Below, piece by piece: positions 1 to 64,000 of a stretch of 64,000 nt of DNA. The DNA is from Cellulomonas sp. Root485. GTDB lineage: Bacteria > Actinomycetota > Actinomycetes > Actinomycetales > Cellulomonadaceae. The position numbers and the translations under genes are program-made. The stretch's first letter is position 1. Every line of letters begins with the position of its first letter. Location: the NCBI RefSeq assembly GCF_001426705.1, contig NZ_LMFC01000001.1, positions 843,102 to 907,101 of the forward strand, written 5' to 3'. The notes under the pieces were generated by a model. The model did no database searches and was not told the DNA's origin. It worked only from the letters and a program-made list of their open reading frames with translations.

Positions 1-361
1 CGTCGCGCTGACCCCGGCCCGGATCGCGGACACCCGCTACGCCCAGGGGTTCACCGGGATCCTGCGCGCGGGTCAGCCGCAGGTCCTGCAGGTCACCGGG
101 GTGGCCGGGGTGCCCTCGGACGCGACCGCGGCGGTGCTGAACGTGACCGGGTCCCAGCCGCGCAACGTGACCCACATCCGGGTGTTCCCGACCACGGTCC
201 CGGCGACCCTGCCCGACGTGTCCAGCCTGAACCTGGTCCCCGGCCGCGACGAGGCCAACCTGTCCATCACCCGCATCGGTGCCGGCGGGAAGATGTCGTT
301 CTACACCCACACCGCCGACACCCACCTCATCGTCGACGTCTCCGGCTACTTCCGGAAATGA
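1..361 (+). CDS. C-terminal end of a secreted/surface protein (partial)
   Basis: The reading frame is open from base 2 and ends with TGA at 359-361; the start lies outside the window. The visible 119 residues show the pattern often found at the C-terminus of actinobacterial exported proteins: an opening PARIADTR motif, a GVPSDATAAVLNVT segment, a DEANLSI stretch and a closing LIVDVSGYF. I see no transmembrane segment and no LPXTG-type sorting motif after it, so this repeat-like beta domain probably ends the protein. The function of the missing N-terminal part cannot be judged. The assignment as a surface/adhesin-type C-terminal domain rests on family resemblance only. Confidence 0.75.
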   Translation, partial: VALTPARIADTRYAQGFTGILRAGQPQVLQVTGVAGVPSDATAAVLNVTGSQPRNVTHIRVFPTTVPATLPDVSSLNLVPGRDEANLSITRIGAGGKMSFYTHTADTHLIVDVSGYFRK

Positions 362-378
362 GCTCCGGACGGGGGGCC

Positions 379-401
379 AGGGGACATGGGTCGGGTCCCC
401 T
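379..401. terminator. Possible weak terminator hairpin
   Basis: AGGGGAC at 379-385 can pair with GTCCCCT at 395-401 across a 9-nt loop, 18 nt after the stop codon of the preceding gene. No T-run follows, as is common in GC-rich actinobacteria. The stem is only 7 bp. Confidence 0.35.
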
Positions 402-639
402 CAGCTCCGCGGAAACGCGCTGGTCCGAGGCCACGCCGGGATCCTGAAGCCAGGAGCCTGACGTGGCCATCGGCCATCTACCGGCCAGGTGTCGGTCTCG
501 GCTCGAGCTCGCACGAGGCTGTCTCGAGCCTCCTGGCGCGCACCAGATTCGTTTAACTCGCCCAGCGGTGGACATCTGCCCGCTGAAACCTCACCCGTGG
601 CGGCGATCCACGGTGTAGAACTCTCCTGCCGACAGACGA

Positions 640-653
640 TGTTAGCGCTCACA
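640..653. promoter_or_regulatory. LacI-type operator
   Basis: TGTTAGCGCTCACA is a near-perfect 14-bp palindrome with the central CG typical of LacI-family operators; one base pair breaks the symmetry. It lies 63 nt before the start of the sugar-binding lipoprotein gene. No LacI gene is directly adjacent, so the repressor is unknown. It could be one of the two LacI proteins further along (12948 or 24862) or one outside the window. Confidence 0.6.
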
Positions 654-716
654 TTGTGGTGACCGCCGGGGTCCCACGCACCTCGCGCTCGACGCCGAGC
701 GCGCTCAGGAGGAGAC

Positions 717-1724
717 ATGGCAATCAGCAAGCGGATCTCAGGAGCGGTCGGTGTCCTCGCTGCGGGAGCGCTCACCCTCGGTCTGGCCGGCTGCGCCGGT
801 GGGAGCGAGGGGGTCAGCAGCGGCGTGCCGACCGGGGACGGACTCACGACGGTGGGCTTCGTGGCGGTCGGTCCTGAAGGTGGCTGGCGCAACGCGAACG
901 AGCAGGCGGTCAAGGACACGTTCAACAACCTGACGGGCTTCGAGCTCAAGTACGCTCCTGCGGCAAGCCCGAGCGACCAGCAGTCACAGCTGGAAGCGTT
1001 CGCGACGTTCGTGAACGAGAAGGTGGACGTCATCCTCCTCACCGCTACGGAGGCGTCGGGCTGGGAGAACTCGCTCAAGCTCGCGAAGGACGCCGAGATC
1101 CCGGTCATCCTGCTCGACCGCGGTGTCGACGCGGGCGAGGACCTGTACGTCACGCGCATCGCGCCCGACAACTACAGCGTCGCGTACTCGGTGGGCTCCT
1201 GGGCCGTCGACACCTTCCCCGAGGGCGCGAAGTACTTCGTGCTCGAAGGTGTCCCCGGCCTGTCCGTCGTCACTGAGCGCAACGAAGGCTTCGAGGCTCT
1301 CGTCAGCACCGTGCCGGGCTTCACCAAGGTCGGTGCGCAGACAGCCAACTGGAGCACGGACGAGGGCAGGTCCGTCATCGAAGGGGTCCTCGCGGCCAAC
1401 GACAACGACCTCCAGCTCATCTTCGCCCAGAACGACGAGATGGGCCTCGGCGCGGCCCAGGCCGTCACCGCGGCGGGTCTGGTCCCCGGCACCGATGTGA
1501 AGATCGCGACGATCGACGGCACGACCGGGGCGCTCGCGGCTCTGGCTGCCGGTCAGCTGAGCTTCGTCGCGCAGTACAACCCCTTCTTCGGCGACATCGT
1601 CTACGACGTGGTGACCAAGGCGATCGACGGCGACGTCATCCAGTCCATCATCACCGTCGAGAGCGACACCTTCGACTCACCCGAGGCGGGCCAGGCCGCG
1701 CTCGACGCCGGTCTCGGGTTCTGA
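717..1724 (+). CDS. Sugar ABC transporter substrate-binding lipoprotein (Peripla_BP_4 type), orphan
   Basis: This 335-residue protein starts at ATG 717 behind AGGAGG (708-713). It has a lipoprotein signal with lipobox LAGC, the Cys being residue 26, so it should be anchored outside the membrane. The rest resembles the ribose/galactofuranose-binding (YtfQ-like) periplasmic-binding fold: a VGFVAVGPEGGWRNAN opening, a VDVILLTATEA strand, IPVILLDRGVD, an AQNDEMGLGA hinge motif and an ATIDGTTGAL segment. These families bind a monosaccharide and hand it to a CUT2 permease. No permease or ATPase gene follows; a strong hairpin (1751-1786) ends the unit and the next genes run the other way. It may therefore feed a transporter elsewhere or act as a sensor. 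The ligand is unknown; galactofuranose or another galactose-type sugar would fit the neighbourhood. Confidence 0.88.
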   Translation: MAISKRISGAVGVLAAGALTLGLAGCAGGSEGVSSGVPTGDGLTTVGFVAVGPEGGWRNANEQAVKDTFNNLTGFELKYAPAASPSDQQSQLEAFATFVNEKVDVILLTATEASGWENSLKLAKDAEIPVILLDRGVDAGEDLYVTRIAPDNYSVAYSVGSWAVDTFPEGAKYFVLEGVPGLSVVTERNEGFEALVSTVPGFTKVGAQTANWSTDEGRSVIEGVLAANDNDLQLIFAQNDEMGLGAAQAVTAAGLVPGTDVKIATIDGTTGALAALAAGQLSFVAQYNPFFGDIVYDVVTKAIDGDVIQSIITVESDTFDSPEAGQAALDAGLGF

Positions 1725-1750
1725 GGCCGGCACCCGCACCGACCGCCTTG

Positions 1751-1786
1751 CGAACGGGAGCCACCTCCCTCGGTGGCTCCCGTTCG
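1751..1786. terminator. Strong intrinsic-type hairpin
   Basis: CGAACGGGAGCCACC (1751-1765) pairs perfectly over 15 bp with 1772-1786 around a 6-nt loop. It lies 26 nt after the stop of the binding-protein gene and 38 nt from the end of the convergent oxidoreductase gene, so it may serve both strands. Confidence 0.8.
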
Positions 1787-1824
1787 GCCGGCTCACAGGG
1801 GCGCGGACGAGGGGCGGGCGCCGC

Positions 1825-2835
1825 TCAGACGGCCACGCGTCGGCCCGTCTCGAACGATGCGATGCACCCCATCGCCAGCTCGAGGGCCCGCCGGCCCGCG
1901 CGAGCGTGGATGGGTGGCTCGCCGCCCGACCGCAGGGCGGGCAGCAGGGCACTGACGTGCCGGTCGAACGTGCGCTGGAACTCGCGCGCCTCGTCGTTGA
2001 AGTAGCCGGCCTGCCACACCTGGCTCGTCTCGTCGCCCGCGGCGGAGATCGTCAGTCGACGAACCGTGTCCTCGACCAGCAGGCGTCCGGCCCGCCCGTT
2101 GATCTCCAGCTGCTGGGTCAGGGGATAGGCGTAGGACGAGTCGTAGGTGCCGACGAGGCTGCCGACGCCCCCGTTGGCGAGCTCGAGCGCGATGGCGACG
2201 GTCGTGTACGGGCCGCTGCCGGCCCGCGCCATCTGCGCCATCACGGAGACGATCGGTCCGCAGAGGTGCTCGATCGTGTCGAAGGCGTGGCACTGCGTCT
2301 CGATCAGCTGGGCGTGCGGGTGCGTTCCGATGTTGGCCTCGCCGCCGAACCGCCAGCTCGTGAAGACGATGTCGCCGACGGCGCCGGACTCGATCGCGGC
2401 CCGGGCGCGCAGCATCGGTTCGGCGTAGCGGTGGTTGAAGTTGATGGCCAGGAACAGGTCCCTCTCGGCCGCCTCGCGCAGGAGCTGGTCCGCCTCCCCG
2501 AGGTCGAACACGAGCGGCTTCTCGACGAGGAGCGGAACTCCCGCCCGGATCAGCTGGAGCGTCGGGGCGAAGTGGTGCTCGTTCGGCAGTGCCACGGTGA
2601 CGAGGTCCGGCTGGACGGCGTCGAGCATGGCGGCGATGTCGGTGAAGCCGGCCGTGCCCGCCTCCGCCGCCTGCCGGCGCGTCCGGTCCTCGTCCCTGCC
2701 GACGATCGCGACGACGGTCGTGTCGAGCCGCTCGGAGAAGACCCGGACGTGCTGCCTGCCCCAACCGCCGGGGCCGACGACGGCGACGCGCAAGGGCGAG
2801 CCGCTCGCGTCGACATCGGCGCCGGTCTGCGTCAT
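1825..2835 (-). CDS. Gfo/Idh/MocA family oxidoreductase
   Basis: This is a 336-residue NAD(P)-dependent dehydrogenase of the Gfo/Idh/MocA family. The Rossmann motif AVVGPGGWG lies near residues 18-26, the family EKP motif (LLVEKPL) near 105-107, and an NFNHRY segment near 133-137. I chose ATG 2835, preceded by GGGGAA. An in-frame ATG at 2910 would overlap the upstream GH35 gene by 14 bp and add an atypical 25-residue tail. It is the last gene of the minus-strand unit AraC, GH35, oxidoreductase. Members oxidise sugars or sugar derivatives, or use redox chemistry to act on glycosides. The substrate cannot be named, but a product of the GH35 enzyme is a reasonable guess. Confidence 0.88.
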   Translation of the reverse strand: MTQTGADVDASGSPLRVAVVGPGGWGRQHVRVFSERLDTTVVAIVGRDEDRTRRQAAEAGTAGFTDIAAMLDAVQPDLVTVALPNEHHFAPTLQLIRAGVPLLVEKPLVFDLGEADQLLREAAERDLFLAINFNHRYAEPMLRARAAIESGAVGDIVFTSWRFGGEANIGTHPHAQLIETQCHAFDTIEHLCGPIVSVMAQMARAGSGPYTTVAIALELANGGVGSLVGTYDSSYAYPLTQQLEINGRAGRLLVEDTVRRLTISAAGDETSQVWQAGYFNDEAREFQRTFDRHVSALLPALRSGGEPPIHARAGRRALELAMGCIASFETGRRVAV

Positions 2836-2896
2836 GACGTTCCCCGTTCGTCGGGAGCACTCGCGCTCTGCAGTGAAGCCCGGCTCGCTGCTCCCG

Positions 2897-5290
2897 TCAA
2901 TCGTGGGCATCCCAGGCGATCAGACGGACCGTGCCGACGCGGACGACATCCACTGCTGCGACGTGCACCCCGTCGGGGATCTCCCGCACCGTGGGGTCGA
3001 CCCAGACACCCGTGCTGCGCTGCCAGGGCAGGAGCTCGAGCCGCACTCCGTGCCGAGCGACAGCGGACGCCCAGGGCGTGAGGTCGACGTCCCAGTCGCG
3101 ACCGTGCCAGAAGTGGTCGCTGATCAGCTCGTCGCCCACGTACGCACGGCCGACGTCACCGGTCCAGCGCACCCGGAGCAGCGTGCGGTCGACGCCGTCG
3201 ACCAGGTCTCGGGGGACGTCGACCTGCACGACGGCGGCTCCGGAGAAGTCGGTGGGTGCGCTGAGCCGGTCCAGGGGACCGCCGCGCTCGGGGCGGGGGG
3301 AGGTCGCTGCTGGGCGGAGCCCGGAGACGAGCGTGCGGCGGCCGACCTGCGGCGCGCTCGCCTGCCACGTCCGCCAGGGGCCGTCGTCCGACGGCTCGCT
3401 CAGGTCGGCGCTCTCCGCCCGGAGGGCCTCAGGAGCGGGGAGGAGCGCGACGGTGACGTCGGGGCTCTCCGTCTGCACGACGAGCTCGCCGTCCATCGCG
3501 TAGAGCGGCGCGGAGGAGAGCACCAGCCGCTCCCGGCCGTCCACCTCCAGCAGGTACAGCCGGTCGGTGCTCGCCTGGTCCAGGACGATGATCCGCGCGC
3601 TCGTGAGCTCGACGACGCACGTCGGTCCGGCGGGCGCGGCGAGGGAGATGGTCGTCGCGCCCTCGCGGTGGACGGCGACACCCGCTCCGCCGACCTCGTG
3701 GTCCCCGTCGAGGACGAGCTCGACGGGGATGCCGTCGTACGCGCCCAGCACGACGACCTCGCGGTCGTCGACGGTGATGCGAGCCAGCACCCGTGCGGTC
3801 GCACTCCGAAGGACGACGCCCGGAGCGAGCGGGTACCGCAGCGGCCACACCAACGAGACACCGGCCGGGATCGTCACCGGCTGGGTGGGCACCGTGACGT
3901 CCCCGTCGTCGAAGGTCACCGTGAGCTGCACGTCGCGCTGTTCCGGCAGTGCCGCCTTCGCGGGCTGGTACGTCGAGGCGAACAGGTAGCCGCTGCGACC
4001 GTCGGACCGCACGGCCCACCGCAGGACCTCCGGGTCGGTGCTGCCACCTCCGACGGTCGTGGTCATCGTGGCGATGCGGTGCCCGTCCTGCTGGAGCCAC
4101 AGGTGCTGGGCCCGCAGGTAGTGGTGGTGGGGGCGGATCTGGCCGTGCTCGCCGATCGGGGCGGCGAAGTCGTAGGTCACGCGCGGCACGTCGTTGGGGT
4201 AGCCGGTCGCGTGGGACTCCTGCTCGGAGCCGTGTGCACCCGTGCGCTGCGTCCCGCCGGCGTACATGTAGTAGCCCTGCCAGATCGAGCCGCTGCCGAG
4301 CTTGGCGAGCGCGAGTGCGGCGACGTCGGCGGGTGCGACGACCGGCCGGCGGTGGTACGCGACGTGCATCCCTCCGCCCAGCTCGCACGTCACGAACGGC
4401 ACGGCGTCGTCGTCCTTCAACGGCACCGCCGCGGGGTCGAGGGTGATCCCGTCGAGAGCCTCGCGCAGGTCCGCCCCGACGGACAGGTCGTCGCGCACCG
4501 GGCTGTAGCGGAAGTGGAACGCGGAGAACTCCGGCCACTCCGTCTGCTCGTCGTCCCAGAAGCCGTCCGAGTAGGCGCTGTACACGGGCAGCAGCGTGTC
4601 GGGGACCTGCGCACCACCCCAGCCCGTCGCCGTCCAGATCGGGACCCGGAGCCCGAGCTCCTCGGCGAGCTCGCGCAGGCGTGCGAGGTGCTGCGGCTGG
4701 TCGTAGAGCTCGTTGTCGACCTGGGCGCCGACGACGGGCCCGCCGTCGGCATGTGCCAGGCCCCGGAGCTGCGCGACGGTCTGCGCGTAGAAGGCGTGCA
4801 CCAGGTCGAGGTACGCGGGGTCGTTGGTGCGGGTGGCGAGGTTCCGCTCGACGAGCCAGTCGGGGAAGCCGCCGTACCGCGCTTCGCCGTGGGCCCAGGG
4901 GCCGAGCCGGACGACCACGTCGAGGCCGTGGGTCTGTGCCTCTTCGATGAAGGCGCGCAGGTCGAGCTGGCCGTCCCAGCGAAAGACGCCGGGCTCCGGC
5001 TCGTGGGCCTGCCACAGGACGTAGGTCGCCACCGAGGTCAGACCGCCCGCCCGGGCGTGACCCAGGACGTCACGCCAGCGGTCGCGAGGGACGCGCGAGT
5101 AGTGGATCTCGCCCGTGATGGGGAACCACGGGATGCCACCCCGCTCGACCCACCTGCTGGTCACCTCGATCCGGTCGTCGCCTGCAGGCGGCTCGCCGAC
5201 GCTCAGGTGGCCGCGGTGCGGTGCCGTCGGCGCGACGACGGTGAGGTGGTGGGGCGCCACGAGGGTGCTCGGGCGGACGTCGCTGGTCAT
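2897..5290 (-). CDS. Glycoside hydrolase family 35 beta-galactosidase
   Basis: The 797-residue protein has the GH35 (beta/alpha)8-barrel signature: GEIHYSRVPRDRW, ATYVLWQAHEPEPGVFRW, LGPWAHGEARYGGFPDWL. The acid/base Glu is expected at E194 (GAQVDNELYD) and the nucleophile at E303 (TCELGGGMH). Beta-sandwich domains follow from about residue 400. Family members remove terminal beta-linked galactose. No signal peptide is visible, so it is probably cytoplasmic. The start ATG 5290 has AAGGAGAGA just before it. It lies 28 nt behind the AraC regulator gene and 61 nt ahead of the oxidoreductase, consistent with one operon. The acid/base motif has Asp before Asn where many members have Glu, which does not affect the catalytic residue. 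Confidence 0.9.
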   Translation of the reverse strand: MTSDVRPSTLVAPHHLTVVAPTAPHRGHLSVGEPPAGDDRIEVTSRWVERGGIPWFPITGEIHYSRVPRDRWRDVLGHARAGGLTSVATYVLWQAHEPEPGVFRWDGQLDLRAFIEEAQTHGLDVVVRLGPWAHGEARYGGFPDWLVERNLATRTNDPAYLDLVHAFYAQTVAQLRGLAHADGGPVVGAQVDNELYDQPQHLARLRELAEELGLRVPIWTATGWGGAQVPDTLLPVYSAYSDGFWDDEQTEWPEFSAFHFRYSPVRDDLSVGADLREALDGITLDPAAVPLKDDDAVPFVTCELGGGMHVAYHRRPVVAPADVAALALAKLGSGSIWQGYYMYAGGTQRTGAHGSEQESHATGYPNDVPRVTYDFAAPIGEHGQIRPHHHYLRAQHLWLQQDGHRIATMTTTVGGGSTDPEVLRWAVRSDGRSGYLFASTYQPAKAALPEQRDVQLTVTFDDGDVTVPTQPVTIPAGVSLVWPLRYPLAPGVVLRSATARVLARITVDDREVVVLGAYDGIPVELVLDGDHEVGGAGVAVHREGATTISLAAPAGPTCVVELTSARIIVLDQASTDRLYLLEVDGRERLVLSSAPLYAMDGELVVQTESPDVTVALLPAPEALRAESADLSEPSDDGPWRTWQASAPQVGRRTLVSGLRPAATSPRPERGGPLDRLSAPTDFSGAAVVQVDVPRDLVDGVDRTLLRVRWTGDVGRAYVGDELISDHFWHGRDWDVDLTPWASAVARHGVRLELLPWQRSTGVWVDPTVREIPDGVHVAAVDVVRVGTVRLIAWDAHD

Positions 5291-5318
5291 GTCTCTCCTT
5301 GCAGCAGGTCGGAGTACC

Positions 5319-6224
5319 TCAGCCCTTGTCGTGCGAGCGGTACTCGGTCGGGCTCACGCCGTGGATCCGGTGGAACTGGCGGGAGAAGTAGAGGGGGTCG
5401 GTGAACCCGACCTGGGCGGCCACGGACGCGATGGGCCGGTCGGTGGTGTCGAGGAGCTCGCGGGCCGTGCCCATGCGCAGACGGGTCTGGTACTCCAGTG
5501 CGCCGTAGCCCGTGGCCCGCCGGAACAGCGCGGAGTAGTGCGAGACGCTCAGCCCGGCCATGCCCGCGAGGTCGGCCAGGGAGATGCGGGTGGAGACGTT
5601 CGCGCGCAGGTGCTCGATCGTCGCCGCGACCGGGTCCGACTGCTGCCTGCCGATCGTCCGACGGTCGGCCGCGAGGAGCGCCATCGCGTGCCACGCAGCA
5701 CCGGCGGACGCCAGGAGGCTCGCCATCGTCTCGTCGTGGTCCATGCGCCGGATGATCGTGTCGACGAGGGAGATGACGGGGGCCGGGTCGGCCACACCGA
5801 AGACCGGGTGTTCCGCCGTGGCGCCGATCGCCTCGAGGAGGTCGGGCACCTGCTGGCCCACCAGGTGCATCCACCAGATGGTCCAGGGCTCCTCGGCGTC
5901 GGCCTCGTACCGGTGGGGCACGCCCGCGGGGATCGCGAGCGCCTGACCCGCCTGCACCTGGTGCACGCCCGACGGCAGCGTGCACGATCCCCGGCCGGCT
6001 GCGCACACGATCACGATGTGTTGCGCGGCGCCGTGCGTGCGCACGCGGCCGTGGGTCGACGCGCGCGGGAAGTACCCGACGTCGGTGACGAGCAGCTGCG
6101 ACAGAGGTGGTGTCGTGATGGCCCGTGCGACGAGGGGGCGCGGGAGCACGCGCATGCGCTGACCGGGGAAACCTTCCCGCCGGCGGGGTGGCGCCTCACG
6201 CGTTGCGATCATCGATTCGTCCAT
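5319..6224 (-). CDS. AraC family transcriptional regulator
   Basis: This 301-residue regulator has an N-terminal cupin-like sugar-sensing domain (about 45-110; PSGVHQVQAGQALAIPAGVPHRYEA region) and a C-terminal AraC/XylS double helix-turn-helix (about 214-297; LADLAGMAGLSVSHYSALFRRATG and VAAQVGFTDPLYFSRQFHRIHGVSPTEYR in shorter pieces). The start is uncertain: ATGs at 6245, 6224 and 6212 are in frame and none has a clear ribosome site; I use 6224. It heads the GH35 operon and is divergent from the DUF5107 gene. A symmetric AGAATG-CC-CATTCT element lies between them. It probably activates one or both units in response to a sugar. Confidence 0.88.
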   Translation of the reverse strand: MDESMIATREAPPRRREGFPGQRMRVLPRPLVARAITTPPLSQLLVTDVGYFPRASTHGRVRTHGAAQHIVIVCAAGRGSCTLPSGVHQVQAGQALAIPAGVPHRYEADAEEPWTIWWMHLVGQQVPDLLEAIGATAEHPVFGVADPAPVISLVDTIIRRMDHDETMASLLASAGAAWHAMALLAADRRTIGRQQSDPVAATIEHLRANVSTRISLADLAGMAGLSVSHYSALFRRATGYGALEYQTRLRMGTARELLDTTDRPIASVAAQVGFTDPLYFSRQFHRIHGVSPTEYRSHDKG

Positions 6225-6234
6225 GTGTCTCGGG

Positions 6235-6248
6235 AGAATGCCCATTCT
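6235..6248. promoter_or_regulatory. Palindromic element between AraC and DUF5107 genes
   Basis: AGAATG-CC-CATTCT forms a perfect 6+6 bp inverted repeat. It covers the likely -35 position of the plus-strand promoter (-10 at 6269-6274) and the start region of the AraC gene. It is a candidate binding site for the AraC protein, although AraC regulators more often use direct repeats. Confidence 0.5.
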
Positions 6249-6268
6249 GCAGCATGGCGACCGGAACG

Positions 6269-6274
6269 TAGCGT
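6269..6274 (+). promoter_or_regulatory. -10 element, likely leaderless start
   Basis: TAGCGT lies 7 nt before ATG 6282 and no Shine-Dalgarno sequence is present. Transcription would begin at or next to the start codon. Confidence 0.45.
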
Positions 6275-6281
6275 CCTGCAC

Positions 6282-9200
6282 ATGCTCGACGACGAGTCCC
6301 GCCTGGACCTCCCTGCCGTGCCCGCACACCTCGCGGGTCAGGCTGTCGCCGCCTGGCGTCAGCCGGTCACGATCGACACGTACCTGCCGGACCCGGCGGA
6401 CCGCTACCCGGCGTTCCTGGAGAACCGCGTCTACCAGGGCTCGTCGGGCCGGGTGTACCCGCTGCCGTTCCACGAGCGCATCAGCCCGACCAAGGCGCCC
6501 CACGCCTGGGACGCGATCCACCTGGAGAACCCGTGGATCCGGCTGATGATCCTGCCGGAGCTCGGTGGCCGCATCCACGTCGGGATGGACACCACCAACG
6601 GGTACGACTTCTTCTACCGCAACAACGTCATCAAGCCGGCGCTCGTCGGGCTCGCAGGCCCCTGGATCTCGGGCGGCGTCGAGTTCAACTGGCCGCAGCA
6701 CCACCGCCCGGCGACGTTCCTCCCGGTCGAGGCGACGATCGAGCACGAGGCCGACGGCGCCGTCACGGTGTGGTGCTCGGACCACGACCCGTTCGCCCGG
6801 ATGAAGGGCATGCACGGTATCCGCCTGCGTCCGGACTCCTCGGTGATCGAGCTGCGCGCCAGGCTGTTCAACCGCACCGACGAGGTGCAGACGTTCCTCT
6901 GGTGGGCGAACGTCGCTGCGGCCGTGAACGACGACTACCAGTCGTTCTTCCCGACCGACGTGCACGCCGTCGCCGACCACGCCAAGCGCGCCGTCACGGC
7001 GTTCCCGGCGGCCGACCGCCCGTACTACGGGATCGACTACCGGGCCCGCAAGGACACGGTGCACCCCGACGGCGCCCCGGACGCGGACCGGATCGACTGG
7101 TACCGCAACATCCCGGTGCCGACGTCGTACATGGCGCTCGGGACGCAGGACGACTTCTTCGGTGGCTACGACCACGGCCGCCGGGCGGGCTTCGTGCACT
7201 GGGCCGACCACCAGGTGGCACCCGGGAAGAAGCAGTGGACCTGGGGCACCGGCGCGTTCGGCACGGCCTGGGACGCGAACCTCACCGACACCGACGGGCC
7301 CTACGTCGAGCTGATGGCCGGCGTGTTCACGGACAACCAGCCGGACTTCACGTTCCTGGCGCCGGGCGAGACGAAGACGTTCAGCCAGTACTGGTACCCG
7401 ATCCAGCAGACCGGTCCCGTCCACCAGGCCAACCTCGAGGCGGCTGTCCGCCTCGACTTGACGCCCGGCACCGCAAGCACGGAGACCACCGCCGTGCGGG
7501 TCGCGGTCGCGACGACGCAGGTGCGCGCCGGTGTGGTCGTGCGCCTGACCGGGCCGCAGGGTGCGACCCTCTGGCAGGTCGAGGCCGACGCAGGTCCGGA
7601 TCGTCCGATCGTGCAGCACCTGACCCTTGACGACGCCTGGGCCCCGGAAGACCTGACGCTCGTCGTCGAGCACGGCGGCGCCGAGGTCATCGCGTGGCGT
7701 CCCCGCGTGGCGCACGGCTCCCCGGCGATGCCCGAGCCTGCGCGGGAGCCCGCGGCGCCCGCCGACGTCCCGTCCGTCGACGAGCTGTACCTCATCGGCG
7801 TGCACCTCGACCAGTATCGGCATGCGACCCGGTCGCCCGAGCCGTACTGGCTCGAGGCCCTGCGTCGCGACGCGGGTGACTACCGCTCGAACCTCGCGCT
7901 CGCCGCACGGCGCTACCCGGCCGGGCGGTACGCCGAGGCCGAGCAGCACCTGCGCGCCGCGCTCGCCCGGCAGACCCGGCTGAACACGAACCCTGCCGAC
8001 GGCGAGGCCGCCTTCCGCCTCGGTCAGGTGCTCGCGCGCACCGGTCGCCCGGACGAGGCCGACGAGGCGTGGGGCAAGGCCCGGTGGAACCAGGCGTGGC
8101 GCGGTCCGGCGCTCCTCGCGATGGCACGGCTCGACGCTGCGCGCGGCTCCGACCGTTCCGCCCTCGACCACGCCCGCGAGGCCGCCGCCGACGCGGACAA
8201 CCTGCAGGCCCAGGCGGTGCTCGTCGTCCTGCTGCGGCGCGCCGGCCGCGACGCCGACGCTGACGCGGTGCTGGCACGGGCGCTGGACCGCGACCCGCTC
8301 GACGTGTGGACCCGTGACCTGGCAGGTCACGATGTCGCGACGGACGCGCCGACGCTGCTCGACGTCGCGCTGGAGTACGACTCGCTCGGTGAGTGGTCCG
8401 ATGCGGTCCGCGTGCTCGAGGCCGCAGCCGAGGTCGAGCCTGCCCTCGGGCAGGTGGAGGTCCGACCGCTCCTGCACCTGCACGCCGCACGGATCCTGGC
8501 GGCGGCCGGCGAGCACGGCGACGCCGACCGGCACCGTGCGCTGGCGCGGACCGCACCCGCCGTGCACTGCCTCGCCTCTCGCCTCGACGACGCGGACATG
8601 CTGCTGGCGCACGTCGAGCGGCACCCCGACGACGCCCGGGCCTGGGGGATCGTCGGCCACTGGCTGTACTTCCAGCGGCGCTACGAGGACGCGATCGCCG
8701 CGTGGCGCACGTCGACCGAGCTGGACCCGAGCGACCCGGTCGTGTGGCGCAACCGTGCGGTCGCGGCGTTCAACGTCCTGGCCGACCCGGACGCCGCGCG
8801 GCAGCACTACGCGAGCGCACTCGCGGTCGCCCCCGGCGACCCCCGCCTGGTCTACGAGCGCGACCAGCTGGCTGCGCGGTCCGGCGGGACGCCCGACGAG
8901 CGCCTCGCGGTGCTCCAGGGGGAACGCCCGGCGGTCGACGCCCGCGACGACCTCACCGTCGAGCTGGCCCAGCTGCACACCGCCACGGGAAGCCCCGAGG
9001 TGGCACTCGAGCTCCTCCGGGCCCGCCGGTTCCAGCCGTGGGAGGGCGGCGAGGGGCAGGTGCTCTCGGCCTGGGACGAGGCACTGCTCGCGCTCGCCCG
9101 CCGCGCCCTCGCCGCCGGTGACGGGCAGCTCGCGCTCGAGCACGTCGGCGCGGCCCTCGATCCCGTCGCGAGCCTCGGTGAGGCCCGGCACCCGCTGGCC

Positions 9201-9671
9201 ACGACCGCCCAGCTGCACCTGCTGCTCGGCGACGCCCTCGCCGCGACGGGCGACGACGGAGGCGCCTCCGTCGCCTGGTCGCAGGCCGCCAGCTCGACGG
9301 GCGACTTCCAGAGCATGGCCCCGGTCGCGTTCTCCGAGACGACCTACTACGCCGTGCTGGCCTCGCGCCGTCTCGGCGACGACGCCCGCGCCGACGCCCT
9401 GGTCGACGGCCTTGCCGCACACGCGGTGTCGCTCCGCTCGACGCCCGCGACTCCTGACTACTTCGCGACCTCGCTGCCGACCCTGCTGCTCTTCCGGGAC
9501 GACCCCCAGGCCGTGCAGACGACGACGGCGATGCTTCTGGAGGCACAGGTCGCCGCCCTGCGGGGTGACGTCGACGCCGCGGCTGCGCGCCTCGACGAGG
9601 TCCTCGCCCGCGAGCCCGGCCGGCTACGGGCCCTCGACCTGCGACGGGAGCTCTCCCGCCGTCGGGCGTGA
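6282..9671 (+). CDS. DUF5107 domain protein with long TPR region
   Basis: This 1129-residue protein has an N-terminal DUF5107-type domain (about 40-345) and a C-terminal helical tetratricopeptide-like region (about 510-1129, rich in Ala/Asp/Arg repeats such as RRYPAGRYAEAEQHLRAAL). The N-domain contains HLENPWIRLMILPELGGRIH, which resembles the opening of aldose 1-epimerase-like beta-sandwich proteins. That suggests a carbohydrate-binding or carbohydrate-active fold, but this is inference. No signal peptide or membrane segment is seen. ATG 6282 fits a leaderless transcript from TAGCGT (6269-6274). It is divergent from an AraC-GH35-oxidoreductase operon, so a role in handling the same beta-galactoside is likely. 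The biochemical function is not known to me. Confidence 0.85.
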   Translation: MLDDESRLDLPAVPAHLAGQAVAAWRQPVTIDTYLPDPADRYPAFLENRVYQGSSGRVYPLPFHERISPTKAPHAWDAIHLENPWIRLMILPELGGRIHVGMDTTNGYDFFYRNNVIKPALVGLAGPWISGGVEFNWPQHHRPATFLPVEATIEHEADGAVTVWCSDHDPFARMKGMHGIRLRPDSSVIELRARLFNRTDEVQTFLWWANVAAAVNDDYQSFFPTDVHAVADHAKRAVTAFPAADRPYYGIDYRARKDTVHPDGAPDADRIDWYRNIPVPTSYMALGTQDDFFGGYDHGRRAGFVHWADHQVAPGKKQWTWGTGAFGTAWDANLTDTDGPYVELMAGVFTDNQPDFTFLAPGETKTFSQYWYPIQQTGPVHQANLEAAVRLDLTPGTASTETTAVRVAVATTQVRAGVVVRLTGPQGATLWQVEADAGPDRPIVQHLTLDDAWAPEDLTLVVEHGGAEVIAWRPRVAHGSPAMPEPAREPAAPADVPSVDELYLIGVHLDQYRHATRSPEPYWLEALRRDAGDYRSNLALAARRYPAGRYAEAEQHLRAALARQTRLNTNPADGEAAFRLGQVLARTGRPDEADEAWGKARWNQAWRGPALLAMARLDAARGSDRSALDHAREAAADADNLQAQAVLVVLLRRAGRDADADAVLARALDRDPLDVWTRDLAGHDVATDAPTLLDVALEYDSLGEWSDAVRVLEAAAEVEPALGQVEVRPLLHLHAARILAAAGEHGDADRHRALARTAPAVHCLASRLDDADMLLAHVERHPDDARAWGIVGHWLYFQRRYEDAIAAWRTSTELDPSDPVVWRNRAVAAFNVLADPDAARQHYASALAVAPGDPRLVYERDQLAARSGGTPDERLAVLQGERPAVDARDDLTVELAQLHTATGSPEVALELLRARRFQPWEGGEGQVLSAWDEALLALARRALAAGDGQLALEHVGAALDPVASLGEARHPLATTAQLHLLLGDALAATGDDGGASVAWSQAASSTGDFQSMAPVAFSETTYYAVLASRRLGDDARADALVDGLAAHAVSLRSTPATPDYFATSLPTLLLFRDDPQAVQTTTAMLLEAQVAALRGDVDAAAARLDEVLAREPGRLRALDLRRELSRRRA

Positions 9672-9706
9672 GGGTGCCAGGACCCGGCTCGTGCCAGCAT
9701 GAGGGC

Positions 9707-10552
9707 GTGCTGAGCGTGAGCGTGGTCGTCACGGCGTTCGACCAGGGCGAGCTGGTCGCCGAGGCGGTCGAGTCGGTCCTGCACCAGACCCGCGTCCCGG
9801 AGGCCGTCCTGGTGGTCGACGACGGCTCGACCGACGTCGGGTCGGTCGAGGTCATCGAGCGCCTCCAGGGCGACACGAGGGTCAGGGTGCTGCGTCAGTC
9901 CAACCGCGGGGTCAGCGCGGCCCGGAACGCGGGGATCGCCGCCGCCGGGACCGACCTCGTGGCCGTGCTGGACGGCGACGACCGCCTCGCGCCGACGTTC
10001 CTCGAGCGGACGGTCGCGGTCCTCGAGGGCGACCCCGGTGCGCGCGCCGCATCGTCGTGGCTGCGTGCACACGGCGTGATCGACGCCGTCGTGCGGCCCG
10101 GGGGAGGGTCGGCGGTCGACTTCCTGCACCGCAACGCGTGCCCCGCGACCGCAGTGGTCCGCCGTGACGCCTGGCGAGCGTGCGGCGGCTACGACGAGGA
10201 CCTGCGCAGCGGGTTCGAGGACTGGGACTTCTTCCTGTCGCTCGTCGGCGACGGCGGGCACGTCGCGGTCGTGCCCGAGCCGCTCATCGAGTACCGGACG
10301 GCGCCCGCCTCCGCGAACGTCCGCTCCATGGACTCCCGCCTCGAGCTCTACGGCCGGCTCGTCGACAAGCACCGCGCCGTCTTCGAGCGGCACCTGCGGG
10401 AGGTGCTACTGGCGCTCGAGGCCCGCGCCATGGACGCGGCCGCGCGGTGGGAAGACCTCGTGGCCGCGGACCGCTCACTGCCGGTCGGGGAGGTCACGTA
10501 CGGCGACGGTGGCATGGCCGCGGCCGTCCGGATCGCCGTCCGGCGGGGCTGA
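9707..10552 (+). CDS. Family 2 glycosyltransferase
   Basis: This protein of about 281 residues shows the GT-A fold of GT2 enzymes: SVSVVVTAFDQGELVAEAVESVL at the start, VVDDGSTD (residues 36-43), NRGVSAARNAGI, the metal-binding LDGDDR (88-93) and FEDWDFFL. It would transfer a sugar from a nucleotide donor in the cytoplasm. The start is uncertain: GTG 9668 overlaps the previous stop as GTGA, while GTG 9707 or 9716 gives the normal family N-terminus. I chose 9707. Its last 78 bp overlap the 3' end of the convergent MATE gene. The acceptor is unknown. Confidence 0.82.
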   Translation: MLSVSVVVTAFDQGELVAEAVESVLHQTRVPEAVLVVDDGSTDVGSVEVIERLQGDTRVRVLRQSNRGVSAARNAGIAAAGTDLVAVLDGDDRLAPTFLERTVAVLEGDPGARAASSWLRAHGVIDAVVRPGGGSAVDFLHRNACPATAVVRRDAWRACGGYDEDLRSGFEDWDFFLSLVGDGGHVAVVPEPLIEYRTAPASANVRSMDSRLELYGRLVDKHRAVFERHLREVLLALEARAMDAAARWEDLVAADRSLPVGEVTYGDGGMAAAVRIAVRRG

Positions 10553-11896
10553 CCCCGCGGGGACGTCGAGGCGGCGCAGGACCAGGAGCGCGATGCCCGC
10601 CGACAGGACCTCGCCCGCGGCCAGGCCCGTCCAGGCGCCCGTGGGGCCGGCGCGGCCGAGAGCGAGCACGAGCGGGACCTTGAGGAGCAGGAGGGTGCCG
10701 ACGGAGAGCGCGTAGGACGGTTGCGGTCTGCCCAGGGCCTGGAAGTACGCGGAGACCAGTGGCGTGACACCGGCTGCGGCGAACCCGACCGCCAGGATGC
10801 GCAGGGCGGCGACGGACTCGGAGCGGACGGCGGCGTCGTCGACGAAGGCGGCGGTGATGGGTTCGGCGAGCAGCGCGACGGAGCCCGCGGCGACGGTGCT
10901 GTAGACGAGGGTGGCGCGCAGCGACAGCGTCCGGGCGCGTCGGACGCGTGCGCCGAGGAGCCGGCCGGCGTTGTACCCGACGATCGGCTGCATCCCCTGG
11001 CTGATGCCGAGCTGAGGCATCGCGACGAACGTCTGGATGCGGGAGCAGATCGCGAACGCGGCGAGCACCGAGAGCTCTGCGGTGGCGACGGCCACCCCGG
11101 ACAGCGTGGTGTTGACGACCACGACGAGCAGGGTGGCGCCGAAGCCGGCGAGGAACGAGGGAGCGCCGATGCCGACGAGGGTGCGGACCGTCGGGAGGTG
11201 GGGCCGCAGGTCGGATCTGCGGATCCGGTAGGGCCGGTGCTTCTGGGCGAAGAAGAACCACAGGCTCATGGCGGCGGAGACGGCCTGGCCGCCGACCGTT
11301 CCGAGGGCGGCTCCCCGGACGCCGAGGTCCAGCCCGACGATGAGCAGCGGGTCGAGGGTGATCTGGACGGCGACCGGGACCACCCACAGCATCGTGGCGA
11401 ACCGCATCCGACCCTCGGCGCGCACCAGGCTGGAGAACCCGGTCGAGACGATCGCACCGGCCAGGATGACCACGGCGTAGTCGCGCGCGTAGCCGAGGGT
11501 CGGGCCGTGGGCGCCGAGCAGCCCCAGGAGGTGCTCGAGCCCGGTCAGCCCGATCACGGTGATCACCACGGCGGTGGCCCAGAACGCGGTGAAGGCGTTC
11601 CCGGCGGCGCGTGCGGCGGTGCTCGTGTCGCCGGCACCGAGGTGCCGGGAGACGACCGAGGCTGCTCCGACGCCGAGGGCGGTCGAGACCGCGCCGAGCA
11701 CCAGGAGCAGCGGGGCGACGAGGTTCACCGCAGCCATCGCGGTCGTCCCGACGCCGCGCGCGACGAACCAGGCGTTGGTCAGCGCGTAGATCCCGTAGAC
11801 CCCGACCGCGATGGTGGTCTGGGTGCAGGCGTGCCACAGCAGCCGCCCGACGGGCCGTTCACCCAGCGCGGCGGCGTCGAGTCGGCGGGTGCTCAC
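10475..11896 (-). CDS. MATE family efflux transporter
   Basis: The 473-residue membrane protein has about twelve hydrophobic segments and the two-fold MATE layout, for example a conserved SRHLGAGDTSTAARAAG segment after the second helix pair and GISQGMQPIVGYNAGR in the second half. MATE proteins export cationic drugs or metabolites using H+ or Na+ gradients. The GTG start at 11896 overlaps the TGA of the phosphotransferase gene (GTGA), so the two are translationally coupled. Its 3' end overlaps the convergent glycosyltransferase by 78 bp. The pairing with a kinase-like phosphotransferase hints at a small resistance or metabolite-export unit, but the substrate is unknown. Confidence 0.88.
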   Translation of the reverse strand: MSTRRLDAAALGERPVGRLLWHACTQTTIAVGVYGIYALTNAWFVARGVGTTAMAAVNLVAPLLLVLGAVSTALGVGAASVVSRHLGAGDTSTAARAAGNAFTAFWATAVVITVIGLTGLEHLLGLLGAHGPTLGYARDYAVVILAGAIVSTGFSSLVRAEGRMRFATMLWVVPVAVQITLDPLLIVGLDLGVRGAALGTVGGQAVSAAMSLWFFFAQKHRPYRIRRSDLRPHLPTVRTLVGIGAPSFLAGFGATLLVVVVNTTLSGVAVATAELSVLAAFAICSRIQTFVAMPQLGISQGMQPIVGYNAGRLLGARVRRARTLSLRATLVYSTVAAGSVALLAEPITAAFVDDAAVRSESVAALRILAVGFAAAGVTPLVSAYFQALGRPQPSYALSVGTLLLLKVPLVLALGRAGPTGAWTGLAAGEVLSAGIALLVLRRLDVPAGSAPPDGDPDGRGHATVAVRDLPDRQ

Positions 11897-12879
11897 GGCT
11901 CGGTGAGCAGGCTCATCATCTGGCCGATCTTGTCGCGCGCCCAGTCGTACTGGGTGGGGGTCGTGTGCCCGCGGTAGACGGTCTCGATCGCCATGATCAC
12001 GACCAGGTGCAGGCAGTACAGGCCACGGCGCGTCTGCTCCCTCGGCGTGAGCTGCTCCTGGCCGTAGCCGCGCATGAACGCGCTCGGGTCGCCGAAGTCG
12101 GACAGGTAGGTGCCGGCGAAGCCGGCCTCCATCAGCGGGTCCCCGTACAGGGCGCGCTCGTGGTCGATGATCGTGACGATCCTGCCGTCGCGGACCATCA
12201 CGTTGGAGTCCCAGAGGTCCCACTCGACGAATCTCGGCTCGATGACGTCGTCGAGGACGTCGGCGTGCAGCGCGACGACCTTGCGGATCTCGTCGTAGTC
12301 CCGGCCGATGTCGACGTTGCGGGCCTCCCCGGCGGCCAGGACATCCTCGACGAGGCCGGTGAACACGACCCGCCACGACGGGTCACCCGGGCCGGGGAGC
12401 GGCCCGAACCAGCTCCCGCGGATCGAGTTCAGCTCGCGGTTGGCAGCGCCGAGCGCCTCGTTGTACGCGTCGCGCCGCTCGGTGCTCAGGCCGTCGGTGA
12501 TGATGCCGAAGTTCTCGGCGTCGACGAACGGCATGAAGAAGTAGTCGGCGTCGACGAGCTCGTGGCTCAGGTCGGCGTGGTCGACCTGCGGGACCGGGAC
12601 GTCGGTGCGTGCTGCGATCAGCGCCAGCGCGTCGAGCTCGATGCGCATCGCGCCGCGCTCGGCGGGCATCACGGGCACGTCCCGCGGCGGCGCGATCTTC
12701 ACGACCACGGCCCGGCCGTCGCGCAGCAGGATCCGGTAGGCGACGTTGAACCAGCCGTGCCCCAGCTCCTCGAGCCAGGTGTCCGGCTCGCCGGTGGGCA
12801 CCTGCTCGGCGCCGTAGGCACGCTCGACCATCGCACGCAGCGTCGCTGGCGTCTGGCGGTTCTTCGTGATGCTCTCCAT
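11893..12879 (-). CDS. Phosphotransferase of the aminoglycoside phosphotransferase (APH) superfamily
   Basis: This 328-residue protein has the APH/choline-kinase fold: VVVKIA with the likely ATP-binding Lys61, a Glu near 81, a Brenner-type catalytic loop EWDLWDSN (219-226; Asp221 catalytic, Asn226 metal) and IIDHE with Asp239 in place of the usual DFD. The first Brenner residue, usually His, is Glu here. Family members phosphorylate small hydroxylated molecules, including antibiotics, sugars and homoserine. The ATG at 12879 has GAGGA upstream. It lies 68 nt behind the LacI gene and is coupled to the MATE gene by a GTGA overlap. Antibiotic resistance cannot be claimed from sequence alone. Confidence 0.82.
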   Translation of the reverse strand: MESITKNRQTPATLRAMVERAYGAEQVPTGEPDTWLEELGHGWFNVAYRILLRDGRAVVVKIAPPRDVPVMPAERGAMRIELDALALIAARTDVPVPQVDHADLSHELVDADYFFMPFVDAENFGIITDGLSTERRDAYNEALGAANRELNSIRGSWFGPLPGPGDPSWRVVFTGLVEDVLAAGEARNVDIGRDYDEIRKVVALHADVLDDVIEPRFVEWDLWDSNVMVRDGRIVTIIDHERALYGDPLMEAGFAGTYLSDFGDPSAFMRGYGQEQLTPREQTRRGLYCLHLVVIMAIETVYRGHTTPTQYDWARDKIGQMMSLLTEP

Positions 12880-12947
12880 CGAGTCCTCGTCGTCGTGCGG
12901 CGGGAGGTGCGGCCCGGGGATGGCTCAGGCGACCTCGAGGTCGAGGT

Positions 12948-13979
12948 TCAGCGCGGAGGAGGCCCGGTGCTCGCCCGGACGATGAGCTCGGTGGGCACGA
13001 CCGTCAGGGCCGGCGGTGCGACGGACCGCGACCGGAGCTGACCGACGACGAGGGTGATGAGCGCGCGGCCGATGGCGTGGAAGTCCTGCCGGACGGTCGT
13101 CAGGGGCGGTGAGGTCCAGCCGGCGACGGCGATGTCGTCGAAGCCCACCAGGGACACGTCCTCGGGCACGCGGCGGCCGGCCTCGTGCAGCGCCCGCACG
13201 AGGCCGAGCGCCATCTCGTCGTTGGCGCAGAACACGGCGGTGACGTCGGGGTCGGCCGCGAGCCGCAGCCCTGCCTCGTAGCCGTCGTGCGCGCTCCAGT
13301 CCCCGTACACCGGCTCGGGTGGACGGATCCCCGCCTCCAGGAGGCAGCGGCGCCACGTGCCGCTGCGCACCAGGGCGTGCTCCGAGTCCCGCGGCCCGGC
13401 GAGGTGGTGCACCGTGCGGTGTCCCAGGCCGAGCAGGTGGCGGACCGCATCCTCGCTGCCCTGGACCTGGTCGGCGGAGACGGTGGGGTAGTGGCCGGCG
13501 AACTTGGAGAAGGACACCGCGACCGGCATGCCGGCCGGGAGCACCAGCGTCGCGGGCGACGCCTGCTCGGCCCGCATGATGACCAGGCCGTCGATGGCCT
13601 GGTGCGAGATGCGGTGCGCCGCGTTGTCCCAGCTCTCGCGGGCGGGGTTGCGCACGTGCAGGAGCGTGACCGAGTAGTCCTCGAGCGCGGCAGCCTCGAC
13701 CAGGGCCTCGGCCGTGAGGGCCTCGCCGGTGCGCTGGAAGCCGGTCGAGAGCACGCCGATGGCGCCGAACGTGCCGTTCCGCAGCGCCTGCGCCGCCCGG
13801 TTCGGCGAGTAGCCGAGCTGGTCCATCGCCTGCACGACGCGGGCGCGAGTGCTCGGCCGGACCGAGTCAGCGCCGGTCGAGACGCGCGAGACGGTCTGCG
13901 GCGAGACGCCCGCAAGGCGTGCGACATCACCGATCGACGGACCTGAGCGGCGGCGGCCAGGTGCTGACGCTGTTGTCAT
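12948..13979 (-). CDS. LacI family transcriptional repressor
   Basis: This 343-residue repressor has the N-terminal LacI helix-turn-helix (about 14-40; IGDVARLAGVSPQTVSRV), a hinge region (about 45-60) and a periplasmic-binding-like effector domain (FCANDEMALGLVRAL; SLVGFDDIAVAGWTSPPLTTV). It is divergent from the galactan importer operon. The interval holds a promoter overlapped by a perfect TGGTGACGTCACCA palindrome, its likely target. The TAGCAT -10 on the minus strand (13991-13986) is 6 nt from ATG 13979, suggesting a leaderless message. The inducer is probably a galacto-oligosaccharide or galactose. The phosphotransferase and MATE genes follow on the same strand. Confidence 0.92.
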   Translation of the reverse strand: MTTASAPGRRRSGPSIGDVARLAGVSPQTVSRVSTGADSVRPSTRARVVQAMDQLGYSPNRAAQALRNGTFGAIGVLSTGFQRTGEALTAEALVEAAALEDYSVTLLHVRNPARESWDNAAHRISHQAIDGLVIMRAEQASPATLVLPAGMPVAVSFSKFAGHYPTVSADQVQGSEDAVRHLLGLGHRTVHHLAGPRDSEHALVRSGTWRRCLLEAGIRPPEPVYGDWSAHDGYEAGLRLAADPDVTAVFCANDEMALGLVRALHEAGRRVPEDVSLVGFDDIAVAGWTSPPLTTVRQDFHAIGRALITLVVGQLRSRSVAPPALTVVPTELIVRASTGPPPR

Positions 13980-14340
13980 GCCGAGATGCTAGTGGTGCCG
14001 AGCATGATGACGTAACCATTGGCGCCATCCTGCACGAAAGCATGCCTCGGAGCGTTACCAAAGCGTTGCAGAGCAAGCCGGCGAGCGCTGCTATGGTGAC
14101 GTCACCAAACGCCAGTGAGGGTCGAGTGACGCCGTTGTTGCTCATGGTCGGTGTGGACGAGACCCCCGTGGCGCGGAGCTGGTAACCGCCTGACCCTCAG
14201 CAAGGCGCACGACCTCCAAACAGCACAGTCGACCTGTCCCGCTCACCCGCCGCGACGTTGCGCGGGGGAGCGGGAGCCGGCGGCTCGGCGAGAGCCGGCG
14301 ACGGTCCACGGGACGACCAACAGCACGAAGGGATCACCCG
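13980..14340. other. Divergent regulatory region, 361 bp
   Basis: This interval separates the LacI gene from the importer operon. It holds the leaderless LacI -10 (13986-13991, minus), a TGGCGCCA palindrome (14020-14027 including the first T), the plus-strand promoter and operator (14066-14107), and an untranslated leader of about 230 nt. The leader contains GC-rich inverted repeats near 14275-14305. I see no riboswitch I can name. Confidence 0.55.
14066..14107 (+). promoter_or_regulatory. Promoter with overlapping LacI operator for the galactan importer
   Basis: TTGCAG (14066-14071) and TGCTAT (14089-14094) are separated by 17 nt. The perfect 14-bp palindrome TGGTGACGTCACCA (14094-14107) covers the transcription start region. 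A bound LacI protein would block this promoter. The gene for such a protein begins about 90 nt away on the other strand. Confidence 0.65.
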
Positions 14341-15657
14341 ATGAAGAACACACGCACGCTCGGGGCGCTGGGCGCCGTCTTGTCGCTGAGCCTCGCCCTC
14401 GCCGCTTGCAGCGGCGGAGATGGCGGCTCGGGCTCGGACGAGACCGGCGGGGGCGGTGGCGCCGAGGACAACACCCTCACGGTGTGGGCCTGGGACCCGG
14501 CCTTCAACATCTACGCCCTCGAGGAGGCCGAGAAGGTCTTCCAGGCCGACAACCCGGACTTCAAGCTCGAGATCGTCGAGACGCCGTGGGAGGACGTGCA
14601 GACCAAGCTGACCACGCTGGCCCAGTCCGGCGAGACCGACCAGCTGCCCGACATCTTCCTCATGCAGAACAACGCGTTCCAGAAGAACGTCATCAACTAC
14701 CCGGACATCTTCGCCGACTTCACGGACTCCGACGTGGACTTCAGCGAGTTCCCCGAGTCCGTCGTGGCCTACTCCACGTACGACGACGTCAACTACGGGG
14801 TGCCGTTCGACAACGGCACCGCGATCGGCGCCTACCGGACGGACATCCTCGAGCAGGCCGGCTACACGGTCGACGACTTCACCGACATCACGTGGGACCA
14901 GTTCCTCACCATCGGCAAGGACGTGCTGGCCAAGACGGGCAAGCCGATGCTGACGGGCCAGGCAGGCTCGGCCGACATGATCATGATGATGCTGCAGAGC
15001 GCCGGCGCGAGCCTGTTCGACGACGAGGGCAACCCGACGATCACCGACAACGAGGCGCTGCTGGCGGCCATCGACATGTACGGGCAGATGGTCGAGGCGG
15101 GCGTGTTCGTCGAGGTCAACTCGTGGGACGAGTACATCAACACGATCGTGAACTCGAACACGGCCGGCGTCGTCAACGGCGTGTGGATCTCCGGTTCCAT
15201 CCAGTCCGCCGCGGACCAGTCCGGCAAGTGGGCCGTCACCAACGTCCCGAAGCTCGACGGCGTCGACGGTGCGACCAACTACACCGCGAACGGCGGCTCG
15301 TCCTGGGCGATCACGCCGAACGGCAACGAGGCGCTCGCCGCCGACTTCCTCGACGCGACGTTCGCCGGCTCGACCGACTTCTACGACACGATCCTCCCGG
15401 CCTCCGGCGCACTCGCCAACTGGCTCCCGGCGGGTGAGTCGGACGTCTACAGCGAGCCGCAGGCGTTCTTCGGCGGGCAGCCGATCTACGCCGACGTCCT
15501 GAAGTTCGCGGCGGAGGTGCCCAGCAACAACACGGGCGCCTACTACTACGAGGGCCGCGACGCCGTCAGCGTCGCCATCACGAACATCTTCAACGGCACG
15601 GACCCGAAGGTCGCGCTCGAGGAGGCGCAGTCGACCGTCGAGTTCGCCATGGGGTGA
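14341..15657 (+). CDS. Extracellular sugar-binding lipoprotein of a CUT1 ABC importer
   Basis: This 438-residue lipoprotein has lipobox LAAC (20-23, Cys23) followed by a Gly/Ser linker. The mature part is of the solute-binding family 1 type: a NTLTVWAWDPAFNIYALEEAE opening, a PDIFLMQNN segment, GVPFDNGTAIGAYRTDIL and a C-terminal FFGGQPIYADV region. AAGGGA precedes ATG 14341. Two permease genes and a GH2 beta-galactosidase follow, so the ligand is probably a beta-galacto-oligosaccharide released from galactan. A 13-bp stem-loop after the stop codon may let this gene be expressed above its permeases. No ATPase gene is present in the operon; CUT1 systems of actinobacteria often share an MsiK-like ATPase. 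Confidence 0.92.
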   Translation: MKNTRTLGALGAVLSLSLALAACSGGDGGSGSDETGGGGGAEDNTLTVWAWDPAFNIYALEEAEKVFQADNPDFKLEIVETPWEDVQTKLTTLAQSGETDQLPDIFLMQNNAFQKNVINYPDIFADFTDSDVDFSEFPESVVAYSTYDDVNYGVPFDNGTAIGAYRTDILEQAGYTVDDFTDITWDQFLTIGKDVLAKTGKPMLTGQAGSADMIMMMLQSAGASLFDDEGNPTITDNEALLAAIDMYGQMVEAGVFVEVNSWDEYINTIVNSNTAGVVNGVWISGSIQSAADQSGKWAVTNVPKLDGVDGATNYTANGGSSWAITPNGNEALAADFLDATFAGSTDFYDTILPASGALANWLPAGESDVYSEPQAFFGGQPIYADVLKFAAEVPSNNTGAYYYEGRDAVSVAITNIFNGTDPKVALEEAQSTVEFAMG

Positions 15658-15663
15658 TTCCAG

Positions 15664-15703
15664 CGCGGGCGGCGGAGGCCAGTCCACGGCTCCGCCGCCC
15701 GCG
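15664..15703 (+). terminator. Intercistronic stem-loop after the binding-protein gene
   Basis: CGCGGGCGGCGGA (15664-15676) pairs perfectly with 15691-15703 around a 14-nt loop, between the binding-protein and first permease genes. Such structures usually stabilise the upstream mRNA or terminate part of the transcription, giving excess binding protein. Confidence 0.6.
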
Positions 15704-15747
15704 TCCCTACCCAAGTCCGTCACCGGCGAGGAAGAGGTGAGCTGCTC

Positions 15748-16722
15748 GTGTCTGCTCCCACCGCACCAACCGAGGACCGCGCACCAGGCGCACCCCCCCG
15801 AGGGACGAAGGAGTCCCCAGGCCGTTCGAAGCGGGTACCCCTGTCGGCGATAGCGCGCCGCCGCAGCCTGACGGGGTGGACGTTCCTCATCCCCGCCGCA
15901 GCCCTGATCGTGCTGGTCAACTTCTGGCCGATGATCCAGGCGCTGTTCCTGTCGCTGCAGACGGGACGGGGGACCCGGCTGAGCTGGGCAGAGCCGCTGT
16001 GGTTGAACTACCAGCGGCTGTTCGAGGACGAGACGTTCCGGCTCACGATGAGCACGACGTTCATCTACCTGATCATCCAGGTGCCGATCATGCTCATCCT
16101 CGCCATGGTGCTGGCGAACTTGCTCAATGCACCCTGGCTGAGGTTCAAGGGGTTCTGGCGGACGGCGATCTTCCTGCCGTGCGCGGTGGGCCTGGTGTCG
16201 TACGCGCTGGTGTTCCGGCAGATCTTCGCGACGGACGGCCTCGCCAACGACCTGCTCACGCAGTTCGGGATCCTCGACGGCCCCGTCAACTGGCTCGGCC
16301 AGACGGGCACCGCCCGGATGGTGATCATCCTCGGCCTGCTGTGGCGGTGGACCGGCTACAACATGATCTTCTTCCTGGCCGCCCTGCAGAACATCGACAG
16401 GTCGACCCTGGAGGCTGCCCGCGTCGACGGCGCGAACGGGTTCAAGACCTTCTGGTACGTGACCATGCCGCAGCTCAAGCCGATCATCCTGCTCTGCGCG
16501 ATCCTGTCGACCAACGGCACCCTGCAGATGTTCGACGAGTCCTACAACCTGACCAACGGTGGTCCGGGAAACACGACGATGACGGTGTCGCACTACCTGT
16601 ACAACGTGTCGTTCCGGAACAGCCCGAACTTCGGATACGCGGCCGCCATCTCCTACGCGATCCTCATCATCGTGGCCATCCTGGCCGCCATCCAGCTGAA
16701 GGTGGGCGACAAGCGTGACTAG
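15748..16722 (+). CDS. CUT1 ABC importer permease, MalF-like
   Basis: The 324-residue inner-membrane permease begins at GTG 15748 with GAGGTGA seven nt upstream. About 35 cytoplasmic residues precede six transmembrane segments. The EAA loop that contacts the ATPase is visible as LEAARVDGANGFKTFWYVTMPQLKP near 230-255 (given here as its key span). It forms a heterodimer with the next gene product, whose start overlaps this gene by 8 bp. Substrate specificity follows the binding protein, probably galacto-oligosaccharides. Confidence 0.92.
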   Translation: MSAPTAPTEDRAPGAPPRGTKESPGRSKRVPLSAIARRRSLTGWTFLIPAAALIVLVNFWPMIQALFLSLQTGRGTRLSWAEPLWLNYQRLFEDETFRLTMSTTFIYLIIQVPIMLILAMVLANLLNAPWLRFKGFWRTAIFLPCAVGLVSYALVFRQIFATDGLANDLLTQFGILDGPVNWLGQTGTARMVIILGLLWRWTGYNMIFFLAALQNIDRSTLEAARVDGANGFKTFWYVTMPQLKPIILLCAILSTNGTLQMFDESYNLTNGGPGNTTMTVSHYLYNVSFRNSPNFGYAAAISYAILIIVAILAAIQLKVGDKRD

Positions 16723-17527
16723 GACACAGCTCCGGCGGATCCCCGCATACCTGTTCTTGTCCTTCGCCGTCGTCCTGTCGGTCTTCCCGCTCTACTTCAT
16801 GGCGGTCTCGGCGACGAACACGAGCAACGAGGTCGTGGCGTCCAAGCTGCTGCCGGGCAGCCACCTGCTCGAGAACTTCCAGACGCTCGTCGACTCGCAG
16901 CCTCTGTTCACGGCGCTCTACCACTCGTCGGTGAACGCCATCGCGACGACGGTGCTCGCGCTGATCCTGTGCTCGATCGCCGGGTACGCGTTCGAGATCT
17001 ACCACTCGCGGGCCAAGGACACCGTCATGGCCATCCTGCTGCTGGCGATCATGATCCCGTTCGCGGCGACGATGATCCCGTTGTTCCGGCTCTTCGCCCA
17101 GCTCGGACTGGTGAACTCGACGTTCGCGGTGATCGTGCCGCTGATCGCCACGCCGTTCCTGATCCTGCTGTTCCGGCAGGCCTCGCGGTCGTTCCCGCAC
17201 GAGATCATCGAGGCGGCGCGTCTCGACGGGCTGGGCGAGGTGAGCATCTTCGCGCGGATCTACCTGCCGACGATGAAGCCCACCCTGGCCGCCGCAGGTG
17301 TCATCACCTTCCTGTTCTCGTGGAACAACTTCCTGTGGCCGAAGGTGATCCTCGTCGACAACGCGTACCAGACCCTGCCGATGCTGCTCTCGAACATGCG
17401 CGCCGGGTACGTCACCGACTACGGGAGCCTCATGCTCGCCGTGCTCATCGTGTCGGTGCCGACGATGGTCGTGTTCCTCCTGCTGCAGCGCAGCTTCGCC
17501 GAGGGCGTCACGGGGGCCATCAAGTGA
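16715..17527 (+). CDS. CUT1 ABC importer permease, MalG-like
   Basis: This 270-residue permease has six transmembrane segments and an EAA loop around EAARLDGLGEVSIFARIYLP (about 168-187). GTG 16715 lies 8 bp inside the preceding gene, and its own stop forms a GTGA overlap with the GH2 gene. The three genes are therefore translationally coupled, which links sugar uptake directly to beta-galactoside hydrolysis. An ATP-binding subunit must come from elsewhere. Confidence 0.92.
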   Translation: MTRTQLRRIPAYLFLSFAVVLSVFPLYFMAVSATNTSNEVVASKLLPGSHLLENFQTLVDSQPLFTALYHSSVNAIATTVLALILCSIAGYAFEIYHSRAKDTVMAILLLAIMIPFAATMIPLFRLFAQLGLVNSTFAVIVPLIATPFLILLFRQASRSFPHEIIEAARLDGLGEVSIFARIYLPTMKPTLAAAGVITFLFSWNNFLWPKVILVDNAYQTLPMLLSNMRAGYVTDYGSLMLAVLIVSVPTMVVFLLLQRSFAEGVTGAIK

Positions 17528-20500
17528 CCTTCGACCTCAGCCGGATCGCCGACCCGGAGCTCGTCAAGGAGAACCGGCTCGACGCGCACTCCGACCACCG
17601 GTGGTTCGCCTCCTCGCAGGAGGCGGCGACCGCGACCAGCTCCTTCGAGCAGTCGCTCAACGGGCTGTGGAAGCTGCACTACGCCAAGAGCCCCGCCCTC
17701 GTCGTCCCCGGCTTCGAGCGGGTGGACGTCGACGACTCCGGCTGGGACGACGTGCCGGTGCCGGCCCACGTGCAGCTGCTCGGCTACGACCGCCCGCAGT
17801 ACACCAACGTGCAGTACCCGTGGGACGGCTACGAGCAGCTCGAGCCGGGGCAGGTTCCGCAGCGCTACAACCCCGTGGCGACGTACCGCCGGACGTTCGC
17901 CCTCGAGCACCCGCTCGAGCCCGGCGAGCGGCTGAGCGTCAGCTTCCACGGTGCGGAGAGCGCCGTCGCCGTGTGGCTGAACGGCGCCTACGTGGGCTAC
18001 GGGACGGACTCCTTCACCCCGTCGGAGTTCGACCTGACGGACGCCCTGGTCGAGGGTGAGAACGTCATCGTGGCGCAGGTGGTCCGGTGGAGCGCCGGGT
18101 CGTGGATCGAGGACCAGGACTTCTTCCGGTTCTCGGGCCTGTTCCGGGACGTCGTCCTGTACCGCCGGCCCACCGTGCACGTCGAGGACGTCCGGGTGGT
18201 GACCGACGTCGCCGACGACCTCTCCGAGGCGACGGTGCGCGTGCGCGTCGTCCTGGCCGGCGACGGCCGCGTGGACGCCAGGATCGCCGGTGCCGGACAG
18301 CTCACCGGCGACGACGAGCTCGTGGTCCGCATCGAGAGCCCGCGGCTGTGGAGCGCGGAAGACCCTCAGCGGTACGACCTCACGCTCGACGTGTACGACG
18401 CGTCGGGCCGGCTGACCGAGCACGTGCCTGTGCGGGTGGGGGTGCGACGGTTCGGCATCGAGGACGGCCTGCTGAAGGTCAACGGCTCCCGCGTGGTCTT
18501 CAACGGGGTCAACAGGCACGACTTCGGCCTGCAGGGGCGCGTGATGACCCGGGAGCAGACCGAGGCCGACATCCAGCTCATGAAGCGGCTGAACATCAAT
18601 GCCGTGCGGACCAGCCACTACCCGAACAACTCGTACTTCTACGAGCTGTGCGACGAGTACGGCCTGTACGTCATCGACGAGATGAACCTCGAGTCGCACG
18701 CCATGTGGGACCTGATCAGGTTCGCCGGGGCCGGGAACGACGTGGCGTTGCCCGGGGACCGCCCCGAGTGGCTGCCCACCCTGCTCGACCGGGCCGCAAG
18801 CATGCTGGAGCGGGACAAGAACCACGCGAGCGTCGTCATGTGGTCGTGCGGCAACGAGTCGTTCGGCGGCACCACCATCCTGGAGGTCGCGGAGTACTTC
18901 CGTCGCGAGGACTCCCGGCCGGTGCACTACGAAGGCGTCCACTGGGACCCGCGCTACCCGCAGACGACCGACGTCGTCTCGCGGATGTACGCGCCGGCGG
19001 CCGAGATCGAGGAGTTCCTCGCGACGCACCGCGACAAGCCCTACGTGCTGTGCGAGTACGCCCACTCGATGGGCAACTCGTTCGGGGCCGTCCACAAGTA
19101 CGTCGACCTCGCCTACCGCGAGCCGCTGTTCCAGGGGGGCTTCATCTGGGACTTCGCAGACCAGGCCCTCCGGCGCACCGACCCCACCGGCCGCGAGTAC
19201 TTCGGCTACGGCGGCGACTTCGGTGACGCGCCGCACGACGCGGACTTCAGCGGCAACGGCATCGTCTTCGCCGACCGGTCCCTCAAGCCGCTCGCCCAGG
19301 AGGTGCGCTACCTCTACCAGGGCTACCGGCTCTCGGTGGGCAGCGACAAGGTCACGGTCGAGAACCGCCACCTCGCCACCTCGTCGTCGGCGCACGAGTG
19401 CGTCGTGACCCTCGCCCGGGAGGGCCGGGTGCTCCAGGAGGAAGTGCTCGAGACCGATGTCGCCCCGGGGGCGTCGCAGGTGTACGCGCTCCCGGTCACG
19501 GTGCCGCCCGGGCCCGGCGAGTACACGGTCGACGTGTCCTTCCGGCTGCGCCGCACCACCCGCTGGGCGCCGGCCGGGCACGAGGTCGCCCACGAGCAGA
19601 CGGTGGTGGTCGTCCCGGCCACCACGCCGGCCCGCCGGGCCGCTGCGCCGGAGGTCGTCCACGGCATCCACAACGTGGGCGTCCGGGGCCGGCACTTCAC
19701 CGCCCTGTTCTCGCGGCTGCACGGAGGGCTGCAGTCCTACCGCTACGGGCTGACGGCGGACGGTGGCCGTGAGCTGCTGCGCTCGGTGCCCCAGCCGTCG
19801 TTCTGGCACGCACCCACCTCCAACGAGCGCGGGTGGGGCGGCCCCGCGGTGGACGGCGCGTGGCTCATCGCCAGCCGGTACGCGACGGCCGTACGGGGCG
19901 CCGACCAGCCCGCTGTCGAGCAGACGGACGCGGGGGTGCTCATCCGCTTCCGGTACGAGCTGCCCACCGCACCCGCGGGGGAGTGCGAGCTCTCCTACCT
20001 CGTGGACGGTGACGGTCGCGTCGAGGTGACCCTCACGGTGCGACCCGGTGCGGGGCTGCCGGACATGCCCGAGCTCGGTCTCCTCCTGGCGACCGACCCC
20101 GCGTTCCGCACCCTGCGCTGGTACGGGGACGGGCCCGAGGAGTCCTACGTCGACCGTCGAGCGGGCGCGCGGCTGGGCGTGTGGGAGGCCGACGTCCGTA
20201 CGTCGCTCACGCCCTACCTGCGTCCGCAAGAAGCGGGCAGCCGGACCGGCGTGCGCTGGGCGACCGTGACGGACGAGCGAGGTGCCGGCCTGCGGCTGGA
20301 GTCGGACCAGGGCATGGAGCTGTCGGCCCTGCCGTGGACGCCGTCCGAGATCGAGAACGCCGCACACCACACCGAGCTGCCGCCGATCTACCAGACGGTC
20401 CTGCGCCCGGCGCTCCAGCGTCGCGGGGTCGGTGGCGACGACTCCTGGGGTGCGCGGACGCATCCGGAGTACCGACTGCCCACGGAGACCGAGCTGACGT

Positions 20501-20529
20501 TCCGGTTCGCGTTCCGGGGGCTCCTCTAG
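17524..20529 (+). CDS. Glycoside hydrolase family 2 beta-galactosidase (LacZ-type)
   Basis: The 1001-residue protein has the LacZ five-domain plan: a sugar-binding jelly-roll domain (PQYTNVQYPWDGYE; YRRTFALE), an immunoglobulin-like domain, the TIM barrel, a second Ig-like domain and a C-terminal beta-sandwich (Bgal_small_N). Barrel motifs include GVNRHDF, NAVRTSHYPN, the acid/base Glu445 in SCGNES and the nucleophile Glu511 in CEYAHSMGN, at the spacing expected for the family. No signal peptide is present, so it acts in the cytoplasm on imported galactosides. The GTG start 17524 overlaps the permease stop. Substrate may be beta-1,4-galactobiose or lactose. Confidence 0.93.
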   Translation: MTFDLSRIADPELVKENRLDAHSDHRWFASSQEAATATSSFEQSLNGLWKLHYAKSPALVVPGFERVDVDDSGWDDVPVPAHVQLLGYDRPQYTNVQYPWDGYEQLEPGQVPQRYNPVATYRRTFALEHPLEPGERLSVSFHGAESAVAVWLNGAYVGYGTDSFTPSEFDLTDALVEGENVIVAQVVRWSAGSWIEDQDFFRFSGLFRDVVLYRRPTVHVEDVRVVTDVADDLSEATVRVRVVLAGDGRVDARIAGAGQLTGDDELVVRIESPRLWSAEDPQRYDLTLDVYDASGRLTEHVPVRVGVRRFGIEDGLLKVNGSRVVFNGVNRHDFGLQGRVMTREQTEADIQLMKRLNINAVRTSHYPNNSYFYELCDEYGLYVIDEMNLESHAMWDLIRFAGAGNDVALPGDRPEWLPTLLDRAASMLERDKNHASVVMWSCGNESFGGTTILEVAEYFRREDSRPVHYEGVHWDPRYPQTTDVVSRMYAPAAEIEEFLATHRDKPYVLCEYAHSMGNSFGAVHKYVDLAYREPLFQGGFIWDFADQALRRTDPTGREYFGYGGDFGDAPHDADFSGNGIVFADRSLKPLAQEVRYLYQGYRLSVGSDKVTVENRHLATSSSAHECVVTLAREGRVLQEEVLETDVAPGASQVYALPVTVPPGPGEYTVDVSFRLRRTTRWAPAGHEVAHEQTVVVVPATTPARRAAAPEVVHGIHNVGVRGRHFTALFSRLHGGLQSYRYGLTADGGRELLRSVPQPSFWHAPTSNERGWGGPAVDGAWLIASRYATAVRGADQPAVEQTDAGVLIRFRYELPTAPAGECELSYLVDGDGRVEVTLTVRPGAGLPDMPELGLLLATDPAFRTLRWYGDGPEESYVDRRAGARLGVWEADVRTSLTPYLRPQEAGSRTGVRWATVTDERGAGLRLESDQGMELSALPWTPSEIENAAHHTELPPIYQTVLRPALQRRGVGGDDSWGARTHPEYRLPTETELTFRFAFRGLL

Positions 20530-20540
20530 CGACCCCGACG

Positions 20541-20569
20541 GGGGCGCCGGCCCGGGGGTCGGCGTCCCC
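20541..20569 (+). terminator. Possible terminator hairpin after the GH2 gene
   Basis: GGGGCGCC (20541-20548) can pair with GGCGTCCCC (20561-20569) with one bulged T; an alternative 7-bp stem pairs 20530-20536 with 20555-20561. It is weak and competes with the alternative fold. Confidence 0.35.
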
Positions 20570-20706
20570 AGCTCGACCCCACCCGGCGGCGCACGCGTGC
20601 CCGTCGTTCACACCTGGTCCTGGGAGGCCACCGTGGTAACCGTTCCGACCGACCTTGCCGTCATCGCGGCGCCGCTCGGGTCCTCGCCGACGCCGGCGGT
20701 GACCCG

Positions 20707-22716
20707 GTGAGCGCGCGCTGGACCGGTCCGTGGCCGACCGAGGGCATCGCCTTCGGAGCCGACTACAACCCGGAGCAGTGGCCGGAGGAGGTCTGGGCCG
20801 AGGACGTCGCGCTCATGCGTGAGGCGGGCGTGACGCTGGTGAGCGTCGGGATCTTCTCCTGGGGCGAGCTCGAGCCCGAGGAGGGACGGTTCGAGTTCGG
20901 TTGGCTCGACCGGGTCCTGGACCTGCTGCACGAGGCCGGGATCGGGGTCGACCTGGCGACGCCCAGCGCAGCGCCGCCCGCCTGGCTGCACCTCAAGCAC
21001 CCGGAGATGCTGCCGGTGGACGCCGACGGTCTGCGGTACACGCACGGCAGCCGCGAGTCGTGGTGCGTGAGCTCGCCGGTCATCCGGCACCACGCCACCC
21101 GGATCGCCCGGGTGGTCGCCGAGAGGTACGGCCACCATCCCGCCGTGAAGATGTGGCACGTCTCCAACGAGCTGGCCTGCCACAACGGGCGCTGCTACTG
21201 CGACGTGTCCGCGGCCGCGTTCCGTGACTGGCTGGGCAAGGAGTACGCGGACATCGACGCGCTCAACCTGGCGTGGGGGACCGCGTTCTGGGGGCAGCGC
21301 TACGCGTCCTTCGAGCAGATCCTGCCGCCCCGACGCACCACCACGATCGCGAACCCGGGGCAGAACCTCGCGTTCGAGCGGTTCTCCTCCGACGCGTTCG
21401 TCGCGCACCTCGAGGCCGAGGCGGCGGTGCTGCGCGAGGTGACGCCGCACCTGCCGGTTACCACCAACTACATGGTCATGGGCGACTTCCACCAGATCGA
21501 CTACACGCAGACCACGCCGTTGGTCGACATCGTGTCCAACGACCACTACCTGTGGGGCGAGGACCCGCGCGGGTGGGCCGAGCTCGCGTTCAGCGCCGAC
21601 CGGACTCGCGGTCTGGCCGGCGGGCACCCGTGGATCCTCATGGAGCACTCCACGAGCGCGGTCAACTGGCAGCCGCGCAACATCGCCAAGGGACCGGGAC
21701 AGATGCTGCGCAACGCGCTGCAGCACGTCGCTCGCGGCTCGGACGGGGTCCTGTACTTCCAGTGGCGGCAGTCCCGGGCGGGCGCCGAGAAGTACCACTC
21801 GGGGATGGTCCCGCACGCCGGACGCGACTCTGCGCTGTTCCGGGACGTCGTCGAGCTGGGGGCGACCCTGGGCCGGCTCGCCGAGGTGCGAGGGAGCACG
21901 GTCGAGCAGGCACGCGTGGCCCTCCTGTGGGACACCCAGGCGTGGTGGGCCGCCGAGCTCGAGGCCCACCCCACCGTCGACCTGCGCTACCTCGACCTCG
22001 CCCAGCGGATGCACGGCGCGCTGCTCGACGCGGGCGTCGCCGTCGACGTCCTGCCTGCGGCCGCCTCGCTGGACGGGTACGACGTCGTCCTCGTGCCCAC
22101 CCTGTACCTGGCACCCGAGGACCTGTCCGACCGGCTGACCGCGGTCGTCGCCAGGGGTGGGCAGGTGCTCGTCTCCTACTTCTCGGGCATCGTCGACGCC
22201 TCCGACCGGGTCCTCCTGGGCGGCTACCCCGGGGCGTTCCGGGACCTGCTGGGGGTGCGCGTCGAGGAGTTCGCGCCGCTGGTGGCCGAGGGGACCACGA
22301 CGCTGAGCGACGGGAGCACCGGGGAGGTCTGGACCGAGCGGATGACGGTGCCGGACGCCGAGGTCCTGGCGACCTACGTCGACGGTCCGTCGGCGGGCGG
22401 TCCTGCGGTCACGCGCCGGGACACGCGGTCGGGCGGTGCCGCGTGGTACCTGTCGACCCGCCTCGACGCCCCGTCCCTCACCGAGCTGCTCGGACGCGTG
22501 CTCGCGGCAGGCGGCGTGTCGCCCCTCGTCCCGTCACCGGGTGGCCTGGAGGTCGTCCGTCGGGCGGGCGCCGACGGCAGCTGGCTGTTCGCGCTCAACC
22601 ACACCGGCTCGGACGTGCCCCTGCACGTCGCCGGGCACGACCTGGTGGCCGACCGACGTCACGAGGCGGGGGCGGTCGTCCCGGCGCTGGGCGTCGTCGT
22701 CGTCCGAGAAGACTGA
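20707..22716 (+). CDS. Glycoside hydrolase family 42 beta-galactosidase
   Basis: This 669-residue GH42 enzyme shows GADYNPEQWPEEVW at the start, the acid/base Glu155 in WHVSNELACH, the nucleophile Glu313 in LMEHSTSAVNWQP, a trimerisation-type domain from about 390 and a C-terminal beta domain. The family zinc site is partly kept: Cys120, Cys158, Cys163 and Cys165 are present, but the last Cys of the usual CYCDxC motif is Ser168. No signal peptide is seen. GTG 20707 is the chosen start. It follows the GH2 gene by 177 nt and is followed after 11 nt by a second GH42 gene. GH42 enzymes often act on galacto-oligosaccharides from plant galactan rather than lactose. Confidence 0.92.
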   Translation: MSARWTGPWPTEGIAFGADYNPEQWPEEVWAEDVALMREAGVTLVSVGIFSWGELEPEEGRFEFGWLDRVLDLLHEAGIGVDLATPSAAPPAWLHLKHPEMLPVDADGLRYTHGSRESWCVSSPVIRHHATRIARVVAERYGHHPAVKMWHVSNELACHNGRCYCDVSAAAFRDWLGKEYADIDALNLAWGTAFWGQRYASFEQILPPRRTTTIANPGQNLAFERFSSDAFVAHLEAEAAVLREVTPHLPVTTNYMVMGDFHQIDYTQTTPLVDIVSNDHYLWGEDPRGWAELAFSADRTRGLAGGHPWILMEHSTSAVNWQPRNIAKGPGQMLRNALQHVARGSDGVLYFQWRQSRAGAEKYHSGMVPHAGRDSALFRDVVELGATLGRLAEVRGSTVEQARVALLWDTQAWWAAELEAHPTVDLRYLDLAQRMHGALLDAGVAVDVLPAAASLDGYDVVLVPTLYLAPEDLSDRLTAVVARGGQVLVSYFSGIVDASDRVLLGGYPGAFRDLLGVRVEEFAPLVAEGTTTLSDGSTGEVWTERMTVPDAEVLATYVDGPSAGGPAVTRRDTRSGGAAWYLSTRLDAPSLTELLGRVLAAGGVSPLVPSPGGLEVVRRAGADGSWLFALNHTGSDVPLHVAGHDLVADRRHEAGAVVPALGVVVVRED

Positions 22717-22727
22717 GCCGGACACAC

Positions 22728-24785
22728 ATGGACGAGATCCTGTACGGGGCCGCCTACTACGACGAGTACATGCCGACCGACCGCGTCGACACCGACGTCG
22801 CGATGCTGCAGGCGGCGAACCTCACCGTGGTCCGCATCGCCGAGTCGACGTGGAGCACGCTGGAGCCCCGGCCCGGCGTGTTCGACTTCACCCACGTCGA
22901 CCGGGCGCTCGACGCCATGGAGGCCGCCGGCATCCACGTCATCGTCGGGACACCCACGTACGCGGTGCCGGCGTGGCTCGTGTCGTCGCACCCGGACGTG
23001 CTCGCCGAGACGAGCACGGACCAGAAGAGCTACGGCGCACGCCAGATCATGAACATCACCCACCCGGCCTACCGCCTCCACAGCGAGCGGGTGATCCGAG
23101 CGCTCCTGGCGCACACCGCGCACCGCCGTGCCGTCATCGGCTTCCAGCTCGACAACGAGACGAAGTACTACGACGTCGCCTCGAGCGACGTGCAGCGCGC
23201 GTTCGTCGAGCACCTCCGCGCGACGTTCGACGACGACCTCGACGCGATGAACAGTGCCTACGGCCTGGACTACTGGTCCAACCGCGTCGACGCCTGGGAG
23301 GAGTTCCCGGACGTCCGGGGCACGATCAACGGGTCCCTCGCCGCAGCGTTCGACAGGTTCCGCCGTTCCTTGGTCGAGGAGTTCCTCGCCTGGCAGGCCG
23401 CCATCGTCCGCGAGTACGCGCGCGAGGACCAGTTCCTCACGCACAACTTCGACTTCGACTGGGGGCCGGGCTGGTCCTACGGGCTGCAGCCGTCCGTCGA
23501 CCACTTCCGGGCTGCGGCCTGCGTGGACATCGCCGGCGTCGACATCTACCACCCGACGCAGTCCGCCCTCACCGGCAAGGAGATCGCGTTCGGTGGGGAC
23601 ATGACCCGCTCGATCAAGGGCGGCGCCAACTACCTCGTGCTGGAGACCCAGGCCCAAGGGCAGCCGGCCTGGCTGCCCTACCCGGGCCAGCTGCGCCTGC
23701 AGGCCTACAGCCACCTCGCGAGCGGCGCCGACTCCGTCATGTACTGGCACTGGCACTCCATCCACAACTCCTTCGAGACGTACTGGCGCGGGCTGCTCAG
23801 CCACGACCTCCAGCCGAACCCCACCTACGACGAGGCCGCCGTCATCGGTGCCGAGCTCCGGCGCGTGGGGCGGTCGCTCGTGCACCTGCGCAAGGACAAC
23901 CGGGTCGCGGTCATGGTCAGCAACGAGGCGCTGACGGCACTGAACTGGTTCAGCATCGAGACCGGGTTCCCCTCCTTCGTGCGCCCCTCGATCGGCTACA
24001 ACGACGTGCTCCGCTGGGTGTACGACGCGCTGTTCGAGCTGAACGTCGAGTGCGACTTCGTCCCCGCCGACACCGAGGACCTCGGCCGGTACGCGATGGT
24101 CGTCGTCCCGGCGCTCTACTCGGCGCCCGAGTCGACGCTGCAGCGGCTGCGCGCGTTCGTCGCCGACGGTGGCCACCTCGTCTCGACGTTCAAGTCGTTC
24201 GTCGCCGACGAGCACGTCAAGGTCTGGCACGACCGGCAACCGCACTCGCTCACGGGCGTCCTCGGCCTCACCTACAACCAGTTCACCGTCCCGGTCGACG
24301 TGCGCCTCACCCTGCACGGCGACCTGGCGGCGGCCCCCGGCGCCGCCGCGCTGAGCCCTGACGACCGCTCCGCGCTGCGCTTCATGGAGCTCTTGCAGCC
24401 CGACGGCGCGGAGGTGCTCGCGTCGTACGACCACCCTGCCTGGGGCGGTCAGGCGGCCGTGACCCGGCACCGCTCGGGGGCCGGGACGGCGATCCACCTC
24501 GGCACGATGACCGGTCCTGCCCTCGTCCGCGAGGTGCTGGCCCTGGCGGTGCGCGACGCCGGCCTGTGGGACTGGCCGCAGGAGCTCGGGGGCACGGTCA
24601 CCGTCCGCCGGGGCGTGAGCTCCGCCGGAGCGCCGCTGACCTACCTCCTGAACTACTCCGGCAGCCCGGTGCAGGTCACGAGCCCGGTCACGGCCCGGTC
24701 CGTCCTCGACGACGTCACGGTCGAGGAGGGCACCGACGTCAGGGTGGGCGCCTGGGATCTCACCATCCTCGAGGAGGTGCGCTGA
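22728..24785 (+). CDS. Second glycoside hydrolase family 42 enzyme
   Basis: The 685-residue protein is a diverged GH42 relative: YGAAYYDEYMPTDRV opening, acid/base Glu144 in FQLDNETKYYD, nucleophile Glu306 in LVLETQAQGQPAW, and a MYWHWHSIHNSFETYWRG barrel end, followed by a beta-galactosidase trimerisation-like domain (about 395-600). It lacks the zinc-binding Cys cluster seen in the gene before it. ATG 22728 lies 11 nt after the preceding stop. Two GH42 enzymes in tandem suggest different linkage or chain-length preference on galactan fragments, or that this one acts on another beta-galactoside. It is probably cytoplasmic because no signal peptide is visible. Confidence 0.88.
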   Translation: MDEILYGAAYYDEYMPTDRVDTDVAMLQAANLTVVRIAESTWSTLEPRPGVFDFTHVDRALDAMEAAGIHVIVGTPTYAVPAWLVSSHPDVLAETSTDQKSYGARQIMNITHPAYRLHSERVIRALLAHTAHRRAVIGFQLDNETKYYDVASSDVQRAFVEHLRATFDDDLDAMNSAYGLDYWSNRVDAWEEFPDVRGTINGSLAAAFDRFRRSLVEEFLAWQAAIVREYAREDQFLTHNFDFDWGPGWSYGLQPSVDHFRAAACVDIAGVDIYHPTQSALTGKEIAFGGDMTRSIKGGANYLVLETQAQGQPAWLPYPGQLRLQAYSHLASGADSVMYWHWHSIHNSFETYWRGLLSHDLQPNPTYDEAAVIGAELRRVGRSLVHLRKDNRVAVMVSNEALTALNWFSIETGFPSFVRPSIGYNDVLRWVYDALFELNVECDFVPADTEDLGRYAMVVVPALYSAPESTLQRLRAFVADGGHLVSTFKSFVADEHVKVWHDRQPHSLTGVLGLTYNQFTVPVDVRLTLHGDLAAAPGAAALSPDDRSALRFMELLQPDGAEVLASYDHPAWGGQAAVTRHRSGAGTAIHLGTMTGPALVREVLALAVRDAGLWDWPQELGGTVTVRRGVSSAGAPLTYLLNYSGSPVQVTSPVTARSVLDDVTVEEGTDVRVGAWDLTILEEVR

Positions 24786-24847
24786 CCTGTCGGCGATTCG
24801 ACCTCGCCGACAGCGCGGTCTGGGCGTGTTGCCCGACCCCGTTCCCC

Positions 24848-24853
24848 TAGAGT
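24848..24853 (+). promoter_or_regulatory. -10 element of the second LacI gene, likely leaderless
   Basis: TAGAGT lies 8 nt before ATG 24862, without a Shine-Dalgarno sequence between them. This matches the arrangement seen before several other regulator genes in the window. Confidence 0.45.
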
Positions 24854-24861
24854 CTCGTGCG

Positions 24862-25899
24862 ATGGGACCCACCGCGCCGCGCAAGCGCCCGACGATCCGT
24901 GACGTCGCGGCTGCGGCCGGCGTGTCCCGGGGCACCGTCTCGCGCGTGATCAACGGCGGGCACTGGGTGTCCCCGGACTCGCTCGCGGCCGTCCAGGAGG
25001 CGATCCGGACCACCGGGTACTCCGCCAACCCGCACGCGCGCAGCCTGGTCACCGGACGGTCGAACTCGGTGGCGTTCCTGCTGACCGAACCGCAGCACCT
25101 GCTCTTCGAGGACCCGAACTTCTCGATCCTCCTCCGCGGAGCCGCCCAGGCGCTGGCCGCACGTCGCATGCCGCTCCTGCTCATGGTCGCGGGCACCCCT
25201 GACGAGCAGAAGCAGGTCTCGTCCTACGTCGGCGCCGGGCACGTCGACGGCGTCCTCGCGATCTCGTCGCACAGCGGCAACCCGCTGCTCGACACGCTGG
25301 TGCGGCAGGGCATCCCGATGATCTCCTGCGGCATCCCGCTCGGCTTCGAGGGCCGCCTCGGCTACGTCGCCGCCGACGACCTGGGCGGCGGGCGGCGGAT
25401 GACGCGGCACCTGCTCGACCTCGGCCGCACCAGGATCGCGACGATCACCGGACCCCTGGACACCCCCGGGGGCAGGCTCCGGCTCGAGGGCTACCGCGAC
25501 GAGCTGGGGTCGCTCTACGACGAGTCGCTCGTCGCGCACGCCGACTACTCGCGCGATGGTGGCGCGGAGGGGATGCGGACGCTCCTCGAGCGCCGGCACG
25601 ACCTCGACGCGGTCTTCGTCGGCTCCGACCTGATGGCGGCGGGGGCCCTGCAGGTGCTCCGCGAGGCGGGCAGACGCGTCCCGCAGGACGTCGCGGTCGG
25701 GGGCTTCGACGACTCCGGCCTGGCGGCGACGCTCGATCCGCCGCTCACCACCATGCGGCAGCCGCTGGAACGGATCGCCGGCGAGATGGTGCGCCTGCTG
25801 ATCGAGCTGATCGAGGGCGGGGAGCCGGCCGCCGTCACGCTGCCGACCTCGCTCGTCGTGCGCGCCAGCACCGGACCGGTTGCCCCGACCCCGTCCTGA
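24862..25899 (+). CDS. LacI family transcriptional repressor (second)
   Basis: This 345-residue repressor has an N-terminal helix-turn-helix (IRDVAAAAGVSRGTVSRVING, split here after VSRGTV) and a sugar-sensing periplasmic-binding-like domain (VDGVLAISS; FVGSDLMAAGALQVL; VGGFDDSGLAATLDPPLTTM). ATG 24862 is chosen over an upstream in-frame GTG at 24826 because the -10 TAGAGT lies just before it. It sits between the GH42 genes and the GH53 gene. A perfect TGTGCACGTGCACA palindrome and an imperfect copy flank the GH53 promoter, so GH53 is its probable target. Its ligand is probably galactose or a galacto-oligosaccharide. Confidence 0.92.
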   Translation: MGPTAPRKRPTIRDVAAAAGVSRGTVSRVINGGHWVSPDSLAAVQEAIRTTGYSANPHARSLVTGRSNSVAFLLTEPQHLLFEDPNFSILLRGAAQALAARRMPLLLMVAGTPDEQKQVSSYVGAGHVDGVLAISSHSGNPLLDTLVRQGIPMISCGIPLGFEGRLGYVAADDLGGGRRMTRHLLDLGRTRIATITGPLDTPGGRLRLEGYRDELGSLYDESLVAHADYSRDGGAEGMRTLLERRHDLDAVFVGSDLMAAGALQVLREAGRRVPQDVAVGGFDDSGLAATLDPPLTTMRQPLERIAGEMVRLLIELIEGGEPAAVTLPTSLVVRASTGPVAPTPS

Positions 25900-25963
25900 C
25901 GAGCCGGATCGCGCGGACACCCCATCCTGCCGGCAACGCGTCGTCATGTGGTCCCTCGCAGGC

Positions 25964-25977
25964 TGTGCACGCTCCCA
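25964..25977. promoter_or_regulatory. Imperfect LacI-type operator, upstream of GH53 promoter
   Basis: TGTGCACGCTCCCA matches 11 of 14 positions of the perfect palindrome at 26042-26055. The centres are 78 bp apart and flank the promoter, as expected for two operators that can be joined by DNA looping. Confidence 0.45.
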
Positions 25978-26002
25978 CTCGTACCCGACCTACGCGGACA
26001 TC

Positions 26003-26031
26003 TTGACGGGCCTTTCGCGCGATCTTACGGT
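26003..26031 (+). promoter_or_regulatory. Promoter of the GH53 gene
   Basis: TTGACG (26003-26008) and TACGGT (26026-26031) are separated by 17 nt, a good match to a housekeeping-sigma promoter. Transcription would start near 26038, just before the operator at 26042-26055. Confidence 0.65.
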
Positions 26032-26041
26032 GGACGCGTGC

Positions 26042-26055
26042 TGTGCACGTGCACA
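26042..26055. promoter_or_regulatory. Perfect LacI-type operator at the GH53 transcription start
   Basis: TGTGCACGTGCACA is a perfect 14-bp palindrome with a central CG, beginning 10 bp after the -10 element. Repressor bound here would block initiation. The LacI gene that ends at 25899 is the closest candidate. Confidence 0.65.
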
Positions 26056-26078
26056 CTCCAATGAGACAAGGACGTCCC

Positions 26079-28010
26079 ATGCAGCCGATCAACCGACGCC
26101 GAACCTCCACGCTCGCCCTCCTTGCCGCAGGCGCCCTCGTCCTCGGCATCGCAGCCCCCGCCCCGGCCGAGGAACCCGACGGCCAGGTGCACTTCGCACC
26201 CGTCCGCAGCAACCTCGCCGCGAAGCCGTGGGTCACGGTGAGCGCCACCGCCGAGCAGGCTCGTGCGGGGCTCGCCGTCGACGGCGACCCGGCGACGGCA
26301 TGGGCCGCGCGCGGCAAGGGCCGGCACTCCCTCGTCCTCGACCTCGGCGGGGCGTACGACAACATCCGGAAGGTCGGTCTCGTCTTCCCCGACGCGCACG
26401 GCACCTACCGGTACGTGGTCGAGGCCTCCCCGGACGGTGACACGTGGCAGACCCTGGTCGACCGGAGGAAGAACAAGCAGGCGGGCCGCGGCGAGGAGCA
26501 CCTCGTCGCGCACGCCGGGATCGCCTTCCTGCGGGTCACGATCACCGACGTGTCCCCGGGCGCCGTCGCCGGCATCAGCGAGCTGTCCGTGTGGAACTAC
26601 CTGCGCGACGACGTCGTGCTGGGCGCGGACATCTCGTACGCCGACCAGAACGACGCCCAGGGCCTGACCTACGTCGTGGACGAGGGTGCCGCGCCGGTGC
26701 CGATCCTCGACGCGGCGGCGGACGCCGGCATGGAGTACGTCCGCCTGCGCGTGTTCAACGACCCGCGCGACGAGCGGACGGGGGAGTACCTGGAGCCCGC
26801 GTACCAGGGCCCGGAGCGCACCCTCGACGTCGCGCGCAAGGTCGTCGAGCAGGGCATGGGCCTGGGCATCGACCTGCACTACGCCGACTCGTGGGCCGAT
26901 CCGAGCAAGCAGGCGAAGCCCACCGCGTGGCGCGAGCTGCCCTTCGACCAGCTGACCCAGGCGGTTTACGACTACACCTACGCGACCATCGACGCGCTCG
27001 TCGCCCAGGGCACCACTCCCGACAAGGTCGCGGTGGGCAACGAGCTCCTCAAGGGATTCATGTGGGGGAGCGAGCGTCCGCTGCCGTGGTTCGACGACGC
27101 GGCATGGTGCGGCACGTGCTACTTCAACCAGGACCCGTCGTTCGTCTCGCAGCCCGGCGGCGCCCTGCTCTGGGACTACTGGGGCTCGGACGTCCCGGCC
27201 GAGCAGGCCGCCTACGACGCCGCCTGGGACCGGTTCACCACCCTCCAGGCGTCCGGCATCAAGGCCGTCCGGGATGTCGCGGCGGCCCACGGCGAGGACA
27301 TCCAGGTCGAGACCCACGCGATCATCGACAACGGGAAGGTCGACCAGACGCTCGAGTTCTGGGACCAGTTCCTCACCCGGCTGCACGCCAAGGGCCAGGA
27401 CATCGACGTGATCGCGCACTCCTACTACCCCGACTGGCACGGGACGCCCGAGCACTACGAGGCGAACCTGCACCAGGTGGCCGCGGCGCACCCGGGCTAC
27501 GCCATGGAGATCGCCGAGACGTCGCACCCGTCGAACGACTGGGACGGCCTGCCGGTCCCGAACTCGCCCTACCCCAAGACGGCGGAGGGTGCCGGCCTCT
27601 TCCTCCAGGAGGTCTTCCGGATCGCGAACGACCTGCCCGACAACCGCGGCGCCGGTGTCCTGGTCTGGGAGCCTGCGAACTGGCAGGAGATGATCGACTG
27701 GTCGAACAGTGCGTGGCCCGTGCTCACGTTCCACGAGACGATCGAGGTCTACGAGGCCAGCGACGCCGAGTTCGTGGTCGCCGACACCGTCTACCGGACG
27801 GTGCGCACCTCGAGCGCGCTCACGCTGCCGGCCACCGTCGACGTCCTCGACTCCGACGGCACGCTCCACGCGGTGCCCGTGACCTGGGACGCAGCCCCGG
27901 CCCGGTCGCCGTCGCGCCCCGGACAGGTCGTCGTCAGCGGCACCACGGCCGAGCACGGTCCGGTGACCGCGGTCGTGGACGTCGTCCGCAGAGCGCTCGC
28001 CACCTCCTGA
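26079..28010 (+). CDS. Secreted glycoside hydrolase family 53 endo-beta-1,4-galactanase
   Basis: The 643-residue protein begins with a Sec signal peptide (about 1-29, ending PAPAEE). An F5/8 type C (CBM32-like) domain follows at about 45-170, then the GH53 barrel (about 185-560) and a bacterial Ig-like (Big_4-type) domain at the end. GH53 hallmarks are GADISYADQ, YVRLRVFNDP, the acid/base Glu322 in AVGNELLKG and the nucleophile in MEIAETSHP (Glu480, with Glu477 nearby). It cuts beta-1,4-galactan side chains of pectin outside the cell into short oligomers. ATG 26079 has AAGGAC upstream; an earlier ATG at 26043 lies inside the operator and is unlikely. No cell-wall sorting signal is seen. It probably supplies substrate for the importer at 14341-17527. 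Confidence 0.93.
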   Translation: MQPINRRRTSTLALLAAGALVLGIAAPAPAEEPDGQVHFAPVRSNLAAKPWVTVSATAEQARAGLAVDGDPATAWAARGKGRHSLVLDLGGAYDNIRKVGLVFPDAHGTYRYVVEASPDGDTWQTLVDRRKNKQAGRGEEHLVAHAGIAFLRVTITDVSPGAVAGISELSVWNYLRDDVVLGADISYADQNDAQGLTYVVDEGAAPVPILDAAADAGMEYVRLRVFNDPRDERTGEYLEPAYQGPERTLDVARKVVEQGMGLGIDLHYADSWADPSKQAKPTAWRELPFDQLTQAVYDYTYATIDALVAQGTTPDKVAVGNELLKGFMWGSERPLPWFDDAAWCGTCYFNQDPSFVSQPGGALLWDYWGSDVPAEQAAYDAAWDRFTTLQASGIKAVRDVAAAHGEDIQVETHAIIDNGKVDQTLEFWDQFLTRLHAKGQDIDVIAHSYYPDWHGTPEHYEANLHQVAAAHPGYAMEIAETSHPSNDWDGLPVPNSPYPKTAEGAGLFLQEVFRIANDLPDNRGAGVLVWEPANWQEMIDWSNSAWPVLTFHETIEVYEASDAEFVVADTVYRTVRTSSALTLPATVDVLDSDGTLHAVPVTWDAAPARSPSRPGQVVVSGTTAEHGPVTAVVDVVRRALATS

Positions 28011-28029
28011 GCGCTCGCGCCTGACGCAC

Positions 28030-28064
28030 CGCCGGCGGTGACCCCTCGCGGGCCACCGCCGGCG
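28030..28064. terminator. Bidirectional terminator between convergent genes
   Basis: CGCCGGCGGTG (28030-28040) pairs perfectly with CACCGCCGGCG (28054-28064) around a 13-nt loop that can pair further. It lies between the ends of the GH53 and GntR genes. Confidence 0.75.
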
Positions 28065-28100
28065 CCGTGCATGCCTCCCGGTGGAGGTCGGCGCGCCTGC

Positions 28101-28862
28101 TCAGCGGCGCGGCTTGGTCCCGGAGTGGTCGGGCAGCCGTCGGCGCTGCCAGGCGTCGATGATGTGGGAGTACATCGCGCGCTCCGCCGCCTCGGTGGTG
28201 CCCGCCTCGATCGTCGCGAACACCGCCTCGTGCTCACGCAGCGTCTGCTCGTGGAACGACGGCGGCGTGGTGCCGTGGTAGCGCGCGCTGTCCCGCGCGC
28301 GCTCGAACAGCGACCGGGCGATGCTCTCGGCGAGGCGGTTGCCCGAGATCTCCATCACGATGTCGTGGAAGCGGACGTCGGCTGCGCCGAAGGTCGCGGG
28401 ATCGTCGAGGGAGGCGCGCATCGAGCCGAGGGTGTCCCGCAGCGCCGCGAGCTCCTCCGCTGTGCGGACGCGGGCGGTGTCCGCGGCCATGGCGGCCTCG
28501 AGGCGCGCGCGCACGATGCTGAGCTCGTCGAGGACCCCGAGCGTCTCGTCGTGCGCGATGAGCGCGGTGAGCACGACGCGGTCCATCATGTTCCACGACC
28601 GGGTCGGCTGGACGGTGGTCCCGCGGCCCTGGCCGACCGACACGAGCCCCTTCTCCTCGAGTCGCTTGACCGACTCGCGCAGGACCGTGCGGCTCACGCC
28701 GAACTGCTTCGCGAGCGGGACCTCCGGCGGCAGCGTCTCCCCGGGGGCGACCTGCCCCGTGACGATGACGTTCACCAACGCCTCGACGACCGCCACACCG
28801 AGACGCTGGGCGGGCATCCGGTCCTCGATGGACGGGATGCGCGGGCCGCCTGGGTCAACCAT
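28101..28862 (-). CDS. GntR family regulator, FadR subfamily (FCD domain)
   Basis: This 253-residue regulator has a winged helix-turn-helix (about 20-85; LPPEVPLAKQFGVSRTVLRES, split after VSRTV) and an all-helical FCD ligand domain (about 105-240; ADVRFHDIVMEISGN, YSHIIDAWQRRRL) of the type that binds sugar acids or other carboxylates, often with a metal. ATG 28862 is 6 nt from a TATACT -10, so the message is likely leaderless. It is divergent from an enolase-superfamily dehydratase gene. Its own promoter and the dehydrogenase promoter at 34650 carry nearly the same ACATGTGAyGT element, so it is the probable regulator of the whole 28101-36519 cluster. Confidence 0.92.
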   Translation of the reverse strand: MVDPGGPRIPSIEDRMPAQRLGVAVVEALVNVIVTGQVAPGETLPPEVPLAKQFGVSRTVLRESVKRLEEKGLVSVGQGRGTTVQPTRSWNMMDRVVLTALIAHDETLGVLDELSIVRARLEAAMAADTARVRTAEELAALRDTLGSMRASLDDPATFGAADVRFHDIVMEISGNRLAESIARSLFERARDSARYHGTTPPSFHEQTLREHEAVFATIEAGTTEAAERAMYSHIIDAWQRRRLPDHSGTKPRR

Positions 28863-28868
28863 GTCCGG

Positions 28869-28907
28869 AGTATATGCGGGTACGGCGGCTGTGTAGACAT
28901 GTGATGT
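28869..28907 (-). promoter_or_regulatory. GntR gene promoter with overlapping operator
   Basis: On the minus strand TCTACA (28897-28892) and TATACT (28874-28869) are 17 nt apart and lead directly to the GntR start at 28862. ACAT-GTG-ATGT (28897-28907), an 11-bp inverted repeat, touches the -35 element. The 17-bp stretch 28897-28913 matches 34646-34662 at 15 positions. Confidence 0.6.
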
Positions 28908-28964
28908 ATGCTCTTTAAGGGCGGTGCCGAAACCGTCCGCGCGCCGACGAGGACGTGTGAGCGA

Positions 28965-30137
28965 ATGCGAATCACCGGGTATCGAACCGTGACGACCCTG
29001 CAGGACTGGGGGCGGCCGGTCGGGGACGTCAACGGCTTCGTCCGGGACGGCATCACCGAGGTGCCCGTGGTCGTCGTCGAGACCGACGAAGGCCTCGAGG
29101 GTCTCGGCATCGGTTCCCACGCGGACATCGAGCGCATCTTCCCGGCGATCGAGGGCGAGGACCCGCGGGCCGTCGTCGCGCTGTACGACCGGATGATCGC
29201 CCGGGTGTTCAAGAGCGGCCACGGTGGTGCGACGTTCGGTGGCATCGGTGCCCTCGACATGGCCCTGTGGGACCTGAAGGCGAAGCTCGCCGACGAACCC
29301 CTCTGGCGCACGCTCGGCGCTCGGGACCGGTTCGTGCCCGCGTACGCGTCGGCGCTCGAGATCGCGATCCCCGACGACGAGCTGGACACCCTCTACGGCG
29401 AGTGGATCAGCCGCGGCTTCACCAGCGTCAAGGTGAAGGGCGGCCTGGACCTCGACAGCGACCTCGTCCGGCTGGCACGGGTGCGGGACATCTTCTCGGC
29501 CAACACACCGCGTCCGGGCATGATGCTGGACGCCAACGAGTCGTGGAACCGCAAGCAGGCGATCCGGTACATCTGCGCGGTCGAGCAGCACCTCGACCTG
29601 TCCTGGGTGGAGGAACCGCTGCGCAGGTGGGACGCCGACGGCCTCGCCATGGTCAGTCGGGCCGTTCGTGCAGGTGTGGCCACCGGGGAGAACCTCACCG
29701 GGCTGGAGCAGTTCAAGCCGTTGTTCGACGCGGGCGCCGTCGACATCGTCCAGGTGGGCAGCATGTGGGGGATCACGCACTTCATGCGGGTCGCGACCGT
29801 CGCGCACAGCCGAGACCTGCCGGTCAGCCCGGTCGGGTCGACGGCCAGCCCGGTGTTCCATGCGGCAGCGGCGGTGCCCAACCACCTCGCCGCCGAGCTG
29901 CAGGACCTCGGCGCCCCCCTCGGGATGACCGTCGACTACGAGATCGCGGACGGGGGCATCGTGCTGGGGGACAGGCCGGGTCACGGCACCACCATCGACG
30001 AGTCGCGCATCGCCCAGTCCGTGTCCCTGGACGGGTGGATGCAGGTCGCCGGGCCGCACGTCCGTCCCGATCGTGCCGGGCTGCGACTCGTCCCGGACGG
30101 CGCCGGACCCCACGAAGCCGGTCAGCCGCACCGATGA
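28965..30137 (+). CDS. Enolase-superfamily (mandelate racemase/MLE-like) sugar-acid dehydratase
   Basis: This 390-residue protein has the capping domain (about 1-120) and the modified TIM barrel of the mandelate racemase subgroup. The KxK motif is at Lys156/Lys158 (SVKVKGG). Metal ligands are Asp189 (MLDANESW), Glu216 (WVEEPL) and Glu242 (GENL). The usual His-Asp dyad is absent: the QPD position reads QVG (263-265) and the His of the PHGS motif is Val290 (SPVGS). Members typically remove the alpha proton of an acid sugar and eliminate water. ATG 28965 is preferred over ATG 28908, which lies in the promoter. It is divergent from its likely regulator and convergent, 11 nt apart, with the lactonase gene. 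An L-fuconate, L-rhamnonate or related dehydratase is likely; the exact substrate is open. Confidence 0.85.
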   Translation: MRITGYRTVTTLQDWGRPVGDVNGFVRDGITEVPVVVVETDEGLEGLGIGSHADIERIFPAIEGEDPRAVVALYDRMIARVFKSGHGGATFGGIGALDMALWDLKAKLADEPLWRTLGARDRFVPAYASALEIAIPDDELDTLYGEWISRGFTSVKVKGGLDLDSDLVRLARVRDIFSANTPRPGMMLDANESWNRKQAIRYICAVEQHLDLSWVEEPLRRWDADGLAMVSRAVRAGVATGENLTGLEQFKPLFDAGAVDIVQVGSMWGITHFMRVATVAHSRDLPVSPVGSTASPVFHAAAAVPNHLAAELQDLGAPLGMTVDYEIADGGIVLGDRPGHGTTIDESRIAQSVSLDGWMQVAGPHVRPDRAGLRLVPDGAGPHEAGQPHR

Positions 30138-30148
30138 CCCCGTCGACG

Positions 30149-30994
30149 TCACGCCAGCCCGTACGTGCGGATGGCGTTGCCGCCGTCGATCGCCGCGCGC
30201 TCGTCGGCTGACAGGTCGTCGGTGAGGTCCAGGTACGCCTCGAGCCAGGGGCCGTACCCGCCGGCGAGCTCGACGACCGGCCAGTCCGAGCCGAAGAGCA
30301 GCCGGTGCGGGCCGAACGTCGCCAGCGCGTGCTCGATGACGGGCCGCAGCCTCGGTGTCGACCAGCTGGACCAGTCGTCCTCGGTGACGAGGCCGGACAC
30401 CTTCATGGTGACGTTCGGGCAGCGCGCGAGGTCTGCGAGGTCGCGTGCCCAGGTGGCCGGCTCGGTGCTCCTGAGGGGCACCTTGCCGGCGTGGTCCAGC
30501 ACGAAGCGCGTCCCGGGCAGGTCGCGAGCGACCTCGGCGGCCATCGGGAGCTGGTGGTGGGCGATCAGCAGGTCGAACGTCAGGCCCGCGTCGCCGGTCG
30601 CGGCCAGACCTCGTCGCACGTCGTCCCGTGCGAGCCAGCGGGCGTCCGGCTCCACGAACGTGACGTGCCGGACGCCGACCAGGAGGTCGCCGCCCGGTGA
30701 CGCGCGCAGCGACCGGATCTGCGCCGGGACGTCCGCCGTGAGGTCGAGCCAGCCGACCACGCCGCGAACCGGGGCCAGGGTCCCTGCCGTCGCGAGCAGG
30801 TCGACGGTCTCGGAGGACTCGTTGACGCACTGGACGACGACGCACCCGTCGACACCGTGCGCCGCCAGCTCGGCCACGGCCGCGCCGGGCGGGAAGTCGC
30901 GATCGATGGCTGACATCTGCACGGGGTCGATCCACGGCTGCGGGTGCTCGTCCCGCTCCCACACGTGCAGGTGCGAGTCGAGGAGGCGTCTCAC
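30149..30994 (-). CDS. Amidohydrolase-family sugar lactonase (L-fuconolactonase-like)
   Basis: The 281-residue protein belongs to the COG3618-type amidohydrolase group. It begins DSHLHVWE with metal-binding His8 and His10, followed by HPQPWI, GVRH (His110), VLDHAGK (His168) and the end-of-barrel FGSDWP with Asp237. Characterised relatives open L-fucono- or L-rhamnono-lactones or pectin-derived lactones. The GTG start at 30994 overlaps the stop of the mutarotase gene as GTGA. Gene order binding protein, two permeases, mutarotase, lactonase on one strand gives a coherent route: import, anomer interconversion, then, after oxidation, lactone opening. Confidence 0.87.
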   Translation of the reverse strand: MRRLLDSHLHVWERDEHPQPWIDPVQMSAIDRDFPPGAAVAELAAHGVDGCVVVQCVNESSETVDLLATAGTLAPVRGVVGWLDLTADVPAQIRSLRASPGGDLLVGVRHVTFVEPDARWLARDDVRRGLAATGDAGLTFDLLIAHHQLPMAAEVARDLPGTRFVLDHAGKVPLRSTEPATWARDLADLARCPNVTMKVSGLVTEDDWSSWSTPRLRPVIEHALATFGPHRLLFGSDWPVVELAGGYGPWLEAYLDLTDDLSADERAAIDGGNAIRTYGLA

Positions 30995-31323
30995 GGCAGG
31001 TGCCAGAGCTCTTCGAGCCGGCGCCATCCGTCGGTCGGCGTCGCGGTGCGGCCGAACGGCGTCTGGCACGGGTCGGTCAGCGCGAGCCACTCCCGGGTGA
31101 CGGGATCGGCGTCCACCTCCGCCAGGTCCGTCTCGTGGTCGTCGCCGGTGTACTCGTAGTACCCGAACAGGGTGTCCTCGAGCAGGAAGATCGAGTAGTT
31201 GGTCACGTGGTGCGCCGAGAGCAGCGCCTCGACCTGCGGCCACACGTGCGCGTGCAGGCGGAGGTACTCCTCGCGTCGCTCGGGGACGACGTCGACGACG
31301 TAGGCGAAGCGCTGCGTGCTCAT
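30991..31323 (-). CDS. L-rhamnose mutarotase family protein (RhaM-like)
   Basis: This 110-residue alpha/beta-barrel protein matches the RhaM/DUF718 family: RFAYVVDVVPERREEYLRLH, HAHVWPQV, NYSIFLLEDTLFGYYEY and the closing ELWHLP. The conserved His in LHAHVWP and the Trp-rich C-terminus are present. The family equilibrates alpha and beta anomers of L-rhamnose or L-fucose. ATG 31323 overlaps the permease stop (ATGA) and its own stop overlaps the lactonase start. Its presence argues that the imported ligand is an aldose of the 6-deoxy type. Which sugar it prefers cannot be read from the sequence. Confidence 0.88.
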   Translation of the reverse strand: MSTQRFAYVVDVVPERREEYLRLHAHVWPQVEALLSAHHVTNYSIFLLEDTLFGYYEYTGDDHETDLAEVDADPVTREWLALTDPCQTPFGRTATPTDGWRRLEELWHLP

Positions 31324-32267
31324 TCCTTCGTCCCGCCCGCCGTGAGCCCGGCGACGAGGAAGCGCTGGGAGAACAGGAAGATGAGCAGGACCGGGAGGAC
31401 GGACAGGAGCGTCGCGACGGCCAGCGTGGGCAGCTCGATGGCGGTGACGCCGGCAGCGGTCGGGTTGAACGACGGGACGTTCGAGAGCAGGTCGGTGAGC
31501 CCGACCTGAATGGGTGACCCCTTGCCCGGGACGGTCAGGAACGGCAGGAAGAAGTTGTTCCAGTTCGCCACGAAGCTGAAGAAGCCGACCAGCGCGATCA
31601 CCGGCGTGGCCAGCGGCATCGCGACGCGAAGGAAGACCGCGAGCTCGCCGCAGCCGTCGATGCGGGCGGCGTCGAGGAGGTCCCGCGGGACGCTGGTCGA
31701 GAAGTAGATGTACGTCAGGTACACGCCGAACGGGAAGAAGGAGAACGGCAGGATCGCTGCGAGCGGCTTGCCGATCAGCCCGACGGTGGACAGCTCGAGG
31801 AAGATCGGCAGGACGAGAGCCGTGTTCGGGATGAGCATCACCACCAGCGTCGTGGTGAGCAGCAGGTGCCGTCCGCGGAAGCTGCTCAGGGCGAGCGCGT
31901 ACCCGGCCGGGACCGTGGTGACCAGCGTGATCACGAGCGCCGCGAGGGAGTAGTACGTCGAGTTGCCCAGCCACCGGAAGACGATGCCGTCCTGGAACGT
32001 GACGAGGGCGTTCCAGTTCGCCGCCAGGTCCGAGAACGACCCGGCCGTGAACGGGCCGGTGGTGATGAGGTCGTGCGGTGACTTGGTGGAGGCGAGCAGC
32101 AACCAGACGATCGGGATGACGAAGAACTGCACGAAGAAGACCGCCACGACGATCATCGCGACGCGGCCGAGCCACGCGCCCGGCGTCACGTCGCTCCTCG
32201 CCTCGCGGCGCTGCGCCTCGCGGGCGGCCGGGGTCGGGGCGCTGCGGGCGACGTCAGTCGCGCTCAA
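31320..32267 (-). CDS. CUT1 ABC importer permease, MalG-like
   Basis: The 315-residue permease has a cytoplasmic N-terminus of about 35 residues, six transmembrane segments and the EAA-type loop DLLDAARIDGCGELAVFLRV (about 207-226). ATG 32267 lies 14 bp inside the preceding permease gene, and its stop overlaps the mutarotase start. It works with the product of 32254-33192. As in the other CUT1 cluster of the window, no ATPase gene accompanies it. Confidence 0.92.
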   Translation of the reverse strand: MSATDVARSAPTPAAREAQRREARSDVTPGAWLGRVAMIVVAVFFVQFFVIPIVWLLLASTKSPHDLITTGPFTAGSFSDLAANWNALVTFQDGIVFRWLGNSTYYSLAALVITLVTTVPAGYALALSSFRGRHLLLTTTLVVMLIPNTALVLPIFLELSTVGLIGKPLAAILPFSFFPFGVYLTYIYFSTSVPRDLLDAARIDGCGELAVFLRVAMPLATPVIALVGFFSFVANWNNFFLPFLTVPGKGSPIQVGLTDLLSNVPSFNPTAAGVTAIELPTLAVATLLSVLPVLLIFLFSQRFLVAGLTAGGTKE

Positions 32268-33192
32268 AGAGTCCTCCTCGGACGACGAAGAACACGCTCA
32301 GGGACAGGGAGACGACGAGCAGCATCACCGCGATCGCGGCCGAGCCGTTGAGGTCCTGCTGCTTGAAGGCGAAGAGGTAGGCGAGCTGGTTGAGGGAGTA
32401 GTCGTTGGGCACCACGCCGTGGCTGGCCTGCGACAGCACCCGGGGCTCGACGAAGAGCTGGGTGCCGGCGGCGAGCGAGATGATCGCCATGTAGGAGATC
32501 CACTTGCGCAGCATCGGCAGCTGGATGTGCAGAGCGGTCCGGACGACGCCCGCCCCGTCGATGCGAGCCGCCTCGAGGACCTCGTGCGGGATGCTGTTCA
32601 GGGCGCCGTACATCACGACGATCCAGCCACCCGCGCCCGTCCAGAACGCCATCACGGCGAAGATGACCGGCAGGTTCCCCGGCGAGATCGTCTGCACGAA
32701 GCTGTCGAAGCCGAAGGCGTGCAGCACCCCGGAGACGGGGCTCACGGTGGGGTCGAGGACGAACAGCCACAGCACCACGGCCGAGGCGCCGGCGAGCGCG
32801 CCGGGGATGTAGTACACGAATCGCACGCCCGAGCTCAGCCACCGGACACCGATCTGGTGCACGAGCAGGGCGAGGACGGTGACGAGCACCAGCAGCGCGA
32901 CGAGCCAGATCGCGACGAACGCCGCGACGTGCTGGACCGCGGGCCAGAAGCGGAAGTCGTCGATCACGCGGCTGAAGTTCTCCACGCCGGAGAACGTGCC
33001 CTCGGAGGTGGTGAACGACATCCGCACGGCGTAGAGGGTCGGGAGCACGCCGAACGCCAGGGCGAGGAGCACGTAGCCGGAGACGAAGACGTAGGAGATG
33101 CGATGGCGGCTGGTCGACGACCGGGTACGGCCCACCCGCCGGTCCTGGGCTGCAGGACCGGCGGGTGGGGTGGTCAGCTGTGCGATCGACAC
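32254..33192 (-). CDS. CUT1 ABC importer permease, MalF-like
   Basis: This 312-residue permease has six transmembrane segments after a 30-residue cytoplasmic tail and an EAA loop around EVLEAARIDGAGVVRTALHI (about 207-226). GTG 33192 is separated from the binding-protein stop by one nucleotide. The conserved SLNQLAYLFAFKQQDLNGSA region lies before the last helix. It forms the membrane channel with the MalG-like partner. Confidence 0.92.
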   Translation of the reverse strand: MSIAQLTTPPAGPAAQDRRVGRTRSSTSRHRISYVFVSGYVLLALAFGVLPTLYAVRMSFTTSEGTFSGVENFSRVIDDFRFWPAVQHVAAFVAIWLVALLVLVTVLALLVHQIGVRWLSSGVRFVYYIPGALAGASAVVLWLFVLDPTVSPVSGVLHAFGFDSFVQTISPGNLPVIFAVMAFWTGAGGWIVVMYGALNSIPHEVLEAARIDGAGVVRTALHIQLPMLRKWISYMAIISLAAGTQLFVEPRVLSQASHGVVPNDYSLNQLAYLFAFKQQDLNGSAAIAVMLLVVSLSLSVFFVVRGGLFERD

Positions 33193-33193
33193 G

Positions 33194-34570
33194 TCAGCTG
33201 ACCTTGTAGCCGTTCGCCTGGGCCTCGTTCTTCAGCGCCGTCTCCCACGTCGGAAGCAGGTCGACCAGGCTCTCGCCGCCGGCGAGCTCGGGCGTGACCG
33301 CCTTCGCCCAGACCGACTCCTGGCTGAACCTCGGGTAGCCCCAGCCGTCCCAGACCATCGTGGCGGCCGTGCCGACGTTGTCGACGAAGTCCGAGGTGAA
33401 GAAGTTCGCCTCCGCCTGCTTGGCGAGCCACTTGTCGGCCGCGGCCGAGTAGGCGGGCAGGCCCGGGGCGAGGTCGACCTGGTACCGGTCGTCGCTGGTG
33501 ACGAACGTCAGGAACTCCTTGGCCGCCTCGAGGTTGGCGGAGTGCTGGGACACGAACCAGGTCCCGCCACCGACGTTGCCGGCGGCCGGGTCCTCACCGT
33601 CCCACGAGAGCGGCACGCCCGCGGTCATCGTGCCGGGTGCCGCGTTCAGCGAGTCCGCGTTCTGGAACAGGGCACCGGAGTACCAGACCGGTCCGGGGAG
33701 CATGAGCACCTTGCCGGCGTGCTTCTGCAGGAACTCGGGGCTGAAGACGCTCTCCTGGGCGAGCACACCTGCGTCGTTGAGTCCGTCGAGCACCTCGGCC
33801 ATGGCGACCGTCTTCGGGTCGGACGCGTCGGCGCTGAACTCGTCGGCACCGGTCACCGTGTTCATCGGGGCCTGGCCGCCCCAGAAGTACACCTCGGGGG
33901 TCCAGGAGTCGCCGATGGCGCCGACGATGTAGCCGGGGTGCTCGGTCGCGACCGTCGTGCCCAGCGCCTCGTACTCCTCCCACGTCGTGGGAGGCGTGTA
34001 GCCGAACTGGTCCATGAGCGACTTGTCATACCACGCGACCGTGGGCGCAAGGTCGTTGCGCAGCCCGTACACGGTGCCGTCGACGGTCAGCGGTGCGAGG
34101 GCACCCTCGGTGAAGCCGTCCAGGAACGAGCTGTCGAAGAGGCCCTTGTCGACCGGTGCCGCGAACGGCTCGGTGCCCTGGCTGGCCCACGCGGCGTCGT
34201 TGTTCTGCGTCGAGAACACCACGTCGGGCCACCCGCTGCCGGCCTGGTTGAAGGCTTCGATCTTGGTCTGGAAGGAACCGGAGCCGTCCGCTCCTCCGTC
34301 GTACGTCTCCACGTTCAGCTTCACGTCCGGGTTCGCCTCCTCGAAGGCGTCCACCGCGGGCTGGCGGGACGCGTCCACCCAGACGGTGATCGGCGCGGAG
34401 GGATCCTGCTCGACCGCGTCGAACCCGTAGGCGTCCGTCGAGCCGTCCGAGCCGCCCTCGTCCGAGGATCCCGAGCAGGCGCTGACGGTCAGGAGCGAGG
34501 CTGCGACCGCGGCCGCTACCAGGAGGTGACGGGGCTGCCTGAGGACGGCGCGCGAGGGCTGTCTGGTCAT
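33194..34570 (-). CDS. Extracellular sugar-binding lipoprotein of a CUT1 ABC importer
   Basis: The 458-residue lipoprotein has the lipobox VSAC (29-32, Cys32) and a Ser/Gly linker, then a family 1 solute-binding domain (ITVWVDASRQPAVDAFEEAN; WPDVVFSTQNNDAAWAS; LMLPGPVWYSGALF). ATG 34570 has AAGGAAC upstream. An in-frame ATG at 34645 lies on the shared operator and is unlikely to be used. It is the first gene of a five-gene minus-strand operon (binding protein, two permeases, mutarotase, lactonase), divergent from the zinc dehydrogenase gene. A 6-deoxyhexose or related aldose is the likely ligand. Confidence 0.9.
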   Translation of the reverse strand: MTRQPSRAVLRQPRHLLVAAAVAASLLTVSACSGSSDEGGSDGSTDAYGFDAVEQDPSAPITVWVDASRQPAVDAFEEANPDVKLNVETYDGGADGSGSFQTKIEAFNQAGSGWPDVVFSTQNNDAAWASQGTEPFAAPVDKGLFDSSFLDGFTEGALAPLTVDGTVYGLRNDLAPTVAWYDKSLMDQFGYTPPTTWEEYEALGTTVATEHPGYIVGAIGDSWTPEVYFWGGQAPMNTVTGADEFSADASDPKTVAMAEVLDGLNDAGVLAQESVFSPEFLQKHAGKVLMLPGPVWYSGALFQNADSLNAAPGTMTAGVPLSWDGEDPAAGNVGGGTWFVSQHSANLEAAKEFLTFVTSDDRYQVDLAPGLPAYSAAADKWLAKQAEANFFTSDFVDNVGTAATMVWDGWGYPRFSQESVWAKAVTPELAGGESLVDLLPTWETALKNEAQANGYKVS

Positions 34571-34645
34571 GTGTCCCAGTTCCTTCTTCCTTGGAGAAAC
34601 AGGCGTCCCAGCAATGGGCGGGACCGGCGAGGAGCAGTAGATCAT

Positions 34646-34678
34646 ACATGTGACGTTTGCTCAATTGTCCGGTAGAGT
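34646..34678 (+). promoter_or_regulatory. Dehydrogenase promoter with the GntR-type element
   Basis: ACATGTGACGTTTGCTC (34646-34662) matches 15 of 17 bases of the element at 28897-28913. It contains a -35-like GTGACG (34650-34655), 17 nt before TAGAGT (34673-34678). The element overlaps the -35 box, so a bound regulator would repress the zinc dehydrogenase gene and perhaps the divergent importer operon. Confidence 0.6.
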
Positions 34679-34741
34679 CCGACATCGGATCGTGACCAAC
34701 GAGGGTCGGGTCCGCCGAACAGACCCCGGAGGACACGCATC

Positions 34742-35764
34742 GTGCTCAGCGCTGCATATCTAGGCGACGCAACGGTCGAGATCGTCAGCACGACCTTCGC
34801 GCCCCCGCCTGCCGGCCAGGTGCAGGTGCGCGTCGCGTTCGTCGGACTGTGCGGCACGGACCTGCACATCGCGCACGGGCACATGGACCGGCGCGTACGC
34901 ACCCCGCTCGTCTTCGGCCACGAGATGAGCGGGACGGTCGAGTCCGTCGGCGCCGACGTCGAGGGCTGGTCCTCCGGCGACCTCGTGACCGTGATGCCCC
35001 TGCTGTGGGACGGCACCTGCCCGGCGTGCCGGGCGGGCAACTCCCACGTCTGCCAGAACCTGACGTTCATCGGCATCGACTCACCCGGTGCACTCCAGGC
35101 CCTCTGGAACGTCCCGGCGCAGACGCTCGTCCGGCTGCCCGAGGGTACGGACCTGCACACCGCCGCGCTCGTCGAACCGGTCGCCGTCGCGGTGCACGAC
35201 GTCCGTCGGGGCGGGGTCGAGCGCGGCTCGCGGGTCGTCGTCCTCGGGGGTGGGCCCATCGGCACCCTCATCGCGTGCGTCGCCCGGGACGTCGGCGCGG
35301 AGCTCGTCGTCATCGAACCCGACGGCGTCCGGCGTGAGCTCGTCCGGGAGCTGGGCTTCACGGCCCCCGACCCGGCGGAGCACGACGTCGCCGCATGGGT
35401 GGAGCAGTGGACGGACGGTGCCGGGGCGGACGTGGTCTTCGAGGTGTCGGGAGCGCCGGCCGCCGTCGCGCTCATGACCGGCCTGGCGAGGGTCCGGGGA
35501 CGGGTCGTCGTCGTCGCGATCCACAGCGAGCCGCGCGCGGTCGACCTGCAGCGGGTGTTCTGGCGCGAGCTCGAGCTCGTGGGCGCCCGGGTCTACCAAC
35601 GACGGGACTTCGACACGGCGGTCGAGCTGCTGCGGTCGAACGCTCTGCCGGTCGAGGGCCTCATCACGCGCACCGTCCCGCTCGCGGAGGTCGCGACGGC
35701 GCTCGACGACCTGGCCGCGGGCCGCGCCATGAAGATCCTCGTCGACGTCCAGGCCGCACGATGA
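34742..35764 (+). CDS. Zinc-dependent alcohol/polyol dehydrogenase (MDR family)
   Basis: This 340-residue medium-chain dehydrogenase has catalytic zinc ligands Cys37 (LCGTD), His60 and Glu61 (FGHEM), and a Rossmann motif VVVLGGGPIGTL. The structural zinc lobe keeps Cys93, Cys96 and Cys104 (GTCPACRAGNSHVC), but the first of the usual four Cys is Asp90. GTG 34742 has GGAGGACA upstream. Its stop overlaps the SDR start as ATGA. Relatives oxidise sorbitol, threonine or sugar-derived alcohols with NAD(P). In this cluster it may oxidise the aldose to a lactone or a hydroxy-acid intermediate. Confidence 0.88.
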   Translation: MLSAAYLGDATVEIVSTTFAPPPAGQVQVRVAFVGLCGTDLHIAHGHMDRRVRTPLVFGHEMSGTVESVGADVEGWSSGDLVTVMPLLWDGTCPACRAGNSHVCQNLTFIGIDSPGALQALWNVPAQTLVRLPEGTDLHTAALVEPVAVAVHDVRRGGVERGSRVVVLGGGPIGTLIACVARDVGAELVVIEPDGVRRELVRELGFTAPDPAEHDVAAWVEQWTDGAGADVVFEVSGAPAAVALMTGLARVRGRVVVVAIHSEPRAVDLQRVFWRELELVGARVYQRRDFDTAVELLRSNALPVEGLITRTVPLAEVATALDDLAAGRAMKILVDVQAAR

Positions 35765-36519
35765 CCTCGCCCTTCGACCTCACGGGCACGACCGCGGTCG
35801 TCACGGGTGCGAGCCGCGGGATCGGGTTCGCCATGGCGCTCGCGCTGGCCGAGGCGGGCGCCGACATCATCGGGGTCAGCTCGTCGATGCCCTCGGCCGG
35901 GAGTGCGGTCGAGGACGCGGTGCGCGGTGCGGGCAAACAGTTCGACGGGTACGCCGTCGACCTCGCGGACCGGGCCGCGGTGGTCGACCTGGGCACAGCC
36001 CTGGCCGCGCGGGCTCCGGACATCCTGGTCAACAACGCGGGGACGATCGCGCGCACACCTGCCATCGACCATCCGGTCGACGACTGGGACCGGGTGCTCG
36101 AGGTCAACCTCACGAGCCAGTTCGTGCTGACGCAGCTGGTGGCGCGGCCCATGCTGGCGCGCGGGCGCGGCAAGGTGATCTTCACCGCGAGCCTGCTGAG
36201 CTTCCAGGGCGGGATCAACGTGCCGGGATACACCGCGGCGAAGTCCGGCATCGCCGGGCTGACGAAGGCGCTCGCCAACGAGTGGGCCGCGCTCGGCGTG
36301 AACGTCAACGCCATCGCACCGGGGTACATCGCCACCGACAACACGTCGGCGCTGCGTGCTGACCCGGCACGCTCCGCCGCCATCCTCGAGCGCATCCCGG
36401 CCGGGCGGTGGGGCGACGCGGCGGACCTCGGGGGCGCCGTCGTGTTCCTGGCGTCGTCGGCGGCCGACTACGTGCACGGCGCGGTCATCCCGGTCGACGG
36501 GGGATGGCTGGGGCGCTGA
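35761..36519 (+). CDS. Short-chain dehydrogenase/reductase, KduD-like
   Basis: The 252-residue SDR has TGASRGIG (15-22), NNAG (91-94), catalytic Ser144, Tyr157 and Lys161 (YTAAK) and a closing PVDGGWLGR. It is close in layout to KduD/2-deoxygluconate 3-dehydrogenase and clearly paralogous to the SDR at 39259. ATG 35761 overlaps the dehydrogenase stop. In oxidative L-fucose or L-rhamnose routes an SDR oxidises a 2-keto-3-deoxy acid before cleavage; this gene could fill that step. No cleaving hydrolase or aldolase is visible in the cluster. Confidence 0.88.
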   Translation: MTSPFDLTGTTAVVTGASRGIGFAMALALAEAGADIIGVSSSMPSAGSAVEDAVRGAGKQFDGYAVDLADRAAVVDLGTALAARAPDILVNNAGTIARTPAIDHPVDDWDRVLEVNLTSQFVLTQLVARPMLARGRGKVIFTASLLSFQGGINVPGYTAAKSGIAGLTKALANEWAALGVNVNAIAPGYIATDNTSALRADPARSAAILERIPAGRWGDAADLGGAVVFLASSAADYVHGAVIPVDGGWLGR

Positions 36520-36622
36520 CCCGGCGGGGGTCCCGTGGGACGACCGCGGTGCCGTCGGGGTGCCTGCGCATGGTCGCGGAGGGCCACAGGGCTGAGGCCC
36601 AACCGATCAGATCCTCTCGCGC

Positions 36623-36628
36623 TAGGGT
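36623..36628 (+). promoter_or_regulatory. -10 element, likely leaderless start
   Basis: TAGGGT lies 6 nt before ATG 36635, with no ribosome-binding site between. Confidence 0.4.
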
Positions 36629-36634
36629 CGGCCG

Positions 36635-37252
36635 ATGGCCCTCCTCCACCGCGCCACCATCCGTCCGACCAAGGCCGAGCTGCTCGCCGACTGGGTCCCG
36701 AGCCAGCCGTGGGGGGAGCCGGAGATCGGGCTCGTCGGTGCGTACCGGTTCGACGACCCGGAGGGCGAGGTCGGCATCGAGACGCATGTCCTGTCGACCC
36801 CCGACGGGCACCTGCTGCAGGTTCCGCTGACCTATCGCGGCGCCCCGCTGGACGAAGCGGAAGAGTTCCTGATCTGCACCATGGAGCACTCGGTGCTCGG
36901 GAAGCGCTGGATCTACGACGCGACGGGGGACCCGGTCTATGCGGGGGTGCTCGCCTCCGTGCTGCTGGCGGGCGTCACCCAGGCCGAGGAACTCGTCGAG
37001 GGCACCGACACCCCGCGCGAACCGAGCATGCGCGTGACCGGGAGCGGCTCTCGTTCGGGTGACGTCCCGGCTCTCGGCGACGTGAGCGTGTCCTCGGACG
37101 GATCGACGACCGTCCTGGACCTGTCGGCAGCCCTGCGCATCGTCCTGTGCCGTCGTCTCGACCCGCAGGCGGCTCCCAGCGACCACGAGTCCACCCTCAC
37201 CGGCACGTGGTCGGGCCTCGAGTCCCCGGTCCTGCTCGCCTACGTCGCCTGA
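36635..37252 (+). CDS. Stand-alone maltokinase N-terminal cap-like protein
   Basis: The 205-residue protein opens with HRATIRPTKAELLADWV and contains VGAYRFDDPEGEVGIETHVL, TYRGAPLDEAEEFLICTMEHSVLGKRW and YDATGDPVYAGVL, all split here from one continuous region. This resembles the N-terminal cap domain of actinobacterial maltokinases, but no kinase domain follows. The last 80 residues are less conserved. Such proteins occur free in actinobacteria and their role is not established. It is flanked by an SDR gene and a tiny acidic gene and seems to have its own leaderless promoter. Confidence 0.75.
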   Translation: MALLHRATIRPTKAELLADWVPSQPWGEPEIGLVGAYRFDDPEGEVGIETHVLSTPDGHLLQVPLTYRGAPLDEAEEFLICTMEHSVLGKRWIYDATGDPVYAGVLASVLLAGVTQAEELVEGTDTPREPSMRVTGSGSRSGDVPALGDVSVSSDGSTTVLDLSAALRIVLCRRLDPQAAPSDHESTLTGTWSGLESPVLLAYVA

Positions 37253-37335
37253 GGCGGCGGAGCGCTCGCCAGGCCGGGTCGTCGTCCCGGGCGTACGGTC
37301 GCCAGGAACGCCGGCTCTCGCAGGAGGAGACAGAC

Positions 37336-37479
37336 ATGAGCACCGACACCCCGGTCCCGGACGACGAGACGCGCGAGCACGCCACCGAACCGGCCGAGGG
37401 TGCCGAGGGGACGGCGGGTGCCGAGGGGGGCGACGTGCGTGAGCACGCCAGCGAGCCCGCTGAGGGCGAGGACGTCTGA
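37336..37479 (+). CDS. Small acidic protein with an internal repeat, 47 residues
   Basis: ATG 37336 is preceded by a strong AGGAGG (37322-37327) at ideal spacing, and TGA ends the frame at 37477-37479. The peptide is extremely rich in Glu, Ala, Asp and Pro, has no hydrophobic core and contains a near-duplicate: REHATEPAEG and REHASEPAEG. It should be intrinsically disordered. I do not recognise a family. The strong ribosome site and the repeat argue that it is real. It ends 6 nt before the convergent IclR gene. Confidence 0.6.
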   Translation: MSTDTPVPDDETREHATEPAEGAEGTAGAEGGDVREHASEPAEGEDV

Positions 37480-37484
37480 TCCGC

Positions 37485-38273
37485 TCAGCGGACCATGCTG
37501 TGCTCGTACTCGGGTGACAGTCGCGCCTTGACGCTCAGGAGCGTCTCGATGATGAAATCCTCCCGACCGGCCAGGCGGCTGATCGGCACCGCGACGCTCA
37601 CGCCGTCGACCGCGGGGCGCGCGAACGGCAGTGCGACCCCGAAGCAGCGCACCCCGATGCAGGACTCCTCGCTCTCCGTCGCGTAGCCGAGCCGCGCCGC
37701 GTCGTCGATGATCTCGAGCACGGAGTCCCGGTCGGTCACCGTCTGGGCGGTGATGCGCGCGATCGAGTGGGGGACGAGCCCCGCGCGGACGTCGGCGGGA
37801 CGCTCGGCCAGGATCGCGCGCCCGAGGGCCGTGGAGAACGCCGGGAGACGACGGCCGACGGGGGAGTGCATCCGCAGGGGATGCACCGATTCCCTCTTCG
37901 CGGTGTAGATGACCTGGTCGCCGGCGAGCCGGCCCAGGTTGACGGTCTCCTCGGTCGCGCCCGAGATCTCGTCCATGATCGCGGCCGCGCGGGACAGGAC
38001 GGGGTCTCCGGCGAGGTAGGCGGAGCTGACCACGAGGGAGTGGATCCCCAGCTGGTAGACGCTCCCGGTCTGGTCGGTCTCGAGCCAGCCCCGGTCGGTC
38101 ATCGTCTTCAGGAGCGCGTGGAGGCTGCTCTTGGGGATGTTCAGGCGGGTCGACAGCTGCAGCTGCGTCCCGGGGCCGCCGGCCGCGATCTCGTCGAGCA
38201 GATCGAGTGCGCGCGCGGCGGACTTCACGGGGCCGGCGGCGCCGAGCGTGGCGGTGGGGTTCGCGGACTGCAT
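37485..38273 (-). CDS. IclR family transcriptional regulator
   Basis: This 262-residue regulator has an N-terminal winged helix (about 18-75; LDLLDEIAAGGPGTQLQLST, LNIPKSSLHALLKTM) and a C-terminal IclR effector domain (about 90-255; GRRLPAFSTALGRAILAE, CFGVALPF, ISRLAGREDF). ATG 38273 has AGGAGG upstream and is preferred to ATG 38390, which lies beyond the operator region. It is divergent from the KduI-KduD-importer-dehydrogenase operon. An 18-bp palindrome and an imperfect copy in the gap are its likely targets. KdgR-type IclR proteins respond to 2-keto-3-deoxygluconate, which would fit the KduI/KduD neighbours. Confidence 0.92.
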   Translation of the reverse strand: MQSANPTATLGAAGPVKSAARALDLLDEIAAGGPGTQLQLSTRLNIPKSSLHALLKTMTDRGWLETDQTGSVYQLGIHSLVVSSAYLAGDPVLSRAAAIMDEISGATEETVNLGRLAGDQVIYTAKRESVHPLRMHSPVGRRLPAFSTALGRAILAERPADVRAGLVPHSIARITAQTVTDRDSVLEIIDDAARLGYATESEESCIGVRCFGVALPFARPAVDGVSVAVPISRLAGREDFIIETLLSVKARLSPEYEHSMVR

Positions 38274-38339
38274 CGCAGACGCCTCCTGATCTTCCGGGCG
38301 TCTCGCACGCTCGGGGCTTGGTACCCGACTGTACCTGCT

Positions 38340-38357
38340 CGTCCACATATATGGACG
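38340..38357. promoter_or_regulatory. Palindromic IclR-type operator
   Basis: CGTCCACATATATGGACG is symmetric except for one base pair. It lies 67 bp from the IclR start and 87 bp from the KduI start. Confidence 0.55.
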
Positions 38358-38403
38358 GACTTCTCTCCCTTGACCCTCCGAGCGGGTCACGTGTACGTTC
38401 TCG

Positions 38404-38420
38404 ATTCACATAGACGAACA
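38404..38420. promoter_or_regulatory. Second, imperfect IclR-type element
   Basis: ATTCACATAGACGAACA matches the palindrome at 38340-38357 in 11 of 17 aligned positions. It lies inside a CTCGATT...AATCGAG inverted repeat (38400-38406 with 38429-38435) just before the KduI ribosome site. Confidence 0.35.
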
Positions 38421-38443
38421 CAGTTCATAATCGAGGAGCACAA

Positions 38444-39262
38444 GTGATCCAGGTCCGGTATTCGACGTCACCGTCGAGCGTGGAGACGGCACACGCTGCG
38501 GACCTGCGGGAGAACTTCCTCGTCGAGGACCTGTTCGAGACCGGCGAGGTGCACGCGGTCTACACGCACGACGACCGGATGGTCATCGGGGGAGCGGTCC
38601 CCGGCCACGAGCGCCTCGAGCTGCCGGCCTGGACCGAGGTGCTGGGCGTCGCGTCGCACCTGGCTCGTCGTGAGCTCGGGGTCGTCAACGTCGGGGAGAC
38701 CGGTCACGTCCTCGTCGACGGGGAGAAGTTCGAGCTGGGTCACCTCGACGGGCTGTACGTCGGTCGCGGCAGCGAGGTCGCCTTCACCGGCGCCGACGCC
38801 GCCTTCTACTTCGTGTCTGCGCCCGCGGGTGCCACGTACCCGACCACCGCGCTGATCCACGACGAGGTCGGCGGGGTGGACATCGGCACCGCCGCGGGCG
38901 CGAGCGAGCGGACGCTGTTCCGCTACGCCTGGGGGTCCGAGCTGCAGACGGCCACCCTGCAGTTCGGCGTCACCGTGCTCGCCGACGGCTCGGTGTGGAA
39001 CACGCTGCCGCCGCACCTGCACGACCGCCGCACCGAGGTCTACCTCTACGTCGACCTGGCCGACGAGAGCCGCGTCTTCCACTTCCTCGGCAGGCCCGGA
39101 GCCACCCGGCACCTCGTGATGCGCAACCGGCAGGCCGTCATCTCGCCGCCGTGGTCCATCCACGCCGGTGCCGGCACCAGCTCCTACGCCTTCATCTGGG
39201 CGATGTCCGGCGAGAACACGCAGTACACGGACCTCGCGCCCGTCGCGCTGGAGGAGCTGTGA
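38444..39262 (+). CDS. kduI: 5-dehydro-4-deoxy-D-glucuronate isomerase
   Basis: The 272-residue cupin-type isomerase has metal ligands His191, His193 and Glu198 (PPHLHDRRTEVYLY) and His240 (WSIHAG), which align with the known E. coli residues at a constant offset of five. It converts 4-deoxy-L-threo-5-hexosulose uronate, the product of pectin or unsaturated uronide breakdown, to 2,5-diketo-3-deoxygluconate in the cytoplasm. GTG 38444 has GAGGA six nt upstream. Its stop overlaps the KduD start as GTGA. It heads an operon with a sugar importer and an aldehyde dehydrogenase. Confidence 0.93.
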   Translation: MIQVRYSTSPSSVETAHAADLRENFLVEDLFETGEVHAVYTHDDRMVIGGAVPGHERLELPAWTEVLGVASHLARRELGVVNVGETGHVLVDGEKFELGHLDGLYVGRGSEVAFTGADAAFYFVSAPAGATYPTTALIHDEVGGVDIGTAAGASERTLFRYAWGSELQTATLQFGVTVLADGSVWNTLPPHLHDRRTEVYLYVDLADESRVFHFLGRPGATRHLVMRNRQAVISPPWSIHAGAGTSSYAFIWAMSGENTQYTDLAPVALEEL

Positions 39263-40017
39263 CAGCGTCGCCCTTCGACCTGTCCGGCAGGCGCGCCGTC
39301 GTGACCGGTGCCGGTCGGGGCCTCGGCCAGGGCGTGGCGCTCGGGCTCGCGCAGGCGGGTGCCGACCTGGTGCTCCTCGGCCGCCCGGACAGCCAGACCG
39401 GCACGGAGAAGCTGGTCCGCGACCTCGGTCGCGAGGTGTCGGTGGTCGAGCTCGACCTCGCCGACCACGCCGCGGTCGCCACCGTCGGCGCGCAGATCTC
39501 CGCCGAGCACGAGGTCGACATCCTCGTGAACAACGCCGGGATCATCGAACGTCACGACGCGGTCGACGTCACCGAGGACTCGTGGAACGCGGTGCTCGAC
39601 GTCAACCTGTCGGGACTGTTCTTCCTCACCCAGCACATCGGCCGGCCGATGGTCGAGCGCGGCCACGGGAAGATCGTCAGCATCGCCAGCCTGCTGTCGT
39701 TCCAGGGCGGCGTCCGCGTCGTCTCCTACACGGCCAGCAAGCACGGGGTCGCCGGCATCACCAAGGCGCTCGCCAACGAGTGGGGTCCGCGCGGCGTGCA
39801 GGTCAACGCCATCGCGCCCGGCTACATGGCGACCGACAACACCCAGCCGCTGCGCGACGACCCCGACCGCGCGCGCTCGATCCTCGAGCGCATCCCGGCA
39901 GGACGGTGGGGTACCGCCCAGGACGTCGCCGGGGCGGCCGTGTTCCTGAGCTCCCCGGCGGCCGACTACGTCAACGGGCACGTCCTCGTCGTGGACGGGG
40001 GCTGGATGGCGCGCTGA
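39259..40017 (+). CDS. kduD: 2-dehydro-3-deoxy-D-gluconate 5-dehydrogenase (SDR)
   Basis: This 252-residue SDR has TGAGRGLG (16-23), NNAG (91-94), Ser144, Tyr157 and Lys161 (YTASK) and ends VVDGGWMAR. It reduces the KduI product to 2-keto-3-deoxygluconate with NAD(P)H. GTG 39259 is coupled to the KduI stop. It is paralogous to the SDR at 35761, sharing the PFDLtG start and the ERIPAGRWG segment, so the two clusters may have exchanged or duplicated this enzyme. KDG kinase and aldolase genes are not in the window. Confidence 0.92.
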   Translation: MTASPFDLSGRRAVVTGAGRGLGQGVALGLAQAGADLVLLGRPDSQTGTEKLVRDLGREVSVVELDLADHAAVATVGAQISAEHEVDILVNNAGIIERHDAVDVTEDSWNAVLDVNLSGLFFLTQHIGRPMVERGHGKIVSIASLLSFQGGVRVVSYTASKHGVAGITKALANEWGPRGVQVNAIAPGYMATDNTQPLRDDPDRARSILERIPAGRWGTAQDVAGAAVFLSSPAADYVNGHVLVVDGGWMAR

Positions 40018-40123
40018 CCGAGCTGGCACTCCCGACGTTCCTGACGCCGCCCCCGCGGCCTCGCGCACCACCCTCTCGGAAATGTCCCGCCGGAGTTTCT
40101 GGCACTAGAGAAGAGGATCAACG

Positions 40124-41209
40124 ATGATTCGCACGTCTCGCCCCGCCCTTGCGCTGATCGGTCTGTCGCTGGCATCCATCGCCCTCACGGGCTGCACCGA
40201 GGCGTCCAGCGCCGACGACGGTGGCGCCGCTGCCGCCGGATCGTGCGACCCCGCCGACGTCAAGCTCGTCGGCCAGGTCCGCAACGAGTCCAACCCCTAC
40301 GAGGCGTCCTGGCTCGACGGCGGCGACGCGTTCGCCGAGTCGGTCGGGCTGGAGCAGCAGCGCCTCACCTACGACGGCGAGTCCACCAAGCAGCAGGAGC
40401 AGATCCGCCAGGTCCTCGCGGGCGACACGGACTGCCTCGTGCTCAACGTCCTGCCCAACGGGGACGCCGACACCAAGCCGATCGTCGAGGCCTCGAACAC
40501 GGCCGGCGCGTTCCTGGTCACCCAGTGGAACAAGCCCGCCGACCTCAGCCCGCTCGACTACGACACCTGGCTCAGCCACATCACCTACAACGGCGTGGAG
40601 TCCGGCAAGCAGATCGGCGACGCGCTCGCCGAGGCGATCGGCGGCGAGGGCGGCATCATCGCGCTGCAGGGCATCCTCGACACCGGGGCGGCCAAGGACC
40701 GGTTCGCCGGCCTGGAGGAGTCGCTCGCCGAGAACACGGGCGTCGAGCTCCTCGACCAGCAGACCGCGAACTTCTCCCGCCAGGAGGCGCTGGCCGTCAC
40801 CGAGACCCTGCTGACCAAGCACGGGGACAAGGTCAAGGGCATCTGGGCCGCCAACGACGACATGGCCCTCGGCGCTCTCCAGGCGCTCGAGCAGGCCGGC
40901 CGCACGGACGTCGCCGTGGTCGGCATCGACGCCGTCCCGGACGCCCTGACCGCCATCAAGGACGGCACCATGACCGCGACCGTCTCGAGCGACGGCCCGT
41001 GGCAGGGTGGCATCGGCCTGGCGATCGGCTACTGCGTCGCCACCGGTGAGCTGGCCGTCGAGGACATCGCGGACGACAACCGCGCGTTCTTCGCCGAGCA
41101 GTTCCTCATCACCGACGACAACGTCGCCGACTACCTGACCCCGAAGACCGACCCCGCCGACTTCGAGTGCGACAACGTCTTCAACCGTGTGGCAGGTCCG
41201 CTGTCGTGA
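40124..41209 (+). CDS. Sugar-binding lipoprotein of a CUT2 (ribose-type) ABC importer
   Basis: The 361-residue lipoprotein has lipobox LTGC (21-24, Cys24) and a periplasmic-binding fold of the ribose/xylose type (KLVGQVRNESNPYEASW; DCLVLNVLPNG; GIWAANDDMALGALQAL; VVGIDAVPDAL). A GAGGA site precedes ATG 40124. Its stop overlaps the first permease start. The long run of coupled genes behind it (permease, ATPase, permease) makes this the only complete importer in the window. The ligand is probably a monosaccharide or uronate that enters the KduI/KduD route. Confidence 0.92.
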   Translation: MIRTSRPALALIGLSLASIALTGCTEASSADDGGAAAAGSCDPADVKLVGQVRNESNPYEASWLDGGDAFAESVGLEQQRLTYDGESTKQQEQIRQVLAGDTDCLVLNVLPNGDADTKPIVEASNTAGAFLVTQWNKPADLSPLDYDTWLSHITYNGVESGKQIGDALAEAIGGEGGIIALQGILDTGAAKDRFAGLEESLAENTGVELLDQQTANFSRQEALAVTETLLTKHGDKVKGIWAANDDMALGALQALEQAGRTDVAVVGIDAVPDALTAIKDGTMTATVSSDGPWQGGIGLAIGYCVATGELAVEDIADDNRAFFAEQFLITDDNVADYLTPKTDPADFECDNVFNRVAGPLS

Positions 41210-42210
41210 CCGTGACATCCCCCGCCGAGGTCGTCGCGGCGCGCCCCCAGCCTCGGCGGGGGGTGTCCTTCCGGGACGCCGGTCCTCCGATCGCCCTCGT
41301 GGTGATCGTGATCGTCTTCTCACTCCTCAGCGCGCAGTTCCGCACGCTGGGCAACTTCCAGAACATCCTCGACGCGGCATCGGTCCTGGCCGTCGTCACC
41401 TGTGGCGCCACGTTCGTGCTGCTGATGGGCTCGATCGACCTGTCGGCCGCGGGGGTGATGGCCGCCTCGGCCATCACCGTGGCGCTGCTGGTGGAGAACA
41501 ACCGCAACGGCAACGACTTCGGCTTCCTCGGCATCGTGATCGCCGTCGCCCTCGGCGCCGCGCTCGGGTGCCTGAGCGGGGTGCTGCTCATGGCGCTGAA
41601 GGTGCCGTCGTTCATGGTCACCCTCGGCGTCTCGGCGATCGGGCTCGGCATCGCGATCCTGCTCTTCGCCGGGGTCCAGCCCAACATCGCCGACGCCGCC
41701 CTGGAGAGCTGGGCGACGGACCGCCTGCTCGGGTTCACGTACCTCACCTGGATCGCGGCCGTCTGCGTGCTCGTCGGCTGGCTGATCCAGCGGTACACCC
41801 GGCTCGGTCGGTACGCGTTCGCGGTCGGCGGTGCCGAGGAGGTGCTGGCCCTGTCGGGCGTCCGGGTCGCGCCGTACAAGGTCGCGGTCTTCACCCTGGC
41901 CGGCGCGTTCTACGGGCTCGGCGCGGTCATGGTGACCAGCCAGCTCGGCGCCGGGCTGGTGCAGGCCGGCGCCGACTTCACCTTCTCCTCCATCACCGCG
42001 GCCGTCGTCGGCGGCACCCTGCTGACGGGCGGTCGCGGCGGCGTCCTGCACTCGACCGTCGGCGTGCTGCTCATCGTGGTCCTGACCAACGGGCTCGTGC
42101 AGATCGGCGTCAGCCCGTACTGGCAGGGCGGCGTGCAGGGACTCATCGTCGTCATCGCCGTGGCAGCAGCCGCCGCGCCGTTGCGGCACCGGAACCAGGT
42201 GGTCAAGTGA
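41206..42210 (+). CDS. CUT2 ABC importer permease (RbsC-like), first
   Basis: This 334-residue permease has about eight to ten membrane segments and the BPD_transp_2 pattern: VTCGATFVLLMGSIDLSAAG, VPSFMVTLGVSAIG, TAAVVGGTLLTGGRGG and a final VVLTNGLVQIGVSPYWQ. GTG 41206 overlaps the binding-protein stop (GTGA) and its own stop overlaps the ATPase start. It probably forms a heterodimer with the second permease at 43754, since each lies on one side of the ATPase gene. Confidence 0.92.
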   Translation: MTVTSPAEVVAARPQPRRGVSFRDAGPPIALVVIVIVFSLLSAQFRTLGNFQNILDAASVLAVVTCGATFVLLMGSIDLSAAGVMAASAITVALLVENNRNGNDFGFLGIVIAVALGAALGCLSGVLLMALKVPSFMVTLGVSAIGLGIAILLFAGVQPNIADAALESWATDRLLGFTYLTWIAAVCVLVGWLIQRYTRLGRYAFAVGGAEEVLALSGVRVAPYKVAVFTLAGAFYGLGAVMVTSQLGAGLVQAGADFTFSSITAAVVGGTLLTGGRGGVLHSTVGVLLIVVLTNGLVQIGVSPYWQGGVQGLIVVIAVAAAAAPLRHRNQVVK

Positions 42211-43757
42211 GCATCGACATGACGAACCAGCCCGACCCGCTGCTGCCGGCCCTCGAGGTCCGCGGCCTGGTCAAGCACTACCCGGGCGTCAAGGCCCTCG
42301 ACGGCGTCGACTTCCACGTCAACCAGAACGAGGTGCTGGGGCTCGCCGGGGAGAACGGCGCCGGCAAGTCGACCCTGCTGAAGGCACTCGTAGGTCTGGT
42401 CCGGCCCGACGCGGGACAGATCTACGTGCGCGGCGAGAAGGTCGGGATGCGCAGCGTGGTCGACGCTGCGAACCACGGCGTCGGCATGGTGTTCCAGGAG
42501 CAGTCGCTGGTGCCCAACCTCACCGCCGCCGAGAACATCGTGCTCGGCAGCGAGGGACCCGGGGTGCGGCGCGGCCTGTACCGCTGGGACACCATGCGCA
42601 GGCTCGCGCAGGAGCAGCTGGACAAGATCGGGTCGACCATCGACCCGCTGGCACGCACCGACACGCTCACCTTCGCCGACCGGCAGATGGTGGAGATCGC
42701 CAAGGTGCTGCGCATCGAGCAGCGCACGAAGTTCGCGCCGGTGATCATCCTCGACGAGCCCACGTCGGTGCTGGAGTCGGGCGAGGTCGAGACCCTGTTC
42801 ACCCAGATCCGGCGGCTGCGCGAGTTCGCCTCCGTCATCTTCGTCTCGCACCGTCTCGACGAGGTGCTCGAGGTGTGCGACCGGGTCACGGTGCTCCGCG
42901 GTGGGCAGTCCGTCGGGGACGTCGCCACGGCCGGTGCCGTCCCGGGCGACCTGCACCGCCTGATGATCGGGTCGACCGGCTCCGACGACCACTACCACGA
43001 CAGCTCGATCGAGCGGCCCGCCGGGGAACCGCGGCCGCGGCTCACCGTGCGTGGCCTGAGCGGTCCGTCGTTCCGCGACGTGGACCTCGACATCGCCGCG
43101 GGGGAGATCCTCGCGATCGTCGGCGTCCACGGCTCAGGGCGCGAGGACGTGTGCCGCGCGCTGTTCGGTGCGCAGGAGACGCTGTCCGGCGAGGTCACCC
43201 TCGACGGGAAGAAGCTCGACCTGTCGGGCAGCCGCGCGGCGTGCTCCGCCGGGGTGGGCTACGTGCCCGCCGAGCGCAAGATCGAGGGCATGGTCGGGCC
43301 CATGTCGGTGGCCGACAACATGACCCTCACCAAGCAGGGGGTCCGCTGCGTCGGGCCGCTGGTCGTACCGGTCCGGCAGGCGTCGGTCGTCGACAGCTGG
43401 ATCTCGCGGCTCTCGATCCGCACGCCGCACCGGGGGACCGCCATCCAGAGGCTCTCCGGCGGCAACCAGCAGAAGGTCGTCCTGGCCCGCTGGCTGGTGG
43501 GCGGCGACATCCGGCTGCTCCTGCTCGACCACCCCACCCGCGGTCTCGACATCGGGGCGCGGTCCGAGGTCTACAAGCTCATGCGCGAGCTGGCGAACAC
43601 CGGCGTCGCCACGCTGCTGCTCGCCGACAGCCTCGAGGAGGCCATCGGCATGGCGGACCGGATCGTCGTGATGAGCGACGGCAGGATCACCGCCGAGGTC
43701 GCGTGCCCGTCGGGCGGCAAGCCGACCCCGCTCGACCTCGTCAAGGAGATGGTGTGA
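42207..43757 (+). CDS. CUT2 ABC importer ATPase (RbsA-like, two nucleotide-binding domains)
   Basis: The 516-residue protein contains two ABC domains. Domain 1 has a full Walker A, GENGAGKST (48-56), Walker B VIILDEPTS and a degenerate signature TFADRQMVEIA. Domain 2 has a degenerate Walker A, GVHGSGRED (306-314), a full signature LSGGNQQ (416-422) and a Walker B in which the catalytic Glu is His442 (LLLLDHPTRGLD). One degenerate site is normal for RbsA-type ATPases. The Glu-to-His change reduces hydrolysis at the second site further. GTG 42207 and the stop are both in 4-bp overlaps with the permease genes. Confidence 0.92.
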   Translation: MSIDMTNQPDPLLPALEVRGLVKHYPGVKALDGVDFHVNQNEVLGLAGENGAGKSTLLKALVGLVRPDAGQIYVRGEKVGMRSVVDAANHGVGMVFQEQSLVPNLTAAENIVLGSEGPGVRRGLYRWDTMRRLAQEQLDKIGSTIDPLARTDTLTFADRQMVEIAKVLRIEQRTKFAPVIILDEPTSVLESGEVETLFTQIRRLREFASVIFVSHRLDEVLEVCDRVTVLRGGQSVGDVATAGAVPGDLHRLMIGSTGSDDHYHDSSIERPAGEPRPRLTVRGLSGPSFRDVDLDIAAGEILAIVGVHGSGREDVCRALFGAQETLSGEVTLDGKKLDLSGSRAACSAGVGYVPAERKIEGMVGPMSVADNMTLTKQGVRCVGPLVVPVRQASVVDSWISRLSIRTPHRGTAIQRLSGGNQQKVVLARWLVGGDIRLLLLDHPTRGLDIGARSEVYKLMRELANTGVATLLLADSLEEAIGMADRIVVMSDGRITAEVACPSGGKPTPLDLVKEMV

Positions 43758-44746
43758 GCACCCCCGTCATGACCAAGCCCGCGCTGGACACCCCCGTCAA
43801 GGGTGGGCCGACGCTCGGTGCCCGCCTGACGTCGTTCATGCCCGTGATCGCCCTCGTCGCCCTGGTGGTCGCTCTCGCCATCGCCGACCCGGGCTTCCTG
43901 ACGGAGCGGAGCCTGACCGCGGTCATCAACACCGCGGCCCCGCTCGCGGTGCTGGCGACCGGGGCCACCATCGTGGTGCTGTGCGGCGGCATCGACCTGT
44001 CGATCGCGGCGCTGGCGTCGCTGTCGAGCGTGTTCCTCGCCCTGTGGCTGCCCAGCCTCGGTGGTCTGAGCACGCTCGCCGTGGTGGGCGTGGCGGCCGC
44101 GATCGGTGCGCTCCAGGGCACCCTGCACGTCGTCCTGCGCATCCCGTCGTTCATCGTCACGCTGGGCGGGATGAGTGTCTTCTCCGCCATCGCCCTCGTG
44201 GTGTCCTCCGCCGGCACGGTGCCGGTCACCGACGACACGGCGATCAGCTGGGCCAACCTGTACGTCGCGGGACGCGTCCCGACCTCCGTCGTCGTGGCCG
44301 TCGTGCTCGTCGCGGTGCTGGCGCTCCTGATCAAGGTGACCCCGCTGGACAGCTACATCAAGGCCACGGGCTTCTCCGAGTCCGCAGCCCGGCTGGGGGG
44401 CGTGCCGGTGGACGCGGTCAAGATCGGGGCGTTCTGCGTCTCGGGTGCCTGCGCCGGGCTCGCGGCGGTGCTGCTGGTCGCGCGCAACTACAGCGGCAGC
44501 CCCACCGTGGCGGACTCGCTGCTGCTGCCCGCGGTCGCGGCGATCGTCGTCGGCGGCACCGCGATCACCGGGGGCCACGGCAGCCTGTGGCGGACGCTGG
44601 CGGGGGCCCTGGTGGTCACGCTGCTCCGGGTCGGGCTGTCCACGGTCGGCGTGTCGTCGGCCTACGAGCAGATCCTGTACGGCGCGATCATCATCGTGGC
44701 GGTGGCGCTGACCCTCGACCGGTCGAAAGTCCTGGTCATCAAGTAA
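43754..44746 (+). CDS. CUT2 ABC importer permease (RbsC-like), second
   Basis: This 330-residue permease shows the BPD_transp_2 pattern: LATGATIVVLCGGIDLSIAAL, RIPSFIVTLGGMSVFSAI, AIVVGGTAITGGHGSLW and a closing VGLSTVGVSSAYEQILYGAII. GTG 43754 overlaps the ATPase stop. It differs clearly from the first permease, supporting a heterodimeric channel. The aldehyde dehydrogenase gene follows after 35 nt. Confidence 0.92.
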   Translation: MSTPVMTKPALDTPVKGGPTLGARLTSFMPVIALVALVVALAIADPGFLTERSLTAVINTAAPLAVLATGATIVVLCGGIDLSIAALASLSSVFLALWLPSLGGLSTLAVVGVAAAIGALQGTLHVVLRIPSFIVTLGGMSVFSAIALVVSSAGTVPVTDDTAISWANLYVAGRVPTSVVVAVVLVAVLALLIKVTPLDSYIKATGFSESAARLGGVPVDAVKIGAFCVSGACAGLAAVLLVARNYSGSPTVADSLLLPAVAAIVVGGTAITGGHGSLWRTLAGALVVTLLRVGLSTVGVSSAYEQILYGAIIIVAVALTLDRSKVLVIK

Positions 44747-44781
44747 AGACTCCATCGCTCCACATCTCCTGGAAGGCCACC

Positions 44782-46278
44782 ATGTCGCTCGACAGCTCCA
44801 CCCTCCTGCCCGCCGTCCGCGCGTTCCTCTCCTCGCCCAAGCAGCTGCTGATCGACGGCGAGTGGGTGGACGCCAAGGACGGGAAGACCTTCGCGACGGT
44901 GAACCCGTCGACCGAGGAGGTCCTCGTCCAGGTCGCCCAGGCGTCCGCGGTGGACGTCGACCGTGCGGTCGCGGCGGCCCGCAACGCCTTCGAGTCGCCG
45001 TCGCCGTGGTCCCGGTTCACGCCACGTGACCGCTCGCACCTGCTGTGGCGCATCGGCGACCTCATCGAGGCCCACGCCGACGAGTTCGCCCAGCTCGAGG
45101 CGCTCGACAACGGCAAGCGGGTCGAGGCGGCGCGGGACGGGGACGTCGCGACCGCCGCGGAGCTGTTCCGCTACTTCGCCGGGTGGGCCACCAAGATGGA
45201 GGGCACCACCATCCCGATGTCGGTGCCGGGCCGGGACTTCCACGCCTACACGCGCCGCGAGGCGATCGGCGTCGTCGCCGGGATCGTGCCGTGGAACTTC
45301 CCGCTGCTCATGGCCTGCTTCAAGATCGTCCCCGCGATCACCGCGGGGAACACGGTCATCCTCAAGCCCGCCGAGCAGACCCCCCTGACCGCGCTGCGGC
45401 TGGGCGAGCTGCTCCTCGAGGCCGGGCTCCCCGCAGGGGTCGTGAACATCCTGCCCGGGTACGGCGACGCGGGTGCCGCGCTCGTCGACCACCCCGGCGT
45501 CGACAAGGTCGCGTTCACCGGGAGCACCGAGGTCGGCAAGAAGATCGCGGCCGCGGCCTCGGTGAACCTCAAGAAGGTGTCCCTCGAGCTCGGCGGGAAG
45601 GCGCCCAACATCATCTTCGCGGACGCCGACCTCGACGCCGCGATCGCCGGTGCCGTCCTCGGTGGCTACTTCAACGAGGGCCAGTGCTGCGTCAACGGCT
45701 CCCGGCTGTACGTGCAGCGCGCGGTCTTCGACCAGGTCGTCGACGGCGTCGCCGCCGCGGCCCGCGCGATCACGGTGGGCGACGGCTTCGAGCCGGGCGC
45801 CCACATGGGTCCGCTGGTGTCGCAGGAGCAGTTCGACAAGGTGCTCGGCTACATCCGCGGTGCCGTCGCCGACGGTGCCGTGCTGAGTGCCGGCAGCGTC
45901 GACCCTGCCCGCGACCGTGGCTTCTTCGTCAGCCCGACCCTGATCACCGGGGTCACGGAGCAGATGGCGGTGCAGACCGACGAGATCTTCGGTCCTGTCG
46001 TGACCGCGATCCCGTTCGACACCGAGGACGAGGTCGTCGCGGCCGCCAACAACACGGTCTACGGCCTGGCTGCCGGGGTCTGGTCGAACAACATCGGGAC
46101 GGCCCACCGCGTCGGTGCGCGGCTGCGCGCGGGCACGGTGTGGCTCAACACCTGGCACGCCGACGACGTCACGCTGCCGCGTGGCGGGTTCAAGCAGTCG
46201 GGGTGGGGGCGTGAGCTCGGTTCGTTCGGGCTGGACGACTACACCGAGCTCAAGACGGTGATCGCCGAGCTCCGGTGA
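44782..46278 (+). CDS. NAD(P)-dependent aldehyde dehydrogenase
   Basis: The 498-residue enzyme has the ALDH fold with GIVPWNFPL, FTGSTEVGKKIA, the general base Glu269 (SLELGGK) and the catalytic Cys303 in GQCCVNG (Cys302 precedes it), and EIFGPVV near the end. ATG 44782 has GGAAGG upstream. As the last gene of the KduI operon it probably oxidises an aldehyde from the imported sugar or its breakdown, for example a glyceraldehyde or semialdehyde. A strong hairpin follows. Confidence 0.9.
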   Translation: MSLDSSTLLPAVRAFLSSPKQLLIDGEWVDAKDGKTFATVNPSTEEVLVQVAQASAVDVDRAVAAARNAFESPSPWSRFTPRDRSHLLWRIGDLIEAHADEFAQLEALDNGKRVEAARDGDVATAAELFRYFAGWATKMEGTTIPMSVPGRDFHAYTRREAIGVVAGIVPWNFPLLMACFKIVPAITAGNTVILKPAEQTPLTALRLGELLLEAGLPAGVVNILPGYGDAGAALVDHPGVDKVAFTGSTEVGKKIAAAASVNLKKVSLELGGKAPNIIFADADLDAAIAGAVLGGYFNEGQCCVNGSRLYVQRAVFDQVVDGVAAAARAITVGDGFEPGAHMGPLVSQEQFDKVLGYIRGAVADGAVLSAGSVDPARDRGFFVSPTLITGVTEQMAVQTDEIFGPVVTAIPFDTEDEVVAAANNTVYGLAAGVWSNNIGTAHRVGARLRAGTVWLNTWHADDVTLPRGGFKQSGWGRELGSFGLDDYTELKTVIAELR

Positions 46279-46311
46279 GGCGCCCGACCGCCGGCTGACG
46301 CCGGCGCGCCG

Positions 46312-46340
46312 CAGGCACGACGGGGGGTCCGTCGTGCCTG
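46312..46340. terminator. Strong terminator after the aldehyde dehydrogenase gene
   Basis: CAGGCACGACGG (46312-46323) pairs perfectly over 12 bp with 46329-46340 around the loop GGGGT. It closes the KduI operon. Confidence 0.8.
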
Positions 46341-46525
46341 TTCGTGCGCCCGGAAACGGCTCGGAGATTCATGTATCTGAACCATTTCACGTTTCTGTTC
46401 ACAAATCAGGATCAGGTTCTTGCATATGTGCGATATCCGACAGTACGTTCCCTGAGGACGAGACCCGCTGGTGCGCCTGCGGCTCCGTCCTGAGTCGGTC
46501 TGAGTCCACGATCAAGGGATCAACG

Positions 46526-49500
46526 ATGAACCTGCGACGCCGATCTGTTCGTCCTCGACCTTCGGTCCTGCGCCTCGTCGCGCTGGCCGCCGCACTCGCC
46601 GTCGCCGTCCCCGCGCTGGCCGCCCCGGCAGCCGCGGCCGTCGACGACGACGTGCTGAAGGTCCTCCTCTTCTACAAGCCGAACTTCCACGCCTCGCACG
46701 TGCAGGCGCGGCAGGCCGTGCGCGACCTGGCGACCGAGCTGGCTGGCGAGTACGACAAGACCCTCGAGATCCAGGAGACGGAGGACCCCGCGGCGTTCAC
46801 GACCGCGAACCTGGCGACCGTCGACGCGATGGTGTTCGCCCAGACCGGTGGGGTGCTCTTCGACGCGGCCCAGCGCGCCGCGCTCGAGGGCTACATCCGG
46901 GGCGGTGGCGGGTTCATGGGCCTGCACTACACCGGCTGGTCGGTGGGGCAGAGCGAGCACGACGTCAACCCGTTCTACGCCCGCCTCGTCGGCGCGATGT
47001 CCGAGGGGCACCCGGAGAACCCCGCCGTGCGCCCGGGCCGCGTCGTCGTGAGCGACGTGCAGCACCCGCTGACGGCCGGGGTCCCGACGAGCTTCACGCG
47101 CAGCGACGAGTGGTACGACTGGACGGTCAACCCCGCCCCCGACGTGCGTACCCTGCTCCTCGCGGACGAGGCGTCGTACGGTGGCGGCCGGCAGGGCACC
47201 TCGCACCCGATCACGTGGTGCCAGGAGATCGACGCCGGCAGGTCCTGGTACTCCGCGATGGGCCACGAGGGCACGGCGTACTCCGAGCCGGTCATCCGCA
47301 CGCAGATGCGCAACGGCCTCGCCTACGCCAGCGGTCTGCTGCAGGCCGACTGCTCGGCTCCGTCCAAGGAGGCGGGCGGCGCCTGGAGCGACGTCACGCC
47401 GTGGCCGCTGATGCCCATCAACATGGCGCTCACCTCCGACGGCACGGTGCAGTCCTTCGGCAGCGTCGGCGGCTGGGGCACCGACGCCGCGCCGTACGAC
47501 TGGACCGGCAACAGCACGATCACGCAGGGCGGCCAGATGGAGGTCGACGTCTGGGACCCCGCCCAGGAGCGCACGCTGGCGAACCTGCGCACCGGGATCC
47601 TGCCGAACACCACGTACACCGACCTGTTCTGTTCCATGCAGGTCCAGAACCCGCACGACCACTCGACCATGACGGTCGGCGGTGACGACGGGCTGGGCGG
47701 CAACGCGCCCAACGACGCGGCCATCGGCGTCACCAGCTACACCACCAACAACGGGCTCCAGAACGAGGCGCCCATGAACTTCCCGCGCTGGTACCCGACC
47801 GGCACGACCATGCCGAACGGCGACATCGTCGTGCAGGGCGGCAGCCTCCGAGGCGGTCCGGGCGGACCCGGCGTGCTCACCCCCGAGATCTACACGCCCG
47901 ACGAGGGCAGCGGCTGGAAGACCCTCGACGGCGCCCGGAGCCCGGTGGCGTACGGCGACGGCGGCGCCGACCACGCGGGTGCGGACGAGAACCGCTGGTG
48001 GTACCCGCGGGCGTTCGTGACCCCGGGCAGCGGCACCCTGTTCAACATCAGCGGCACGCAGATGTTCGAGCTCGACCCGAGCGGCAACGACGGCACCGGC
48101 GAGCTCACGCTGCGCGGCACCCTGCCGGCCGGCATCGCCAACCAGGGCGCCGACGGCAACCCCGTCGGCGCGACCTCGACGGCCACGATGTACCGCCCGG
48201 GCAAGATCCTGCAGGTCGGCGGCGGCTGGTGGGGCAACGGTGGCGGCCCGGACGGTGCGCGCGCCGGCTTCACGGTCGACATCACCGGTGGCGCGGCCAA
48301 CCCCGTCATCGCACCGACCGAGCCGATGGCCTACCAGCGCCACTGGGCGACCTCGACGGTCCTGCCCGACGGTGACGTGCTGGTCACCGGCGGCGGCCGG
48401 GAGAACAACGGCAACGGCGGGTACGTCACGAACGCGGAGATCTGGGACCCGGAGACGGGGGAGTGGACGACGGTCGAGGCACCGTACGAGCACGCCCGGC
48501 TCTACCACTCCGCTGCGTTGCTCCTGCCCGACGGCCGCGTGATGGTCGGCGGTGGCGGTGCACCCGGTCCGCGCAGCTACACGGACGTGGAGTACTACTC
48601 CCCGGCGTACCTGTTCGACGGCCAGGAGCTCGCGCAGCGGCCCGAGATCACCGACGCCCCCGAGGCCATCGGCTACGACGGCACGTTCGGGATCGGGACG
48701 TCCGGTGACGTCTCTCGCGTGACCCTGGTCCGCAACGGGTCGGTGACGCACGGTTTCAACAACGACCAGAACTTCCAGGACCTGGAGTTCACCCAGGTGC
48801 CCGGCTCGGGCGAGGTCACCATCACGGCACCGCAGGACGGCACCTACGCCCCTCCGGGCGCGTACATGCTGTTCGTCTTCGACGCGGACGGCACCCCGTC
48901 GGTCGCGTCGATCGTCGACATCGACCCCGAGGTGGCGATGGACAAGCGGACCCCGCAGGTCGTCGACCAGTTCGAGTACCCGCGCCTGCCCGCCGACTGG
49001 CGCGGCGGCAACCCCGCCGCGGTCATCGACGTGGCGGCGGGCAACGGCCGGATGGCGCCGTGGACCGTCGACAGCCAGGTCCAGCTCGTGCGCGGCACCG
49101 CGCCGGGCCAGGGTGGTCTCGGCCTCACCGGCTACCACGTCGCCCTGGGCGGCTCGGGAAGCCTCGAGCGCACGCTCACGGGCCTCGAGCCCGACCGTGA
49201 GTACCGGATCTCGCTGCGGTACGCACGCGACAGCCGGTCGGCGGCCGGGTCAGGACCCGGGACGGCCGCGCTGTCGGTCGGCAGCCTGAGCACCACGCTC
49301 ACGGCGACGACGGACACGCCGTCGCAGAGCAGCGGACCGATCACGTTCGGCACGTACGTCGGGACCTTCACGGCCACGGCGCGCACCGAGACGCTCACGC
49401 TCGCCGGTGCGGGTGCCGGCCTCGTGATCGACGACCTCGTCGTCATCGGCGTCGACCCGGGTGTCGGCGACGTCCCGGTCCACTACGAGTTCGAGGAGGG

Positions 49501-51982
49501 CGAGGGCGCCTCGGCGGCCAACACGGGCACCGACTCCACGGTCGGGGCGGCGACCCTGACCGGCAACGCCGGCTGGTCCGCCGCCGGTGCCCTCGGCGGT
49601 GCGCTCGACCTGTCGGGCGGCTCCAACGCGAACGCCGTGGACCTGCCGGACAACCTGCTGCAGGGCGAGGAGAGCTTCTCCACCTCGTTCTGGGTCCGTC
49701 CCGACACCAAGGCGAACTGGATCGGACTGTTCCACCTCGGCGACGGGCTGGAAGGGGCGGGCAGCTTCTTCCAGATCCAGATGCAGACACAGGCGGCGGG
49801 GAACACCGGCCTGGCGGCCACCTTCAAGGCGAAGGGCAGCGCTCTGCAGGAACGCGTCTACGCGACGCCGACCAAGGACGTCGTCGCCGACCAGTGGAAC
49901 CACGTGGCGTTCACCCGCGAGGGCGCGACCGGCACGCTGTTCCTGAACGGTGTGGCGGTCGCGAGCCGGAACGACCTCACGATCGACATGGCCGACGTCG
50001 GGCCCACGTCGAACAACTGGCTGGGTCGCAACGGGTTCCCCGACCCCGCGTACGACGGGCTGATGGACGACGTCCGCCTCTACACGTCCACGCTGTCGGC
50101 GGACGACGTGGCAGCCCTGTACGACGACGGCACCGCGCTGCGCACCACGACGACGCTCACGGCCGACCCGGCCTCCCCGTCGCCGTTCGCGGAGCCGGTG
50201 GCCTTCACGGCCGCCGTCGAGGGCGAGGACGGCCAGCCCGCCGGCGGCACGGTCGCGCTGTGGGTCGACGGCGTCGCCGTCGGCTCGACGGTGACCCTGG
50301 CGGGGGGGACGGCCACGTTCCCCGGCGTCACCCTGACCCGGGGCGACCACCAGGTCGAGGCCCGGTTCACGGCCGCCGACGGCTGGCGGGACTCGACCGG
50401 GACCCTCACGCACACGGTCCAGGGGCCACCTCCGGGATCGGGTGTACCCGTCCGGTACGCCTTCGACGAGGGGACCGGCACGACGGCCGCCAACAGCGGC
50501 CTGGACCAGTCGATCGGGGCGGCGACGCTCCAGGGGAGCACCGGCTGGGCAGCGGGCGGCAAGTTCGGACCCGCACTGTCCCTGCCCGGTGGCGGCTCGG
50601 CCACCGGCAACCACGTGCGGCTGCCGGACGACGTCCAGGCGGGCATGGACGACGAGTTCAGCGTGTCGGTGTGGGCACGGCCCGACGTCCTGCCGGGGTG
50701 GGTCCCGCTCGTGCAGATCGGCAGCAGCACGGACACGTTCTTCCTGCTGCAGTCGAACACCAACGCCGCGGGTGCCACCGGGTTCGCCGCGACCTTCAAG
50801 AAGGCCGGGGCAGCCAACCAGGAGCGCCTGACGCTGGGTGGCGGCAACGACCTGCCGCTGAACCAGTGGACGCACGTGGTCTACACGCACAGCGGCACCA
50901 CCGGGAAGATCTACTTCGACGGTGAGCTGCGGGGCACCCGGACCGACTTCACGCTCGACATGAGCGACGTCGGGGTCGCCGGCAGCACCACCGCCAACCT
51001 GATCGGTGGCACCAGCTGGCCGGACGGACGGTTCGACGGACTCGTCGACGAGTTCCAGCTGTTCGGCTACGCGCTGACCGAGGAGCAGATCGACGGGCTG
51101 TTCGCCGGCCCGCCGCCCGCGAACACCGCTCCTGTCGGGGTCGTCGACTCCTACACGGCCAGCGAGGACGACGCCCTGTTCGTCGCTCCGCCGGGCGTCC
51201 TGGCCAACGACACCGACGCCGAGGGCAACCCGCTCACGGCGACCGGCGCCACGCAGCCGAGCCACGGTGACCTGCTGCTGGCGGCATCGGGGTCCTTCAC
51301 CTACACCCCCGACGCCGGGTTCTCCGGCACGGACACCTTCACGTACACGGCGAGCGACGGGACGCTCACCTCGCCGCCGGTGACGGTGACCATCACGGTG
51401 GAGGCGGACGTCGACCCCGGACCGGTGACCACCACGGTCACCGGGACGGCGAAGACCTTCACCTTCGGCAAGGCCGGTGCCGTCGTCGCGACGGTCGCGC
51501 CGGCCACGGCCACGGGGACGGTCACGGTGCTCCTCGGAGACCGCATCGTCGGGTCGGGCGCGGTGTCGGCGGGCTCGGTCACGATCCCGCTGCCGGCGAA
51601 GTCCCTGCCGACCGGGGACCACGTGCTCGCACTCCAGTACTCCGGGGACCCGACCCACGCGGCCTCGACAGGGACCGTGCCGGTGACGGTGCGCAAGGTC
51701 CTGCCGGTCATGGAGGTCAAGGCGCCCGCCGAGGTGAAGAAGGGGAAGCGCCCCACGGTCAGCGTGACCCTGCTGGCCTATGACGACGTGCTCGTCACCG
51801 GCACGGTCACGGTCGCGGTCGCCGGTGGTGTCTCGATCACCGCCCCTCTGGTGGACGGCAGGGTGGCCGTCGAGCTCCCGAAGGCCACCACGGTCGGCGT
51901 GCTGGACGTCATGGTGACCTACAACGGCAGCAGCGTGGCCAGGAAGGTGGAGAAGGCCCTCACCATCACCGTCATCAAGTAG
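46526..51982 (+). CDS. Secreted ThuA-copper radical oxidase multidomain protein
   Basis: The 1818-residue protein has a signal peptide (about 1-38, ending APAAAA). Domains in order: ThuA-like (about 40-275), galactose/glyoxal-oxidase-type kelch propeller (290-690), DUF1929-type Ig-like cap (710-805), a beta-sandwich (812-980), LamG-like (982-1200), Ig-like repeat (1206-1298), second LamG-like (1305-1528), Big_9-type (1532-1630) and two Ig-like repeats to the end. All copper-radical residues can be placed: Cys369 (LFCSM) and Tyr423 (RWYPT) for the Cys-Tyr cofactor, Tyr660-His661 (LYHSAA) and His742 (VTHGFNND). Spacing agrees with galactose oxidase (228, 272, 495/496, 581). It should oxidise an alcohol or aldehyde group on a carbohydrate and make H2O2. 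AAGGGA precedes ATG 46526. No sortase motif or C-terminal membrane segment is seen. Confidence 0.88.
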   Translation: MNLRRRSVRPRPSVLRLVALAAALAVAVPALAAPAAAAVDDDVLKVLLFYKPNFHASHVQARQAVRDLATELAGEYDKTLEIQETEDPAAFTTANLATVDAMVFAQTGGVLFDAAQRAALEGYIRGGGGFMGLHYTGWSVGQSEHDVNPFYARLVGAMSEGHPENPAVRPGRVVVSDVQHPLTAGVPTSFTRSDEWYDWTVNPAPDVRTLLLADEASYGGGRQGTSHPITWCQEIDAGRSWYSAMGHEGTAYSEPVIRTQMRNGLAYASGLLQADCSAPSKEAGGAWSDVTPWPLMPINMALTSDGTVQSFGSVGGWGTDAAPYDWTGNSTITQGGQMEVDVWDPAQERTLANLRTGILPNTTYTDLFCSMQVQNPHDHSTMTVGGDDGLGGNAPNDAAIGVTSYTTNNGLQNEAPMNFPRWYPTGTTMPNGDIVVQGGSLRGGPGGPGVLTPEIYTPDEGSGWKTLDGARSPVAYGDGGADHAGADENRWWYPRAFVTPGSGTLFNISGTQMFELDPSGNDGTGELTLRGTLPAGIANQGADGNPVGATSTATMYRPGKILQVGGGWWGNGGGPDGARAGFTVDITGGAANPVIAPTEPMAYQRHWATSTVLPDGDVLVTGGGRENNGNGGYVTNAEIWDPETGEWTTVEAPYEHARLYHSAALLLPDGRVMVGGGGAPGPRSYTDVEYYSPAYLFDGQELAQRPEITDAPEAIGYDGTFGIGTSGDVSRVTLVRNGSVTHGFNNDQNFQDLEFTQVPGSGEVTITAPQDGTYAPPGAYMLFVFDADGTPSVASIVDIDPEVAMDKRTPQVVDQFEYPRLPADWRGGNPAAVIDVAAGNGRMAPWTVDSQVQLVRGTAPGQGGLGLTGYHVALGGSGSLERTLTGLEPDREYRISLRYARDSRSAAGSGPGTAALSVGSLSTTLTATTDTPSQSSGPITFGTYVGTFTATARTETLTLAGAGAGLVIDDLVVIGVDPGVGDVPVHYEFEEGEGASAANTGTDSTVGAATLTGNAGWSAAGALGGALDLSGGSNANAVDLPDNLLQGEESFSTSFWVRPDTKANWIGLFHLGDGLEGAGSFFQIQMQTQAAGNTGLAATFKAKGSALQERVYATPTKDVVADQWNHVAFTREGATGTLFLNGVAVASRNDLTIDMADVGPTSNNWLGRNGFPDPAYDGLMDDVRLYTSTLSADDVAALYDDGTALRTTTTLTADPASPSPFAEPVAFTAAVEGEDGQPAGGTVALWVDGVAVGSTVTLAGGTATFPGVTLTRGDHQVEARFTAADGWRDSTGTLTHTVQGPPPGSGVPVRYAFDEGTGTTAANSGLDQSIGAATLQGSTGWAAGGKFGPALSLPGGGSATGNHVRLPDDVQAGMDDEFSVSVWARPDVLPGWVPLVQIGSSTDTFFLLQSNTNAAGATGFAATFKKAGAANQERLTLGGGNDLPLNQWTHVVYTHSGTTGKIYFDGELRGTRTDFTLDMSDVGVAGSTTANLIGGTSWPDGRFDGLVDEFQLFGYALTEEQIDGLFAGPPPANTAPVGVVDSYTASEDDALFVAPPGVLANDTDAEGNPLTATGATQPSHGDLLLAASGSFTYTPDAGFSGTDTFTYTASDGTLTSPPVTVTITVEADVDPGPVTTTVTGTAKTFTFGKAGAVVATVAPATATGTVTVLLGDRIVGSGAVSAGSVTIPLPAKSLPTGDHVLALQYSGDPTHAASTGTVPVTVRKVLPVMEVKAPAEVKKGKRPTVSVTLLAYDDVLVTGTVTVAVAGGVSITAPLVDGRVAVELPKATTVGVLDVMVTYNGSSVARKVEKALTITVIK

Positions 51983-51989
51983 CGCGACC

Positions 51990-52030
51990 ACGACGCGGGC
52001 CCGGAGGAATCTCCTCCGGGCCCGCGTCGT
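51990..52030. terminator. Very strong bidirectional terminator
   Basis: A 19-bp perfect stem, 51990-52008 with 52012-52030, closes on a 3-nt loop ATC. It separates the ends of the oxidase gene and the convergent tautomerase gene. Confidence 0.85.
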
Positions 52031-52050
52031 CGTGCTCTGCGTTCGTCTGC

Positions 52051-52278
52051 TCAGGCTCCGCTGTCGAGCGCGGCGACGACTCCGGCGCGGCTCTCGTCCT
52101 CGCTCGCCAGGACGCCGCCGTTGGCGACGATGTCGGGCGTGATCTCGGTGAACACCATGCGGACGTCCTGGCGGCGCGCGCCGAGGAGCTCGACGGCGCT
52201 GTCGGCCACGGCCTGGGCGAAGGCCCGGCGCTGCTCGAGCGTCCGGCCTCGGAGGAGCTCGACGGTGATGTTGGGCAT
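52051..52278 (-). CDS. 4-oxalocrotonate tautomerase family protein
   Basis: This 75-residue protein begins MPNITVELLRGRT. After Met removal Pro1 would be the catalytic base of the tautomerase superfamily. The remainder (LEQRRAFAQAVADSAVELL; VRMVFTEI) fits the small beta-alpha-beta subunit, usually a hexamer. Start ATG 52278 has AGAGGGA just upstream; an earlier ATG at 52329 would hide the catalytic Pro and is rejected. Family members isomerise keto-enol forms of unsaturated acids. The neighbours do not reveal its substrate. Confidence 0.85.
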   Translation of the reverse strand: MPNITVELLRGRTLEQRRAFAQAVADSAVELLGARRQDVRMVFTEITPDIVANGGVLASEDESRAGVVAALDSGA

Positions 52279-52484
52279 TGGTTCCCTCTCCTGCTGTTCA
52301 TCGGGAGCGTGGTCCACATGCACGACCATGGTTCGCTGATATGAACGCCATCCTAGGAGTTTGCGCCTCCTGGTTCAACGGGATGCACCAGGTTCACATA
52401 CTTGACAATGGGTTCGGCCCGCTGGTTCAGTGGCCGGGCGCCGCCGTGGCGTCGCGACGGGCTCAACGACGAGATCGGACCGGG

Positions 52485-53213
52485 ATGAAGCGGGATGGCG
52501 CTGGAGCTCGGAGGCTCACCGCGGGGCTGGTGGTGATCGCGGCCTCCGCTGTCGTCGTCGTCGGCGCGGCCACGCCCGCCGCCGCCCACATCACCATCAC
52601 CCCTTCCACCACCGCGGCCGGGGCCTACGCCGTGCTCGAGGCGAGCGTCCCGCACGGGTGCGCGGGCTCGTCCACCACCGCGATCACCATCCAGATCCCT
52701 GAGCAGATCAGCTCGGTGACACCGACCCGCAACGCCCTGTGGGAGGTGGACACGACGATGGAGACGCTCGACCCGGCCGTCACCGACAGCCACGGCCGGC
52801 AGATCACCGAACGCGTCGCCTCCGTGACCTATCGCACCGGCACCCCGCTGCCGGAGGGCTACCGCGACGTCCTCGAGCTCTCGCTGCGGCTGCCCGACCT
52901 GGCGGGCGAGACCCTGGTGTTTCCGACCATCCAGACGTGCGAGCAGGGCGAGGCCGCCTGGATCGAGGTCCCCGCGGACGGGCAGGACGCCGACGAGCTC
53001 GAGCTGCCCGCGCCGGCGTTCGTCCTCACCGCCGCGGACGGGGACGGTCACCACGCGGCCTCCGCGGTCGACGCCGACCAGGCCGCTCTGACCGCGCCGA
53101 GCGGTGCCGCGGGGGAGTCGGCCGACGTCTGGACCGTCGCGGCCCTCGTCGCCGGGCTGGTCGGCGTTGCGCTCGGTGCGACGGCGCTCGTGCTGCAGCG
53201 TCGCCGGACGTGA
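52485..53213 (+). CDS. YcnI-like copper-binding membrane-anchored protein (DUF1775)
   Basis: The 242-residue protein has a signal peptide (1-34) cut so that His35 becomes the first mature residue (AHITITPSTTAAGAYAVLEASVPHGC, key residues His35 and Cys59). YcnI proteins bind Cu(II) through this N-terminal His; a Trp ligand may be Trp159 (EAAWIEV). A C-terminal membrane helix (about 215-236) ends in RRRT, so the domain faces outside. ATG 52485 lacks a clear ribosome site. The stop overlaps the CopC-CopD gene start as GTGA. In this class the protein is thought to pass copper to partners such as CopC/CopD. Confidence 0.87.
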   Translation: MKRDGAGARRLTAGLVVIAASAVVVVGAATPAAAHITITPSTTAAGAYAVLEASVPHGCAGSSTTAITIQIPEQISSVTPTRNALWEVDTTMETLDPAVTDSHGRQITERVASVTYRTGTPLPEGYRDVLELSLRLPDLAGETLVFPTIQTCEQGEAAWIEVPADGQDADELELPAPAFVLTAADGDGHHAASAVDADQAALTAPSGAAGESADVWTVAALVAGLVGVALGATALVLQRRRT

Positions 53214-54871
53214 TCGGGCGTCGCTCGCCGGCACGGCTCCTGCTGGTGCTCGTCGGCGTCGCCGTCCTGCTGCTGGGACCGGCCGGTCCGGCGAGCGCCC
53301 ACGCGACGCTGATCAGCAGCGACCCGGTCGAGGGTGACGTCCTCGACGCGGCCCCGGACCAGATCCGGCTCACGTTCGACGAGGCGGTCGCCGCCGTGCC
53401 GGACGGTGCCCAGGTGTTCGACGCGGAGGGTGCTCCCGTCGCGGCGTCGGCGGCCGCCACCGGGACCGAGCTGGCGGTCAGCCTGACCGAGCAGGTCGGC
53501 CCCGGAACCTACGTGGTCGTCTGGCGGGTGGTGTCCGAGGACGGTCATCCCGTCAGCGGGTCGCTCACCTTCTCGGTCGGTGCCCCCAGCGCGGACGTCA
53601 CGCTCCCACCGAGCAGCGCCACGAGCACGACCGCGGCACCCCTCGCGCTGAGCGTGGCCCGCTGGCTCGGCTACGCGGGCCTCTTGCTGTCCAGCGGACT
53701 CGTCGCGTTCTGCCTCCTCGTCGTGCCCGCCGACCAGCTCACGGGCCGCGTCCGGCACCGGCTCGTCACGGTCGCCCGCGCCGCGGGCGTCGCCACCGCC
53801 GTGGCCTGGCTCGTCGCGCTGCCCCTGACGGTGCTCTACCAGCTCGGTGCCGGCGTGGGCTCGTTGACGAGGAGCAGCACCTGGGCCGGCGTGTCGACGG
53901 CGGAGTACGTCGTGACCGGCGCGGTGGTCCTCGGCACCGCGGCGGCCGTCGGGCTCCTCGGTCGCGGGACTTCCTCCGCGCCGCGACGACTCGCCGCCCT
54001 GGTGGCCGGCGCCGTCGCGGTCGTGGCGCCGGCCCTCACGGGCCACACCCGCGCGGCGACCCCGGAGGCGTGGGTGGTCGGCGCCGACATGCTGCACCTG
54101 CTCGCGGGGAGCATCTGGCTCGGCGGCCTGGTGGGCCTCGCGCTGACCCTGCGTGAGCTCGCCGACCGCGGAGACGCCGCCGTCGTGGTCCTCGCCCGGT
54201 TCTCCGGTCTCGCGGCCGGTGTCGTCGTCGCCCTGGTGGCCGCCGGCTCCGTCCTCGCCTGGCGGATCGTCGGCTCCTGGGACGCCCTGGTGAGCACCGG
54301 CTACGGCCGGCTGCTCCTGGTCAAGGTCGCGTTCGCCCTGGTCGCCGTCGCGATCGCGGCCTGGAACCGGTACCGCCTCCTGCCCGCGTTCCGCGCGGGC
54401 ACCCGGCAGCGCACGCGGCGAGCGGGCGCGGACGTGCTGGTGCGGGCCCTGGTGGCGGAGGCGTCCGTGCTCGTCGTGGTGCTCGCCGTCACGGGGTTCA
54501 TGGTCGATCGCAGCCCGCAGGCGGAGGCATCGGCTGTCGGCCGGGAGCGCAACAGCGTCCAGACCGCGACGCTCGGCGACGTCGCCGTGCAGGCCCGCCT
54601 CACACCGCTGATCCCGGGCCCCCACACGCTCACCCTGGAGCTGACCGACTCCGCAGGCGCGCCCGTCGAGGGGTTCGACGCACCCCGGGCTCGACTCGCG
54701 TCGGACGAGGTCGATCTCGGCCCCGTGGAGCTGACGAACGTCGGCCCCGGGACCTACACCTCCGACGTCGTGCTCCCGTCGCCCGGCACCTGGCGGCTCC
54801 AGGTCTCGCTGCGGACGAGCGAGTTCGACAACCCGGTGACGACGGTCGAGTTCCGGGTCGACGCGCCCTGA
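53210..54871 (+). CDS. CopC-CopD fusion copper import/resistance protein
   Basis: This 553-residue protein has a signal peptide, then a CopC domain starting with His31 (AHATLISSDPVEGDVL) and a second copper-type His in SEDGHPVSGSLTF (mature copper site). A CopD membrane domain with about eight helices follows (about 145-450; ALTGHTRAA, MLHLLAGSIWLGGLVGLAL). A soluble Ig-like C-terminal domain (about 455-553) resembles FixH/YtkA-type domains. The GTG start is coupled to the YcnI gene. It probably binds copper outside and moves it inward. Its close partner is YcnI; the copper oxidase gene lies 1.2 kb away. Confidence 0.9.
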   Translation: MIGRRSPARLLLVLVGVAVLLLGPAGPASAHATLISSDPVEGDVLDAAPDQIRLTFDEAVAAVPDGAQVFDAEGAPVAASAAATGTELAVSLTEQVGPGTYVVVWRVVSEDGHPVSGSLTFSVGAPSADVTLPPSSATSTTAAPLALSVARWLGYAGLLLSSGLVAFCLLVVPADQLTGRVRHRLVTVARAAGVATAVAWLVALPLTVLYQLGAGVGSLTRSSTWAGVSTAEYVVTGAVVLGTAAAVGLLGRGTSSAPRRLAALVAGAVAVVAPALTGHTRAATPEAWVVGADMLHLLAGSIWLGGLVGLALTLRELADRGDAAVVVLARFSGLAAGVVVALVAAGSVLAWRIVGSWDALVSTGYGRLLLVKVAFALVAVAIAAWNRYRLLPAFRAGTRQRTRRAGADVLVRALVAEASVLVVVLAVTGFMVDRSPQAEASAVGRERNSVQTATLGDVAVQARLTPLIPGPHTLTLELTDSAGAPVEGFDAPRARLASDEVDLGPVELTNVGPGTYTSDVVLPSPGTWRLQVSLRTSEFDNPVTTVEFRVDAP

Positions 54872-54877
54872 CGGCCC

Positions 54878-55630
54878 TCAGGCGCGCAGGACCTGCACGC
54901 CGGTGCGCTCGAGCTCCGCGACGACGGGGTTGTGCTCGTCGGCGTCGCTGACGATCCCGGCGACCTCGTCGAGTCTCAGGACGGGGAACGGGGATGCGGC
55001 GCCGATCTTCTCCTCGCTCGCCATCACCCAGGTCTGCGCGGCCCGACGCGCCAGGGTGCGCTTCGTCGCGGCCTCGTCGGCGTCGCCGGTCGTCAGGCCG
55101 GTGTCCGCCCGCACACCGGTGACGCCCAGGAGGAACAGGTCGGCGCTGATCAGGGCCGCCGCCTCGGCGGTGGCGGCGCCGGAGGTGACGACGGAGTGCT
55201 TGAACAGTCGACCGCCCAGGAGGAAGACCTCCGCCGGGTGGTCGACGAGCGCGACCGCGATGGTCGGGCTGTGGGTGATCACGGTGAGCCGGTCGTCGGG
55301 CGGCAGCGTGCGGGCGACCTCGAGGGCGGTGGTGCCGCCGTCGAGGATCAGCGTGCTCCCGGGCTGGACCAGCTGGAGGCAGGCGGCGGCGACGCGCTGC
55401 TTGCTGCTCGTCGCGATCTCCTGCCGCCGCGCATAGCTCGCCGCGGCCGGGGCGAGGGGGATCGCGCCGCCGTAGACGCGCTGGCACAGCCCTGCGACCG
55501 CGAGCTCGCGCAGGTCCCGCCGGATCGTGTCCTCGGACGTGTCCAGCTCGGTCGCCAGGTCCTTGGCGACGAGCCGCCCCTCGGCGTGGAGCCGGTCGAG
55601 CAGCAGTTCCTTGCGTTGCGCTGCGAGCAT
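54878..55630 (-). CDS. DeoR family transcriptional regulator
   Basis: The 250-residue regulator has an N-terminal DeoR helix-turn-helix (about 5-55; DLATELDTSEDTIRRDLREL) and a DeoRC sugar-phosphate-sensing domain (ILDGGTTALEVARTL; FLLGGRLFKHSVVTSG; TGVRADTGLTTGD). ATG 55630 has GGAGGA seven nt upstream and is preferred over ATG 55660. It is divergent from the DUF4406 gene. Two head-to-tail TTCCGAyTCA repeats between them are its likely binding site. Ligands of this class are phosphorylated sugars or sugar acids. Confidence 0.92.
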   Translation of the reverse strand: MLAAQRKELLLDRLHAEGRLVAKDLATELDTSEDTIRRDLRELAVAGLCQRVYGGAIPLAPAAASYARRQEIATSSKQRVAAACLQLVQPGSTLILDGGTTALEVARTLPPDDRLTVITHSPTIAVALVDHPAEVFLLGGRLFKHSVVTSGAATAEAAALISADLFLLGVTGVRADTGLTTGDADEAATKRTLARRAAQTWVMASEEKIGAASPFPVLRLDEVAGIVSDADEHNPVVAELERTGVQVLRA

Positions 55631-55649
55631 GCACGATCCTCCATGTTTC

Positions 55650-55669
55650 TTCCGATTCATTCCGACTCA
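55650..55669. repeat. Tandem 10-bp direct repeat, likely DeoR operator
   Basis: TTCCGATTCA (55650-55659) is followed directly by TTCCGACTCA (55660-55669). It overlaps the space between the DeoR start and the -10 element of the DUF4406 gene. Direct repeats of about 10 bp are typical for DeoR-type regulators. Confidence 0.6.
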
Positions 55670-55673
55670 TGCC

Positions 55674-55679
55674 TAGTAT
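55674..55679 (+). promoter_or_regulatory. -10 element, leaderless start of the DUF4406 gene
   Basis: TAGTAT lies 5 nt before ATG 55685 and adjoins the DeoR direct repeats. Confidence 0.5.
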
Positions 55680-55684
55680 GCCCC

Positions 55685-56080
55685 ATGACCAATCCTCTGC
55701 TGATCCTCATCGCCGGCCCGTACCGCTCCGGGACGGGCGACGACCCGGAGCTCATGGCGCAGAACCTGCGACGCCTGGAAGAGGCGGCCTGGCCCATCTT
55801 CCGCGCGGGCCACATCCCCATGATCGGGGAGTGGGTGGCACTCCCCGTGCTGAGCAGCGCCGGTGCGGACGGCCCGCTGAGCCCGCTCGCGGACACGGTG
55901 ATGTACCCGACGGCGCAGCGGCTGCTGCAGCACTGCGACGCCGTGCTGCGCCTAGACGGCGACTCGACGGGTGCCGACCAGGACGTCGCGATCGCGCAAG
56001 AACGCGGACTCCCCGTCTACCGCCGGGTCGAGGACGTCCCCGGGTTCGTCCCCGGTCCGGCGCCGGAGCCCGCCGGGTGA
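55685..56080 (+). CDS. DUF4406/nucleoside 2-deoxyribosyltransferase-like protein
   Basis: This 131-residue protein opens LLILIAGPYRSGT, has a helix RRLEEAAWPIFRAGHIPMIGE, and later CDAVLRLDGDSTGADQDVAIAQERGLPVY (split here). This is the layout of the nucleoside 2-deoxyribosyltransferase-like fold: a GPY(R)S nucleotide loop and a S-x-G-A-D-x-D motif. DUF4406 proteins are poorly understood. ATG 55685 fits a leaderless transcript. Control by the divergent DeoR regulator suggests a role linked to a sugar phosphate or deoxynucleoside. Confidence 0.75.
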   Translation: MTNPLLILIAGPYRSGTGDDPELMAQNLRRLEEAAWPIFRAGHIPMIGEWVALPVLSSAGADGPLSPLADTVMYPTAQRLLQHCDAVLRLDGDSTGADQDVAIAQERGLPVYRRVEDVPGFVPGPAPEPAG

Positions 56081-56120
56081 TACCGGAACCGGGCCCTGGT
56101 CCGAACGGGTGAATCGGGTC

Positions 56121-56126
56121 TAGCGT
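56121..56126 (+). promoter_or_regulatory. Possible -10 element for the PhoD-like operon
   Basis: TAGCGT lies 46 nt before ATG 56173, leaving a short leader with a GGGGGCAGG ribosome-site region. I could not assign a good -35 box. Confidence 0.35.
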
Positions 56127-56172
56127 CCGATGTGTCCCGGATCGTCTCGTCAGTGGGGGCAGGCGAGAACTG

Positions 56173-58986
56173 ATGCAGCTGCCGCTTCTCCTCGCGGGTC
56201 CGATCCTGCGTCGGGTCGACCCCGGGCTCGTCGCGGTCCAGGTGGTGCTGAGCGAGCCGGCCGACGTCCGGCTCACGGTGTACGAGGGCCGGGTGGCGTC
56301 CGACACCACCAACCCGCCGTTCGCGACGAGCAACGACCCACCGGACCCCGACCTGGCCGCGCCGCACCCCGGCGAGAAGACGGTGCGGATCGGGGAGCAG
56401 CTCCACCTCGGACTCGTCACGGCCCGGCTGCCACCGGCGTCCGGCAGGGTCTTCCAGTCCGACCGGCTCTACTCGTACAACATCACCATCACGGGCGCCG
56501 CGCAGACCAGGACGGACCTCGCCGGGCTCGGCCTGCTCGGTGCGCACACGGTCAGCGGGGTCGAGTGCGGACCGCTCGGCTACGCCGACCGCATGCTGCC
56601 GTGCTTCGCCCTGCCCCCGACCGAGCTGGCCGACCTGCGGCTCGCGTACGGCTCCTGCCGCCGCCCGGGGTACGACGACGGCGACGCCCTGGCGTGGATG
56701 GACGAGTACCTGAACGAGCGGTTCGACGACCCGCGGGGGCGGATCCACCAGCTGTTCCTCGGCGGCGACCAGATCTACGCCGACGACGTGGACTCGCTCA
56801 TGATGCTGCGGACCGCGCAGCTCGGCGTGGAGCTGATCGGCGCCGACGGGGGAGTGCCCCGCGAGCGCGTCAAGGTCAACCAGGTCCTGCGCAGGCCGCC
56901 GACACCCCAGCCGGACCCGGCCGACCCGAACGCCGCCTACACGCCCGAGACCCCGCAGGAGACCGAAGCGGCGGGAGACCTGCCGGCCGGGCCGCCGCAC
57001 TTCCCGGTCGGCGACCGGCTGCGCCTGACCACGATCAGCGGGCAGCTCACGAGCGTCGACGGGTCGAACCACCTGATCTCCCTCGGTGAGTTCGCCGCCG
57101 CCTACCTCCTCGCGTGGTCGCCGGCCTGCTGGGGCGAGGAGGTGCCCGGCGCCGAGCTCCTGGCGCCCGGCGCGGCCACCGGCCCGGCACTGCGCTGGCT
57201 GGACCGGCCGAGCGCCGACCAGGACATCGACCTGCCCCCCGCCGAGGTCCCCGAACGCATCCCGCAGCACCTGTACGCCGACAAGGCGACGTTGGCCGAG
57301 CGTGCGAAGAAGGAGGCGGCGAAGTCCGACAAGAAGCGTCAGAAGGAGGCCGACGACGCCCGGCGATCCCGTCTTCGGAGCCATCGGGTGCACCGGGAGT
57401 TCCTGCTCGGGCTCGGGCGGGTGCAACGCGTGCTGGCCAACGTGCCGACGTACATGATGATCGACGACCACGACGTCACGGACGACTTCTTCCTGAACCC
57501 GATGTGGCGTCACCGCGTGCTGGGGACGGCCCTCGGGCAGGTGATCCTGACCAACGGGATGCTCGCGTACGCGCTCTTCCAGGACTGGGGGAACAACCCG
57601 GTCCGGTACGACCAGGTCACCACCCCGGAGCGGCCCGAGCTGGGCGGACAGCTCCCGGGTGACCTGCTGGAGCTGGCGGCCACGCTGTTCCCGGGATCGG
57701 CCACCGGTCCCGACTCCGCGGCGTTCGCCGCGATCGGCCTCATCTTCGGGCACAACCTGGAGAACGAGCCCCTTCCCGACGGCCGGTACGGGATGGTCGA
57801 CGCGCCGATGACCTGGCACTTCACCGTCGACGGCCCGAAGCACGTCGTGGCCGCCCTGGACAACCGGACGCGGCGCAGCTACGTCGCGGAGATCGGCCCG
57901 CCCGGCAACGTCACCCCGGAGGCGCTCGTCGACCAGCTGCCGCGGCCTCCGCTGCCCGCAGGCCGCGAGGTGCTCGTGGTGATCGCCCCGCTCCAGGTGA
58001 TCGGCCCGCCGGTGATCGATGAGATCGTCGCCAAGGCCATCTACCGGATCTTCGACCTGTTCGACTCGGAGCTGACCGACCCGGCGTCGGTCTCCGGCAA
58101 GCGCCGCATGCCCGGGACGAACCCCGACGCCCTGGAGACCTGGGCCTTCGACCCGATCACCTTCGAGCACCTCCTGGCCCGGCTCGCGGAGCACCCGCGC
58201 GTCGTCGTGCTGTCCGGCGACGTGCACAACGCCGCGTCCAACCTCATGAGCTACTGGCGCGGCACCGCGGACCATCCCGCCCGGATCGCGCAGTTCACGT
58301 CCAGCGGGTTCAAGAACGTCATGCCCGTCTACCTGCGGGCGCTCGACCGCAGCGCGATGCTCCTGCAGGAGCTGGTGCGGGCACGGCTGGGCGTGGAGCG
58401 GCTCGCCTGGACCCGACCGGACTCCGACCTGGTGCTGCTCCCGGACGGGCAGACCGAGGCGGACCTCGTGGCGGCGACACGGGCACGGCTGTTGCGCAGC
58501 CCGGTGCTGCTGGCCACGCACGGCTGGCCGGACGGCTCTCGGCTCAACGACCTCAAGCCGCCGGACTGGCGCTGGAAGGTGACGCCTCTGATCGACCAGC
58601 GGCCGGACGTCGAGCGACCGGCACCGATCCGGGCGCTGCCGCTGGACGACGCGGCGATCGAGGCGCAGCTCGCCGACCCGGCGACGGCGTTCCCCGCGAT
58701 GCGGGCCGTCGCCGCCCGGCACCAGGTCGCGCTCGACCGGATGCGGAACACCCGGCAGATCATGTTCCGGTCCAACTTCGGGATCTGCCGGTTCGAGCAG
58801 GACGGCGACGTGGTGACGGCCGTCAACGAGGTGTACACGTCGGCCGTCGACCCCGAGACGCAGCTCCCCGTCCTCGGCCCGTACATGGTCCACCGGGCGT
58901 CGCTGGGTCCGGAGGTCGAGGCGCCGCCCGAGGAGCTGCGCCAGGCCGTGCTGAGCCGCGTGCCCGTCCCGGAGCCGGAACCGTGA
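56173..58986 (+). CDS. PhoD-like metallophosphoesterase, large
   Basis: The 937-residue protein keeps the core motifs of PhoD-type phosphatases: AYGSCRRPGYDDGD (about 157-170), GGDQIYADD (197-205), MMIDDHDVTDDF (428-439) and LSGDVHNA (680-687), which supply metal-binding Asp, Asn and His residues. Typical PhoD enzymes are about 450-550 residues and exported. This one has no signal peptide, a highly charged Lys/Glu segment at about 374-400 and long insertions between the motifs, plus a 240-residue C-terminal extension. ATG 56173 has GGGGGCAGG upstream. Its stop overlaps the next start (GTGA), so it is coupled to the DUF6603 gene. Cytoplasmic action on a phosphodiester or lipid-type substrate is possible; the target is unknown. 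Confidence 0.82.
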   Translation: MQLPLLLAGPILRRVDPGLVAVQVVLSEPADVRLTVYEGRVASDTTNPPFATSNDPPDPDLAAPHPGEKTVRIGEQLHLGLVTARLPPASGRVFQSDRLYSYNITITGAAQTRTDLAGLGLLGAHTVSGVECGPLGYADRMLPCFALPPTELADLRLAYGSCRRPGYDDGDALAWMDEYLNERFDDPRGRIHQLFLGGDQIYADDVDSLMMLRTAQLGVELIGADGGVPRERVKVNQVLRRPPTPQPDPADPNAAYTPETPQETEAAGDLPAGPPHFPVGDRLRLTTISGQLTSVDGSNHLISLGEFAAAYLLAWSPACWGEEVPGAELLAPGAATGPALRWLDRPSADQDIDLPPAEVPERIPQHLYADKATLAERAKKEAAKSDKKRQKEADDARRSRLRSHRVHREFLLGLGRVQRVLANVPTYMMIDDHDVTDDFFLNPMWRHRVLGTALGQVILTNGMLAYALFQDWGNNPVRYDQVTTPERPELGGQLPGDLLELAATLFPGSATGPDSAAFAAIGLIFGHNLENEPLPDGRYGMVDAPMTWHFTVDGPKHVVAALDNRTRRSYVAEIGPPGNVTPEALVDQLPRPPLPAGREVLVVIAPLQVIGPPVIDEIVAKAIYRIFDLFDSELTDPASVSGKRRMPGTNPDALETWAFDPITFEHLLARLAEHPRVVVLSGDVHNAASNLMSYWRGTADHPARIAQFTSSGFKNVMPVYLRALDRSAMLLQELVRARLGVERLAWTRPDSDLVLLPDGQTEADLVAATRARLLRSPVLLATHGWPDGSRLNDLKPPDWRWKVTPLIDQRPDVERPAPIRALPLDDAAIEAQLADPATAFPAMRAVAARHQVALDRMRNTRQIMFRSNFGICRFEQDGDVVTAVNEVYTSAVDPETQLPVLGPYMVHRASLGPEVEAPPEELRQAVLSRVPVPEPEP

Positions 58987-61900
58987 GCGCCGGGTCGGTG
59001 CTGCGCGGGATCGCGGACGAGGTCGTCGACTTCGTCACCTTCGTCGCGGACCTGCTCGGCCGGCCCGAGGCGCGCAGCGCGGTGCTCGCCGACCTCGGCG
59101 CCGCGCCGGACGCGACGACGAAGAAGCTCGTCCTGCCGGAGGCGCCGCTCGCGGCGATCACGGCGTACCGCGCCCAGGTCGACCCGGACCTGCAGGCGGA
59201 CGTCGAGGCACTCGGCAACCTCGCGCTGCTGGTCGGGGCGGTCATCGACCAGATCGAGGCGTGGGAGGGGACCGACTGGGCGGGTCGCGGCGACACCTTC
59301 GTGAACAGCCTGCTCGACCTGCTGGGCAGCACCTACGTCCGGCGCCGCTGGCCCAAGCTGTTCCTGGTGATGCAGGCGATGTCGATCACGTCGGAGCTCA
59401 CTGCGTCGCTGGCGCCGGGGGAGCAGGCGCACGACCGGTTCCTCCAGGCGTTCGGCACGATCTTCTCGTTCGTCTGGAACCCCGGGCGGACCCTCGACGA
59501 CCTGGACGACACGCAGCCGGGTGCCGAGGGCAGCACCCTGAACACCATCCGCGACACGTCGTTCCTCGTCGTCGACGGCCTGATCCGCGGCATCGTGGCG
59601 GCGATCGCGGTGGCCGACCAGACGCTCGACGCGGACTCCCTCAACGCGCTCGGGGACGTGGTCGTCGGCTGGGACGCCGTCGCGCTCGACGTGGACTCAC
59701 CGGTGCGTCCGACGGCGGCGGACGTCCTGTCGGGTCGGATGGTCTCGCTCGCGCTGCGGCGTGACGGCGACACCGACGCCGAGCAGCTCCGGGTCACGTG
59801 GATGTACCTGCCCCGGCGTCTCGGTACCCCCGACCGCCCGCACCAGCTGTTCCTCGCGCTCGGCGGCACCCTCACGCTCGACGAGGTGCTCAACCCCGGC
59901 GCCGACAGCCCGACGTGGCACTTCCGGGTCGAGATCCGCAGCGACGCCGGCGCTGCGCTGCTCATCGGCGGCGAGGAGGGCGTGCAGGCCAACGCCGACG
60001 CCGCGACCTCCGCCGTGTCGGTGAGCTGGAGCGCCGTCCCCGACGAGACCGGGATCAGCTACGCCCTGCCGCGCGCGACCGGGACCCGGCTCGAGCTCGG
60101 CGAGATCGCCGCGGTGCTCACGCTCGGGGCCTCGGGGGCGCGGGTCCTGTTCCGGCTCGACCACTGCGCCCTGGTGATCGACTCGGCCGACAAGGACAGC
60201 TTTCTGCGCAAGCTCCTCGGCGGCCGGCCGGTGCGGAAGGTGTTCTCCCTGGGCCTCGGGTACGACGCCAAGCTCGGGTTCATCCACGAGGTGCACGTCT
60301 CGTCGTCGGTCGACGCGACCGGTCCGGAGCCGCCCTTCAGCTCCTCCGGACCGGCCGGTCCGCCCGCGGTCGAGATGACCCTCCCGCTGGGCGGCGGCGG
60401 GCTGCTGGGGATCAACGTCCACGAGGTGGTGCTGCGGCTCGCGGGCAACCGCGCCGACGCGCCCGAGACCGGCTGGGCGGTGGCGGTCGGCGCGCTGGTC
60501 TCGTTCAGCACGCAGATCGGCCCCGTCTACATCCGCGTCGACCGGCTGGGCCTGTTCGCCTCCATCGACACCATGACGCCGTCCGAGGACCGCAACCAGC
60601 GGCTGGTCCAGGCCGACGTGGACGCGACCCGCCCGACGGGGATCGCCCTCGACCTGCGGACCGGACCGGTCAGCGGCGGCGGCACCATCCAGTTCGACCC
60701 GACCACGGGGGACTACGTCGGCGCCCTGGTCCTGCGCGTCGGGAAGCGCGTCACCATCACGTGCGTCGGGCTCGCGTCGACGAAGGACCGCGAGGGCAAC
60801 GACGTCACGTCGTTCCTCCTCATCGGCACCGTCGAGCACCTCGGCCTCAGCGCGGGCTTCATCACGTTCGACGGGTTCGGGCTCCTCTACGCCGCCGACC
60901 GCACTCTCGACGTCGCCGCGGTCCGCGCAGCCCTGCCCTCGGGGCAGCTCAAGCACATCCTCTTCCCGGCCGACCCCGTCAAGCACCTGCCGGAGCTGGT
61001 CTCGGCCCTGCGGACGTTCTTCCCTGCCCGGGAGGGCACCCACATCTACGGCTTCCTGGTGAAGATGACGTTCGGCAGCGGGCAGCCGCTGCTGCGCGCC
61101 GACCTCGCCCTGATGCTCGAGCGGGACTCCGTGAAGGACTCGAGCCGGCTCCTGGTCCTCGGGCGGGTCTCCTCGGTGCTCCCGCAGGACAAGAACCCCC
61201 TCGTCACGCTCAACCTCGACGTCGTGGGCGTGTTCGACTTCGACACCGGGTCCGCCGCGCTCGACGCCGTCCTGTACGACTCGAAGCTCTGCGGCCGCTT
61301 CGTGCTGACCGGCGCGGCGGCGTTCCGGCGTGAGCGCGGCCAGGGGTTCGCGCTCGCGATCGGCGGGTTCAACCCCCGGTTCACGCCGCCGGCGAACTTC
61401 CCGGTGGTCCCGCGGGTCACCGTGGCGCTGACCACCGGCGACAACCCGCGGCTGGTCATCGAGGCGTACATCGCCATCACGTCGAACACCCTGCAGTTCG
61501 GCGCCAAGGCGTCCCTGTACGCCGCGGCCTACGGCTTCAGCCTCGAGGGGTACATCGGGTTCGACGTGCTCGTGACGTTCTGGCCGCCGCACTTCATCGC
61601 CGACTTCGCCGCCGGGGTGCAGCTCAAGCGCGGCTCGCGGAACCTGTTCAAGATCGACGTCAAGGGCATGCTCGAAGGGCCGATCCCGCTGCGGGTCGCG
61701 GGGAAGGCGACGTTCGGCATCCTCTGGTGGGACTACACCGTCTCCTTCGACAAGACCCTCATCGGCGGGGGCGGGTCGCCCGTCACGGAGACGATCGACG
61801 TCGTGACCGAGCTGCTCGCCCGGCTCAACGACCCGCACAGCTGGATGACCGAGCTCCCGGCGTCGGCGACCCAGGTGGCCGGTGTCCGGGGTGCGCCGCG

Positions 61901-62423
61901 GACCGAGGGACTGCAGCTGCACCCGCTGGGCCGGCTCGTGGTGCAGCAGGGGTTCGTCCCCCTGAACACCGCGCGCGAGATCGACCGGGTCGGCGGCGCC
62001 GTGCCGCGCGACGCCCGCCGGTTCGCGATCACCGACCCCGTGATCGGCGGTGCGGTTTCCAGCGTGTCGCCGGTCGGGGACGAGTTCCCGGACAGCCAGT
62101 TCTTCGAGATGAGCGACGCCGAACGTCTCGCGGCCCCCGGTGTGGTGGTGCGCGAGGCGGGGGTGAGCTTCGGGAACGACCGGTACGCCTCCGACGCCTC
62201 GGCCGGGGTCGCGGAGCCGTTCCGGTACACCGAGATCGTCGTCGGGCCGGACGGCGTGCCCGTCGTGCTGCCCGACCCGACGCCGGCGGAACCGGGACAC
62301 CTGCGGGCCGGTCTGCGGCTCGCCGCTGCGGTGCGTGCGAGCACCCGATCCGCCGTCGCCGAGCGCTACGCCGGGCAGGAGCGACCGGACGCGCCCCGGC
62401 TGGCGGGGCTGGTGAGGTTCTGA
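58983..62423 (+). CDS. Large DUF6603-domain protein
   Basis: This 1146-residue protein has an alpha-helical N-terminal part (about 1-230) and a long beta-rich remainder. A DUF6603-like region lies at about 640-925 and includes GFGLLYAADRTLDV, FGAKASLYAAAYGFSLEGYI, FDVLVTFWPPHFIADF and ILWWDYTVSFD. There is no signal peptide and no clear membrane helix. The C-terminal 200 residues contain Gly/Ala/Asp-rich links and ASTRSAVAERYAG. GTG 58983 is coupled to the phosphoesterase stop, and its own stop shares one base with the next ATG. DUF6603 has no assigned function that I know. Repeated amphipathic beta strands suggest a structural or lipid/polymer-contacting role, which is speculation. Confidence 0.75.
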   Translation: MSAGSVLRGIADEVVDFVTFVADLLGRPEARSAVLADLGAAPDATTKKLVLPEAPLAAITAYRAQVDPDLQADVEALGNLALLVGAVIDQIEAWEGTDWAGRGDTFVNSLLDLLGSTYVRRRWPKLFLVMQAMSITSELTASLAPGEQAHDRFLQAFGTIFSFVWNPGRTLDDLDDTQPGAEGSTLNTIRDTSFLVVDGLIRGIVAAIAVADQTLDADSLNALGDVVVGWDAVALDVDSPVRPTAADVLSGRMVSLALRRDGDTDAEQLRVTWMYLPRRLGTPDRPHQLFLALGGTLTLDEVLNPGADSPTWHFRVEIRSDAGAALLIGGEEGVQANADAATSAVSVSWSAVPDETGISYALPRATGTRLELGEIAAVLTLGASGARVLFRLDHCALVIDSADKDSFLRKLLGGRPVRKVFSLGLGYDAKLGFIHEVHVSSSVDATGPEPPFSSSGPAGPPAVEMTLPLGGGGLLGINVHEVVLRLAGNRADAPETGWAVAVGALVSFSTQIGPVYIRVDRLGLFASIDTMTPSEDRNQRLVQADVDATRPTGIALDLRTGPVSGGGTIQFDPTTGDYVGALVLRVGKRVTITCVGLASTKDREGNDVTSFLLIGTVEHLGLSAGFITFDGFGLLYAADRTLDVAAVRAALPSGQLKHILFPADPVKHLPELVSALRTFFPAREGTHIYGFLVKMTFGSGQPLLRADLALMLERDSVKDSSRLLVLGRVSSVLPQDKNPLVTLNLDVVGVFDFDTGSAALDAVLYDSKLCGRFVLTGAAAFRRERGQGFALAIGGFNPRFTPPANFPVVPRVTVALTTGDNPRLVIEAYIAITSNTLQFGAKASLYAAAYGFSLEGYIGFDVLVTFWPPHFIADFAAGVQLKRGSRNLFKIDVKGMLEGPIPLRVAGKATFGILWWDYTVSFDKTLIGGGGSPVTETIDVVTELLARLNDPHSWMTELPASATQVAGVRGAPRTEGLQLHPLGRLVVQQGFVPLNTAREIDRVGGAVPRDARRFAITDPVIGGAVSSVSPVGDEFPDSQFFEMSDAERLAAPGVVVREAGVSFGNDRYASDASAGVAEPFRYTEIVVGPDGVPVVLPDPTPAEPGHLRAGLRLAAAVRASTRSAVAERYAGQERPDAPRLAGLVRF

Positions 62424-64000
62424 TGTCCGAGCCGAACCTCGTCTTCCTCCCGTGGGCCCGCCGCGGGGGTGCGCTCGACCTGCCCGAGGACCGGCCCGAC
62501 GGGCATCCGGCGAGCCACGCGTCGGCGACTGCCGAGGTGCGCGTCAACGGCGCCGGTCCCGCGAGCGTGTCCGTCCAGCTCCTGGGCCCCGGCGACGTCA
62601 CCGCACTGGCCCCGCAGCAGGTCATCCGGACCGACCCGGCGCCCGGGACGCGCACCTTCGAGTCCAACTACCTGGCGCTCGTGGAGCTGGACGAGCCGGC
62701 CCTGCCCTGGTTGTTCACACCGGCCAAGGCGTCGGCGGGACGGCTCCGACCCTGGCTGTGCCTCGTCGTGGTCCGCGAGCAGCCCGGCGTGCGGCTGGCG
62801 TCGCCGACGCGCGGTTCGCTGCCGGTCCTGACGGTCGGCGCGCCGGCCCGGCCGGAGGACGAGCTGCCCGACCTCGACGAGAGCTGGGCCTGGGCGCACG
62901 CGCAGCTCGCCACCGACGCATCGATGACGGACGCGGCGCTCGCCGACGCGCTCGCCGCCGACCCGGGCCGCAGCCTGTCCCGGCTGGTCTCCGGGCGCCT
63001 GCTGGCGGAGCAGACCGAGTACCTCGCCTGCGTCGTGCCCACCTTCGAGGCGGGCCGGCGGACGGGGCTGGGGGACGACCCCGGAACCGCCGAGGGCCCG
63101 GCGTGGCGCCGCGCGCCGGGCATGGGGCCGGTCGAGCTGCCCGTCCTGCACCACTGGCGGTTCGCGACCGGCCCGGCGGGCGACTTCCAGTCACTGGCTC
63201 TCGCGATCCGTGGGCGCCCGGTCGAGGACGGCTTCGGCACGCGGGCAGTGGACCTGTCCACGTCGGGGCTCGGGATCGCCGGCGCCGACGACACGCAGGT
63301 GCTGCTCGCCGGCGCCCTGCTCGCACTGGACGCTCCGGCCGAGCGGTGGTCGGACCCGGCGATGGCGGGACGGTTCGCGACCGCCCTCGTCGACGTGCTG
63401 AACACCCCCGACCAGCAGCCGGCGGCCAACCCGCTGCTGGCGCCGCCCCGCTACGGCCAGGCGTACGCGACGGCTCCGGCCCTGGACCCGGCCGCGAGCG
63501 CACGCTGGTACGAGCGGCTCAACACCGACCCGGCGCACCGGGTGGCCGCCGCGCTCGGCACGCTCGTGGTGCAGCAGCAGCAGGAGACGCTGGTGGCCGC
63601 GGCCTGGGACCAGGCGGCGGACCTGCACGCCGCGGGCCGGGTCTTCGGGCTCGCCGCGCTCGGCCTCGCGGTCGCCGACAGCCTGCACCGGCGGCACGTC
63701 GTCCCGCTGCCGCCCGAGGCCGGCCTGTTCGTGCTCGCGCCGCTGCGGGCCCGGCTCCTGCAGGCGGCCCCTGCCACCGGGGGAGCCAGCTTCGCCCAGC
63801 AGTGGGCGCAGTCGCAGCTGCCGGACCAGGCGCTGAGCCCGGTGGTCCGGCGCGTGACCCGGTCGCGCGGTCCGGTGGTGAGACGGGTCGGCCGGACCGG
63901 GTCGATCGGGAGGATCGACGTCCTCGACCGGATGGCGCCGATCTCGCGGATCGGCCGCGAGCTCACGCCGCCCGCCGGCCCGCTCACGTTCGAGGCAGGG
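62423..64000 (+). CDS. Unrecognised large protein, partial at the window edge
   Basis: ATG 62423 lies inside the previous stop (TGATG), and the frame stays open for 526 codons to the end of the window. The protein begins MSEPNLVFLPWARRGGALD and includes RPWLCLVVVREQPGV, DESWAWAHAQLA and LHHWRFATGPAGDFQSLA. It has no signal peptide or membrane segment and is rich in Ala, Pro and Arg. I do not recognise a family. Tight coupling to the DUF6603 gene implies a shared function. The beta-rich first 150 residues followed by helical parts suggest a multidomain structural protein. Confidence 0.7.
   Translation, partial: MSEPNLVFLPWARRGGALDLPEDRPDGHPASHASATAEVRVNGAGPASVSVQLLGPGDVTALAPQQVIRTDPAPGTRTFESNYLALVELDEPALPWLFTPAKASAGRLRPWLCLVVVREQPGVRLASPTRGSLPVLTVGAPARPEDELPDLDESWAWAHAQLATDASMTDAALADALAADPGRSLSRLVSGRLLAEQTEYLACVVPTFEAGRRTGLGDDPGTAEGPAWRRAPGMGPVELPVLHHWRFATGPAGDFQSLALAIRGRPVEDGFGTRAVDLSTSGLGIAGADDTQVLLAGALLALDAPAERWSDPAMAGRFATALVDVLNTPDQQPAANPLLAPPRYGQAYATAPALDPAASARWYERLNTDPAHRVAAALGTLVVQQQQETLVAAAWDQAADLHAAGRVFGLAALGLAVADSLHRRHVVPLPPEAGLFVLAPLRARLLQAAPATGGASFAQQWAQSQLPDQALSPVVRRVTRSRGPVVRRVGRTGSIGRIDVLDRMAPISRIGRELTPPAGPLTFEAG

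What the first reader, a model, noticed from the sequence alone, without database searches (positions are those of the whole stretch)
56173..64000. Three giant coupled genes: PhoD-like phosphoesterase, DUF6603 protein and unrecognised FLPWARRG protein
Seen: three long genes (937, 1146 and more than 526 residues) share start/stop overlaps (GTGA, then TGATG), none has a signal peptide, and the phosphoesterase carries large insertions and a charged 374-400 segment. Known: PhoD core motifs bind metals; DUF6603 has no assigned function that I know of. Inference: this is a multi-protein intracellular or assembled system whose effector activity may be the phosphoesterase. The operon continues beyond the window.
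Basis: partly seen in the sequence, partly recalled or inferred. Interest (0 to 1): 0.8.

Follow-up and report, generated by a model that had tools for sequence, protein, structure and literature searches.

The report
Giant-protein cassette with swappable hydrolase
Beside a variable enzyme gene lie four very large genes, conserved in order across many bacteria and some salt-loving archaea, that look like an undescribed protein assembly whose job may be to carry or display an interchangeable degrading enzyme.

Summary
Only DUF6603 reaches a curated family cut-off. ARQW, LPVR and FLPW occur in the same 8 of 150 genomes of the family; DUF6603 in those 8 plus one. The DUF6603-FLPW-LPVR-ARQW core recurs in that order in seven bacterial phyla and haloarchaea. 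The first gene is a swappable slot: of 40 upstream regions 25 carry PhoD-like, 10 another recognised family (phospholipase D, M64, subtilase, trypsin-like, glycosidase-like, DUF2515, or an alpha/beta hydrolase fused to DUF6603), 2 an unidentified gene and 3 none recognised. No signal peptide was found in the window proteins; core proteins are cysteine-poor; a few carry Kelch, FG-GAP, lamin-tail or haloarchaeal surface domains. The five proteins include no recognised tail, baseplate or ATPase family. Best reading: a new soluble core assembly that presents or delivers an interchangeable hydrolase, probably outside the producing cell. Modularity is shown; assembly, location and target are inferred.

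The parts
56173..58986 (+). Slot gene: PhoD-like metallophosphoesterase, 937 aa, large insertions, no signal peptide found
   Evidence: dN/dS 0.27
58983..62423 (+). Core gene 1: DUF6603 (PF20248) protein, 1146 aa; residues about 254-927 predicted mostly as a long run of antiparallel beta strands
   Evidence: (325.8 bits); overlaps the slot gene by 4 nt
62423..64000 (+). Core gene 2: FLPW protein, 937 aa; 526 codons lie inside the window, the gene ends at 65236. Core gene 3 LPVR (65233-69306, 1357 aa), core gene 4 ARQW (69308-71047, 579 aa) and two perfect inverted repeats (71054-71148) follow beyond the window edge in L003
   Evidence: FLPW; LPVR; ARQW; repeats. None of the three proteins matches a model over a cut-off in Pfam, NCBIfam, PHROGs or PADLOC; the scan for T-tailed terminators found none

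Best explanation
The five genes form one mobile, modular cassette. Four giant soluble proteins (DUF6603, FLPW, LPVR, ARQW) make an invariant core assembly. The first gene supplies an interchangeable hydrolase that the core presents or delivers; here it is a PhoD-like metallophosphoesterase. Shown by sequence: fixed order and co-occurrence of the core, exchange of the slot enzyme, catalytic motifs present in four slot types (PhoD-like, PLD, M64, trypsin-like), and one continuous frame joining an alpha/beta hydrolase to DUF6603 in two genomes. Inferred: the proteins assemble into one complex in the cytoplasm. Also inferred: the complex leaves the cell by lysis or an unknown non-Sec route, or is shown on the surface, and its hydrolase acts on envelopes or macromolecules of other organisms. 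The beta-propeller, lamin-tail and haloarchaeal surface domains seen in a few core proteins would then serve for attachment.
For: Core linkage: in the 80 loci fetched by ARQW alone, LPVR is next door in 79 of 80 (the miss, L093, has ARQW about 240 bp from the contig end) and FLPW is present in 64 of 64 loci with more than 6.5 kb upstream. PF20248 is in 46 of 46 genomes reached from 47 of those 80 loci. In the same 150 family genomes ARQW, LPVR and FLPW are in the same 8, DUF6603 in those 8 plus G107. Slot exchange: PhoD-like in 25 of 40 upstream regions from 38 genomes; PLD, M64, S8, trypsin-like, glycosidase-like, DUF2515 and alpha/beta hydrolase in others; on a 45-row quick ARQW tree 'PhoD or not' needs 6 changes, of which starred branches force at least 3. 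Motifs: two HKD in each of 2 PLDs, HExxH in 5 of 5 M64, GDSGS in 2 of 2 trypsin-like. Alpha/beta hydrolase and DUF6603 in single ORFs of 2841 and 2729 aa; GC3 is 0.85-0.95 in L124 after a first 200 codons at 0.69, and 0.89-0.97 along L175. Solubility: 1 of 211 profile-matched stretches passes the membrane-segment cut-off. Cysteine: core family means 0.15-0.34% against 0.87% in 174 neighbouring ORFs. Surface-type domains: Kelch, FG-GAP and lamin tail, halo_surf_dom NF045517 over its cut-off. Phyla interleave on the tree.
Against: There is no direct evidence of assembly, export or toxicity. No immunity gene is evident, which fits a target unlike the producer but fits other roles too. All 11 slot labels together need 13 changes on the tree, only 3 above the least possible, and labels are clustered (shuffled mean 15.8), so slots also persist within lineages; one 16-row clade around the window is all PhoD-like. 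No common domain was found among slot proteins of different enzyme types, and the DUF6603 N-terminus does not segregate cleanly by slot type. Three of 40 regions had no recognised slot gene (L126, L144, L149). DUF6603 is not confined to the core: 3 of the 12 genomes show it in another setting (L032, L034, L042). A myxobacterial locus has LPVR-ARQW without DUF6603 or FLPW detected, beside a trypsin-NACHT-FGE protein. Low cysteine is only indirect evidence for life outside the cell. Propellers also occur in intracellular conflict systems (PMC7159879, passages). N-terminal signal tests covered only the five window proteins and 11 whole proteins of three plasmid loci.
Confidence: 0.45

Rival explanations
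1. Intracellular immunity: the core senses an invader and unleashes the slot hydrolase inside the cell (abortive infection).
For: Swappable proteases, PLD and hydrolases are typical of such systems (recalled). Patchy distribution: ARQW in 3 of 188 and 4 of 201 genomes of two other phyla (two of the latter four hits are partial), DUF6603 in 12 of 396 of the window's phylum. One slot subtilase matches a PADLOC subtilase model and one PLD weakly matches DrmC. L172 has a trypsin-NACHT-FGE neighbour. The proteins look cytoplasmic.
Against: No NTPase family in the five window proteins. No PADLOC match for the five nor for 7 of 9 slot proteins tested, the window PhoD-like among them. Surface-type domains, and glycosidase-like or peptidoglycan-binding slot proteins.
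Confidence: 0.25
2. A metabolic or nutrient-scavenging complex: the core is a scaffold for phosphate, lipid or polymer breakdown, with the enzyme matched to habitat.
For: PhoD-like enzymes are classically phosphate-starvation enzymes (recalled). Two xylanase-like genes lie just right of the operon (family recognised by eye).
Against: Slot enzymes span proteases, a lipase-like fold, PLD and glycosidase-like folds around one core. No signal peptide found. Flanking genes differ in number and size between loci.
Confidence: 0.15
3. DUF6603 forms a membrane-inserting or lipid-binding beta structure that lets the hydrolase cross or attack membranes (a pore or lipid-transfer device).
For: The model shows a long run of antiparallel strands, residues 254-927. 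All five Foldseek matches at E <= 0.001 are outer-membrane or S-layer-complex barrel proteins; the best second-look match is 6r2q_B, Z 14.5 over 357 residues.
Against: rmsd is 8-17 A in the 50 listed rows (13.4 A for the top one) and TM-scores of those five are 0.19 or less, so only the strand arrangement is shared. Model pTM 0.54. No signal peptide found. Present in monoderms and archaea.
Confidence: 0.15

Closest known systems
Extracellular contractile injection systems (PVC/eCIS)
   Same: Conserved core plus exchangeable effectors that do not use Sec (recalled); wide range of bacteria and Euryarchaeota (PMC3482391, passages)
   Different: No sheath, tube, baseplate, AAA+ or PVC-metallopeptidase match in the five proteins
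Polymorphic toxin systems
   Same: Exchange of an enzymatic module on a conserved carrier (the C-terminal toxin exchange is in the abstract of PMC3482391)
   Different: Here the module is a separate upstream gene or an N-terminal fusion; no immunity gene evident; carrier families are unrelated by the searches
NTP-dependent conflict systems (PMC7159879; passages seen)
   Same: Interchangeable effectors; beta-propellers
   Different: No NTPase family in the five proteins. The main text has no occurrence of M64, PhoD, Kelch or phospholipase D
PhoD-like phosphatases (PF09423)
   Same: Metal-site motifs GDQIYADD, DDHDVTDD, SGDVH; 16 of 19 family members match
   Different: 937 aa with large insertions; window protein under Pfam's cut-off; no signal peptide found; coupled to the core operon

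Membership tests
DUF6603 (PF20248) | Curated Pfam score of 27 bits or more | tested here: met
   325.8 bits over profile 8-501 of 502
PhoD-like (PF09423) | Curated Pfam score of 27 bits or more for the window protein | tested here: not met
   23.1 bits, E 4.6e-5; 16 of 19 aligned members match at E <= 0.001
PhoD-like (PF09423) | Metal-site motifs of the metallophosphoesterase core (motifs recalled) | tested here: met
   G198, D199, Q200, D205, N423, H433 and G682 invariant in 19 sequences; one member, L145, has GEHDISPG in place of DDHDVTDD
eCIS / contractile injection | Tail sheath, tube, baseplate or AAA+ proteins in the cluster | tested here: not met
   None of the five proteins matches a Pfam or PHROGs tail or AAA+ family; genes further away were not scanned systematically
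Tc toxin complex | TcA, RHS or TcB family proteins | tested here: not met
   No such match in the five; only a TcdB_toxin_midN hit below cut-off (16.2 of 24.8 bits) to the FG-GAP part of one FLPW, L083
Polymorphic toxin system | Variable toxin domain at the C-terminus of a carrier polypeptide | tested here: not met
   The variable enzyme is an upstream gene, or precedes DUF6603 in the two fusions
Polymorphic toxin system | Adjacent immunity gene | tested here: inconclusive
   No conserved small gene stood out next to the core; no targeted search was made
NTP-dependent conflict systems | Core NTPase (STAND, MoxR or similar) | tested here: not met
   No NTPase family in the five proteins; one protein with a NACHT match below cut-off lies beside a divergent locus, L172
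Known anti-phage defence systems (PADLOC) | Match to a catalogue model | tested here: not met
   0 families for each of the five proteins at E up to 1
Outer-membrane beta barrel | Signal peptide and closed transmembrane barrel | tested here: inconclusive
   No signal peptide by heuristics; barrel-like strand arrangement with rmsd of 8-17 A

The most novel reading that the evidence does not exclude
This is an undescribed macromolecular machine shared by bacteria and haloarchaea. Four giant proteins form a soluble carrier, unrelated to phage tails, Tc toxins or known secretion systems. It takes up one of many unrelated hydrolases encoded in a swappable first-gene slot, or fused to DUF6603, and delivers it to other cells or surfaces.
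Probability: 0.35. Interest if true: 0.9.

Novelty: categorically new. Interest (0 to 1): 0.77.

Why it matters
The window copies of three of the four core proteins match no model over its cut-off in Pfam, NCBIfam, PHROGs or PADLOC, yet the four genes travel together in seven bacterial phyla and in haloarchaea. No paper in the open library names DUF6603 or PF20248. If the core is a delivery or display platform, it is a new kind of modular protein machine, and the slot enzymes give direct, testable activities. It would also give DUF6603 a functional context.

Tried and rejected
Phage-tail or injection-system idea: no tail, baseplate or AAA+ family in the five proteins. ARQW model against viral structures: one match under E 0.001, with probability 0.13 and rmsd 33.6 A, not usable. 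One viral-contig relative of 44 residues (L123). The single phage-record hit, MT835531.1, is flagged UNVERIFIED and carries FLPW-LPVR-ARQW with genes that look bacterial by eye.

Solved relatives: no usable PDB sequence match for DUF6603, ARQW, FLPW or LPVR profiles (best E 0.77, 0.074, none up to 1, 0.064). The PhoD profile had one weak hit, 6pb3_A, E 7e-4; the window PhoD-like sequence alone had none. ARQW model: Foldseek E at best 0.046 and second-look best Z 3.5 (53 residues, rmsd 2.9 A); a missing match does not prove a new fold.

Homology among core proteins: none credible for FLPW against LPVR, ARQW or DUF6603. ARQW against LPVR weak (100 columns, probability 32.7, P 4.6e-4). DUF6603 against ARQW or LPVR was not compared.

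Adaptor hypotheses: a slot-specific DUF6603 N-terminus (172 of 392 same-slot pairs against 145 of 643 different-slot pairs share a hit; confounded by phylogeny) and a shared domain among slot proteins (none by phmmer between enzyme types) were not supported.

Slot labels dropped or unsure: L128 (944 aa) looks caspase-like only by eye, no Pfam match. L033 (1008 aa), L041 (284 aa) and L141 (263 aa) are unidentified. The SLT/peptidoglycan-binding gene of L041 is two genes upstream and was not counted as a slot. L149 has only a 418-aa upstream ORF that looked spurious by eye and was not scanned. One of the two trypsin-like genes of L163 is under its Pfam cut-off. The tree used 42 of the 80 loci plus L028, L036 and the window; the other 38 were left out because the slot lay off the contig or was not fetched. 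Three rows have long branches (L036, L028, L113). The slots of the five PhoD-negative, core-positive genomes of the family sample were not resolved.

Paper searches that gave nothing on this system. The library is open-access PMC only; of the papers listed I looked into two, by passages.
Full report
1. What is there. Reading on into the adjoining 20 kb of the same genome, the third gene, called FLPW here after its start, is 937 aa and ends at 65236. Two more giant genes follow on the same strand: LPVR (65233-69306, 1357 aa) and ARQW (69308-71047, 579 aa). The junctions overlap (GTGA, TGATG, ATGA) or are 1 nt apart. Two perfect hairpins follow at once, then a gene on the other strand that resembles a GH10 xylanase (by eye). 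Pairwise dN/dS against Cellulomonas sp. Leaf334 is 0.13-0.27 for the five.

2. Families. Of Pfam, NCBIfam, PHROGs and PADLOC, only Pfam's DUF6603 gives a match over a cut-off (325.8 bits). The first protein reaches 23.1 bits for PhoD, under its cut-off of 27. Its alignment with 18 relatives keeps the metal-site motifs almost throughout, and 16 of the 19 match PF09423 at E <= 0.001.

3. The core is one unit. A genome scan with an ARQW alignment found 329 relatives, of which the best 80 loci were returned. LPVR lies beside ARQW in 79 of 80; the exception ends at the contig edge. FLPW is present in 64 of 64 loci with more than 6.5 kb upstream. Within the 10 kb flank DUF6603 was seen in 44 of the 60 loci that have more than 8.9 kb upstream; the other 16 may be limited by the flank. 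PF20248 was then found in 46 of 46 genomes reached from 47 of the 80 loci. A sample of 150 genomes of the window's family gives ARQW 8, LPVR 8 and FLPW 8, in the same eight genomes, and DUF6603 in those eight plus G107. In three of the eight (G101, G139, G047) the parts lie on more than one contig, so adjacency is not fully shown there. PhoD-like matches of E < 1e-100 occur in three of the eight; six other genomes give only short weak hits. The family is sparse: DUF6603 in 12 of 396 genomes of the phylum, ARQW in 3 of 188 and 4 of 201 (two of those four are partial). DUF6603 is wider than the core: 3 of the 12 genomes hold it in another setting (L032, L034, L042). Haloarchaeal plasmids carry the core too.

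4. The first gene is a swappable slot. Upstream regions were fetched for 40 loci of 38 genomes, many of them close relatives of the window. PhoD-like is present in 25 of 40. The other 15 are: PLD 2 (L127, L161); peptidase M64 3 (L130-132); subtilase 1 (two copies, L147); trypsin-like 1 (two copies, L163, one under its cut-off); Rv2525c glycosidase-like 1 (L139); alpha/beta hydrolase joined to DUF6603 1 (L124); DUF2515 1 (L125); unidentified 2 (L128, L141); none recognised 3 (L126, L144, L149). Outside the 40: a second alpha/beta-hydrolase fusion (L175), two more M64 (L035, L036), an unidentified 1008-aa gene (L033), a gene annotated as peptidoglycan-binding (L166) and further PhoD-like ones (L028, L037, L164, L169, L171, L173, L177, L178). 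Motifs: two HKD in both PLDs, HExxH in all five M64, GDSGS in both trypsin-like proteins; my simple pattern did not find the catalytic serine motif of the subtilases. On a quick tree of 45 ARQW rows the 11 slot labels need 13 changes (least possible 10; shuffled mean 15.8, none of 200 as low), so labels are clustered by lineage yet change. PhoD against the rest needs 6 changes, of which starred branches force at least 3; M64 needs 3, at least 2 forced. One Nitrospira genome has two cassettes, one with PhoD-like and one with PLD. Core proteins of different phyla interleave: Arthrobacter with Polyangium at full support, and a Rhodobacteraceae row with the actinobacterial group of the window. This points to horizontal spread.

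5. Nature of the core. Among 211 profile-matched stretches of the five families, 1 passes a membrane-segment hydropathy cut-off, while two window membrane proteins do; these stretches can miss N-termini. N-terminal tests of the five window proteins and of 11 whole proteins from three plasmid loci show no clear signal peptide. Mean cysteine of the four core families is 0.15-0.34% against 0.87% in 174 neighbouring ORFs; PhoD-like proteins have 0.51%. A few members carry domains common on cell surfaces: Kelch at the end of a DUF6603 protein (L144) or as a separate gene between DUF6603 and FLPW (L176); FG-GAP in FLPW (L083 just under cut-off, L166 over it); lamin tail in a haloarchaeal ARQW; halo_surf_dom in a haloarchaeal LPVR. 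The DUF6603 model (pLDDT 72, pTM 0.54) shows a long run of antiparallel strands at 254-927. Its best PDB companions are outer-membrane barrels, 6r2q_B Z 14.5, 357 residues, rmsd 13.4 A: a shared arrangement, not a demonstrated barrel. ARQW (pLDDT 80) has no clear PDB match.

6. How it most likely works. Shown by sequence: four co-occurring giant genes with an exchanged hydrolase gene, twice joined to DUF6603 in one frame. Inferred: they build one soluble assembly that carries the hydrolase. Because the slot enzymes are of types that attack envelopes, proteins and lipids, the core is cysteine-poor and sometimes has surface domains, and the five proteins hold no NTPase family, I favour action outside the producing cell, by release or display, over intracellular immunity. 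The route out and the target are unknown. Rivals are an intracellular defence system, a nutrient-scavenging complex and a membrane-active DUF6603.

7. Against known systems. No contractile-injection, Tc-toxin or NTPase family was found in the five proteins, and no PADLOC match. Of two comparison papers I saw search passages only: PMC7159879 has no M64, PhoD, Kelch or phospholipase D in its main text, and PMC3482391 has no M64, PhoD, Kelch or lamin tail in the part held. No paper in the library names DUF6603 or PF20248. I rate it categorically new on the evidence of the core families, with the caution that the principle of a conserved core with swappable effectors is known and that only open-access papers were searched.

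Noticed in passing
L172 7137-19524 (Myxococcota sample, G777): LPVR-ARQW without DUF6603 or FLPW detected, downstream of a 1310-aa ORF with trypsin, NACHT (below cut-off) and FGE-sulfatase domains; a metallophosphoesterase and an ABC ATPase lie further upstream.
   Followed up: partly
L034 1-14021, L179, L032, L042: Another DUF6603 setting: very long DUF6603 ORFs (over 3100 aa in L034 and L179) or shorter ones, with other unrecognised proteins beside them where the contig goes on; one (L034:1805-3622) matches the FLPW profile at 8e-24.
   Followed up: partly
L168 (MT835531.1, 10100-40042): A record labelled Bacteriophage sp. (UNVERIFIED, human faeces) carries FLPW-LPVR-ARQW and otherwise bacterial-looking genes by eye; probably a mislabelled bacterial contig.
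   Followed up: partly
L165 2471-15953 and L167 8038-15926: In Halobellus and Rhizobium plasmids FLPW and LPVR are split into two or three consecutive genes, suggesting domain boundaries.
   Followed up: no
ARQW profile columns 101-209 and LPVR profile columns 813-914: Weak profile similarity (probability 32.7, P 4.6e-4) between two core proteins.
   Followed up: no
window 46334-51982: 1882-aa secreted-looking gene that by eye joins a ThuA-like part, galactose-oxidase/Kelch-like repeats, LamG-like domains and Ig-like repeats.
   Followed up: no
L003 7154-8611 (-) and 11479-13017 (+): Two similar GH10-type xylanase genes (by eye) in opposite orientation just right of the operon.
   Followed up: no
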